DNA from: Acidobacteriota bacterium
GTDB taxonomy: Bacteria > Acidobacteriota > Thermoanaerobaculia > Thermoanaerobaculales > Sulfomarinibacteraceae
Direction of reading: 5' to 3'
NCBI GenBank assembly: GCA_024641545.1
Contig: JAHECW010000026.1
Span: 1-42,747, forward strand
Length of the DNA: 42,747 nt
How positions within the stretch are numbered: the stretch's first letter is position 1; the number at the start of each line of letters is the position of its first letter. Positions 1-42,747 of the stretch are shown piece after piece. The notes below the pieces were generated by a model. It worked only from the letters and a program-made list of their open reading frames with translations. It ran no database searches and was not told where the DNA came from. A program made the position numbers and the translations under genes.

Positions 1-107
1 TCATCGGTGCCGACGAAAGGATCGACGAGCAGATTCGGCGAATCGGCAGAGGCTGCCAGACACGACAGGGCCACAAGGGTCAGCAAACCGAGGCTGCGGC
101 GAGACAT
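1..107 (-). CDS. Secreted protein of unknown function, N-terminal fragment
   Basis: Only the first 35 codons are inside the window; the gene runs off the left edge. It begins at an ATG (107-105) preceded on the minus strand by GGAGGG at a normal distance. The product starts with a typical Sec signal peptide: MSRR, then a hydrophobic stretch LGLLTLVALSCLAASA, with likely cleavage near residue 21. The mature part begins DSPNLLVDPFVGTD. A cysteine at residue 16 could be read as a lipobox (ALSC), so a lipoprotein is possible. No family can be assigned from this fragment. It is divergent from the DUF1846 gene, sharing a 200-bp intergenic region. Confidence 0.6.
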   Translation of the reverse strand, partial: MSRRSLGLLTLVALSCLAASADSPNLLVDPFVGTD

Positions 108-250
108 CTGCCCTCCATCGTTGTTGTTGCCGAATCCGAGCTGAAGACAGGGACCCGGATGGCTGTGGACCTCATGATACCCGCTTCCTCGGTTTCGGCG
201 GCCGATGTGAATCGGAACCGATCCGGCTCACGGCCCGATCCCCGGTTCCC

Positions 251-259
251 TGCTATCCT
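251..259 (+). promoter_or_regulatory. Candidate extended -10 promoter element for the DUF1846 gene
   Basis: The sequence TGCTATCCT has the TGn-TATnnT form of an extended -10 element and lies about 50 bases before the GTG start at 308. No good -35 is visible. This is a motif match only. Confidence 0.3.
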
Positions 260-307
260 CTCGTTTTGACTGCGGATTCCGGTTTCTTTTCTTGAGGGAG
301 GTTGAAG

Positions 308-1834
308 GTGATCAGGTCCAACGGCGCCGCTGCGTTCGACAACGAACGCTATCTCGCCGAACAGAGCGAGGCCATCCTCGAGCGGATGCGCAAGGTGGGA
401 GGCAAGCTCTACCTCGAATTCGGCGGCAAGCTGCTGTACGACTACCACGCCTCGCGCGTGTTGCCGGGCTTCGACCCCAACGTCAAGATGAGGCTCCTGC
501 ACAAGCTCGCCGGCCACACCGAGATCATTCTCTGCGTCTATGCCGGCGACATCGCCCGTCGCAAGGTGCGGGCCGATTTCGGGATCACCTACGATGCCGA
601 CACCTTCAAGCTGATCGACGACCTGCGTGAGCGAGGGGTCGAGGTCAGAGGGGTCGTGATCACCCGCTACGATGACGAACCTGCGGCCGAGACCTTCGCC
701 AACAAGCTCGACCGCCGCGGAGTCGCCGTCTACACCCACCGGTCCATCCCGGGGTACCCTGCAGACGTTTCCCGGATCGTCAGCGACGACGGTTTCGGCG
801 CCAACCCGTACATCGAGACCGACGCGCAGCTGGTCGTGGTCAATGCCCCCGGACCCAACAGCGGCAAGATGGCCACCTGCCTGTCGCAGGTCTACCACGA
901 GCATCGACGCGGGGTGCGCGCCGGTTACGCGAAGTTCGAGACCTTTCCGATCTGGAACCTGTCGCTGCGCCACCCGGTCAACGCCGCCTACGAGGCCGCA
1001 ACCGCCGAGCTGCGCGACGTCAATATGATCGACCCCTTCCACCTCGAGGCCTACGACACACGGTCGGTGAACTACAACCGCGATGTCGAGGCGTTTCCGC
1101 TGCTCAAACGAACCCTCGAGAAGATCACCGGCGAGTCGATGTACCAATCGCCCACCGACATGGGGGTCAACCGAGCCGGTTTCGCGATCATCGACGACGA
1201 CGCGGCACGGGAAGCCGGAAGACGCGAGATCGTCCGGCGCTACTTCCGCTACGCGTGCGACGAGGTGCTCGGTCTCGAGGACGGTGACCCGGTCCGGCGA
1301 ATCGAGGCGCTGATGGAGGAGTTCGACCTCAAACCCGAGCACCGCACGGTTGTCGGACCGGCGCGAAGCGCCGCCGACGCTGCTGAAACCGAAGCCGAGA
1401 CCGGCCACCGGGGAGTCTTCTCGGGCGCCGCCGTCGAACTCGCCAACGGAGAGATCACCACCGGCCACAACAGCCCGCTGATGCACGCCTCGTCGGCCCT
1501 GGTTCTCAACGCCATCAAGATCATGGCCGGGATCCCGAAGCACCTCGACCTCATCAGTCCGGCGGTGATCGAATCCATCGGCACGTTGCGCAAGGACCTC
1601 CTCGGCCAAGATTCCATCAGCCTCAATCTCGAGGAGACGCTCATCGCCTTGAGCATCAGCTCGACCACCAACCCGACCGCCCAGCAGGCGATGCAGCAGC
1701 TGCCGAAGCTGTCCGGGTGCGAGCTCCACCTGACGCACCTGCCGACCCCCGGGGACGAGCGCGGTCTGCGCCGCCTCGGTGTCAATCTGACCTGCGACCC
1801 GAAGTTCGCCACCGACAAGCTCTTCATGTCGTAG
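308..1834 (+). CDS. DUF1846 (UPF0371) family protein
   Basis: This is a full-length member of the DUF1846/UPF0371 family, whose members are close to 500 residues; here 508. Recognisable blocks include LYLEFGGKLLYDYHASRVLPGF near the N-terminus, TDMGVNRAGFAI in the middle and STTNPTAQQAM near the C-terminus. The biochemical role of the family is not established to my knowledge, so no function is given. I chose the GTG at 308 because the strong Shine-Dalgarno GGGAGG (295-300) lies 7 bases upstream. The in-frame TTG at 302 sits almost on top of that site and is unlikely to be used. It appears to be a single-gene unit, with 184 bases before the dodecin gene. Confidence 0.85.
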   Translation: MIRSNGAAAFDNERYLAEQSEAILERMRKVGGKLYLEFGGKLLYDYHASRVLPGFDPNVKMRLLHKLAGHTEIILCVYAGDIARRKVRADFGITYDADTFKLIDDLRERGVEVRGVVITRYDDEPAAETFANKLDRRGVAVYTHRSIPGYPADVSRIVSDDGFGANPYIETDAQLVVVNAPGPNSGKMATCLSQVYHEHRRGVRAGYAKFETFPIWNLSLRHPVNAAYEAATAELRDVNMIDPFHLEAYDTRSVNYNRDVEAFPLLKRTLEKITGESMYQSPTDMGVNRAGFAIIDDDAAREAGRREIVRRYFRYACDEVLGLEDGDPVRRIEALMEEFDLKPEHRTVVGPARSAADAAETEAETGHRGVFSGAAVELANGEITTGHNSPLMHASSALVLNAIKIMAGIPKHLDLISPAVIESIGTLRKDLLGQDSISLNLEETLIALSISSTTNPTAQQAMQQLPKLSGCELHLTHLPTPGDERGLRRLGVNLTCDPKFATDKLFMS

Positions 1835-2018
1835 GCGCCGGCGCGTAGCCTTTCGTCGAAGATGGGTCGCTCAGGGGGATGGCCCGGGATTCGGCCGATG
1901 GACTCTGTCATAATCCGGGCACGATTGAAAGTACGATTCTGACGGTGAGGAGGGTTTCAACCCGTTCTCGCCAAACACGGGGTCGCGCCGGCGGCCCGTC
2001 AATGAAAGGGAGTGCACG

Positions 2019-2222
2019 ATGTCAGTTGCCAAAGTCACCGAACTCAGTTGTTCGTCCCCGAAGAGCTTCGAAGACGCGATCGAAAAGGGAATCGAGCGTG
2101 CCGACAAGACCCTCGACAAGGTCAAGGGTGCATGGGTCAACGAGATGAAGGTCGAAGTCGAAAACGGAAAGGTGACCGCCTATCGGGTGAACCTCAAAGT
2201 CACCTTTGTGTTGAAAGGCTGA
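2019..2222 (+). CDS. Dodecin, small flavin-binding protein
   Basis: Dodecins are small cytoplasmic proteins of about 65-75 residues that form hollow dodecamers and bind flavin (FMN or riboflavin), buffering free flavin. This product is 67 residues. It shows the family pattern: an N-terminal strand (VAKVTELSC), one amphipathic helix rich in acidic and basic residues (about 15-33), then two strands with Trp39 in GAWVNEMKVEV and the C-terminal YRVNLKVTFVL. Trp39 is at the place of the aromatic residue that stacks on the isoalloxazine ring in known dodecins. The ATG at 2019 is preceded by GGGAG at 7 bases. Only 5 bases separate it from the DUF937 gene, so the two are almost surely co-transcribed. 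Confidence 0.9.
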   Translation: MSVAKVTELSCSSPKSFEDAIEKGIERADKTLDKVKGAWVNEMKVEVENGKVTAYRVNLKVTFVLKG

Positions 2223-2227
2223 GAACC

Positions 2228-2836
2228 ATGGCGGACACATCTGATCTTCTCGGTTCTTTGATGTCGCAACTCAGCGGGGGCGGGGTCGATCAGATCGCCC
2301 GCTCGGTCGGGGTCAGCGGTGGCGATGTCACCAACGTCCTCGCCGGTGCACTGCCGGCGATGATGGCGGGTCTGACCCGCAACGCTGCTTCGAGCGGCGG
2401 CGCAAGCGCCCTTCTCGGCGCGCTCGACCGCGACCACGATGGCAGTGTTCTCGACGACCTGGTCGGCTTTCTCGGCGGGGGCGCTGGCGGAGCCGACGCC
2501 GGAATCCTCGGCCATATCTTCGGTGGACGGCAGCAGAGTGTCGAGCAGGCCATCAGCCGATCAAGCGGCGTCGATCTGGGATCGGTCACCAAGATCATGG
2601 CCATGGTGGCGCCGCTCCTCATGGGATCACTCGGCAAGGCCAAACAACAGCACGGCTTCGATGCATCCGGGCTGGCGGCAGCCCTTGGCCGGCAGGAAAC
2701 GGCCGCGCGGCAGGCCTCACCGTCGGCGGTCGACATGTTCAGCCGCATGCTCGACAGCGATGGTGACGGCAGCTCGATGGACGACATCGTCAAGATGGGC
2801 GGCGGCCTGCTCAGCGGGTTGTTCGGCGGCAAGTAA
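2228..2836 (+). CDS. DUF937 family protein with two Asp-rich loops
   Basis: The product has 202 residues and resembles DUF937 proteins: glycine- and alanine-rich, with repeated helical segments (LLGSLMSQLSGGGVDQIA; VLAGALPAMMAGLTRNA; IMAMVAPLLMGSLGKA). Two segments have the form of EF-hand or dockerin-like calcium loops, DRDHDGSVLDD (67-77) and DSDGDGSSMDD (176-186). Both have Asp at loop positions 1, 3 and 5, but the closing acidic residues sit one place earlier than in a canonical 12-residue loop. No signal peptide is seen, so a cytoplasmic location is likely. The function is unknown. The ATG at 2228 follows the dodecin stop by 5 bases. Confidence 0.75.
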   Translation: MADTSDLLGSLMSQLSGGGVDQIARSVGVSGGDVTNVLAGALPAMMAGLTRNAASSGGASALLGALDRDHDGSVLDDLVGFLGGGAGGADAGILGHIFGGRQQSVEQAISRSSGVDLGSVTKIMAMVAPLLMGSLGKAKQQHGFDASGLAAALGRQETAARQASPSAVDMFSRMLDSDGDGSSMDDIVKMGGGLLSGLFGGK

Positions 2837-2914
2837 AAGACCGTCTCAACCCGGAGGCGTTGCCGCCGAAAAGCGGTTGCACCGCCGGCACCGACGCATG
2901 AAACGAATCGCTCG

Positions 2915-2939
2915 CCGGCGGGGGCCACACCCCCGCCGG
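2915..2939. terminator. Strong hairpin between convergent genes, probable bidirectional terminator
   Basis: A perfect 10-bp stem (2915-2924 with 2930-2939) encloses a 5-base loop and lies between the 3' ends of the DUF937 gene (plus) and the ABC ATPase gene (minus). The stem is all G and C. Neither side has a proper T tract, so termination efficiency is uncertain. Confidence 0.55.
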
Positions 2940-2977
2940 TGGTTTCATTCCAAAATGCCGCTTCGCCTGTCCACAAT

Positions 2978-4474
2978 TCACGCTTCGCATTGCAGGGCGA
3001 GCCCCATGATCCGCTCCTGGGTCGCCTCGGCTCGAGGCAGAATTCCCTGCAGCACCCCTTCGTGCATCACCGCGATCCGATCGGACAGACCGAGGAGTTC
3101 GGGCATCTCGCTGGAGATCAGGAGGATGCCGACTCCACGCTCGACGAGTTCGCCGATGAGCTCGTAGATCTCGGCCTTGGCGCCGACATCGATGCCCCGG
3201 GTCGGCTCGTCGAAGAGCAGGACCCGGCAGCGCGCCGCGAGCCAACGGGCGAGCACGACCTTCTGCTGGTTGCCGCCCGACAGGTTGACGAGCTCCTGAT
3301 CGAGGGAGGAGACCCGGATCTGGAGACGTTCGACCTCAACCCGCGCCAGCTCGGCCTCGGCGCCGAGGTCGATCACCCCGGCGCGGGAGACCTCGTCGAG
3401 ACTCGTGAGGCTGATGTTCTCGGTCACCGTGCACCGAAGCACCAGACCCTGCTGTTTGCGGTCCTCGGTGAGAAAGCCGAGCCCGGCGGCGATCGATTCG
3501 GCGGGGCCGTGACCCGCGAGCTGCCGACCCGCGACGGTGACCGTCCCGGTCGCCGTGGAATCGGCTCCGAAGATCGCCCGCGCCAAGGCGGTTCGGCGCG
3601 AACCCATCAGGCCGGCGACGCCGAGGATCTCTCCCTCGCGCAGCGAGAGATCGACGGGACCCGGGAGCTCCGGTCCGGACAGACCCTCGACCTCGAGCAC
3701 GACCTCGCCCACCGGTACGTCACGCTTCAGGACCCGATCGGCGATGGTGCGCCCCACCATCAACCGGATGAGCTCGGCCGCCGCGGTCTCGCCCACCTTT
3801 CTCGTCCCCACCGCACGGCCGTCGCGCATGACGGTGACCCGGTCGCCGATGGCAAAGATCTCGGGCATCCGATGCGAGATGTAGATGACCGGAACACCGT
3901 CTGCGACAAGCTCGCGGATGACCCCGAAAAGGGCCGCGATCTCGGTCTCTGAGAGGGCGGCCGACGGTTCGTCCATGACCAGCAGACGGGCGCGGCGCTG
4001 GAGCGCGCGGGCAATCTCCACCAGCTGTTGCTCTGCCACCGAGAGCCCGGAAACGGGGGCGTCCGGATCGATCTCGCACCTCAGTCGCCGCAGGAGAGCG
4101 CGGGCGCCTTCGGCCATCGCCCGATCGCGAATCAGACCACCGGAGGTCGGCTCGTGGCCGAGAAAGATGTTTTCGGCGACGGTGAGACCGGGAACCAGGT
4201 TGAGCTCCTGGTGGATCATGACCAGCCCGAGACGCTCGGCATCGAGGGGCCCGGCCGGGCGGACGACGGACCCGTCGAAGACCACCTCGCCGGCATCGGC
4301 GGCATACTGACCGCAGAGGATCTTCATCAGGGTGCTCTTGCCCGCGCCGTTCTCGCCGAGGAGGACGTGGACCTCGCCGGGCAGGACCTCGAGATCGGCC
4401 CCGGTCAGCGCCTGGACTCCCGGAAAGTGCTTGTCGACGGCCGACATGCGGAGCACGGACCCGGCGCCGGTCAC
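2978..4474 (-). CDS. Ribose-type sugar ABC transporter, double ATPase subunit (RbsA-like)
   Basis: This is a 498-residue tandem ATPase of the carbohydrate uptake class that includes RbsA, MglA and XylG. The first half has Walker A GENGAGKST (40-48), a Q-loop Gln89 in IHQELNLVPGLTVAENIF, signature LSVAEQQLVEIARAL (144-158) and Walker B LLVMDEP (164-170). The second half has the degenerate P-loop GLMGSRRTALARA usual for this class, plus signature LSGGNQQKVVLARWL and LLFDEPTRGIDVGAK. The GTG start overlaps the stop of the permease/binding-protein gene by 4 bases (GTGA), with GGAG upstream, so translation is coupled. It powers uptake through the neighbouring fused permease. Ribose or another monosaccharide is likely; the exact substrate cannot be read from the sequence. 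Confidence 0.93.
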   Translation of the reverse strand: MTGAGSVLRMSAVDKHFPGVQALTGADLEVLPGEVHVLLGENGAGKSTLMKILCGQYAADAGEVVFDGSVVRPAGPLDAERLGLVMIHQELNLVPGLTVAENIFLGHEPTSGGLIRDRAMAEGARALLRRLRCEIDPDAPVSGLSVAEQQLVEIARALQRRARLLVMDEPSAALSETEIAALFGVIRELVADGVPVIYISHRMPEIFAIGDRVTVMRDGRAVGTRKVGETAAAELIRLMVGRTIADRVLKRDVPVGEVVLEVEGLSGPELPGPVDLSLREGEILGVAGLMGSRRTALARAIFGADSTATGTVTVAGRQLAGHGPAESIAAGLGFLTEDRKQQGLVLRCTVTENISLTSLDEVSRAGVIDLGAEAELARVEVERLQIRVSSLDQELVNLSGGNQQKVVLARWLAARCRVLLFDEPTRGIDVGAKAEIYELIGELVERGVGILLISSEMPELLGLSDRIAVMHEGVLQGILPRAEATQERIMGLALQCEA

Positions 4475-6426
4475 CTGCGCTCCGCCGCGCCCGCTCCACC
4501 GTCCGGCGGCGCGAACTCGTTGACATTGCGCCGGTCGATGAGCTCCACCCGGGTGAGCACCTCGTCCGGCGGCGCCTCTCCCAGTCGAACCAGCTCCACC
4601 GCGTGCTTGACCCCCAACCGGCCCATCTCGCTCGGGAACTGCGCCACCGAACCGAGCATCCGCCCCGAGCGGATGTTGACCAGCGCATCCGGGATCGCAT
4701 CGAAGCCGATGACGACGACTTCGTCCATCCGGCCTGCGGCGTCGATGGCCTCGATCGCCCCGAGGGCCATCTCGTCGTTGGCGGCGAAGACCGCCGCGAG
4801 ATCCGGGTGGGCCTGGAGCAGATTCTCGGCCACCGAGTAGGCGCGAGCCCGCTCCCAGTCGGCGGTCTGGCTCGCCACCACCCTGATCCCGGGCGAGTTC
4901 GCGATACCGGAGAGAAAACCGAGCCGGCGCTGGTCGGCGGTCTCGTGGCCGGAAATCCCTTCGATGATGGCGATCTCGCCGACCCCGCCGAGCTCGGCCG
5001 CCAGATAGCGCCCGGCCACCGCGCCGCCTTCGAAGTTGTCTGAACCGATGTAGGTCAGAACCTTCGCTCCCACCGAGGCGGCGGCCGCTTCATCGATTCG
5101 GGTGTCGAGCAGGAGCACGGGAATTCCGGCGTCGTTGGCTTTGAGGATCGCCGGAACGAGCTCCTTCGAACCCGACGGCGCCAGGAGGATGGCGTCCACC
5201 CGTTGTTGGATGAGATTTTCGATGATCTGAAACTGGCGTTCGACATCGGTCTCGCGATCGGCGGCGAGGGAAACGAGGTCGACCCCGAGGGCCGCGGCCT
5301 CTCTCTCCCCCGCTTGTTGCATCTCGCCCCAGAACGGTGAGTTCAACGCCTTGGGGACAAAGGCGATGGTGAGCGTGTCCTGATTCCCGGAGGTTTCGGA
5401 ATTGACCCGGACACCCATCGCCCCCGCCACCGACGCTGCGGCCAGAACACCGATTACGACGGCCTTCCGATACCGTCGCCAACCGGTGACCGCGGTCTTT
5501 ACCTCGCCCCGATGGCGGGCGCGGTCGAGCACCACCGCCGCCACCAGCACGCCACCGACGACCATTCCTTCCAGCGCCGACGGCACGTTGAGGGCGTTGA
5601 GCCCGTTGCGCAGCGTCCCCATGATCAGCGCGCCGATGAGGGTGCCGAGAATCCGACCCTCGCCGCCCATCAGGCTCACCCCGCCGATCACCGCTGCGGC
5701 GATGGCGTAGAGCTCGTACATCTCACCGGTCAGCGGCGAGGCCGCGTTGAGACGCGACGTCATGAGCACCGCGGCGACGCCCGCCATGAGCCCGGAGAGA
5801 CCGTAGATCGCGATCTTGTAGCGCCCGACCGGAACCCCGGAGAGCCAGGCCGCCTGCTCGTTGCCGCCGATGGCATAGCTGTATCGTCCGAGCTTGGTTC
5901 GAGTGAGTACGAGGTGCGCGATCACATAGAGCACGCCGACCACGATGACCAGCACCGGGATCCCGAAGAGATCGCCGGAGAGGGCCCGGAAGCTCTCCGG
6001 CAGCCCGCTGATGGGTTTCGAATCGGAGTAGATCTTGGCCGCGCTGCGGGCGACGAGCATCATCCCCAGAGTGGTGATGAACGGCGGAATCCGACCGAGG
6101 GTGGTCACCAGCCCGCTGATGAGACCGCAGAGGAGACCCACCGCCACACCGCCGAGGACAGCCACCGGCAACGACGACCCGGTCACCAACAGATCGGCGG
6201 TGACGAGGCCGCACAACGCCAGGATCGAGCCCACCGAGAGATCGATCCCCCCGGAGATGATCACGAAGGTCAGGCCGATGCCGAGGATGGCGTTGATCGC
6301 CGACTGCTGCATGACGTTGAGGAGGTTGTCCGTCGTCATGAAATGGGGTGAGGCGATCCCGAAGAGCACCACCAGAGCGATGAGGACGAACAGTGTTTGG
6401 AGTCGAGCAGACAGGTTTCGGACCAT
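4471..6426 (-). CDS. Sugar ABC transporter permease fused to its substrate-binding protein (RbsC-RbsB type fusion)
   Basis: One 651-residue reading frame holds two proteins that are normally separate. Residues 1-300 are a multi-spanning RbsC-like permease with the family motif SGGIDLSVGSILAL (58-71) and many hydrophobic segments. After a basic linker comes one extra hydrophobic helix (about 321-339, KAVVIGVLAAASVAGAMGV). Residues about 350-635 form a periplasmic sugar-binding domain like RbsB (TIAFVPKALNSPFWGEMQQ; GIPVLLLDTRID; FAANDEMALGAIEA). The extra helix would place the binding domain in the periplasm, tethered to the transporter. I chose the ATG at 6426 because AAGGA lies 8 bases upstream; the longer 18-residue extension has no such site and reads as non-membrane sequence. 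The ATPase gene overlaps the 3' end by 4 bases. No regulator is adjacent. Confidence 0.9.
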   Translation of the reverse strand: MVRNLSARLQTLFVLIALVVLFGIASPHFMTTDNLLNVMQQSAINAILGIGLTFVIISGGIDLSVGSILALCGLVTADLLVTGSSLPVAVLGGVAVGLLCGLISGLVTTLGRIPPFITTLGMMLVARSAAKIYSDSKPISGLPESFRALSGDLFGIPVLVIVVGVLYVIAHLVLTRTKLGRYSYAIGGNEQAAWLSGVPVGRYKIAIYGLSGLMAGVAAVLMTSRLNAASPLTGEMYELYAIAAAVIGGVSLMGGEGRILGTLIGALIMGTLRNGLNALNVPSALEGMVVGGVLVAAVVLDRARHRGEVKTAVTGWRRYRKAVVIGVLAAASVAGAMGVRVNSETSGNQDTLTIAFVPKALNSPFWGEMQQAGEREAAALGVDLVSLAADRETDVERQFQIIENLIQQRVDAILLAPSGSKELVPAILKANDAGIPVLLLDTRIDEAAAASVGAKVLTYIGSDNFEGGAVAGRYLAAELGGVGEIAIIEGISGHETADQRRLGFLSGIANSPGIRVVASQTADWERARAYSVAENLLQAHPDLAAVFAANDEMALGAIEAIDAAGRMDEVVVIGFDAIPDALVNIRSGRMLGSVAQFPSEMGRLGVKHAVELVRLGEAPPDEVLTRVELIDRRNVNEFAPPDGGAGAAERR

Positions 6427-6528
6427 TCGGCACGTCCTTAGCTGGGAGCTGCAGTCAGTCGTCCGGGCACCGACGACCATCGTAGCGCAGCGCTGGGCCG
6501 GTTACCCCCCGATGCTCTCCCGACCCTC

Positions 6529-6582
6529 GACGGACAGGCCTCCAATGACGGTCACGAACCAGACCCTGGATGTCTGTCCGTC
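6529..6582. repeat. 9-bp inverted repeat between glycerate kinase and ABC genes
   Basis: GACGGACAG (6529-6537) and CTGTCCGTC (6574-6582) are exact inverse complements separated by 36 bases. They lie downstream of the glycerate kinase stop and 100-155 bases upstream of the fused permease start. It may be a transcript hairpin or a pair of half-sites for a regulator; the sequence does not decide. Confidence 0.35.
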
Positions 6583-6598
6583 AGGGCTGTCGGTCTTC

Positions 6599-7744
6599 TC
6601 ACGTCTCACCTCTCATCTCCCCCATCGCCACCACTCGAGCCACGCGCCGGGCCGCGTTCGCGAGGTTCGTCCGCGCGACTTTGACCGCCTCTTCAAAGCT
6701 CACACCCTCGTCGATCGTGGCGTACATCCGGTCAAAAGACCCCTCCAGGGCGCTGACGTCACCGCTGATGGCGCCCGAGATCAGGATGGTCTTCGCGCCA
6801 GCGGCTTTCGCCTTGGCCGCGAGCACGGCACAGAGCTTGCCGCCGGCGGTCTGCTCGTCGGTTCTGCCTTCGCCGGTCACCAGGAAGTCAGCGGTCCGAA
6901 TCGCCTCGTCGAACCCGGTGATCTCCGCCACGAGATCGGCGCCGGAGGACACCTCAGCGGCGCAGAAAGCGCGCAGCGCCGCGCCGAGACCACCGGCGGC
7001 GCCGTCGCCGGGCCGGTCGACGGTCTCGATCATCCTGTGGTTCATCCAGAGCTTACCGAGGTGGCCGAGACCTCGCTCGAGTTCCTCGACCATCGCCGCC
7101 GTCGCACCCTTCTGCGGGCCGAAGACCCGGGCGGCGCCGCGCTCGCCGAGCAGCGGGTTGGTGACATCACAGGCGACGCGGATCCGGCAATCGCGCAGCG
7201 CCGGCATCGCCCCCCCCGGGTCAATCGTCGCAATCGTCGCGAGCGCCCCTCCGCCACGACCGCATTCGCTGCCCTCGGCGGTCAGAAGACGGAAACCCAG
7301 CGCCTGGGCCATGCCGATGCCCCCATCTACAGTGGCGCTGCCGCCGATCCCGAGGATGATCTCGCGCGCACCGGCGTCGATGGCGGCCCGCATGAGCTCG
7401 CCCGTGCCGTAGGTCGTCGCCCTCATGGGGTTCAAGGCGCCGGCATTCACGAGCTCGATGCCGCTGGCCGAGGCCATCTCCATGACCGCGGTCTTCCCAT
7501 CCGGGAGCAGGCCGTAGGCGGCCATCACCGGCTCGCCCAGCGGGCCCGTCACCGGTACCAACCGCAGCTCGCCGCCGGCCGCCCGGACCACCGCATCGGT
7601 CGTACCTTCGCCGCCGTCGGCGATCGGGATCACCACGATCTCGGCGTTCGAAAAATGCTCGCGAAACGCCTCGCCGATGATCGTTCCCGCGTCCTCGCTC
7701 GTCATGCAGCCCTTGAAACTGTCGAGGGCAACGACAATCTTCAT
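6599..7744 (-). CDS. Glycerate 2-kinase (GarK/GlxK family)
   Basis: The 381-residue product belongs to the bacterial glycerate kinase family that includes E. coli GarK and GlxK, which make 2-phosphoglycerate from glycerate and ATP in the cytoplasm. Family blocks are the N-terminal KIVVALDSFKGCMTS, then PIADGGEGTTDAVV (about 41-54), MEMASASGIELV and the glycine-rich GIGGSATVDGGIGMAQALG; DKVELTG-type C-terminal sequence appears as ADFLVTGEGRTDEQT. Length matches the family. The ATG at 7744 has GGAG 5 bases upstream. It follows the lipoprotein gene by 12 bases, so both are probably one transcript. The divergent neighbour is a serine/glyoxylate aminotransferase, which fits conversion of serine through hydroxypyruvate and glycerate into glycolysis. 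Confidence 0.93.
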   Translation of the reverse strand: MKIVVALDSFKGCMTSEDAGTIIGEAFREHFSNAEIVVIPIADGGEGTTDAVVRAAGGELRLVPVTGPLGEPVMAAYGLLPDGKTAVMEMASASGIELVNAGALNPMRATTYGTGELMRAAIDAGAREIILGIGGSATVDGGIGMAQALGFRLLTAEGSECGRGGGALATIATIDPGGAMPALRDCRIRVACDVTNPLLGERGAARVFGPQKGATAAMVEELERGLGHLGKLWMNHRMIETVDRPGDGAAGGLGAALRAFCAAEVSSGADLVAEITGFDEAIRTADFLVTGEGRTDEQTAGGKLCAVLAAKAKAAGAKTILISGAISGDVSALEGSFDRMYATIDEGVSFEEAVKVARTNLANAARRVARVVAMGEMRGET

Positions 7745-7756
7745 CAGCGCTCCATC

Positions 7757-8338
7757 TCAGTCGAGGACGAACGGGATTTGGGCGACGGTGTCTTCGAGTT
7801 TGATCTCGAGCATCCACCTCCCGGATTGAACCCCTCCGGGAACAAGGAAAAACAGGATTCCATCACAAACTTCAACGGAAGAAATGGTGAGGACATCCCG
7901 TGTGAGTCCATCGGAAGGGACCCTGAAGAGCCAATCACCACAAGGCCGCCGCGTGGGCCTGGAATCCAACACCGTTGGCGAATACACCTCCGCCCTGCGG
8001 ACGGCTGCGTTGAGCTTTCCGTAGGCTTCCAAAAAGTCCGCTTGACTCATCAGTGGGATCGTCTGCCGGTCCGGAGTCTGCACCGAGATCCCCGCCCGCT
8101 CGACCCTTGCCATTCCCCCGTTGTTGTTTCCGGCAAATGTCGCTCCGAGGAGAAGGTACTTTTCACCCAAGTGACCAGCGGCATATCCAATTCCGAGGGC
8201 GATCTCGATCTCGGGACTCTCGTAGAGAAGGAAGTGCTCGCCGACTGCGCTGACTCCCGGGTCACCGGTGGGCACTGCCGTTGAGCACGCACCGGTGAAC
8301 ACGACAAAGAAGGGGAGGAAGACTGTTTTGAAACGCAT
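7757..8338 (-). CDS. Putative lipoprotein of unknown function
   Basis: The 193-residue product starts with a signal peptide (MRFKTVFLPFFVVFTGAC) ending at a likely lipidated Cys18, followed by STAVPTGDPG. The lipobox TGAC is not perfect. The mature part predicts mostly beta structure and contains KYLLLGATFAGNNNGG and VCDGILFFLVP. I do not recognise a family. It may be an envelope protein. The ATG at 8338 has only a weak upstream purine-rich site (GAGGG about 13 bases away). The gene ends 12 bases before glycerate kinase, on the same strand, so it is probably the first gene of that transcript; no functional link is evident. Confidence 0.7.
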   Translation of the reverse strand: MRFKTVFLPFFVVFTGACSTAVPTGDPGVSAVGEHFLLYESPEIEIALGIGYAAGHLGEKYLLLGATFAGNNNGGMARVERAGISVQTPDRQTIPLMSQADFLEAYGKLNAAVRRAEVYSPTVLDSRPTRRPCGDWLFRVPSDGLTRDVLTISSVEVCDGILFFLVPGGVQSGRWMLEIKLEDTVAQIPFVLD

Positions 8339-8430
8339 CGATATCGGCGTCCCTCAATTCACAGACTCACAGCGACGCTCTATTGTAGTCCGGCGACCGA
8401 AATCGGAACGTAAGCAGTGGAGGTTGCCCG

Positions 8431-8436
8431 TATAAT
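8431..8436 (+). promoter_or_regulatory. Candidate -10 box TATAAT for the aminotransferase gene
   Basis: A perfect TATAAT occurs in the gap between the divergent lipoprotein and aminotransferase genes, about 125 bases before the aminotransferase start. No clear -35 is found at 16-18 bases upstream. Confidence 0.35.
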
Positions 8437-8561
8437 GCTGCTTCCATCGGAACAGGCGATGTCATGGCATCGCGCGGGCGCATCGATTCGCTCGCCAATC
8501 AACCTCGATGGCCGCCGGTTTCCTATTCGGAACTCTCGTCATCACCCTCGGAGGCGTGTCA

Positions 8562-9740
8562 ATGAAAACTGAATATCCCGAAATCAACCCGACCGAACGC
8601 ATCCTCATGGGCCCCGGCCCTTCCGATGTCAGCGCCCGGGTTCTCGCTGCCCTGGCCAAACCCACCCTCGGCCACCTCGATCCCGAGTATCTGGCCGTCA
8701 TGGACGACACCCGAAGCATGCTCCAGTACGTCTTTCGTACCACCAACGAGCTCACCCTCGCCATGCCGGGCACCGGCAGCGCCGGGATGGAGGCCTGCGT
8801 CGCCAACCTGGTCGAACCGGGCGACGAGGTGGTGATCGGGGTCTGCGGCTACTTCGGCGCCCGCATGGCCGAAATGGCGGAACGCCACGGCGCCACCATC
8901 CACCGGGTCGATGTGCCCTGGGGAGAAATCATCGATCCCGCGGCGATCGGCAAAGCGCTCGCCGATCACCCGGCGACAAAGGTGGTGGGCGTGGTCCAGG
9001 CCGAGACTTCGACCGGCGCCCATCAGCCGCTGGAGGAGATTTCACGACTCGCACACGGCGCGGGTGCTCTGCTCCTGGTCGATGCCGTCACCTCGCTCGG
9101 GTGTGTCGAGTTGAGGCTCGACGACTGGGCAATCGATGCATGCTATAGCTGCACCCAGAAGGGGCTTTCGTCGCCTCCCGGTCTGGCGCCCGTGAGCTTC
9201 TCCCCAGCGGCGGCGGAGAAGATCTGGAGTCGGAAAAGCGTAATCAGGAGCTGGTATCTCGATCTCTCCCTGGTTTCGAAGTATTGGAGTTCGGAGCGGG
9301 TCTACCACCACACCGCGTCGAGCAATCTGGGTTATGCCCTCTACGAGGGATTACGAATGGTCGTCGAGGAGGGGCTCGAGGCTCGCCACGCCCGCCACCT
9401 TTACCACCACCGCGCGCTTCGCGCCGGGCTCGAGGCCATGGGCCTGGAGTACATTCCCGACCACAGCCTACCCAACCTCAACGCGATTCACGTTGCCGCA
9501 GGCGCCGACGATCTGGTGGTGCGCAAACGGTTGCTCAGCGAATACGGCATCGAAATCGGTGCCGGCCTTGGGCCCTTTGCCGGAAAAGCCTGGCGCATCG
9601 GCATCATGGGCAGCTCCTGCACCCAACGCAACGTGATTCTGGTGCTCGGGGCGCTGGAGTCGATCCTCGGCGACATGGGCGTTCCGGTTCCGAAGGGCGC
9701 CGCCATCGCCGCAGCTTCGGAGGTCTTCGCCTCAAATTGA
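8562..9740 (+). CDS. Alanine/serine-glyoxylate aminotransferase, PLP-dependent class V
   Basis: The 392-residue product is a class V aminotransferase like human AGXT and bacterial serine-glyoxylate/serine-pyruvate aminotransferases. These make glycine from glyoxylate, with serine (giving hydroxypyruvate) or alanine (giving pyruvate) as donor. The N-terminal [14 protein letters not shown] is characteristic. Asp174 in [10 protein letters not shown] would contact the pyridine nitrogen, and Lys200 in [11 protein letters not shown] is the Schiff-base lysine; human AGT has Asp183 and Lys209 in the same setting. I chose ATG 8562 ([15 protein letters not shown]) because GGAGG is 7 bases upstream; the upstream in-frame ATG at 8508 lacks a site. 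It is divergent from glycerate kinase, suggesting a serine/glyoxylate to glycerate route. Confidence 0.92.
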
Positions 9741-9810
9741 CCTGCATCCCCATCGAAGAAGCGGGACAAACTTCGGGTCGGAAATCTCCCGGCTGTCGGC
9801 GCCCGCGTTT

Positions 9811-9905
9811 TGAAACACAAAGGTCACAAAGATCCACGAAGGTTCCACCCTCGTTTGCGACGCTTTGTGGTGGTCTTCGTGGGTCTTTGTGACCTTCGTG
9901 TTTCA
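9811..9905. repeat. Large imperfect hairpin, 31-bp arms (MITE-like or REP-like element)
   Basis: The left arm (9811-9841) begins TGAAACACAAAGGTCACAAA and the right arm (9875-9905) is its inverse complement with two differences in 31 positions, one of which is a G-T pair. The loop is 33 bases. It fills the gap between the convergent aminotransferase and TPR genes. Composition differs from the genes: it is rich in CACAAAG/CACGAAG units. I have seen similar CACAAAGGTCAC-type units as dispersed repeats in other environmental genomes, but could not check copy number here. Confidence 0.75.
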
Positions 9906-9936
9906 GATCCGCGCGCAACGGAGCGGAACGGCCGGC

Positions 9937-10872
9937 CTATTTGAGATAGTCGAGCAACGACTGTGCAGTCGCCGCATCGGGGCCATCGGGCGCGAGCTCG
10001 AGGTAGCGTTCGAGTGCGTCCTTCGCGCACGCCGTGTCGCCGATCATGTTGCAGGTCAGCCCGAGCTGGAGGTAAGCGTCAGCGGTTGCCGGTTGCTTTT
10101 CGACGACGAGCTCGAGCAACGACCGCGACCCTGCGAGTTCGTCTCTGTCAAAGAGCACCCGGGCGTGCTGCACCATCTCGCTCGAGACGACCTCGGGGTT
10201 GGCATCCGCGAGCCGCCTCGCCGACGGGATCAACCGGTCCATGTCACCGATCATGAGCTCGGAAAAATACGCCGTGCTGATCGCGGTGATGTCGTCGGGC
10301 TGGAGCCGGACGAGGTTCTCCGACGCATCGGCGGCGGTGGCGAAGTCCTTGAGATCCATGGCGATGGCCGCGGTTGCGCTCGCGGCCTCGAGGAAATCGG
10401 GGTCGATCGCGGACGCCTGGCGGAATTTCTCGAGCGCCGCCGCCTTGTCGTCCGCCTCGAGCGCCGCAACGCCCTCGTTGAAGACCGGGATGGCCCGCTC
10501 CCTCGCCTCGGTGAACGAAACCTGATCCGCCAACGCCAGGGTCACATCGAGAGGGCTGAGCTCCTCCGACCCGGGCGTGAGCTCGGTCGAAACCACATCG
10601 AATCCCTTTTTCAAGAACCTGAACGTGTAATTCATGTCGGAGTCGGGGAGCTCGATGGAAAACTCTCCGTTCTTTCTTGAATGGGCGGTGAACGGTTTTT
10701 CGCTGCCCTCGGCCAGCGCCGTCACCTCGACATCGCGCAGCGGGTTGCCGTTGATATCCGTCACCGAACCGCCGACCGTCACGGGACCGCCGGCAACGAC
10801 GTCGGTCGAGAACAACCCCATCACCAAGGCGCCACTGACGATCAAGCGCGAAACGACCCGACCTGGTTTCAT
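9937..10872 (-). CDS. Secreted protein with carboxypeptidase-regulatory-like domain and TPR repeats
   Basis: The 311-residue product has a Sec signal peptide (1-28, cleavage near VVA-GG). Residues about 31-115 form a carboxypeptidase-regulatory-like beta-sandwich: VTVGGSVTDINGNPLRDVEVTAL, then GEFSIELPDSDMNYTFRF. Residues about 125-310 are TPR-like helical hairpins, for example AIPVFNEGVAALEADDKAAALEKF and a final ADAYLQLGLTCNMIGDTACAKDALERYLEL. Two cysteines, in LTCNMIGDTACAKD, might form a disulfide. It probably acts in the periplasm as a protein-interaction factor; the partner is unknown. The ATG at 10872 has GGAG 5 bases upstream. Confidence 0.8.
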   Translation of the reverse strand: MKPGRVVSRLIVSGALVMGLFSTDVVAGGPVTVGGSVTDINGNPLRDVEVTALAEGSEKPFTAHSRKNGEFSIELPDSDMNYTFRFLKKGFDVVSTELTPGSEELSPLDVTLALADQVSFTEARERAIPVFNEGVAALEADDKAAALEKFRQASAIDPDFLEAASATAAIAMDLKDFATAADASENLVRLQPDDITAISTAYFSELMIGDMDRLIPSARRLADANPEVVSSEMVQHARVLFDRDELAGSRSLLELVVEKQPATADAYLQLGLTCNMIGDTACAKDALERYLELAPDGPDAATAQSLLDYLK

Positions 10873-10890
10873 GGATTCTCCATTCTTGAC

Positions 10891-10917
10891 AACTTCGATC
10901 TCAAAATCATCGAAGTT
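10891..10917. promoter_or_regulatory. 9-bp inverted repeat in the divergent TPR/transketolase promoter region
   Basis: AACTTCGAT (10891-10899) and ATCGAAGTT (10909-10917) are exact inverse complements with a 9-base spacer. It lies 19-45 bases upstream of the TPR gene start, in its leader or promoter, so an operator or leader hairpin are both possible. Confidence 0.35.
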
Positions 10918-11030
10918 CGGCGCCGAGTATGCCAGCCCCGTGACCTTCGGCGCAATACGACCCGACGGCCACCGTTAACCTCGGCCCCAACCCGGCGGGT
11001 TCTGATATCGTCTCACCATCAGGGAGGAGC

Positions 11031-12947
11031 ATGACCTTGGCCACCAACGAGACCTTTCCCATGGACCTCGATCAATTCCGTCCGCTGACCCTCGACCCCC
11101 AGGCCGAGCGCCTGACGGCCGGGCAGAGGCAACAGCTCGCGGCCAATGTCCAGCTGTGCCGTGACGCCATCGTCTTCTTCACCGCAACCGGGGCGGCGCG
11201 GGGCGTCGGCGGCCACACCGGCGGCGCCTACGACATCGTCCCCGAGGTGCTCATCGCCGACGGCTTCATGCGGGCCGGGAAGGCCTACCACGCCTACTTC
11301 GACGAGGCCGGCCACCGGGTGGCGATCCAGTACCTCATGTCGGTGCTCAACGGGCATCTTCCCGCCGCGGCGATCCTCCACTACCGCGAGGCCGGCGCCC
11401 ACCTGCCCGGTCACCCGGAGCTGGGTCACACCCCGGGTGTGGGCTTCAGTTCGGGGCGGCTCGGCCACATGTGGCCGCACGTCAACGGCGTCGCCATGGC
11501 GAATCCCGACACGGCGGTGTTCTGCTTCGGTTCGGACGGTTCCCAGCAGGAGGGCAACGACGCCGAGGCCGCCCGCATCGCCGTCGCCAACGCTCTCGAG
11601 GTCAAGCTCGTCATCGATGACAACGACGTCACCATCGCCGGCCACCCGAGCGAGTACATCAAGGGTTTCTCGGTTGCCGGGACCCTCGCAGGTCACGGTC
11701 TGACCGTCCTCGAAGGGGACGGCGAGGATCTCGACGATCTCTACGCCCGCATGGCTCGAGCCATCCGCACCCCGGGACCGGTGGCGGTCGTCAATCACCG
11801 CGTCATGGCGCCGGGGATCCCCGGGGTCGAGGGCCTGACCAAGGCGCACGACGTGGTCTCGGTGGATGTCGCCAGAGAGTACCTCCAGGCGAAGGGCCAC
11901 ACCGACGCCATCGCCTATCTCGACGCGATCGTCAAGGACCCCAACCCGCATGTGTATCTCGGCGTCGGTGAGGAAAAGGCCTCCAACCGCAACCTCTTCG
12001 GTCACGCGGTCAACGAGGTGCTCGCCACCATGGACGAGCCGACCCGCCTCGCGACAGTCCGGGTTCTCGACTCGGATCTCGAGGGCTCCTGCGGTCTCGT
12101 CCACATCCGCAAGGCGTTTCCCGAGGTCTACATCAGCTCGGGAATCATGGAGCGCTCCAACCTCGCCGCCGCCGCCGGTTTCGGGATGACGCCGGGGAAG
12201 CAGGGGATCTTCGGCACCTTCAGCGCGTTTTTGGAGATGTGCGTCTCCGAGATCACCATGGCGCGGCTCAACAAGTGCAACCTGCTGTGCCACTTCTCCC
12301 ACGCCGGGGTCGACGACATGGCGGACAACACCTGCCACTTCGGGCTCAACAACTTCTTCGCCGACAACGGCCTCGACGACGAGGACCCGCCGACCCGGCT
12401 CTACTTCCCCGCCGACGGCGGCCAGATGACGGCCTGTGTCAAGCGGATCTTCCACGACCCGGGGCTGCGCTTTGTCTTCTCGACCCGCTCCAAAGTACCG
12501 ACCCTGCTCGACGAGAAGGGCGCAGCACTCCACGGCGAGGACTACGTCTTCGAGCCGGGCAAGGACGAGGTCATCCGCGATGCGTCGGCAAAAGGCGGCT
12601 TTGTCGTCAGCTTCGGCGAGACCCTCTATCGGGCGCTCGACGCCGTCGAACGTCTTCGCGCCGATGGCCTGGAAATCGGCCTCATCAACAAACCGACCCT
12701 CAACGCGGTCGACGAGGCGATGCTGGCCAAGATCGGCGCAAGCCGATTTGTGCTGGTGGCGGAAAGCCTCAACCGGCGCACCGGGCTCGGTGCCCGCTTC
12801 GGGACCTGGCTCCTACAACGCGGCTTCCACCCCAGGTACGACCACGTCGGCACCCACCGGGAAGGCTGCGGCGGACTCTGGCAGCACATGGGCCACCAGG
12901 GGATCGACTCCGAACAGCTGCAGGCGAAGATCCGGGAGATGATCTAG
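11031..12947 (+). CDS. Transketolase-like thiamine diphosphate enzyme, divergent type
   Basis: The 638-residue product has the full transketolase layout: an N-terminal ThDP-binding domain with the GDG-like motif GSDGSQQEGN (from 167) leading to VKLVIDDNDVTIAG, a middle pyrimidine domain (GIMERSNLAAAAGFGM, with Glu as the likely N1' contact) and a C-terminal domain (GGFVVSFGETLYRALDA). It should transfer two-carbon ketol units or a related substrate. Unlike E. coli TktA, the segment normally reading THDSIGLGEDGPTHQP is here SHAGVDDMADNTCHFGLN, so substrate-channel residues differ and the true substrate may not be that of the pentose pathway. The ATG at 11031 lies close behind GGGAGG. The 3' end faces the GGDEF gene with an 11-base gap. 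Confidence 0.85.
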   Translation: MTLATNETFPMDLDQFRPLTLDPQAERLTAGQRQQLAANVQLCRDAIVFFTATGAARGVGGHTGGAYDIVPEVLIADGFMRAGKAYHAYFDEAGHRVAIQYLMSVLNGHLPAAAILHYREAGAHLPGHPELGHTPGVGFSSGRLGHMWPHVNGVAMANPDTAVFCFGSDGSQQEGNDAEAARIAVANALEVKLVIDDNDVTIAGHPSEYIKGFSVAGTLAGHGLTVLEGDGEDLDDLYARMARAIRTPGPVAVVNHRVMAPGIPGVEGLTKAHDVVSVDVAREYLQAKGHTDAIAYLDAIVKDPNPHVYLGVGEEKASNRNLFGHAVNEVLATMDEPTRLATVRVLDSDLEGSCGLVHIRKAFPEVYISSGIMERSNLAAAAGFGMTPGKQGIFGTFSAFLEMCVSEITMARLNKCNLLCHFSHAGVDDMADNTCHFGLNNFFADNGLDDEDPPTRLYFPADGGQMTACVKRIFHDPGLRFVFSTRSKVPTLLDEKGAALHGEDYVFEPGKDEVIRDASAKGGFVVSFGETLYRALDAVERLRADGLEIGLINKPTLNAVDEAMLAKIGASRFVLVAESLNRRTGLGARFGTWLLQRGFHPRYDHVGTHREGCGGLWQHMGHQGIDSEQLQAKIREMI

Positions 12948-12958
12948 GAAGGGAACCG

Positions 12959-14401
12959 TCAGCCCGGCGTCTGATCGCGACGTCGCCGCTTGGACGAGTA
13001 CATGGCCGCGTCGGCCTCGCCCATGAGCTCCTCGAAGTCGCCGTGCCTCTCCGGGTCGAACTGCGCCCAGCCGGTGCTGAAGCCAACGTCGATCTCGAGA
13101 CACGCGTCGGCGATCGTGGTTTTCAGGTTTTCCACCACTCGGTCGACAATGGCGGACGCGTCGACGGCGCTGCGATCGGGTAGCAGGACGACAAACTCGT
13201 CCCCACCCACCCGGGCAATGACGTCGGATACCCGGAAGCTGCGTTCCAGGGCGGTCGCCACCGCAGCAAGGGTGGCATCGCCCACCGAGTGACCGAAACG
13301 GTCGTTGATCACCTTCAGATCGTCCACATCAAGAAACAGGACCGTCAGGGGCCGGTCGTTGCGGATCGCCATTGCGACCTGCTTGTCGGCGAGGATCTGC
13401 AGACCTCGTCGATTGAGTGCTCCGGTCAACGGGTCCGTGACCGCCAGACGTTCGTGGTGCTGAGCCCTCTCGGTCAGGGCCGCCTCGGCTCGGTGGAGGG
13501 CCGTGATGTCGTGCAGGATGACCACGGTTCCCCGGAACTTGTCGCTGACGTCGAGCATGGGGCGCAGGTGCACACCGAAATAGGTCTCGTTGCCCGCGAG
13601 CTCGAGCACCTGTTCCGAGTTCAACTCGTGCCGCGCGGCGCTGCGCACGAGCTCGGTCAACCAACCCGGAACCGAAACCGCCGCACTCTCGGCTCTGTAG
13701 TAGAAGGTGCCCGGCCGGTGGGGCAGACCGAGGATCGGAGCCGCGGCGCGGTTGGCGTAGGTCATCCGATCGGTCTCATCGAGCAGGATCACCGGCGAAC
13801 CGAGACTCTCGGCGACGGTCAGAAAGAGATTCTTCTCGTTGGTGATGGCTCGGTTGCTCTCCTGCAACTCACCGAGAAGCGTATCGCCGCCCAGCGGCGC
13901 CCACGCGCTGCAGAATGCGATCTCCCAGCGGTCGAAGAGCCGGCCGACGAACGCCACCGCGCGGTCCTCGAAATCAGCCGGCCACTGAGCCTCGCGCAGC
14001 CAATCGACATAGGTTTGGCGGTAGTACTTGAACAGGCCGAGGAACATCCGGAGCTCGGTGCCCCGCCGCCGGTGGCGCTCGGCTTCGAGCACCGCAAACG
14101 CGCTCATCGGATCGTCCGTGAAGGTCTCGGTCGAGGTGAACTCCGTGCTCTCCAAAGGAGTCTCGAGCGCCGTGATCAGCGCCTCCGAGAGATCGTGAAT
14201 GGAAACCCGCCACGCCTCCTCGAGGGTCGAGGTGTAGCGGGTGAAGTTCTGGCGCTTTGCGTAGGCGATGATCCGGCCGATCAACCAGTCTTCGCCCCGG
14301 CGGATCCGATCGCACAGCTGGTCGCGGCGACCCTTGTCGGAGAATTCGGAGCCGGGACTCGGCGGCAAAACGCTCCCTGGACTGCCGTTTCGTTTGCTCA
14401 T
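12959..14401 (-). CDS. Diguanylate cyclase (GGDEF) with PAS and unknown N-terminal domain
   Basis: This is a 480-residue cytoplasmic diguanylate cyclase that makes c-di-GMP from two GTP. The catalytic GGDEF is intact (399-403, [11 protein letters not shown]), and an inhibitory I-site RVSD lies exactly 5 residues before it. Upstream is a PAS-like domain (about 195-305: [25 protein letters not shown]) and a short helical link. The first 190 residues are helical ([41 protein letters not shown]), possibly a sensor domain; I do not recognise it. No membrane segment is seen. I prefer ATG 14401: GAGGA lies 11 bases upstream, and a TACAAT box (14429-14424) overlaps the alternative ATG at 14425, which would then precede the transcript start. 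Confidence 0.92.
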
Positions 14402-14423
14402 CGCATGATCGTTCCTCGGTGGC

Positions 14424-14429
14424 ATTGTA
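14424..14429 (-). promoter_or_regulatory. Candidate -10 box TACAAT for the diguanylate cyclase gene
   Basis: TACAAT on the minus strand lies 23-28 bases before the preferred ATG at 14401. A start of transcription about 7 bases downstream would leave a short leader with the GAGGA site. No clear -35 is seen. Confidence 0.3.
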
Positions 14430-14471
14430 TTTCATTCGCAGGCCGGGCAGTCGATCGCGGTCGATTCGTCC

Positions 14472-14477
14472 TAGAAT
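14472..14477 (+). promoter_or_regulatory. Candidate -10 box TAGAAT for the SDR gene
   Basis: TAGAAT matches five of six consensus positions and lies 50 bases before the SDR start codon. No clear -35 is present. Confidence 0.28.
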
Positions 14478-14526
14478 GGGGTCCGGGCAGAAATGCACGA
14501 TTCAAAATCGAGAATATGGAGACGGA

Positions 14527-15366
14527 ATGAACAACTCGAAGCCATTTGACGGGAAAACCGCCATCATCACCGGCAGCACTCAGGGCCTCGGTGAAGCCAC
14601 CGCCCGGTTGTTCGCCGAGCGCGGCGCTGCGGGCATCGTGGTCACCGGGCGGGACCGAGCACGCGGCGAGGCCGTCGCCGCCAGCCTCGATACCGCCTCC
14701 TGCCGGTCGGTTTTCATCCGCGCGGACATGGCCGACGTGGACGACTGCCGGGCATTGATGGCCGGGGCCGATGCGGCGTTCGGCACGGTTCACGTGCTGG
14801 TCAATGCGGCCGGCGCCACCACCCGCGGTTCGATCCTGAACACGACCCCGGAGGTCTACGATCAGGTCATGGCCGTCAACGTGCGCGCGCCCTTCTTTCT
14901 GCTGCAGGAAGCCGCCAGGATCATGGTCCGCGACGGCGTCGCCGGTTCCGTGGTCAATATCGGCAGCGTCTCGGCCTACGGCGGCATGCCCTTCCTCTCG
15001 CCCTACTCCATTTCAAAAGGGGCACTGGCCGTGATGACCAAGAACGCCGCCTACGCGCTCATGCGTCACCGCATCCGGGTCAACGCCCTCAACATCGGCT
15101 GGATGGACACCCCCGGCGAGGACACGATCCAGCGCACCGTCCACGGCAGCGACGAGAACTGGCTGGAGGCGGTCGAGGCGAGACAGCCCTTCGGGCGACT
15201 GCTCAAGGCCCGTGAGGTCGCCAAGGCCATCGCCTTCCTGGCCTCCGACGAGTCGGGGATGATGACCGGCGCCGCCGTCGAGTTCGACCAGTCGGTCCAG
15301 GGCGCAGGTCCCCAGCCCATTCCGCCCCCACTCGATGACTGGGACGACCTCGGTTGGAACGTGTAG
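14527..15366 (+). CDS. Short-chain dehydrogenase/reductase (SDR), classical type
   Basis: The 279-residue protein is a classical SDR using NAD(H) or NADP(H). It has the cofactor motif TGSTQGLG (15-22), NAAG (93-96), a catalytic Ser near 147-149 ([10 protein letters not shown]), Tyr160 and Lys164 (YSISK) and the usual C-terminal loop MDTPGED followed by [18 protein letters not shown]. Arg42 and Arg45 after the second strand (VVTGRDRAR) hint at NADP(H). The last 20 residues, with [17 protein letters not shown], are an unusual Asp/Trp/Pro tail. The substrate is not known; sugar or polyol oxidoreductases are common in this subgroup. ATG 14527 has GGAG upstream. Only 8 bases separate it from the DUF885 gene. 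Confidence 0.9.
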
Positions 15367-15374
15367 GAGCCCGC

Positions 15375-17087
15375 ATGCGTCGACTCACTTTGCTTGTTCT
15401 TGCGATCTCGATCGCCTTCGCGTGCCAGCAAGGGCCGACCGACAGCACCCGGACGGTCTCCGATGACTATCTCGAGGCCTGGGTGGACTTCTATCCATCC
15501 CGGGCACTGTCGGCGGGCCTGACCGCGGCGGCGCCCCGGCTCGAGGACTTCAACCAGGGCCGGGTCGAAGGCTGGCTGGCGTTCAATCGCGAGGCCCTCG
15601 CCCGGTTGCAGGCGCTGCCGGCGCCCACCAACCTGGACGACCGCATCGACCGGCAGCTCCTCGACGCGCAGATCCGGCGTGAGCTCTTCGCCTGGGGCGA
15701 GGCCGAGATTCACCGGACCGACCCCCAGACCTACTCCGAGCTCATCAACCACGCCCTGACCGCGGTGCTCGTCAGGAGCAATCTCACCGGTGAGATGAAA
15801 CTCGACGCCGCCCTCGAGCGCCTCGCGGGCCTCGAAAGCCTGTGCGCGACCGCGATGGCCCAGCTGACGGACGGGCGGCCTTCGGCCACCGAAGCCTCGA
15901 TCCGCGACATCCGTTCGACCGCGGCGTTCATCGAGGGCGATCTCGCGGCGGCGCTCGACGTGGCGGATGACGACCCCCGACGCGAGGCGCTTGCAGCGAG
16001 CTCCGCACAGACCGCACTTGCCCTGAACGAACTCGCGGCGTGGCTGGAAAGCGATCTCGAGCTTTCGCTCGCCGACGCCTACGGCGAAGATCTCTACGCC
16101 CGCAGGCTCGGCCTGGCCTACGGCGCCCACCTGCGACCCGAGGTCCTGGAGGAGATCGCCATGGCGGAGATCGACACCGTCAGGACGCTCATGGAGGGGC
16201 TCGCCAGAACGCGCTGGACCGCCGATCCGTCGGCCGATTTCAACGCCGTCATCGAGCCGATCATGGCCGAGATGGAGAGCCATCGCGCCTCGAATCAGAG
16301 CGCGTTCCTGCAGGAGTTTCTCGATCTCATCGACCGCTCCCGGCATTTTCTCGAGGACAACAACCTCATCGATCTCCCGGAGCATGAAACCCTGTTCACC
16401 GCACTCTCACCCAGCCACTTCGCCGGAGCGGCGGTCGGCGGGGTCTACAGCGCCGGGCCCTTCGATCCCGAAGCCGAAACGCTGTTCTACCTCCCGACCG
16501 TGCCGGACTCCGCTCCCGAAGCGGCGAGGGACGGTTTCTACCGCTCGTTCAACAGTCACTTCAACACCATGATCATCACCCACGAGATCTACCCCGGTCA
16601 CTATCTCCAGCTCAAGGTCGCGGCGAGCCACCCGAGCCGGATCCGGGCCCTCTTCGCCGGCGACGACTTCACCGAGGGATGGGCCTCCTTCTGCGAGCAG
16701 ATGACGCTCGATGCGGGCTGGGACGACGACCGGCCCCTCACCCGCATGGCCCACCTTCGCAAGCGTCTCGAGAACGCCGTCCGGGCCTATGTCAGCGTCC
16801 AGGTCCACTGCCGCGGCTGGAGCCGGGATCAACTCAGCGCCTTTGCCGTCGAAACCGGGCTCCTGCCGCCCCAGTTCGCCGAGAACCTCTGGTCCCGCGC
16901 CCTCCTCTCCCCCATCCAGCTCCCGTCTTATTTCATCGGCTTCAGGGTCTTCGACGAAGCCTACAGTGCGGAACAGAAACGTCTCGGCTCGGACTTCAGC
17001 ACCAAGGAATTCAACGACACGGTGGTGAACTCCGGCGGGGCGCCGATGTCGATGTTGGAGGAGATCCTCAAGGCGACACACCGCTAG
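15375..17087 (+). CDS. DUF885 family metallopeptidase-like protein, exported (possible lipoprotein)
   Basis: The 570-residue protein is a full-length DUF885 member. The family carries an HExxxGH motif, here HEIYPGH (403-409), expected to bind zinc, with a downstream Glu in FTEGWASFCEQM as a further likely ligand. The N-terminus is a signal sequence, MRRLTLLVLAISIAFAC, with Cys17 as a possible lipidation site although the lipobox AFAC is poor. It should act in the periplasm or at the envelope, probably as a peptidase; substrate unknown. TAGGAG precedes the ATG at 15375. It lies 8 bases after the SDR stop, so both may share a transcript. Confidence 0.85.
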   Translation: MRRLTLLVLAISIAFACQQGPTDSTRTVSDDYLEAWVDFYPSRALSAGLTAAAPRLEDFNQGRVEGWLAFNREALARLQALPAPTNLDDRIDRQLLDAQIRRELFAWGEAEIHRTDPQTYSELINHALTAVLVRSNLTGEMKLDAALERLAGLESLCATAMAQLTDGRPSATEASIRDIRSTAAFIEGDLAAALDVADDDPRREALAASSAQTALALNELAAWLESDLELSLADAYGEDLYARRLGLAYGAHLRPEVLEEIAMAEIDTVRTLMEGLARTRWTADPSADFNAVIEPIMAEMESHRASNQSAFLQEFLDLIDRSRHFLEDNNLIDLPEHETLFTALSPSHFAGAAVGGVYSAGPFDPEAETLFYLPTVPDSAPEAARDGFYRSFNSHFNTMIITHEIYPGHYLQLKVAASHPSRIRALFAGDDFTEGWASFCEQMTLDAGWDDDRPLTRMAHLRKRLENAVRAYVSVQVHCRGWSRDQLSAFAVETGLLPPQFAENLWSRALLSPIQLPSYFIGFRVFDEAYSAEQKRLGSDFSTKEFNDTVVNSGGAPMSMLEEILKATHR

Positions 17088-17173
17088 CCCGGACGGCTCT
17101 CGACCGCGGCCGGAGTGGACGCACACCGGGCGACCCTGACCGTCCCCCGGGATCTCCATCCACCCGTCTCCGA

Positions 17174-17182
17174 TGCTACTAT
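17174..17182 (+). promoter_or_regulatory. Candidate extended -10 element for the SLC12 gene
   Basis: TGCTACTAT (TG, one base, TACTAT) lies about 48 bases before the SLC12 start. No good -35 is visible. Confidence 0.3.
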
Positions 17183-17229
17183 CGATCCCCTGGCACCCTT
17201 CGTCGGGATCACATCCGGAGAGGAGGAAG

Positions 17230-19464
17230 ATGAAGCCCAACGGGAAGCTCGGCACCTTTATCGGTGTCTTCACGCCCACCATTCTGACCATCCTGGGCGT
17301 CATCATGTACCTGCGCTTCGGATGGCTGGTGGGCCACCTCGGGTTGCTCAAGGTCCTCGCCGTCGTGGTGCTGGCGAACCTCATCACCTTCGTCACGACC
17401 CTGTCGTTCTCATCGGTGGCGACCAACGCCCGGTTGGGCGCCGGCGGGGCCTATTTCATCATTTCCCGAAGCCTCGGTCTCGAACTCGGCGGCGCCATCG
17501 GCGTACCCCTCTTCCTTTCTCAGACCTTCTCGGTGACGCTTTACGCCTACGGTCTGGCCGAGTCCATGCGCTTCATCTGGCCCGACCTGCCGATCATGCC
17601 GGTGTCGCTGGTGATCGTCATCGCCGTCGGCCTGTTGGCCATGGCCGGCGCCGAGAAGGCCTTGCGGGCTCAGGTCGTGCTCATGGGCTTCGTCGCGTTG
17701 TCGCTGGTGGCGCTGGCCATCGGTGCATTGCTCGCAGCCGGCGAGGACGCCGTCACGCTGCACCCGGCGACCGGAGACATCGGGTTCTGGGTCGGGTTCG
17801 CGGTCTTCTTCCCGGCTGTCACCGGGGTCATGGCCGGGCTCGGTTTGTCGGGCGATCTTCGCGATCCGGGCAAGGCGATCCCCCTGGGGTCCATCGCCGC
17901 GGTGGTGGTGGGCTTCATCGTCTACCTGACCATCCCGGTTCTGCTTGTCATCGGTGCGGATCCGAAAACGCTGCAAGAGGACGCGATGGTCTGGTCGAGG
18001 GTGGCCTTCCTCGGCCCGTGGCTGGTGCTGCCGGGTCTGTGGTCAGCAATCTTCTCATCCGCGGTGGGTTCGATTCTCGCAGCCCCCCGAACCCTCCAGG
18101 CGCTGGCGCGGGACGGGATCGCGCCGCGCTTCCTGTGGCGCCCGCCAAGCGACCCGCGGGGCCTGGTGCCCGGAATGACGGTGGCCATCGTCATCGCCGT
18201 CGGGGCGGTCTTCCTGGGGAACCTGAACGCGGTTGCCGCCGTGGTCTCCATGTTCTTCCTCACCGTCTACAGCACGGTGAACCTGGTCGCGGCCTTCGAG
18301 GCCTTGAGTGGGGATCCTTCCTGGCGCCCGCGATTGCGCGTTCCCTGGATCGTGAGCCTCTTGGGCGGCGTCGCCTGCGCCGTCGTGATGGTCCTCATCA
18401 ACCCGCTCGCGGGCGCGATCGCACTGGTGTCGGAGATCGCTCTCTGGTTCTGGCTCTCTCGCCGAGAGCAGGCCGCCCGGTGGGGGGATGCCCGTCGCGG
18501 TCTGTATGAAGCCCTGATTCGCTGGGCCCTGTTTCGCCTCAACGAGCGTCCGATCAGCGCCCGAAACTGGCGGCCCCACGTGCTCACCTATGTCGACGAT
18601 CCGGTCAAGGAGCTCGATCTCATCCGGTTCGGCGACTGGTTCGGCCAGGGACGCGGCGTGGTCACCGTCGCCAACCTGGTGGTGGGCGATCTCATGGCCG
18701 ATGACCTCGACCTCAACAGCCGCCGGGAGGCGTTCAGGAAGGTCATCGACGCCGAGAGGATTCTGGTCTTCCCGGAAGTCGATGTGGTCGAGGACGTGGT
18801 CGACGGGATCGTGAGCGTCACCCAGGCCAACGGCATGGCGGGAATGGCCAGCAACACCGTGCTCCTCGGTTGGCCCAACGATCTCCAGCTGAGGACCGAA
18901 TTCCTGCGCGTCATGAAGAAACTCGAGAGGCTCAACAAATCGTTCATCCTCGGCCGCATCCGACCGAGTCATCTGTTCCAGCGAAAAAGCCTCAAGATCC
19001 ACATCTGGTGGGGCGGCCTTGAACGCAACGGCGACCTGATGCTGCTCCTGGCGCACCTGCTGCAAAACAACTCCGAGTGGCGGGACGCCAAGGTCGAGAT
19101 CTTGAGCGTCGCCTCGTCCGAGGTCATGAAGACCCACACCGAACGAAACCTGAAAATATTGCTGCCCCAGATCAGGATCCGGGCCGAGGCGCGGGTGATT
19201 CTGAAACCCGCGGATGCCTCGGTGATCGAGGTGATCCACCGCGAGAGCGCCGAAGCCGCCGTGGTCTTCCTCGGTCTCCAGGTTCCCGAAACCGACAAGG
19301 AGGAGGAGTACGCGGCCAACCTCGAGAGGCTGGCCGGAGACCTGCCGGTGGTGTTCTTCGTCAAGAACTCGAGCCTCTTCATCGGCGAGCTTCTCGAGCC
19401 GCCGGAAGGCGAAGATGATTCGGAGGAGGAACCGGAGCCGGCATCCACGCAACCCGATCGTTAG
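17230..19464 (+). CDS. Bacterial cation-chloride cotransporter (SLC12 family)
   Basis: The 744-residue protein resembles Na-K-Cl and K-Cl cotransporters (SLC12, APC superfamily). Its first membrane helix, IGVFTPTILTILGVIMYLRF followed by GWLVGHLG, matches the eukaryotic family's first helix closely. About 12 hydrophobic helices extend to residue 440, including SFSSVATNARLGAGGAYFII and GLSGDLRDPGKAIP. The cytoplasmic C-terminal half (about 450-744) looks like the SLC12 C-terminal domain with a UspA-like fold (HVLTYVDDPVKELDLIRFGD; VVFLGLQVPETDKEEEY). It should sit in the inner membrane and move chloride with Na+ or K+. ATG 17230 follows GGAGGAAG. It is convergent with the subtilase gene, 72 bases apart. 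Confidence 0.92.
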   Translation: MKPNGKLGTFIGVFTPTILTILGVIMYLRFGWLVGHLGLLKVLAVVVLANLITFVTTLSFSSVATNARLGAGGAYFIISRSLGLELGGAIGVPLFLSQTFSVTLYAYGLAESMRFIWPDLPIMPVSLVIVIAVGLLAMAGAEKALRAQVVLMGFVALSLVALAIGALLAAGEDAVTLHPATGDIGFWVGFAVFFPAVTGVMAGLGLSGDLRDPGKAIPLGSIAAVVVGFIVYLTIPVLLVIGADPKTLQEDAMVWSRVAFLGPWLVLPGLWSAIFSSAVGSILAAPRTLQALARDGIAPRFLWRPPSDPRGLVPGMTVAIVIAVGAVFLGNLNAVAAVVSMFFLTVYSTVNLVAAFEALSGDPSWRPRLRVPWIVSLLGGVACAVVMVLINPLAGAIALVSEIALWFWLSRREQAARWGDARRGLYEALIRWALFRLNERPISARNWRPHVLTYVDDPVKELDLIRFGDWFGQGRGVVTVANLVVGDLMADDLDLNSRREAFRKVIDAERILVFPEVDVVEDVVDGIVSVTQANGMAGMASNTVLLGWPNDLQLRTEFLRVMKKLERLNKSFILGRIRPSHLFQRKSLKIHIWWGGLERNGDLMLLLAHLLQNNSEWRDAKVEILSVASSEVMKTHTERNLKILLPQIRIRAEARVILKPADASVIEVIHRESAEAAVVFLGLQVPETDKEEEYAANLERLAGDLPVVFFVKNSSLFIGELLEPPEGEDDSEEEPEPASTQPDR

Positions 19465-19536
19465 GAACCGGATCCGGGTCGGGAGGTTGGAGCGCATCGT
19501 CGGCGGGACGGCCGATCGACACCGGCGACGCGGGTC

Positions 19537-21666
19537 TCAGGGAGCGACTCGTCCGGTCGGGGATCTCGGGCCGTCGTCGGGACGAACGGGTCCGGTGATG
19601 ACGAGGGCGTAGTCCTGATCGGGCACGGGAACGGCCCGGGGTGCGACCTCGATGGCCCACTCGCCTTTCTCCGCATCCGGGAGAAAGACGACTTCGACGT
19701 TGTTGACGCGGTCCGCCTGGCCACCCTCGATGGAATTCCCGCCCGCGAAAACGTTGCCGAGGAAGACCCCGCCCGGCCCACGAACCACGAGATCGAGATC
19801 GTTGATCAGATTGGATGTCGCAAGACTCGATGACGGCGGATCGGTCCACACCAGGACGACCTTGAGCGGCCCGGGTTCGGTCACCGCCACCCGGGTCGTC
19901 ACAGGCTCATCACCGGGTGCCGCGAACCCGACCCGGTGGTCATCAACCAGCAGATGATGATCGTCACCCTCGAAGGCGAGCGCGGTGTCGAGTTGGATCA
20001 GGCCCCAACCCTGATCGCGTGACGGGATGGGTTCGTCGAGGCACCCTCTGGTGCTCAGATCCACCGCCGACGCGATGAGCACCGCCTTGACCAACGCCGC
20101 CGTCGGTTCAAAACCATCGGCGGGTCTGGCAAACCCGGCGGGAGAGAACCCGTCGACAAAGTACTGCCGCACCAGGGCGGCGAGGCCCGCGGCGGTGGGG
20201 GCGGCCATGGAGGTGCCCGAATTCTGGGCGCTGCTGCACGATGGGCCCGGCACGACGCGGTTGGTCGCCGCCGACATCACCCACATTCCCGGCGCGAGGA
20301 CATCGGGTTTGATCCGCCCGTCCCGGGTCCACCCTCTGGATGAAAACGCGACCGTGCAGGTCGGTTCGAAATCGCCGTGGAGCGTCGCCCCCACCGAAAC
20401 CACGTTTTTCCCGGTGGACGGCGAGATGACGGTGTCCCGCTCCGGACCCGAGTTGCCGGCCGCGAAGAACACCAGGGTGTCCTTGTGGTTCCACACGAAT
20501 CGATCGACATCGGCGGTGCGCTCGGTGTAGCGCCCGTAGGGCAGGAAGTTCTCCTCATCACCCCACGAGTTGGTGTGGATGCGCGCACCCTGGGCCCAGG
20601 CCTGCGCCAGGACCGGCTCGAGGGGTTTGACCGGACACCCGAGGCCCGGCAGATCGGCACAGTCGTCAATCAACGCGCCACCGTCCTGGATGACGAGCTT
20701 GGCGGCCGGCGCCATGCCGTCGATGCCATCGTGGGTTTGGTTGCCGAACCCATCGCCGGCGGCACTGCCGGCGACGTGGGTGCCGTGGCCGTGGTCGTCC
20801 CAGCTCCCCGGGTGCGGCGGCCAGTCGGCATCCCAGTGGAAATTCACCGCGAGGATCTTGCGGTGCCCGGGGTCGGTCAGGGTTCCGTCCGCCTGATTGA
20901 CGACCGGCAGACCCGCCGCCGGATCGTCGAACCGGCAGTCGTCGACATCGAGCCCGGTGTCCATGATGCCGATCACCTGACCCTCGCCGCGGAGGCCGTG
21001 GCCGAACACGGGTGTGTGTCCGGGTTCACCCGATTGACACCGCCAGACCGATGCGTCGTTGAGCAACCGGACCGGCGCCTGAGGTTCGGCCCAGACGAGA
21101 TTCTCCGTCCGCTCGAGCTCCGCGGTCAGGGCCGCCAGCCGGTCACGCGGAACCCGAAGCCCCAACTGGGGGGTCACACCTGTCGAATGATCCGACCAAC
21201 TCACCGCCGCCCCGAGCGATTCGCTCCGCGCGACCAACGTGGCCGCCGACGTTCCCGGCGCGAGGGCAACCACCACGAGAACCTCCTCGGACCGGATCGC
21301 CTTGGCGGACGTCGCCAGCCTTCTCAGCTCCGGGCTCACTGCGTCGACCGGCCGCCACGGGGTCGCGGACCCCGCACCCACGGCACCACGAATGTCCGCA
21401 CCATCGCCCGACACCAACCAGCGACAGGGGCCGAGGTGAGCCAGCACCGTCGCGCCCGCCGCTTCGACCGAGCGCCGAGGGTCGCCCACCGCGTCTTCGC
21501 CGCAGGTCGCCACCCACAGCCCGGCGGCCGAAACCGGCGCCGCGATCCCGCCGTCCGGAGGGGATGCCGGATGAGCGAAAACGGCGCCTGCCGGCGAGAA
21601 CCCCATGACGACCAGTGAGACCAAAAAATGGTTGACGCCGGCGAGAAGTGAATCCATGACGTCCAT
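19537..21666 (-). CDS. Secreted subtilisin-like serine protease (S8 family)
   Basis: The 709-residue protein is a secreted subtilase with an intact triad: Asp236 in GIMDTGLD, His297 in HGHGTHVAGS and Ser486 in SGTSMAAPTAAG; the oxyanion-region Asn is in FFAAGNSGP. Residues 1-33 are a signal peptide (LLAGVNHFLVSLVVMGFSPA). About 34-215 look like a propeptide and link, ending ENLVWAEPQAPV. After the catalytic domain, residues about 580-700 form a beta-sandwich (PLKVVLVWTDPPSS; NDLDLVVRGPGG) as in KP-43-like subtilases. Several cysteines suggest disulfides. I start at ATG 21666, just before the signal peptide; ATG 21657 is also possible. A longer 42-residue extension upstream reads as non-signal sequence and is rejected. 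Confidence 0.92.
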   Translation of the reverse strand: MDVMDSLLAGVNHFLVSLVVMGFSPAGAVFAHPASPPDGGIAAPVSAAGLWVATCGEDAVGDPRRSVEAAGATVLAHLGPCRWLVSGDGADIRGAVGAGSATPWRPVDAVSPELRRLATSAKAIRSEEVLVVVALAPGTSAATLVARSESLGAAVSWSDHSTGVTPQLGLRVPRDRLAALTAELERTENLVWAEPQAPVRLLNDASVWRCQSGEPGHTPVFGHGLRGEGQVIGIMDTGLDVDDCRFDDPAAGLPVVNQADGTLTDPGHRKILAVNFHWDADWPPHPGSWDDHGHGTHVAGSAAGDGFGNQTHDGIDGMAPAAKLVIQDGGALIDDCADLPGLGCPVKPLEPVLAQAWAQGARIHTNSWGDEENFLPYGRYTERTADVDRFVWNHKDTLVFFAAGNSGPERDTVISPSTGKNVVSVGATLHGDFEPTCTVAFSSRGWTRDGRIKPDVLAPGMWVMSAATNRVVPGPSCSSAQNSGTSMAAPTAAGLAALVRQYFVDGFSPAGFARPADGFEPTAALVKAVLIASAVDLSTRGCLDEPIPSRDQGWGLIQLDTALAFEGDDHHLLVDDHRVGFAAPGDEPVTTRVAVTEPGPLKVVLVWTDPPSSSLATSNLINDLDLVVRGPGGVFLGNVFAGGNSIEGGQADRVNNVEVVFLPDAEKGEWAIEVAPRAVPVPDQDYALVITGPVRPDDGPRSPTGRVAP

Positions 21667-21717
21667 GGTACGGCAACGTCGATGATCGGCGGTGGTCTTC
21701 CACCGGGCGGCGGCGGC

Positions 21718-21723
21718 TATAAT
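21718..21723 (+). promoter_or_regulatory. Candidate -10 box TATAAT for the pentapeptide-Omp85 pair
   Basis: A perfect TATAAT lies 45 bases before the pentapeptide gene start, in the 101-bp gap to the divergent subtilase gene. No clear -35 is present. Confidence 0.4.
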
Positions 21724-21767
21724 GACCGCAGAGCCTCGAAACCGAGAAGGGATGGAAGCAACGGCTG

Positions 21768-23207
21768 ATGGCCAATCCAGATCACGTCGCACAGCTCAAA
21801 GCCGGCCAGTGGAACGAGTGGCGAGCGGCCAACCCGAACCTCGCACCCGACCTCATCGACGCCGACATGGCCGGCATGGACCTTCGCGATCTGGATTTCT
21901 CAAAGGCCCACCTGCGCGGCGCCGACTTCTCGGATGCCAATCTCGACGGGGCTAATTTCACCCGGGCGATTCTCGAGGCCGCAAAAATCCGCGGCGCCTC
22001 GATGGTGGGCACCATCCTCAACAACGTCCGATTCGAATTCCTCGACATGTCCGATCTCAACCTCAGCAACGCGTCATTGCGCGAAGCCACCTTCCGCGGC
22101 GCCAACCTCACCCGGGCGGTGCTCCGGCGCGCCGATCTGTCGCGATCCAATCTCGAGAGCGCCATCCTCGATGGGGCGGACCTCTCGGGGGCCATCCTGG
22201 TTGCAGCCTCGTTGCGCGGCGCTCGATTCGAGAAGGCCATCATGCGCGGCATCGACGCCGAAAAGGCCGTAATGGAGGGCGTCGAGCTCGCCGATCTCAG
22301 CCTCGAGGGCGCCCGGTTCTGCAACGCCCAGGCCGACAACGCCCAGTTCAAGAACTCCCGACTGTTACGTGCCGATTTCCGCGGCGCCGCGCTGCGCAAC
22401 ACCAATTTCCACAGCTGCGTCCTCACCGAGGCGGTTTTCGACGAGGCGCAGTGCGAGGGCGCCACCCTCGGTCACGCCGATCTGGGCAAGGCATCCTTCG
22501 TCAAGACCAACCTCTCGAGCGCGGACCTCCGGGGCTCCAGCCTCGTCGGCGCCGTCTTCGACGGTTGCGATCTCCACAGCGCCAACCTCGCCGAGCTCGA
22601 CTTCCGGTCGCCCAGTCTGGGTCGGGTGTCGTTCGCCTCGGCCAATCTCAAGAGGGCGATCTTCACCCGCTGCGAGCTGCGTTCGGTCAACTTCAGCGAC
22701 GCCAATCTCGAGCAGGCGGATTTTCGCCACGCGCATCTCGAGGGCGCCAACTTCCGCGGCGCCAAGTTCTTCGACGCCACCTTCCGTCACGCCGAGCTCA
22801 AACAGGCGAATCTCACCGAGTGCATGGGCTCCGGCGCCGACCTGTCTGGGACCAGCCTGATCCTGGTGACAGCGCCGCGGGCACGACTGCACGGCGCGGA
22901 TTTCCGGTTCGCCGACGCGGTCGGGATCGACCTCGACAGGGCCGATCTCCGCTGGTCCGATTTGCGCAACGCGGACTTCACCAAGGCAGCCATCGCCACC
23001 GCCCGCCTCTGGGGTTGCAAGGTCAAGAACACCAAACTGCCACCCAACCTCGGCCACTGGACCCTGCTGCTCAAAGTGAGTCAGCTCTTCCAGTCGGCGA
23101 GTCGACGGGCCGAGAAGATGAAACAGGCCCGCGAGCAGAAACGGATCCGCCAGGTTGCAGAGCTCGTTCGCGAACGCGAGAAGGCGCGCAAACGACGGTC
23201 GAGGTGA
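21768..23207 (+). CDS. Large pentapeptide-repeat protein with basic C-terminal tail
   Basis: The 479-residue protein is built mostly (about residues 35-400) of A(D/N)LXX pentapeptide repeats, for example ADFSDANLDGANFTRA and ADLSRSNLESAILDGADL. Such repeats fold as a right-handed quadrilateral beta-helix. No signal peptide is seen, so it should be cytoplasmic. The last 60 residues are highly charged and probably coiled coil (RAEKMKQAREQKRIRQ to KARKRRSR), which could bind nucleic acid or membrane. Function is unknown; known members act as gyrase-protective DNA mimics or effectors, but nothing here shows that. The ATG at 21768 has a weak site (GGAAG). Its stop overlaps the start of the next gene by 4 bases. 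Confidence 0.88.
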   Translation: MANPDHVAQLKAGQWNEWRAANPNLAPDLIDADMAGMDLRDLDFSKAHLRGADFSDANLDGANFTRAILEAAKIRGASMVGTILNNVRFEFLDMSDLNLSNASLREATFRGANLTRAVLRRADLSRSNLESAILDGADLSGAILVAASLRGARFEKAIMRGIDAEKAVMEGVELADLSLEGARFCNAQADNAQFKNSRLLRADFRGAALRNTNFHSCVLTEAVFDEAQCEGATLGHADLGKASFVKTNLSSADLRGSSLVGAVFDGCDLHSANLAELDFRSPSLGRVSFASANLKRAIFTRCELRSVNFSDANLEQADFRHAHLEGANFRGAKFFDATFRHAELKQANLTECMGSGADLSGTSLILVTAPRARLHGADFRFADAVGIDLDRADLRWSDLRNADFTKAAIATARLWGCKVKNTKLPPNLGHWTLLLKVSQLFQSASRRAEKMKQAREQKRIRQVAELVREREKARKRRSR

Positions 23208-24829
23208 GACCGGCGAAAGCGTTCCATCGCCGGGTGATGCTCGGACCGACGCACCGCCTCGTTTGCGCCGTTCTTTCCGTGCTGTCGGCCGCGGCATCGA
23301 TGGCGTCGGCATCCGAGGTGTCGGACCTCGACGGTCTGCCCATCGTGCGCATCGTGTGCGAGCGCTACAACGTCTTCGACACCGGCGATCCCGCGACATC
23401 CACGTGGCCCTATCGCGCCGCCAACGCCGTCCACGTTCGGTCGCGGGAGCGGTTGATCCGGTCCATCCTGCTCTTCGACGAGGGCGACCCCTACCGCGCC
23501 GCCGACGCCGCCGAGAGCGCCCGGCTGCTCCGCGCCCTCGGGATCATGAACCCGGTGGACATCAGCGCCCGTGCGATCGAGGGGGGGGTCGAAGTGACCG
23601 TCGAGACCCACGACCGGTGGAGCCTGCAGGTCGGGGCCGACGCCGGCCTGTCCGGCAACCGGGGTACCTTCGGCGTCCAGATCCAGGAGGAGAACCTCGG
23701 GGGCTGGGGTAAAGAGCTCGGCATCGGTTTCGACTCGGATGTGGAGCGCGACAGCTGGGATTTCGCCTACGCCGACCCGAGCGTCTTCGGCAGCCGCTGG
23801 ACCGGCGAGCTGGAGTACCAGAACCGCACCGACGGCTTCCTCAAACGGATTCAGGCGGAGCGGCCCTTCTTCTCCCTCGACACCCGGCGGGCGTGGGGGG
23901 GATCGTGGCGATCGGAGGAGCTCACCGAACACCTCTACTCGGCCAACGAATCGGTGGTCGAGGGCGGCCGCAGATCCGACGCGCTCCGCGGTTGGTACGG
24001 CATCCAACTCGGCGCCGCCGGCGCCGTCATCCGCCGACTCACCGTCGGTTGGGACGCCCAGCGGGTGGACTACGGCGACTGGCAGTGGATCGCGACCGGC
24101 GATCCCTACCCCTCGCCCCAGCCCCTCGACATCTCGGGTGTCCGGATCGGTTACGAGCAGGTTGCGGACGACTACGAGGTGCTCTACGGCCTGCGGGCAT
24201 GGTCGACGCAGGAGGATGTGGGACTCGGCCCGAACTTCAGCATCGGCGCCACCTTCTCGGGCCCCGCCCTCGGCGGCGACATCAGCCGGGTGCTCTTCGA
24301 CGGCCGTTTCTCCATCGCCCGCCACCGGAGCCGATGGCTGCTGTTGGGCGATGCCTGGCTGTCCGGGCGATTCGACCGGAGCGAACCGCAGGATGTCCTG
24401 TTCGGCGTTCAACTCGCCGCGGTCCAGATCGGCGCCCGGGGCTTCCAGTTTCGACTGCTCGCCGATGTCTCGCACGAACTCCAACTCGACCGGCAGCTCA
24501 CCCTGGGCGCCGATGTCGGCCTCCGCGGCTGGGATCCGGATTATTTCGACGGCACCGGCCGGGCGCTGGTCAATGCCCAGTGGCGCACCGTCGTCTTTCG
24601 CGATGTCCTGCACTTCTTTTCCGTCGGAGTGGTGGTCTTCGCCGATGCCGGCACGACCTGGAACCCCCGGGTCGGCGCCGACACCGACGGCATTCGCGCC
24701 GACGCCGGCGCCGGTCTGCTCTTCGACCTCTCGCGACTCAGTCTGAGCAATATCCTCCGGGTCGAGGTCGCCTGGCCCGACGACCGCTCGGGGCCGGTGG
24801 TGACGATCAGCGGGTCGGCGTTGTTCTAG
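23204..24829 (+). CDS. BamA/Omp85-like outer-membrane protein with one POTRA-like domain
   Basis: The 541-residue product has a signal peptide (LVCAVLSVLSAAASMASA). Residues about 60-150 form a POTRA-like domain (RERLIRSILLFDEGDPYRAA; SARLLRALGIMNPVDI; VEVTVETHDRWSL). The rest is a beta-barrel with alternating aromatic strands, ending in a strand with terminal Phe (VVTISGSALF), the usual outer-membrane signal. It is shorter than BamA (which has five POTRA domains), so it is a BamA/TamA-family protein of unknown client rather than BamA itself. The GTG at 23204 overlaps the pentapeptide stop (GTGA), suggesting coupled translation; ATG 23237, closer to the signal peptide, is the alternative start. 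Confidence 0.82.
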   Translation: MRPAKAFHRRVMLGPTHRLVCAVLSVLSAAASMASASEVSDLDGLPIVRIVCERYNVFDTGDPATSTWPYRAANAVHVRSRERLIRSILLFDEGDPYRAADAAESARLLRALGIMNPVDISARAIEGGVEVTVETHDRWSLQVGADAGLSGNRGTFGVQIQEENLGGWGKELGIGFDSDVERDSWDFAYADPSVFGSRWTGELEYQNRTDGFLKRIQAERPFFSLDTRRAWGGSWRSEELTEHLYSANESVVEGGRRSDALRGWYGIQLGAAGAVIRRLTVGWDAQRVDYGDWQWIATGDPYPSPQPLDISGVRIGYEQVADDYEVLYGLRAWSTQEDVGLGPNFSIGATFSGPALGGDISRVLFDGRFSIARHRSRWLLLGDAWLSGRFDRSEPQDVLFGVQLAAVQIGARGFQFRLLADVSHELQLDRQLTLGADVGLRGWDPDYFDGTGRALVNAQWRTVVFRDVLHFFSVGVVVFADAGTTWNPRVGADTDGIRADAGAGLLFDLSRLSLSNILRVEVAWPDDRSGPVVTISGSALF

Positions 24830-24926
24830 CAATTCGCTTCGCGAATTGCGGTGGCGCGTCGAACGCGCCAATGGGACTCGCCGGATCTGGAAAGCTCCCA
24901 TCGACATCGCAGGCGGGGACGCCTGC
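24829..24926. repeat. Three consecutive small hairpins after the Omp85-like gene
   Basis: Directly after the stop codon are three perfect inverted repeats: GCAATTCGC/GCGAATTGC (24829-24849, 3-base loop), TGGCGCGT/ACGCGCCA (24852-24870, 3-base loop) and GCAGGCG/CGCCTGC (24909-24926, 4-base loop). The first begins on the last base of the stop codon. None is followed by a T tract. They may end transcription or stabilise the mRNA. The remaining 128 bases to the pepF start hold no gene that I can see. Confidence 0.6.
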
Positions 24927-25054
24927 GCTACAAGAGGCTGACGCGAGTGTCAAAGGACGCAAATGCCATCGTGCACTCGAACGGGAACGAAGCGCAGGTA
25001 GACAGCTCGGCTCGGGCAGGCTACGGTGCAGGACTGCGTGAACTGGAGAATCCG

Positions 25055-26899
25055 ATGACCGAACCTTCCGGGCTCAAACCCGACACCCGTGACCGCGCCT
25101 TGATCCCCGATGGCTTCAAGTGGAACCTCGACGACATCTTCGCCGACTGGGGCGCCTGGGAAGCGGCCCTCGGCGATCTCGAGAAACTCATGAAGCGCTA
25201 CCAGGCGTTCGAGGGCACGCTGGCCGACGGCCCGGACCGTATCCTGGCGGCCTCCGAGCTCTCCGACGAGCTCGGCCAGCTGCTCTACAAGGTCTACCAG
25301 TACCCGAGCCTGATGCGGACCGAGGACACCCGCAACAACGACGTCCAGGCCCGTCTCGAAAGGGTCAAGATCGTCCTCGCCAAGTTCCGCCAGGCCACCG
25401 CGTGGTACCAACCCGAGTTGCTGCGCATCCCCGAGGCCACCATGCGCGAGTGGCTCGACGCCACCCCCGCCCTCGCCCCCTACCGCTTCGGCATCGAGGA
25501 GAGCTACCGCCAGCAGCGGCATGTCCTCGACGAGAAGGGCGAACGCCTGCTCGCCTACGCTTCGAGCTTCAACTCGACCCCGTCGACGACCTACAGCATG
25601 ATGGCCGACGCCGATGTCGAGTTCCCCACCGTGACCCTCTCCAGCGGTGAAGAAATCGTCGCCAGCCACGCCAACTTCATGCAGGGGCTCTTCTCCCAGC
25701 GCAAGCAGGAGGACCGGGAGACCCTCTTCAAGGGCCACTTCTCGGTCTACGACGCCTTTCCCAACGTCTATGCCTCGATCTACAACGGCGTCCTCCAGCG
25801 CAACTGGTATCTAGCCCAGGCGCGGTCCTACCCGTCGTGCCTGGAAGCCGACCTCGATGAGGACAACATCCCGCGGTCGGTCTATGAGGGCCTCATCGCA
25901 ACCGCCAAGAACGGTAGCGACCCGCTCCGGCGGTACCACCGGCTGCGGCGCCGGGTCCTCGGTCTCGACCGCTACCGCTACTTCGACGCCTATCTGCCCC
26001 TGGTCGAGGTCGAGTGGACCCTCCCCTATCCCCAGGTCCAACCACTCGTCGTGGAGTCGACGGCGGTCTTCGGCGACGAGTACCGGGCGACGGTCGACCG
26101 CGCGTTTTCAGACCGCTGGATCGATGTCTACGAGAGCGAAGGAAAACGATCCGGCGCATTCTCCGCCGGCGTCTACGGCGTCCACCCGTTCATGCTGCTC
26201 AACTACGCCGACACCATGAACGACGCCTTCACGGTCGCGCACGAGATGGGCCACACCATGCACACGGTGCTGTCCAACGAATCCCAGCCCTTCGCCACCT
26301 CGTCGTACTCGATCTTCGTCGCCGAGGTCGCGTCCATGACCAACGAGGACTTCTTCCTCGATCTCCTGCTCGAGCGTGAGACGGATCCCCTGCGCCGGGT
26401 CGCCCTCCTCCAGCACGCCATCGACGACATCGCCGCCGGTTTCTACCGCCAGGCCATGTTCGCGGACTTCGAGCTTCAGGCCCACCGCGAGGTCGAAGAC
26501 GGGAAACCCATCACCGCCGAGGTGCTGCAGCGGCTCTATCTCGGCATCCTCGGTGAGTTTTTCGGCTCGACCCTCGACGACCAGGAGTGGTACCGGAACA
26601 CCTGGGCGCGGATTCCGCACTTCTACGGTTCGCCCTTCTACGTCTTCCAGTACGCGACCTCCAAGGCCGCGGCCAGCCTGGTCCACCAACGGATGACCGA
26701 GGGCGACGAATCGGTCCGCCGGGCCGCGGTCGCGAACTACCTCGAGCTCCTCCGGTCCGGCGGTTCGGATCACCCCATCGCCCTGATGCAGCAGGCGGGC
26801 GTCGACTTCAACACCTCCGAACCGGTGGATGCGCTCGTCGCGACGATGGAGAGACTGGTCGGCGAGCTCGAGCAGGAGCTTGACGCTCTCAATTCTTAA
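25055..26899 (+). CDS. pepF: Oligoendopeptidase F (M3 metallopeptidase)
   Basis: The 614-residue protein matches oligoendopeptidase F, a cytoplasmic zinc peptidase that cuts short peptides. The zinc motif HEMGHTMH (HExxH at 396-400) is intact, and the third ligand Glu is in FVAEVASMTNEDFF. Other family blocks are KWNLDDIFADWGAWE at the N-terminus, FSAGVYGVHPFMLLNY before the zinc site and FYGSPFYVFQYATSKAAA after it. Length matches the family (about 600). ATG 25055 has GGAGA 6 bases upstream. The last three codons and the stop (LNS-stop) lie inside the AT-rich repeat that follows, so the repeat provides the gene's end. Confidence 0.95.
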   Translation: MTEPSGLKPDTRDRALIPDGFKWNLDDIFADWGAWEAALGDLEKLMKRYQAFEGTLADGPDRILAASELSDELGQLLYKVYQYPSLMRTEDTRNNDVQARLERVKIVLAKFRQATAWYQPELLRIPEATMREWLDATPALAPYRFGIEESYRQQRHVLDEKGERLLAYASSFNSTPSTTYSMMADADVEFPTVTLSSGEEIVASHANFMQGLFSQRKQEDRETLFKGHFSVYDAFPNVYASIYNGVLQRNWYLAQARSYPSCLEADLDEDNIPRSVYEGLIATAKNGSDPLRRYHRLRRRVLGLDRYRYFDAYLPLVEVEWTLPYPQVQPLVVESTAVFGDEYRATVDRAFSDRWIDVYESEGKRSGAFSAGVYGVHPFMLLNYADTMNDAFTVAHEMGHTMHTVLSNESQPFATSSYSIFVAEVASMTNEDFFLDLLLERETDPLRRVALLQHAIDDIAAGFYRQAMFADFELQAHREVEDGKPITAEVLQRLYLGILGEFFGSTLDDQEWYRNTWARIPHFYGSPFYVFQYATSKAAASLVHQRMTEGDESVRRAAVANYLELLRSGGSDHPIALMQQAGVDFNTSEPVDALVATMERLVGELEQELDALNS

Positions 26900-27025
26900 T
26901 TCTCAATTCTTAATTTCATCGCAACCGTTTCTCGAGGCTGCGCGGTGTTAATTCTTAATTCCATCGCAGGGTTCCTGGGTGGCGTTGCGATGTAATTAAG
27001 AATTGAGAATTCAAAATTGAGAATT
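26887..27025. repeat. AT-rich intergenic inverted-repeat element, copy 1
   Basis: An imperfect stem of about 39 bp pairs 26887-26925 with 26984-27025. Arms are built of AATTCTTAATTCTCAATT units and end internally with CATCGCAAC and GTTGCGATG. A further partial unit (TTAATTCTTAATTCCATCGC) lies in the loop at 26949-26968. Composition is strongly AT-rich in a GC-rich surrounding. The left arm contains the pepF stop codon (26897-26899). A related element lies at 29995-30094. Confidence 0.8.
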
Positions 27026-27050
27026 TTCAGTGAACACTCGGCCGCAGAAT

Positions 27051-28235
27051 CTAGACTTCACTCTCCTGAGCAGGCTGGTGCTTCCGGCTGCCCTCGTAGA
27101 GCTCGAACTTGAGCAGGCGGCACTCGATGGGGCCGTTGAAGAGCGGGATCCTGCGTTTGGCTTTGAGCCCGATCTGGTTGGCGAGCTCCCGATTGCCGAC
27201 CAGCAACCAGGCGGTGGCGCCCTGGGCCTTGTTCTTGAGCTCGTCGCCGAATCGTTTGTAGAAAACCCCGAGTCGATCGACATCCCCGACCCGCTTGCCG
27301 TAGGGAGGGTTGGCAACGATCATGCCGCCTTCGGACCAGGGCAGATCGAGATCGAGAGCGTCGCGCTGCTCGACCTCGACCCAGCGGTTCATCCACGCCG
27401 CCTTGAGGTTGCGCTTGGCGGCCTCGACGGCGCGTTCGTCCCGGTCGCGGGCGACGATGGGCGCAGGAGCGTCGCGTTGCTCGCGGCCGGCGCTGCGGAC
27501 GATTTCCTGATAGAGCTGCACATCGTGCGTGGTCCAACGCTCGAACGCGAACTCCCGGCGCAGGCCGGGGGGGGTCCGGGTGGCGATCAATGCCGCCTCG
27601 GCGGCAAAGGTCCCGGTCCCGCACAGGGGATCGAGCAACGGCTGCGATCCGTCATACCCGGCGAGCAGCAGGACGCCGGCGGCGAGGGTCTCGGCAAGGG
27701 GCGCCGGGCCGCCGCGCGGCCGATATCCGCGGTGGGAAAGCTGCTCACCCGTGCTGTCGAGGCTCAGGGATGTCAGTCCGTCGGACAGGTGGAGGTGGAG
27801 GCGCATGTCGGGATTCGACCGATCCACCGACGGACGCCACCCCTGCCGGCTGCGAAGGGTGTCGACCAGCGCATCCTTGACCACCTGGGCGGCGAAGTTG
27901 GTGTTTTGGAAAACGTGCGACCGCCCGGCCACGTCGACGCCGATGGTCTGTCCCCGTTGGACGATCTTGTGCCAGGAAACCGTCGCCGCCAGATTGTAAA
28001 GCTCTTCTTTGGTCTTGACCTGGCCGCGCACCATGGGGATGACCACCCGGGCGGCCGTTCGCAGACGGAGATTGGCCTCGTAGACCGCCCGCAGCCCGCC
28101 GGTGAAGCCGACGAACCCCCGGCCCGCCGCCACTCCCTTGACATCGAGCGCTCGAAGCTCTTCGGCCAGGACTTCCTCGAGGCCGCGGCTGCAGGTGGCC
28201 ACGAGCGGCTGCGGCGGAGACTTCGCATCGATCAT
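27051..28235 (-). CDS. THUMP-domain class I RNA methyltransferase (RlmL N-terminal domain/YpsC-like)
   Basis: The 394-residue protein is like the N-terminal module of E. coli RlmL and stand-alone YpsC proteins, which methylate guanine N2 in 23S rRNA using S-adenosylmethionine. Residues about 60-160 are a THUMP RNA-binding domain (NLAATVSWHKIVQRGQTIGV). The methyltransferase domain has motif I DPLCGTGTF (202-210) and the catalytic NPPYG (309-313) typical of N-methylation of an exocyclic amine. The second methyltransferase domain found in E. coli RlmKL is absent. The ATG at 28235 lacks a strong ribosome site. It lies 67 bases after the glyoxalase gene on the same strand. Confidence 0.88.
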   Translation of the reverse strand: MIDAKSPPQPLVATCSRGLEEVLAEELRALDVKGVAAGRGFVGFTGGLRAVYEANLRLRTAARVVIPMVRGQVKTKEELYNLAATVSWHKIVQRGQTIGVDVAGRSHVFQNTNFAAQVVKDALVDTLRSRQGWRPSVDRSNPDMRLHLHLSDGLTSLSLDSTGEQLSHRGYRPRGGPAPLAETLAAGVLLLAGYDGSQPLLDPLCGTGTFAAEAALIATRTPPGLRREFAFERWTTHDVQLYQEIVRSAGREQRDAPAPIVARDRDERAVEAAKRNLKAAWMNRWVEVEQRDALDLDLPWSEGGMIVANPPYGKRVGDVDRLGVFYKRFGDELKNKAQGATAWLLVGNRELANQIGLKAKRRIPLFNGPIECRLLKFELYEGSRKHQPAQESEV

Positions 28236-28302
28236 CCGAGCACGCTACACCGGTCATCCCCGCGGAGCAACCCGGGCCCGCGGGTATCGGGACGGCGCGG
28301 CG

Positions 28303-28686
28303 CTACTTTTTCTCGATGAACTCGATGGTGTATCCGTCGGGATCCTTGACGAAGGCGATCACGGTGGTCCCGTGCTTCATCGGCCCCGGCTCCCGGGTGA
28401 CCTTGCCGCCATACTCGCGGACCCGCTCACACGCGCCGACGATGTCGTCGGTGCCGATGGCGATGTGGCCGAAGCCGTTGCCGAGATCGTAGCTCGCGGT
28501 GTCCCAGTTGTGGGTCAGCTCGATGACCGCCGTCGAAGCCTCGTCGCCATAGCCGAGAAAAGCGAGCGTGAACCTGCCTTCGGGATAATCGTGGCGGCGG
28601 ATCAGCGTCATCCCCAGCGCCTCGGTGTAGAACGCGATCGCCTTCTCGAGATCGCCGACTCTGATCATCGTATGTAACAGCCTCAC
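28303..28686 (-). CDS. gloA: Lactoylglutathione lyase (glyoxalase I)
   Basis: The 127-residue VOC-fold protein matches GloA, which isomerises the hemithioacetal of methylglyoxal and glutathione to S-lactoylglutathione. The four metal ligands of E. coli GloA (His5, Glu56, His74, Glu122) occur at identical positions here: H5 in LLHTMIR, E56 in VIELTHNW, H74 in FGHIAIG and E122 in TIEFIEK. The short length and absent loop insertions suggest the Ni2+/Co2+-type rather than the Zn-type enzyme. Start is GTG 28686 with AGGA 7-8 bases upstream. It lies downstream of phosphofructokinase, fitting a role against methylglyoxal from triose phosphates. Confidence 0.93.
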   Translation of the reverse strand: MRLLHTMIRVGDLEKAIAFYTEALGMTLIRRHDYPEGRFTLAFLGYGDEASTAVIELTHNWDTASYDLGNGFGHIAIGTDDIVGACERVREYGGKVTREPGPMKHGTTVIAFVKDPDGYTIEFIEKK

Positions 28687-28706
28687 CGCCTTGTCCTTTC
28701 AGCCTT

Positions 28707-28751
28707 TTCAATTCTCACCGGATTCTCCGAGAGAATCCGGTGAGAATTGAA
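28707..28751. repeat. Perfect 21-bp hairpin with 3-base loop
   Basis: Positions 28707-28727 and 28731-28751 are exact inverse complements, with loop CGA. It lies between the phosphofructokinase stop and the glyoxalase start. The outer part (TTCAATTCTC) resembles the arms of the AT-rich elements at 26.9 and 30.0 kb; the inner part is ACCGGATTCTC. There is no T tract after it in the minus-strand direction, so it is not a textbook terminator; it could still reduce readthrough into gloA. Confidence 0.85.
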
Positions 28752-28773
28752 GGAGCGTGACCCCGAAGCCCCA

Positions 28774-29979
28774 TCAGTAGTCACTAGTCATGATGAAGAC
28801 CGGCGCGCCTTCAAACTTCTCGTATGTCGGCCGAAGCCGTTCCCTGTTGTAGTACTTCTTGACATCGAGGGTCTTCTTCCGGCTGGTGACCACCTCGATG
28901 GGGACGTTGTCGTAGCGGCCGTTGCGGATGTTGACCAGCCGGCCCGAGGTGCCCTGGAGGATGAGGTCCATGGCGAGATTGCCGAACGCCATGGGCACGA
29001 TCGAATCCATGGCGTCGGGGTCGCCGCAGCGCACGAGGTAGCCGAGCCGCTGGTTGATGACGTTGACCCGGTGACCGTTGTTGTACTTGGGTGAAATCTC
29101 CTTGAGGACGCGCGCCACCCGGTCGCCGACGCCACCGAGCTTCTTGTGGCCGAACATGTCGGTCTCCTGGTCTTCGAAGACCATTTCGTCCGTGCCCGTG
29201 AACGTGGCGCCCTCGGAGACCAGCACCACGCTGTAATTCGACGGGTTCCGGTTGCGGTCGAAGGTGAGCAGCTCGCAGAGATTCTCGATCTCGAACGGGT
29301 GTTCGGGGATGACGCACCGGTTGGCGGCGCCGGCCAGCGTCGGCAGCAGCGCGGTGAACCCGGCGTAGCGGCCGAAGACCTCGAGCACGAGAAAGCGTTC
29401 GTGGCTCCCCGCCGAGGTCCGCAGGGCGTGGGTCATGGCGATGGTCCGCGTGACGCAGGTCGAGAACCCGATGCAGTAATCGGTGCCGGGAACGTCGTTG
29501 TCCATGGTCTTGGGAATGGCGATGACGGGGACTCCCTTCTTGTGGAGGTGGACCCCGTAGGACAGGGTGTCGTCGCCGCCGATGGGAATGAGTATGTCGA
29601 TCCCGAGGTGTTCGAGGTTGGCGAGCACCTCCTTCGTCATGTCGTTCAACTCATCGGTGTAACTGTCCCGGAGATGGATCGGGACCGAGGTCGGCGGGAC
29701 GTGGCTCGGACGGGTCCTCGACGTGTGCAGGAAGGTGCCACCGGTGCGACCCACCTTGTTGACCACACTTTCGGTGAGATCCACGACCAGATCCGCCGAT
29801 GGGGCTTCGTCGCGGTTCAACTCGATGAGCCCGGCCCACCCGCGGCGGATGCCGAGCACCCGATAACCCTCACGCAGGGCACGGACGGTGACCCCGCGGA
29901 TCGCCGGGTTCAGCCCCGGGACATCGCCGCCGCCGGTCAGAATCCCGATGGTTCCCTTGTGTTTGTTCACGTTTGCCAT
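28774..29979 (-). CDS. Phosphofructokinase, residues of the PPi-dependent type
   Basis: The 401-residue protein is a PfkA-family phosphofructokinase: GGGDVPGLNPAIRG (16-29) at the N-terminus, GGDDTLSYG (134-142) and PKTMDND (156-162). In E. coli PfkA the matching positions are Gly104 and Gly124; here they are Asp137 and Lys157. Asp and Lys at these sites are the accepted marks of pyrophosphate-dependent enzymes, so fructose 6-phosphate phosphorylation with PPi (reversible) is more likely than with ATP. About 50 residues between the first and second motif (HTSRTRPSHVPPTSVP) are longer than in PfkA. The catalytic Asp is the second-last in TMDND. ATG 29979 follows a GGGGG tract. Dihydroorotase precedes it on the same strand. 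Confidence 0.9.
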   Translation of the reverse strand: MANVNKHKGTIGILTGGGDVPGLNPAIRGVTVRALREGYRVLGIRRGWAGLIELNRDEAPSADLVVDLTESVVNKVGRTGGTFLHTSRTRPSHVPPTSVPIHLRDSYTDELNDMTKEVLANLEHLGIDILIPIGGDDTLSYGVHLHKKGVPVIAIPKTMDNDVPGTDYCIGFSTCVTRTIAMTHALRTSAGSHERFLVLEVFGRYAGFTALLPTLAGAANRCVIPEHPFEIENLCELLTFDRNRNPSNYSVVLVSEGATFTGTDEMVFEDQETDMFGHKKLGGVGDRVARVLKEISPKYNNGHRVNVINQRLGYLVRCGDPDAMDSIVPMAFGNLAMDLILQGTSGRLVNIRNGRYDNVPIEVVTSRKKTLDVKKYYNRERLRPTYEKFEGAPVFIMTSDY

Positions 29980-29994
29980 GCAACCCCCAAACCC

Positions 29995-30094
29995 TTCAAT
30001 TCTCGATTCTTGATTCTAAATTTCGTCGCAGCCGTTCCCGGAGCCCATGCGATGGACAATTGAGAATTGAAAACCAAAAATCAAGAATTTCGTC
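29995..30094. repeat. AT-rich intergenic inverted-repeat element, copy 2
   Basis: TTCAATTCTCGATT (29995-30008) pairs with AATTGAGAATTGAA (30058-30071) with one mismatch, and TTCTTGATT (30007-30015) with AATCAAGAA (30079-30087) exactly. AATTTCGTC occurs twice (30019-30027, 30086-30094). The central part, AATTTCGTCGCAGCCGTT and later TGCGATGGACAATT, is clearly related to copy 1 at 26.9 kb (AATTTCATCGCAACCGTT and TGCGATGTAATT). It fills the gap between dihydroorotase and phosphofructokinase. Confidence 0.75.
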
Positions 30095-30106
30095 ATTTTC
30101 GACTCT

Positions 30107-31141
30107 TCATTCAACCCGTTCGACCCGCCATGTGATTTCCTCGCCGGCGCGGAGCGGCACGACCACGTCATCGCCGAACGGGTAGCTCTCGGGAACCGTC
30201 CACGAATCCCTCACCAACCGGATGCGGTCTCGATTGCGCGGCAGACCGTAGAAGTCGGCGCCGTGTAAGGAGGCGAATCCCTCGAGTCGCTCGAGAGCGC
30301 CGGCGGCGTCGAAGACCTCGGCGTAGAGCGCCAGCGCGGCGTGAGCGCTGTAACACCCGGCGCATCCGCAGTGGTTCTCCTTGGTCGACCTCCCGTGCGG
30401 CGCGCTGTCGGTCCCGAGAAAGAACCGCCGGTCAGCGCCGGTGGCCGCCGCCAGCAACGCCTGGCGGTCGGCCTCCCGCTTGAGTACCGGCAGACAGTAG
30501 TGGTGCGGTTTCACGCCGCCGACGAGCATGTCGTTCCGATTGAGCAGCAGGTGTTGCGGGGTGATGGTGGCGCCGATTCTCGGCGATGACGCCTGAACAA
30601 ACTCCACCGCATCCTTGGTCGTGACGTGTTCGAAGACCACTCTCAGGCCTTCGTGCCGGCGGAGGAGCGGGGCGAGAACCCGGTCGATGAAGACCTTCTC
30701 CCGATCGAAGATGTCGACCTCGGGATTCGTGACCTCACCGTGAACCAGCAGCGCCAGCCCGCATGCTTCCATGGCCTCGAGGACCGGTGCGACGCGGTCG
30801 AAGTCGGTGACCCCGGCGTCCGAGTTGGTCGTGGCGCCGGCCGGGTAGAGCTTGAACCCGACGAACCCGGCGTCTCGGGCCCTGGGGACCTCGTCGAGGC
30901 AGGTGAGTTCGGTGAGGTAGAGGGTCATTAACGGCTCGAACACGGACCCCGCGGGCAGCGCGGCGAGAATCCGACCCCGATAGTCCAACGCCTGATCGAC
31001 CGAGGTCACCGGTGGGCGGAGATTCGGCATCACCACCGCACGACCGAAGACGGCGGCCGTCGCGCCCACGACATCCGCCATGGCCCGGCCGTCGCGCAGG
31101 TGAAGGTGCCAGTCGTCGGGTCGGGTGATGGTGAGATTCAT
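30107..31141 (-). CDS. pyrC: Dihydroorotase, E. coli PyrC type
   Basis: The 344-residue enzyme closes carbamoyl-aspartate to dihydroorotate in pyrimidine synthesis. It is of the E. coli PyrC class (348 residues). Metal ligands are visible: His12 and His14 in [10 protein letters not shown], the carboxylated Lys97 in [10 protein letters not shown], His134 in LLVHGEV, a His in [11 protein letters not shown] and the Asp in [11 protein letters not shown]. The E. coli equivalents are His16, His18, Lys102 and His139. I chose ATG 31141 ([12 protein letters not shown]) because GGAG lies 8 bases upstream; a 26-residue upstream extension has no site and no homology to the family. Confidence 0.95.
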
Positions 31142-31483
31142 CTTCAGACTCCGCACCCATGATCGCATGGCGGGCTCGGAGTCGGATGCAGGATTCGGTC
31201 CGCCGACCCTCCCGCCCATCGATCACACGGACGGACACGGGCCCCACTGCAGCGCCGGTCGCGGATGAGGCCGTCGGCCGCGGCAAGCGGTCGCAATCAC
31301 GTGGCCGCGGGCCCTGCGGCAGGGATCGCGGTCGGGGGCGGAAGATCGCTGCCGACCACCGCGGTCGACCGTTCCCCACGGTTGTCCTCCGCCTCCGCCG
31401 CCGGCGTCGGCGCTGAACCGACATCCACGATTGCTCAATGTGCTCGCCCGGCGTTTCAGCTATGGTGGTTCCCGGAGGCGTCC
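31142..31483. other. 342-bp GC-rich intergenic region between divergent genes
   Basis: This gap separates pyrC (minus) from the small gene at 31484 (plus). It holds short GC-rich self-complementary bits around 31275-31325 (GGCCGCGG occurs twice) but no convincing gene, RNA or clear promoter. An in-frame extension of the small gene through this region is Ala/Arg/Pro-rich and looks non-coding. Confidence 0.5.
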
Positions 31484-31786
31484 GTGACCACACCCGACCA
31501 GCTCCGCGCCATCGCCGAGTACCTTCAAGACCGGGTGATCCTGGTGAATGATGACGAACCGGCGATCGCCTTCGATCCGCCCACGGCCGGGGAGATGGCG
31601 GGTGCCGGTCTCGACCGAGCGACCGCTACTCGCCTGACCTCGGCTCCCTGGTGGCAGGAGATGGTGGACGAGATCATCGACACGCCCGCTTTCGCCGAAC
31701 CGGAAGCGACGCCGGCGGTGGTTCTCGGCTACGCCAAAGACCTGATCCGGGAGTACATCGGCAAGCGGTTCGAACTGGATTCCTGA
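31484..31786 (+). CDS. Small protein of unknown function (100 residues)
   Basis: A 100-residue acidic protein starting at GTG 31484, preceded by GGAGG at 6 bases. An N-terminal helix (TPDQLRAIAEYLQDRVILV) is followed by a segment with SAPWWQEMVDEIIDTPAF and a C-terminal helix GYAKDLIREYIGKRFEL. No signal peptide, membrane segment or known motif is seen, so it should be cytoplasmic. I do not recognise the family. It precedes another uncharacterised gene by 52 bases on the same strand. Confidence 0.6.
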   Translation: MTTPDQLRAIAEYLQDRVILVNDDEPAIAFDPPTAGEMAGAGLDRATATRLTSAPWWQEMVDEIIDTPAFAEPEATPAVVLGYAKDLIREYIGKRFELDS

Positions 31787-31838
31787 ATCAGTACGGGTTC
31801 GGATAGAATCTCAAACGCAGGAAAGGCGAACGCAACCC

Positions 31839-32666
31839 ATGGCGCAGGACCCCCTTATCGAAAAACTCGCAAAGGCAAACGGCAACGTCAACAAGCTGTG
31901 TGAGTTCTTTTCAGCCCGGCGGAACTGGACCCTGGCGGCGGATTCCGAGCCGTCCGCTCGCGCCGTCACGACCGCGGCGACCAAGCTCGGCGAGCACCTC
32001 CTGGTGTTGATCCGGTCCGCCGGCGCCGATCCGCTGAGCCCGTTCGAGCCGACGGTGGAATCGCACGAAATCGGCACCCACGATCGACCCCGGCTGGACC
32101 GGTTCACCGGATTCCTGAGCGACCTCGACGCCTGGCTGGTCGCCCAACCCGGTCCGTCCAGGGATCCTGAGGTCATCACCGCGCTCCGGGAGATGGAGAG
32201 CTACGTTCGCTGCATCATCGAGGTCACCGGCGCCATCAAGGGTGAAGCTGAAGCTCCCGCGCCGGCGGCCCCTGCGCCGCCGGACGACGGCGCCATCCGG
32301 CCTGCCGAGACCGGCGATTCGAGCGACGAAGCCGTCGCCTCCACCCCGGAGGGAGGTCCGCAGCAACTGGCGCTCGACGACACCGATGAGCATCCCATGG
32401 TGCAGGAATTCCGGGGCATGAATGAGTTGACCAAGGAGTGCACGGAGAAGATCGACGAATTCCTCACCGCATGGGGCATCGAGTACAGTTATTACAATCG
32501 CAAGAAGCTCCTCGAGAGAATCCTCCGTTGGATCAACTCCGCGCCGGAGGGCCACGTGCTGGTGATCAAGATGAAGACCGTCGAGAAGCCCTTCCAGCCG
32601 TACCCGAGTTATATCTCGCGGGATGTCCTCGCCGGCAACCCGCCACGGAAGGACCCATGGTCCTGA
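31839..32666 (+). CDS. Uncharacterised two-part protein with Pro/Ala-rich linker
   Basis: The 275-residue protein has a helical N-terminal part (1-134, with LIEKLAKANGNVNKLCEFF and RFTGFLSDLDAWLV), a low-complexity Glu/Pro/Ala linker (about 135-185) and a C-terminal part (186-275) with ELTKECTEKIDEFLTAWGIE, YYNRKKLLERILRWI and a strand HVLVIKMKTVEKPF. No signal peptide is present. I do not recognise either half. ATG 31839 has a distant purine-rich site. The last 10 bases overlap the start of the next gene, so the two are translated together. Confidence 0.65.
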   Translation: MAQDPLIEKLAKANGNVNKLCEFFSARRNWTLAADSEPSARAVTTAATKLGEHLLVLIRSAGADPLSPFEPTVESHEIGTHDRPRLDRFTGFLSDLDAWLVAQPGPSRDPEVITALREMESYVRCIIEVTGAIKGEAEAPAPAAPAPPDDGAIRPAETGDSSDEAVASTPEGGPQQLALDDTDEHPMVQEFRGMNELTKECTEKIDEFLTAWGIEYSYYNRKKLLERILRWINSAPEGHVLVIKMKTVEKPFQPYPSYISRDVLAGNPPRKDPWS

Positions 32667-32956
32667 CATCCCCCGTCACCGTCCTCATCAACAAGCTGAT
32701 TCCCGGGATCCGCTTCCCCTGGCTCTTCGCGATTCTCGCCGGTCTTCTGGCCGTCGACCTGGTGACGCCGGATCCGATCCCGCTGCTCGACGAGGTCGTC
32801 CTCGGAGTCCTCACCTTTCTCGCGGCCTCCTGGCGGATTCGCCGTGACGACGCCACCCCGCCACCGAAGGATGTCACACCGCCGGACGAGGCCGGAGGGG
32901 TTCTCCCTGCGGCGGGCGTCAAGTCACACGACAGCGACGAGCCGCAACCGCGTTGA
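32657..32956 (+). CDS. Small two-helix membrane protein, resembles DUF6116
   Basis: The 99-residue protein has two hydrophobic helices (about 19-35 and 44-58) around the motif DLVTPDPIPLLDEVVLG, then SWRIRR and a Pro/Asp-rich cytoplasmic tail. The block RFPWLF...DPIPLLDE resembles small inner-membrane proteins annotated as DUF6116; this is from memory of the pattern. Function is unknown. The ATG at 32657 lies inside the end of the preceding gene (10-base overlap) behind GAAGGA, indicating one operon. Confidence 0.65.
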   Translation: MVLTSPVTVLINKLIPGIRFPWLFAILAGLLAVDLVTPDPIPLLDEVVLGVLTFLAASWRIRRDDATPPPKDVTPPDEAGGVLPAAGVKSHDSDEPQPR

Positions 32957-32980
32957 GCATCCAAGGGAAACGCGCTGCCG

Positions 32981-33571
32981 CTACGCCGGAACGATCTCGG
33001 GCCGGGTGATTTCGAATCCGACGGCGACGGCATCCTCGTTGATCTCGAGCGAGATCTCAAACCAACCCGCGTGATCCGCCAGATACTGTCGAACCACCCC
33101 TCTCGCTTTCTTTCGCGCGACCAGGGATTTGCGGCACATGTAGTCGAGCCCGTAGCGACTGGCGACTCGAGCCACCGTCAAGTTGCAGCGGGCCGGGCTC
33201 CGCCGCTCGCCGAATCGATAGCCGAACTCCATGAATGAGCCCGCGTTGTGCGCCCGGAAACGCAGCACGAGATTGCCCGGAGCCAGCACCCTGATCCGGT
33301 CGCCGACGGTTTCGACCAGCACGGCGCCGTCGGCGGCGACGATCCTGCTGCCGTCGACGACGTCGACCGCTGCTTCGGAAACCACCGCGATCGACGGGTC
33401 CGCAGGCGTGAAGACCATCTCCACGCCGTTTTCTTCGATGAGATTCCGATAGTTACCGTAGAGAATCACGACCACGACATCCGCCAGCGCCACCAGGGCG
33501 AAAAGCGAGAACACGACGGCCGGAAGCCACCGTGTCCGGCGCGGCTCGCTCGCGTTCGCCTCAGTGCTCAT
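32981..33571 (-). CDS. Single-pass membrane-anchored protein of unknown function
   Basis: The 196-residue protein has a short basic cytoplasmic start, one membrane helix (about 16-39, LPAVVFSLFALVALADVVVV) and a periplasmic domain rich in beta strands (SIAVVSEAAVDVVDGSRIVA; NLVLRFRAHNAGSFMEFGY). Two cysteines (in ARCNLTV and YMCRKS) may pair. No family is recognised. Its ATG lies inside the 3' end of the large GH13 gene (11-base overlap, ATGAGCACTGA), so the two are co-translated and may work together. Confidence 0.65.
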   Translation of the reverse strand: MSTEANASEPRRTRWLPAVVFSLFALVALADVVVVILYGNYRNLIEENGVEMVFTPADPSIAVVSEAAVDVVDGSRIVAADGAVLVETVGDRIRVLAPGNLVLRFRAHNAGSFMEFGYRFGERRSPARCNLTVARVASRYGLDYMCRKSLVARKKARGVVRQYLADHAGWFEISLEINEDAVAVGFEITRPEIVPA

Positions 33572-36500
33572 CGTCGGTCAACGCCGCCAGGAGATCGGCA
33601 ACCCGGTAACCGCTCGCTGCATCGGCCTCGAGCAACCGCGCCAGGGCGTCCTCGACCGATACGGCGGTATCGGCATCGCCCCGGCTGTCGAGAATTGCGG
33701 CAACTTCGAGCCATCCGATCAGTGTCGTCAGGGCCTCGGCCCGGTACCAGAGCTCCCCTCCCCACCTGTTGACGCCGAGGAAGGTCCGCCCCGGTTCGCG
33801 TGAGACGAGCTCGGACACCAGCGCCGACATCTCGATGCCGTCGCCGCCATCGACCGCCCACCAACCATCCACCTCGAGGAGGAGTCGGACAGCGGCAACG
33901 ACCTCGTCAGCCCCGGCCGGTCCGAGACCCAGCTCGCGGGCGTGCCGCTTGATGACGCGCCCGAGCAACCAGTCATCGAACCAGTCGATCACCCGGTTGT
34001 GCGGAGCCGGCCGCCGCTCGACGCCACCGATCCGGCGGGTCAGCAACCAGAACAGAACCGCCGCCCACCACCCGAGATCGGTCGACGTCCATACCTTCGA
34101 ATCACGATCATCGCTGAGACGCAGCACCCGCTCGAGATCACGGCGCAGCGCCAGCACGACCTCGTCGGGATCATCCTCGGTTCCCTCCCGCTCCGCCACC
34201 GCCGCCAGCACATCGACAAAGAGCGGGAGTACCTCACCCACCGCGGTGGATCGGTCTCCGGCACCCGCCTGATCGGAGCCGGCCGCGTGCAGGGCGAGGA
34301 TGTTTTCCGCCGACACCAACTCGGCAAAGGGCGCCAGCACATCTCGATGATCGAGCTCGGCCAGCGCGAGGTCGATACTGTCGACCCCCCTGCCGCCGAG
34401 TTCGGCCTCGAGTCGGCGCAGGCGACCCTCGTCGTCATCCACGAGTTCCCTGAGATCGAGGAAAACGTGACAGCGGTAGGCATCGAGTTCGACGTAGAGC
34501 CCGTGCTCGGCTAGGTGCCGGCACCCACGCAGATACTCGAGCCCGTCGACGACATCCCGGAAGGCGAGGAAGCGGTCCTCGGCATCGGTCATCCCGAGAC
34601 CCTGGGCAAGGCTGAAGCGCTCGAGTCGCTCGGAGCCGTCGGCGGCGCGCACCACCTTGGCCGTTGACAGCTGGAGCCGGCCCGCGGTCTCGGCAAAGGT
34701 GTTGTGGAAGATCACCAGGCTCTTTTCGCCGCCGACCTCGTTGGAGTAGGCGAAGACGTTCTCATCCACGTTTCCATGATCATCCACGAGGTCATAAAGC
34801 AGAAATCGGTCCACTTCCGCAAAACTCCCCCGGCGGTGGAGCAACGGGAAGAGCTGGCGCTCGTGGCGCTGGATCAGGTGCTCGTCGGGCTCCTCGGCCC
34901 AGCGCGGACGGCGGAACTCCATGCCGTACTTCTCGGTAAAACCCTCGATCTGTCCGTGACCGAACATGGGCAGACCCGGCAGGGTCGCCATCAGGGTGGC
35001 CGCCCCGAAGTACTTGCCGTCGGAGCCGAACTGATCGACGGCGGTCCGCTCATCGGGGTTGGACATGAAGTTGACGTATCGTTTGAGGATCTGCGGGTCA
35101 TACTCCAGGGTGCTCTTGATGAGCAAACGGTAGTCGGCGTTTCGCTCGTCGCGCAACATGTTCATGAAGGCCGAGTTGTAGACCCGGTGCATCCCCAGGG
35201 TGCGGACGAAATAGCCCTCGAGAAGCCAGAACGCCTCGGCGAGGAGCAGGGTGTCCGGCGCCTCGGCCGCGACCCGGTCCACGACCTCGCGCCAGAACTC
35301 CTCGGGCATGACCGCATCGAACTCGGCGCGGGTCATACCGTGCTCGGCCCGGGAGGGAATGTCGCCACCCGTACCCGGCGCGGGAAACCACAGACGGTGG
35401 TAGTGCTGCTTGGCCAGGGTCATGGCGGCATCGAAGCGGATGATGGGCGACCTTCGGGCGACGTGAAGGATGGTCTGGATCACCGCCTCGCGGACCTCGG
35501 CCCGACGGTAGTCGAGCTGGGCGGTGTCGTTCCACGGCATGGTGGTGCCGTCGTTGCCGTGGTAGATGAACCGCGTGTCGCCGGTCCAATGATCGACCCG
35601 TTTGAAGACCACCGCGGCATCGCTTCGGTCCCAGTAGCCGTCCTCGATGTAGATCCCGACCCGACCGTCGTCGCAGAGATCGGCGCCGGAGAACCTGTAG
35701 GCGGGGAACGGCGATTGATCGAGCCCGATGAACCAACTCGGGTGTTCGACGACCCACCGTGAGTCGATCCCCATGTGGTTGGGGACCATGTCGGTCGAGA
35801 GACGGATGCCCCGATCCCAGGCCCGGGCCTTGAAGCTGTCGTAGGCCGCTTCGCCGCCGAGGTCGTCGGCGATGGCGTAGTCGGCCAGGGAGTAGGCCGA
35901 TGCCACCGCTTCTTCGTCGCCCATCCACTTCTTGATCGTCTCCGACGCCCGGCTGCGCTGCCAGACCCCGATGAGCCAGAGCCCGGTGAAACCCCACCCG
36001 GCGAGCCGGTCGAGTTCGTCATCGGGGATCCGGTCGAGGGTCGTGATCTCCCGACCGTAGCGCTTGGACAACTGGTCGAGCCAGACGTGGACATTCTTGG
36101 CGAGCAGCACCAATCGCGGCATCCAGTCACGGTCGGCCGAGTAGCGTTCGGGAGCGTCGCCGAGATCGCCGAAGTCCGGGGGCGCCACCGGACCGGGACC
36201 GAAACCGAAAAACGGTTTCGACTCTTCGGCGACAAAATCGAGACTGGAAAGCACCCGCACGATCACATCGCCGAGATAACCCGCCCAGCTCGCGCGCATG
36301 AAGGCCAACTGACCCTCGAGAGTGGTCGGCGACGCCCAAACCGGCGCCAGGAGCAGATCGAGCAGGGTCTGCCCACCCTTTTCGAGGCCCGGCCGTCCGG
36401 CAAAGATCGTCTCGATCTTCTGAACGCACCGCGAATAGGCGGTCTCGCCGCGCAGGCGGTGGTCGTCGAAGAGCTCGCGGAAGGGCGCGAAGGCGGGGTT

Positions 36501-36995
36501 GGTGTTGGCGAGCCGGAGGAGGACCAGCTCCTCGAGCACGATCTCACGATGGGGTGTTCCGTCGGTGACCCCGTCGAGATAGACCTCGGCGGCGATCTCA
36601 CCGCGGTAGACCGCGAGCGGCGGAAACTCGTCGACAAAGGTCACCAGGATCTTGGAGACCTCGGCTTCTCCGAGGTCGTGTTCGAGTTCGGCGAGAGATT
36701 CGGCCATGAGAGTCGGACGCACCCGCTCACGGTATTGAGCGAAAATGACGTGGAGCATCTCGTCGATCAGCCCCATGGCGTTGATCTCGCTCGCCTTGAC
36801 CGCCTGCTCGGGGTGGGCCGCCAGATCGCGCTGACGGTTCATCTGATCGGCAAAGATCCTCGCCGCCCGGAAGTCGGCGAAAACCACGTTGCCCGTCGTG
36901 CCGAAGAGTCCCTGATCAAAGCCGTAGCGATCGCGTGCTCGGCGCGAGACGTGGAACTCACAGCGAGGCGTCTGCCGGAAAGTGTTGCGGCTCAT
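33561..36995 (-). CDS. Very large GH13 (alpha-amylase family) glycoside hydrolase
   Basis: The 1144-residue protein has a GH13 barrel in its middle third. Visible regions are DMVPNH (region I, about 406-411), nucleophile Asp522 in IIRFDAAMTLA, acid/base Glu587 in LLLAEAFW and the transition-state Asp648 in NFMSNPDERTAVDQFG. An aromatic GFTGLWLIGVWQRS opens the barrel. The catalytic triad is complete, so it should be active on alpha-glucans or maltooligosaccharides, hydrolysing or transferring. Residues 1-310 (a helical N-terminal extension) and about 760-1144 (after the barrel) match no domain I recognise. No signal peptide is seen, so it is probably cytoplasmic and may act in glycogen or maltodextrin turnover. 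The start lacks a good ribosome site. Confidence 0.85.
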   Translation of the reverse strand: MSRNTFRQTPRCEFHVSRRARDRYGFDQGLFGTTGNVVFADFRAARIFADQMNRQRDLAAHPEQAVKASEINAMGLIDEMLHVIFAQYRERVRPTLMAESLAELEHDLGEAEVSKILVTFVDEFPPLAVYRGEIAAEVYLDGVTDGTPHREIVLEELVLLRLANTNPAFAPFRELFDDHRLRGETAYSRCVQKIETIFAGRPGLEKGGQTLLDLLLAPVWASPTTLEGQLAFMRASWAGYLGDVIVRVLSSLDFVAEESKPFFGFGPGPVAPPDFGDLGDAPERYSADRDWMPRLVLLAKNVHVWLDQLSKRYGREITTLDRIPDDELDRLAGWGFTGLWLIGVWQRSRASETIKKWMGDEEAVASAYSLADYAIADDLGGEAAYDSFKARAWDRGIRLSTDMVPNHMGIDSRWVVEHPSWFIGLDQSPFPAYRFSGADLCDDGRVGIYIEDGYWDRSDAAVVFKRVDHWTGDTRFIYHGNDGTTMPWNDTAQLDYRRAEVREAVIQTILHVARRSPIIRFDAAMTLAKQHYHRLWFPAPGTGGDIPSRAEHGMTRAEFDAVMPEEFWREVVDRVAAEAPDTLLLAEAFWLLEGYFVRTLGMHRVYNSAFMNMLRDERNADYRLLIKSTLEYDPQILKRYVNFMSNPDERTAVDQFGSDGKYFGAATLMATLPGLPMFGHGQIEGFTEKYGMEFRRPRWAEEPDEHLIQRHERQLFPLLHRRGSFAEVDRFLLYDLVDDHGNVDENVFAYSNEVGGEKSLVIFHNTFAETAGRLQLSTAKVVRAADGSERLERFSLAQGLGMTDAEDRFLAFRDVVDGLEYLRGCRHLAEHGLYVELDAYRCHVFLDLRELVDDDEGRLRRLEAELGGRGVDSIDLALAELDHRDVLAPFAELVSAENILALHAAGSDQAGAGDRSTAVGEVLPLFVDVLAAVAEREGTEDDPDEVVLALRRDLERVLRLSDDRDSKVWTSTDLGWWAAVLFWLLTRRIGGVERRPAPHNRVIDWFDDWLLGRVIKRHARELGLGPAGADEVVAAVRLLLEVDGWWAVDGGDGIEMSALVSELVSREPGRTFLGVNRWGGELWYRAEALTTLIGWLEVAAILDSRGDADTAVSVEDALARLLEADAASGYRVADLLAALTDDEH

Positions 36996-37020
36996 TCGGT
37001 GTGGATGATACCCCGGAAAC

Positions 37021-37053
37021 GTCCGCCGGGGATCCGATGGCTCCCCGGCGGGC
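37021..37053. terminator. GC-rich hairpin upstream of the GH13 gene
   Basis: CCGCCGGGGA (37023-37032) pairs exactly with TCCCCGGCGG (37042-37051), extendable by two pairs. On the plus strand it is followed by GCGTTTTC, but no plus-strand gene ends here. On the minus strand it lies between the end of the phosphatase-family gene and the GH13 start, where it could end transcription. Confidence 0.45.
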
Positions 37054-37062
37054 GTTTTCGGG

Positions 37063-37164
37063 AGTGAGGGGTTAGGAGTGAGGAGTGAGGAGTGAGGATG
37101 CTAGGAGTTGAGATCTCCACTTCTCACAGCGGGTAAAACGAGCGCTGACCTCCTCACTCCTCAC
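37063..37164. repeat. Tandem AGGAGTG heptamers with an inverted copy
   Basis: The run from about 37060 to 37098 contains GGAGTGAGG-type units, including three consecutive AGGAGTG copies. An inverse copy, CTCCTCACTCCTC, lies at 37150-37162. The right copy contains the last two codons and the stop (TGA, 37156-37154) of the minus-strand phosphatase-family gene. Confidence 0.65.
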
Positions 37165-38173
37165 CCATCCGCACCTCAAACGTCACCGGACAGTGATCGC
37201 TCACATCGAAAAAGGTCCCATCCTCCTCGCCCGCCCGGGAAATCAGATCTCCGCACTGCTGTCGCTCGCAGTGGAGCCACGATCTCGCCGGGCCGGTGGC
37301 CTGCAGACCGCTCAGGTAGACAAGATCGAGGAGTGAAGACCGGAAGACCCCCTCGAAACCGCCTGGCCCTTCCCGGTACTGGCTGCATCCGGTGGCATTG
37401 TCGAGGCGATCGAGGCCGACCTCGGCGAGGATGGCGTCGACCTGCTGCAACTCATCCTCCGCCGAGACATGACGACCACCCATGGTGTTGAAATCGCCCT
37501 GAAGGATGAGATCCGGATCTCCGGTCAGCTCGAACCACGCCTTCAACCAGTTCGCCAGGAGCCTGACCTGATCGAGCCGGTGTTGGAGATCGTCGCGGCC
37601 CGAGTCCAGATGCACTTCGACCACCGTGAAGTCCAGCTTGGAATCGAGCCTGGACCTCAGACGGACCGCGAGCGCCGGACGCAGACCCGGCTTGACGACG
37701 ACGGCGTCGATCTCGACGGGGCCCTCGACCAGCTCGAAGGCGTCTCCGTCCCAGGCCACCGCGAGGTGCTGTCCGCCGTCGCCGCCGCCCTGCGAAAAGA
37801 GGATCCTCATGGGTCGCTCGCCACCGGCGCGCCGAAGAATCGGCGGAAACCGGCGGGTGTCGCAGACCTCGACGAATCCCATCACCTGGGCGCCGAGACC
37901 GGCCAGGACGTCCTCCATGTCACAGATATTGGTCCGCCGGCTGAAACCGAGGTTCGCCGATGGCGGGCGTTCATCGAGGGGAAAGTTGCGGAGATTGAAG
38001 TGGGCGATCCGCAGCTCTCCGGCATCCGGCTGCCCCGGCGGCAGTTCAGCCGCGGTGACGCCCGGTCCCGCGAAACCCGCGCAGCGCAGCTTCACCCGCA
38101 AGTGGAGAGCCAGAGCCACGACGCCGATCACCGCCACAACCACGATCGCCACGAGCAGTTTGGATCTTCGCAT
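37154..38173 (-). CDS. Membrane-anchored endonuclease/exonuclease/phosphatase family protein
   Basis: The 339-residue protein begins with an uncleaved signal-anchor or signal peptide (MRRSKLLVAIVVVAVIGVVALAL) and continues with an EEP fold (the DNase I/AP endonuclease/inositol phosphatase superfamily). Family residues are visible: AHFNLRNF (57-64), Glu102 in GFVEVCD for metal binding, VEVHLDSGRDD, the LQGDFNTMG motif and the C-terminal SDHCPVTFEV with the catalytic Asp-His. It should act outside the cytoplasm as a metal-dependent phosphodiesterase; nucleic acid, lipid or another substrate cannot be told. I chose ATG 38173 over 38221 because the hydrophobic segment then begins at once. It is divergent from the decahaem cytochrome gene. 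Confidence 0.82.
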   Translation of the reverse strand: MRRSKLLVAIVVVAVIGVVALALHLRVKLRCAGFAGPGVTAAELPPGQPDAGELRIAHFNLRNFPLDERPPSANLGFSRRTNICDMEDVLAGLGAQVMGFVEVCDTRRFPPILRRAGGERPMRILFSQGGGDGGQHLAVAWDGDAFELVEGPVEIDAVVVKPGLRPALAVRLRSRLDSKLDFTVVEVHLDSGRDDLQHRLDQVRLLANWLKAWFELTGDPDLILQGDFNTMGGRHVSAEDELQQVDAILAEVGLDRLDNATGCSQYREGPGGFEGVFRSSLLDLVYLSGLQATGPARSWLHCERQQCGDLISRAGEEDGTFFDVSDHCPVTFEVRMGEE

Positions 38174-38250
38174 CGGGAAAGTGTGGCGCACGGATCTGCC
38201 CCTGGCAAGTCCGTGCGCCATCTATTACATTGTTATGTCGAATAAGAACA

Positions 38251-38279
38251 TTGACGATTTGAGCAAGAACGGTGATCAT
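38251..38279 (+). promoter_or_regulatory. Candidate sigma70-type promoter for the mtrCAB-like cluster
   Basis: TTGACG (38251-38256) and GATCAT (38274-38279) are spaced 17 bases apart, with five and four of six consensus matches. They lie about 65 bases before the decahaem cytochrome start, in a locally AT-rich stretch. No c-di-GMP riboswitch or FNR site was recognised in the gap. Confidence 0.35.
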
Positions 38280-38343
38280 TCATCACAGAAATGTCATCGG
38301 AAACCCGCCGCCGGGAAATCCGGTGCGACAGGGAGGCCTCACC

Positions 38344-40440
38344 ATGCACATGATGAAACGCGGCATCACACTTCTGGTCGTATTGGGACTCGCGTCTTTG
38401 GCGACCGCAGGGTTGACAGGACACCAGCTCGGGACGCCCGCCGGCGCCAACACTCAGTCGTCCACCGACATCGAGATGGTCTCGGCGCACGGCTACACCA
38501 AGAACCAGGTGGAGTACTACCTCACCGATGACGAAAAAACCTACGCCCGACCGGGTCTCACGGTGGAAATCGTCAACGCCGAGATCCCCGCCGATCGCCG
38601 TCCGGTAGTCGAGGTCACCTTTGTCGACGACATGGGTCTCCCGCTCGACCGAGAGGGCCGCCTGACGCCCGGCACGATCAGCATGAGCTTTGTCATTGCC
38701 TGGTACGACGGTGGGCTCAGCCAGTACACCGCCTACACGACCCGGCCGCAGACCAGCCCGATCACCGGCGAAACCGCGGTGCAGGCGTCGACGGACTCCG
38801 GCGGATCCTGGGACGATGTCGAAATCGGACGCTCCTTCTACACCTTCGGCACCCAGCTGCCCGCGGGCTATGACATGTCCAAGACGCACACCGTTTATGT
38901 CTATGCCACCCGCAACACCGCCGACATTCTCGACAAGAATTACTACTCCGACCCGACTCATGATTTTCGGCCGGACGGCGGCGCCATCACCGACCGCTGG
39001 GGGTTGATTCTCACCGAGACCTGCAACGCCTGCCACGATCCGCTGGCGCTCCACGGCGGCAGCCGCCGTGCCGTTCAGGGTTGCGCCATGTGCCACAACC
39101 CGCAATCGTGGGATCCCGACACCGGGAACACGGTCGACCTCAAGGTCATGATCCACAAGATCCACTTCGGCGCCTCGCTGCCGAGCGTGCAGGCCGGGAC
39201 CCCCTATCAGATCATCGGCTACCGCCAGTCGGTCCACGACTACTCCGACGTGGTCTTCCCGCAGGATGTCCGCAACTGCTGGAACTGCCACTCGCCCGAC
39301 GCCGAACAGGGCTCGAACTGGTTCACCAACCCAACCCGCGCGGTCTGTGCTTCATGCCACGACGACATCAACTGGGAGACCGGCGAGAACCACCCCGGCG
39401 GCGCGGCGACCAGCGACAACTTCTGCGCCAACTGCCACCAGCCCGAGGGATCGCGGGAATTCGACGCCTCAGTCAAGGGCGCCCACACCATTCCCAACAA
39501 ATCGACCCAGCTTCAGGGCATCAACATGGAGATCGTCGATGTGACCGGCGCCGAGCCGGGCGGGATGCCGACGGTCTCGTTCACGCTCACCAATGACGAC
39601 GGCTCGGTGGTCGAGGACATCGCCGGCCTCCGCACCCTGACCCTCCGTGCCGCCGGTCCCATCGGCGAGACCATCGACCACACCGTGGACATCTCCGAAG
39701 ACGCCCGCGATGCGACGCTTTCCGACGGCGTGTTCACCGACACCTTCTCGGCGCCCATCCCGGGCGACGCCACCGGCAGCTGGGGTTTCTCCGCCGACGT
39801 CCGCCGGGACACCACGATCGACGACGGCACGGCGGCGGGAACCGGGGTCACCGAAGGCGCGTTCAACCCGATCTTCTATGCGGCCGTGACCGACGACGAA
39901 CCGATGCCGAGACGTGAAGTCGTCTCCATCGACAAGTGCAACGTCTGCCACGACACGCTCTCGCTCCACGGCGGCCAGCGATTCAACACCACCGAGTGCG
40001 TGATGTGTCACCGTCCCAACAACGACGACTCCGGCCGCCGGCCCGAGGGCGAGAATCCGCCCGAGTCGGTGGACATGCGTTGGATGATCCACCGCATCCA
40101 CACCGGTGAGGGCCTGGTCAACGACTTCACCGTCTACGGCTACGGCGGGACGGCGCACAACTACAACGAGGTCGTGTATCCCGGTGATCTGCGGAACTGC
40201 GTCAGCTGTCACGAATCCGGAACCTACTCGGTGCCGCTGCCCGCGGGGACCCAGTCGGTCCAGACGCTGCGGGATTGGTACGCCCCGATGCTTCCGGCCG
40301 CCGCCTCGTGCCTCGCGTGCCACAGCTCGATCGACGCCGCCGCACACGCGTGGACCAACACCGCCCCATTCGGCGAATCCTGCGCTTCGTGCCACGGCGA
40401 CAACCGGGCCTTCTCGGTGGATCAGGTCCACGCGAGGTAG
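38344..40440 (+). CDS. OmcA/MtrC-family decahaem c-type cytochrome
   Basis: The 698-residue exported protein has ten CXXCH haem sites in two groups of five: residues 227, 247, 312, 335, 361 and 532, 552, 619, 656, 680 (first Cys). Before each group is a beta-rich domain (VEIVNAEIPADRRPVVEVTF; IVDVTGAEPGGMPTVSFTL). This beta, five-haem, beta, five-haem order is the four-domain plan of MtrC and OmcA, the cell-surface terminal reductases of extracellular electron transfer. Extra His residues (KVMIHKIHFG; WMIHRIHTG) are likely distal haem ligands. The signal peptide (KRGITLLVVLGLASLATA) has no lipobox Cys, unlike Shewanella MtrC. ATG 38344 has GGAGG 8 bases upstream. The MtrA-like gene follows after 80 bases. 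Confidence 0.95.
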   Translation: MHMMKRGITLLVVLGLASLATAGLTGHQLGTPAGANTQSSTDIEMVSAHGYTKNQVEYYLTDDEKTYARPGLTVEIVNAEIPADRRPVVEVTFVDDMGLPLDREGRLTPGTISMSFVIAWYDGGLSQYTAYTTRPQTSPITGETAVQASTDSGGSWDDVEIGRSFYTFGTQLPAGYDMSKTHTVYVYATRNTADILDKNYYSDPTHDFRPDGGAITDRWGLILTETCNACHDPLALHGGSRRAVQGCAMCHNPQSWDPDTGNTVDLKVMIHKIHFGASLPSVQAGTPYQIIGYRQSVHDYSDVVFPQDVRNCWNCHSPDAEQGSNWFTNPTRAVCASCHDDINWETGENHPGGAATSDNFCANCHQPEGSREFDASVKGAHTIPNKSTQLQGINMEIVDVTGAEPGGMPTVSFTLTNDDGSVVEDIAGLRTLTLRAAGPIGETIDHTVDISEDARDATLSDGVFTDTFSAPIPGDATGSWGFSADVRRDTTIDDGTAAGTGVTEGAFNPIFYAAVTDDEPMPRREVVSIDKCNVCHDTLSLHGGQRFNTTECVMCHRPNNDDSGRRPEGENPPESVDMRWMIHRIHTGEGLVNDFTVYGYGGTAHNYNEVVYPGDLRNCVSCHESGTYSVPLPAGTQSVQTLRDWYAPMLPAAASCLACHSSIDAAAHAWTNTAPFGESCASCHGDNRAFSVDQVHAR

Positions 40441-40463
40441 CGTGAGATGACTATTACCGCAAT

Positions 40464-40490
40464 CCTCCGATCCGCCCAGCGGGTCGGAGG
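40464..40490 (+). other. Intercistronic hairpin between the two decahaem cytochrome genes
   Basis: CCTCCGATCC (40464-40473) pairs with GGGTCGGAGG (40481-40490), 10 pairs including one G-T, loop 7 bases. There is no T tract, so it is more likely an mRNA stabilising or processing element, or a partial attenuator, than a full terminator. Confidence 0.45.
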
Positions 40491-40520
40491 CGACACCGCA
40501 GAGCGAAAGGTGGGACGGGC

Positions 40521-41384
40521 ATGAAACAGTCCATCCGAGTGTTGGGCCTCGTCGGCTTGTTCATCCTCGCCGGCGTCGCCACCCACGCCCAGTCCAACGA
40601 CGACGGGTCGGAAGACTGCGCCATGTGCCACGAAGAAGTCGCGGCAGCCTTCCACGGGACCATTCACGGCATCGCGAAACGGGGCGCGCCGTCCTGCGTC
40701 GCATGCCACGGAAACGGCGCGGAACATATGGAAGCGGGTGGCGATCCCGAACTGATCTCCAAACCTACCGGAACGGCAGGCGTCAAGCTCTGCCTCGGGT
40801 GCCACGGCCAGACCCAGGCGATGTTCTCGGCGCGCTCGGCGCACGCGGACTTGGGCATCGACTGCAACGCCTGTCACAGCATCCACAATCCCGACCACGG
40901 CCGGCGAGCCCTCCTGAAGGACGACGCCAAGACGCTCTGCGCAGGCTGCCACGCGAGCCAGGCCAACTCCTTCCGCAGGCCCTACGGTCACCGCCTCGAT
41001 CTCGGCGGTCTCGACTGCGCCTCGTGCCACGATCCGCACGCGGGCGCCGGCGACCACAGCCTCAGGATCGACCGCGCCGGCGACGGCCCCTGCGTCACCT
41101 GCCATGCCGAAAAGCGGGGACCGTTCGCGTTCTCGCACGTCTCGGGGGTGACCGGGGACTGCATGACCTGCCACCAGCCGCACGGGTCGACGAATCCGAT
41201 GGCGCTGACCCGATCCAGGGTCGAACAGCTCTGCCTCGAGTGCCACAGCCGGATCCTTCCACCCGACACCCTGGGCTCGCAGACGCCTTCGTCGCACGAC
41301 CTCGTGGATCCGCGCTACCGAAACTGCACCGTCTGCCACGTCGCCATCCACGGTTCGAACACCTCACCCGCGTTGTTGAAGTAG
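40521..41384 (+). CDS. MtrA/DmsE-family decahaem c-type cytochrome
   Basis: The 287-residue protein has a Sec signal peptide (LGLVGLFILAGVATHAQS) and ten CXXCH motifs, the first at 33 (CAMCH) and the last at 269 (CTVCH). The spacing, with repeated C-X-X-C-H...H..H pairs such as CNACHSIHNPDHG and CASCHDPHAGAGDH, is that of MtrA/DmsE/PioA. In Shewanella, MtrA lies inside the MtrB barrel and wires the periplasm to MtrC. MtrA there is a little longer (about 330 residues). It stands between the MtrC-like gene and the MtrB-like gene, 10 bases before the latter. The ATG at 40521 is preceded by GGTGGGACGGGC. Confidence 0.95.
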   Translation: MKQSIRVLGLVGLFILAGVATHAQSNDDGSEDCAMCHEEVAAAFHGTIHGIAKRGAPSCVACHGNGAEHMEAGGDPELISKPTGTAGVKLCLGCHGQTQAMFSARSAHADLGIDCNACHSIHNPDHGRRALLKDDAKTLCAGCHASQANSFRRPYGHRLDLGGLDCASCHDPHAGAGDHSLRIDRAGDGPCVTCHAEKRGPFAFSHVSGVTGDCMTCHQPHGSTNPMALTRSRVEQLCLECHSRILPPDTLGSQTPSSHDLVDPRYRNCTVCHVAIHGSNTSPALLK

Positions 41385-41394
41385 GAGGAGGCTG

Positions 41395-42747
41395 ATGAAC
41401 AAACGCACCATCACGTTCGTCGCCGTCACCATCATCGCGCTGGTGGGCCTTGGAACCCCGCGGGCGGAAGCGCAGTCCACCCACTTTGATGTCGAACTCG
41501 GCTATCAGTGGGTCGATGTCGATGGAAACGAGGACCTCTACCGCACTCAGATCAACCAGAGCAGCGGTTTCGTGCTCAAGGACTTTTCCCTGAGCCACAT
41601 CGATTCATCGGACGGCGCCAAGTTTGCCGACAACTTCAGAATCGACGCCGCCGGGTTCGGCGGCAACCCCGCCGGCCGTTTCCGGCTCTGGGCGGGTCTC
41701 GGGAAGATCTACCGCTTCCGGCTCTTCTACAGCGAGTTCGAGAACTTCAGCGCGCTGCCGGCCTACGCCAACCCCGAGATCGAAAACGGTGTGACGCCCG
41801 GACAGCACACCTGGAATCGCGATCGCCAGACCATCGACATCGAACTCGAGCTTCTTCCCAACCGGACGGTGACACCGCTCATCGGCTACCGGCGAAACGT
41901 CATCGAGGGACCGCGGACCACCACCTACCGCGTCGGTCAGAACGAGTACCGCCTGTCTTCCGATCTCAAAGAGACCGAGCAGGAACTCTACGCCGGAATC
42001 ACCTTCAAAGCGGGAGACTTCTTCGGCACCCTGATCCAGGGGTGGCGTGAGTACGAGGCCAAAGACGGTCTCTCCCTCGCTCCCGGCGAACGCGACGGCA
42101 ACATCGGTGTGCCGGTTCTCGGGGTCGGTCAGTACGTCGACGAGTTTTCCCGCTCCATGACCTCGACGGCCGAGACCCCGGTGACCACCGCCAATCTCCA
42201 GGGCAAGATCGGCGACGATGTCGATGTTGCCCTGAGCTACATTCGAGCCGATCTCGAAGGCGAGACCTCGTCGTCGGAACTGCTCTCGGGTTCGTTGGTC
42301 TCCTACCGGATCAGCCGGTTCTTCGGCGGTCTCGACCAGACCATCGCGAGCCGGACCGACAATCCCTATTGGCGCGCCGAGGGGAGATTCAAAATCCATC
42401 TCGGTGAGTCGGTCCGCCTCGATCTGGGACTCGAGGAAAATCACCGTTCGCTCCAGGGCTGGTCGCTGATCTCCAGCCTCTACCTCGACACCCTCAATTT
42501 CGGCGGTCACGACCCGCAGGACATCCAGACCCTGGTCGATGCTCACAACGGCTACCAACGCGACGATCAGATCGTCACCGGCCGGCTCAACGTCGACAAC
42601 CTGGGACCCCTGGTCCTGTGGGCCGAAGCCGGGTACAAAAAGACCGATCTGAGTCTGTCGGAAGATGTCTCCGAGATCGTGACGCCCGGTGGTCAGGAGG
42701 GCGACTACCACCGCACCACCAAACTCCTCGGCGCCGGTGCGGCATTG
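41395..42747 (+). CDS. MtrB/PioB-like outer-membrane barrel of the electron conduit, N-terminal part
   Basis: The open frame runs without a stop from ATG 41395 to the window edge, giving 451 residues; family members are near 700. The ribosome site GGAGGAGG is strong. A signal peptide (TFVAVTIIALVGLG to AEAQ) is followed by alternating polar-aromatic strands typical of a beta-barrel: FDVELGYQWVDVDGN, GRFRLWAGLGKIYRFRLFYS, EQELYAGITFKAGDFFGTLI, VRLDLGLEENHRSL. Position just after the MtrA-like gene and overall pattern identify it as the MtrB/PioB-type porin that sheathes MtrA. No cysteine occurs in the visible part, so the N-terminal CXXC of Shewanella MtrB is missing. The assignment rests on context plus barrel features rather than a signature motif. 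Confidence 0.85.
   Translation, partial: MNKRTITFVAVTIIALVGLGTPRAEAQSTHFDVELGYQWVDVDGNEDLYRTQINQSSGFVLKDFSLSHIDSSDGAKFADNFRIDAAGFGGNPAGRFRLWAGLGKIYRFRLFYSEFENFSALPAYANPEIENGVTPGQHTWNRDRQTIDIELELLPNRTVTPLIGYRRNVIEGPRTTTYRVGQNEYRLSSDLKETEQELYAGITFKAGDFFGTLIQGWREYEAKDGLSLAPGERDGNIGVPVLGVGQYVDEFSRSMTSTAETPVTTANLQGKIGDDVDVALSYIRADLEGETSSSELLSGSLVSYRISRFFGGLDQTIASRTDNPYWRAEGRFKIHLGESVRLDLGLEENHRSLQGWSLISSLYLDTLNFGGHDPQDIQTLVDAHNGYQRDDQIVTGRLNVDNLGPLVLWAEAGYKKTDLSLSEDVSEIVTPGGQEGDYHRTTKLLGAGAAL

Follow-up and report, generated by a model that had tools for sequence, protein, structure and literature searches.

The window analysed here, a stretch of 42,747 nucleotides of acidobacterial DNA, is a complete contig (C42) of a genome of 5.38 Mb in 310 contigs with a completeness of 99.4%. 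Three adjacent plus-strand genes in the order C-A-B lie at its 3' end, with reading frames, coordinates and strand as given in the first-pass annotation. The features of the locus are as follows:

38251-38279, plus strand: single match to a sigma-70-like promoter (TTGACG-17-GATCAT) ahead of mtrC; a consensus match only, with 0.4 such matches expected by chance
38344-40440, plus strand: mtrC-like gene for an OmcA/MtrC-family decahaem cytochrome of 698 aa (75 kDa, pI 4.8)
40521-41384, plus strand: mtrA-like gene for an MtrA/DmsE-family decahaem cytochrome of 287 aa with an N-terminal signal-like segment
41395-42747, plus strand: 5' part (451 of about 649 codons) of an mtrB-like outer-membrane barrel gene, ending at the contig edge

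The mtrC-like gene starts with ATG at 38344, immediately preceded by a purine-rich ribosome-binding site (GGGAGG), and stops at 40440. If translation began instead at the in-frame GTG at 38272, the protein would gain 24 aa. The intergenic gaps are 80 nt between mtrC and mtrA and 10 nt between mtrA and the barrel gene. The G+C content by codon position (about 0.6/0.5/0.85) supports all three reading frames as coding, and chance reading frames are ruled out because dozens of genomes conserve the trio, with identities of 30-86%. A script count of CXXCH motifs gave ten in MtrC and ten in MtrA, the numbers that had been counted before, and none in the window barrel. The barrel frame is still open at position 42747 after 451 aa, as had been noticed; since the window is a complete contig, the gene is cut by the assembly and not only by the window end. 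A search of the same genome for the absent C-terminal third, with the sister protein described below as the query, recovered only the known fragment.

The MtrC-like protein scored 455 bits against the OmcA/MtrC family model TIGR03507 of NCBIfam (cut-off 209.3) and contained two matches to the Pfam MtrC/MtrF domain II/IV. An hmmsearch of PDB sequences with a profile of 17 homologues retrieved MtrF (E 2.5e-59) as well as OmcA, UndA and MtrC. In the structural comparison of its AlphaFold model (pLDDT 87), the best 16 PDB matches were all OmcA, UndA, MtrC or MtrF, followed by a sharp fall to unrelated chains. Alignments of 17 and of 28 homologues showed that all CXXCH motifs are invariant together with exactly ten other histidines, which provide one possible distal ligand per haem.

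The MtrA-like protein exceeded the cut-off of TIGR03508 (201.8 against 192.2 bits). Its profile, also built from 17 homologues, found 6r2q_A as the best solved relative over nearly the full length (E 1e-46). This chain is the decahaem subunit of the Mtr complex; the molecule name "cystathionine beta-synthase" attached to it is evidently a wrong label. The alignment of the 17 homologues again contained the ten motif histidines and exactly ten other invariant ones, and we infer bis-histidine ligation of all ten haems in MtrC and MtrA alike. Both cytochromes were thus placed with MtrC and MtrA, as first proposed, and not in a nitrite or sulfur decahaem family. A nitrite-family placing does not apply to MtrA because its matches to NrfB and NrfH were weak and far below the cut-offs, compared with those to TIGR03508 and 6r2q_A.

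The barrel was the most difficult of the three proteins to assign. The window fragment had no match to PF11854 or TIGR03509 at E 10, and the complete barrel of a sister genome, a Thermoanaerobaculales MAG, had none at E 1. This sister copy (L047:12817-14763; 649 aa) is 86% identical to the window copy. It comes from another species of the same genus (genome G001), in which mtrCAB lies on contig C277. Consequently, the conduit that had been described as complete-looking is complete in the sister genome, but the window copy lacks the last third of the barrel; the complete orthologue of 649 aa shows no continuation into an unrelated protein. When PDB sequences were searched with the barrel profile, nothing beyond chance matches came up. 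The full-length orthologue matched the generic OMP_b-brl model. From this match and the absence of any to PF11854 or TIGR03509, the third gene might encode an unrelated porin that merely stands beside the cytochromes, with both of them acting apart from it.

Because the curated models fail, the barrel family was tested by profile-profile comparison and by structure. With hhalign, the barrel profile aligned to a set of 15 acidobacterial proteins with a true PF11854 match over 565 co-linear columns (probability 98.6%, E 7e-16), whereas an unrelated FadL-type barrel used as a control, in an alignment of three sequences only, gave 16%. The structure was modelled for the sister protein, the 86%-identical copy, from 28 homologues. 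The AlphaFold model (mean pLDDT 85) had 26 strands. MtrB (6r2q_B) was its first match in Foldseek (1.2e-14, TM 0.64), ahead of a siderophore receptor (1.1e-10), and also in VIA-align (Z 23.7, 557 residues, 4.2 A; next Z 17.0). The barrel of locus L075 forms a bridge between the two groups, scoring 34 bits with PF11854 and 125 bits with the present barrel profile. Gaps in related loci are mostly 11-19 nt, and the gene order is retained across the clade. The full-length profile match not given by the control barrel, the strand number with MtrB as the clear best structural match, and the close spacing all argue against an unrelated porin, which we consider extremely unlikely. As judged from profiles and the predicted fold, the barrel is a divergent MtrB/PioB homologue despite failing the curated models. 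The MtrB/PioB-like assignment of the first-pass annotation was therefore borne out by profile-profile comparison and structure, though not by simple profile search. GSU2204 was rejected as the barrel family: the matches were short and partial, and the sister protein reached 16.6 bits against a cut-off of 350.

Named loci (n = 79) were collected with MtrC as the query. The order C-A-barrel was found in 52 of them, nearly all from Acidobacteriota, and several others run off the end of a contig. The operon of the sister genome ends with the barrel, and the next gene, on the opposite strand, encodes a 9-haem protein of 1024 aa. The expectation that inner-membrane partners might follow downstream was not confirmed, as none stands directly after the barrel in that genome. 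No CymA-like gene adjoins the barrel either there or in 18 related loci, no conserved gene 3' of the barrel was evident on inspection of these 18 loci, and neither a quinol dehydrogenase nor a regulator was found linked to the trio. NapC/NirT-type multihaem proteins of 480-492 aa are encoded on the mtrCAB contig in two loci, about 6.5 kb past the barrel in L057 and at a distance of about 8 kb in L054. The window genome itself has cytochrome c assembly proteins and several proteins with a NapC/NirT region, for example one of 519 aa with five haems on contig C22 (L201:4677-6233) and one of 257 aa with four haems on contig C39. By analogy with CymA and ImcH, the NapC/NirT-type proteins are candidate quinol-oxidising partners.

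The trio is very probably an operon for an MtrCAB-type porin-cytochrome conduit that serves outward extracellular electron transfer. Electrons from the quinone pool would pass to a NapC/NirT-type multihaem quinol dehydrogenase of the inner membrane, presumably encoded elsewhere in the genome, and from there to the conduit. MtrA would be exported and loaded with its ten bis-histidine haems. Seated within the 26-strand barrel, it would carry electrons through the outer membrane to decahaem MtrC on the outer face, which could pass them to extracellular acceptors such as Fe(III) or Mn(IV) minerals, humics or other cells.

The same conduit could work in reverse, like PioAB or MtoAB, taking up electrons from Fe(II), a cathode or another cell. 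The barrel is related to the MtrB/PioB family, MtrAB cores can work in both directions (PMC8805035), and nothing in the sequence fixes the direction of flow. Against uptake, the trio includes a linked OmcA/MtrC-type outer cytochrome, which is usual in reductive systems, and Thermoanaerobaculum aquaticum, the type species of the class, is an iron reducer according to a report cited in PMC8787282. We consider uptake unlikely, and outward flow is the more likely direction because of this reported iron reduction. Another possibility is a DmsEF-type module that feeds an extracellular terminal reductase, for example a DMSO reductase, instead of minerals. The name DmsE family, under which NCBIfam lists the MtrA homologue, points that way; however, TIGR03508 takes in MtrA and DmsE alike, and the window, the sister genome and the 18 related loci, the flanks of which are partly annotated, show no further gene that is conserved beside the trio. 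MtrC is not known to belong to Dms operons. Such a module is very improbable here.

The MtrCAB complex of Shewanella (PDB 6R2Q) has the same C-A-B order, decahaem MtrC and MtrA, and a 26-strand barrel, and the window-type MtrA and barrel align with chains A and B of 6r2q over nearly their full length. The identity in MtrC and the barrel is nevertheless only about 10-20%, and MtrA is shorter in the window (287 aa) than in Shewanella (333 aa). Unlike in Shewanella, the window trio has neither an omcA/mtrDEF cluster alongside nor an adjacent quinol dehydrogenase.

The two systems also differ in features of MtrC itself. Shewanella MtrC has an LXXC lipid anchor and a CX8C switch in domain III, the disulfide of which lowers flavin reduction in oxygen (PMC9973256). 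In the window MtrC, the N-terminus of which is signal-like, all 20 cysteines lie within CXXCH motifs, so that it has neither a lipobox cysteine nor a CX8C pair; no cysteine precedes the first haem motif. A lipobox-like motif ahead of the first haem was found in 3 of 84 MtrC homologues, a count that is approximate because start codons were assigned mechanically, and CX8C in domain III was found in none of 83. The consistent absence of both from acidobacterial MtrC homologues raises the questions of how the protein is attached to the surface and how oxygen damage is avoided. The MtrAB complex by itself might keep MtrC in place, or the protein might be fixed by a hydrophobic segment at its N-terminus that is not cleaved. 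In a search for secretins, which bears on a possible type II secretion of MtrC, the proteins found scored under the GspD cut-off.

The acidobacterial origin suggested by the gene surroundings agrees with the nearest named relative by MtrC, the Thermoanaerobaculales MAG MAG_Ve_Sed_50 (JARFRM010000007.1), the MtrC of which is 84% identical to that of the window; the organism is thus an uncultured acidobacterium of the Thermoanaerobaculia. In the MtrC tree, the window falls into a Thermoanaerobaculia-type clade of 28 rows (support 100), and the Terriglobia/Bryobacterales rows lie outside it. Conduits of this phylum had been called much less studied, which is true, although acidobacterial MtrCAB has already been published. 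A role in Fe reduction was suggested for acidobacterial decahaem cytochromes in 2013 (PMC3669403), mtr homologues have been termed common in Acidobacteria (PMC8787282), and Group 5 MtrCAB, with a tetrahaem gene after the barrel, was described from Acidobacteriia/Bryobacterales (Baker et al., 2022; PMC8805035). Thus MtrCAB in Acidobacteriota is already known from Bryobacterales, and the trio of Thermoanaerobaculia is a variant of it. We found no literature on the trio in Thermoanaerobaculia or on the loss of anchor or switch; most subscription papers were outside this search.

The window trio shares with Group 5 the phylum, the gene order and, at a distance, the barrel family, and their MtrC proteins join in one tree. 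The present barrel profile gives about 100-250 bits on Bryobacterales-type loci, which may not be the records of Baker et al. themselves. The window MtrC nevertheless stands in a separate clade, and the tetrahaem gene that follows the barrel at several Bryobacterales-clade MtrC loci is absent from the window clade. Classical PF11854 conduits of other Acidobacteriota resemble the window trio in that the barrel adjoins a decahaem MtrA (for example at L209), and the barrels are remotely homologous. Those barrels are mostly 700-980 aa long and detectable with PF11854, whereas the present barrel is neither detected nor of that length (649 aa). Likeness to GSU2203/GSU2204 of Geobacter is more distant. 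MtrA matches the GSU2203 family with 156 bits and related barrels match part of GSU2204 weakly, but all scores are far under the curated cut-offs (325 and 350 bits), and the window barrel has no CXXCH.

Across a sample of 297 Acidobacteriota genomes, PF11854 was detected in 72, the present barrel profile in 83 and both in 19. Surveys based on MtrB would miss many conduits because 64 of the 297 genomes have the present barrel family without a PF11854 match, some of these matches to the present profile being weak. At a threshold of at least 110 bits, the profile was found in 45 genomes, 35 of them without PF11854. Genome surveys judge mineral breathing in this phylum, which is abundant in soils and sediments, partly by a search for MtrB.

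We tentatively propose, with somewhat less than even confidence, that Thermoanaerobaculia and other Acidobacteriota hold a separate and mostly vertically inherited MtrCAB lineage to which the standard MtrB models are blind, so that extracellular electron transfer in the phylum is undercounted, and that its MtrC stays on the cell surface with no lipid anchor and is active without an oxygen-sensing disulfide. If this is true, these organisms would have another mode of MtrC attachment and another way of avoiding the formation of peroxide.

MtrC alone is not diagnostic of the conduit because some acidobacterial MtrC homologues, both among the named loci and in GAL08 (PMC8787282), have no mtrAB next to them. 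Contig C11 of the window genome carries a second MtrA-like protein (TIGR03508, 211 bits) with its own barrel and no MtrC.

Another contig of the same genome, C11, was found to carry, at a minus-strand locus (L202:2482-5551), a second decahaem MtrA homologue, which scored 211 bits with the NCBIfam MtrA/DmsE decahaem model TIGR03508 (cut-off 192.2 bits). It is adjoined by another barrel, apparently split into two pieces, and a 7-haem protein is encoded upstream. No MtrC was detected beside this MtrA homologue. The locus is possibly a second conduit. In one group of relatives, the C-A-barrel operon is immediately preceded by an extra set (L051:2811-7407, likewise L100 and L099), whose members are a barrel of 634 aa, a decahaem MtrA of 292 aa and a 7-haem protein of 592 aa; this arrangement is a putative tandem pair of conduits.

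The window encodes an alpha-amylase-like protein of 1144 aa (33561-36995, minus strand) with weak matches to both malto-oligosyltrehalose synthase and MalA. Genome G002 has a gene similar in size and start at the equivalent position next to its conduit (L064:3097-6510), and this similar placement makes it a marker of shared synteny. In the sister genome, the conduit operon is directly followed on the opposite strand, convergent with the barrel gene, by a gene (L047:9055-12126) whose 1024-aa product contains nine CXXCH motifs and gives MtrC/MtrF-like domain matches.

On contig C22 of the window's own genome, L201:1370-4531 (minus strand) encodes a protein of 1054 aa that contains 23 CXXCH motifs and has a weak cytochrome b561-like match at its C-terminus. 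Its gene is divergent from that of a 5-haem NapC/NirT-type protein, and the two could form an inner-membrane quinol-linked electron transfer complex.

Acidobacterial-type MtrC was also present in two records titled Acidimicrobiia (L144) and Omnitrophota (L166), the former with the full C-A-barrel set and the tetrahaem gene. Mis-titling or contamination of the MAGs is likelier here than transfer.
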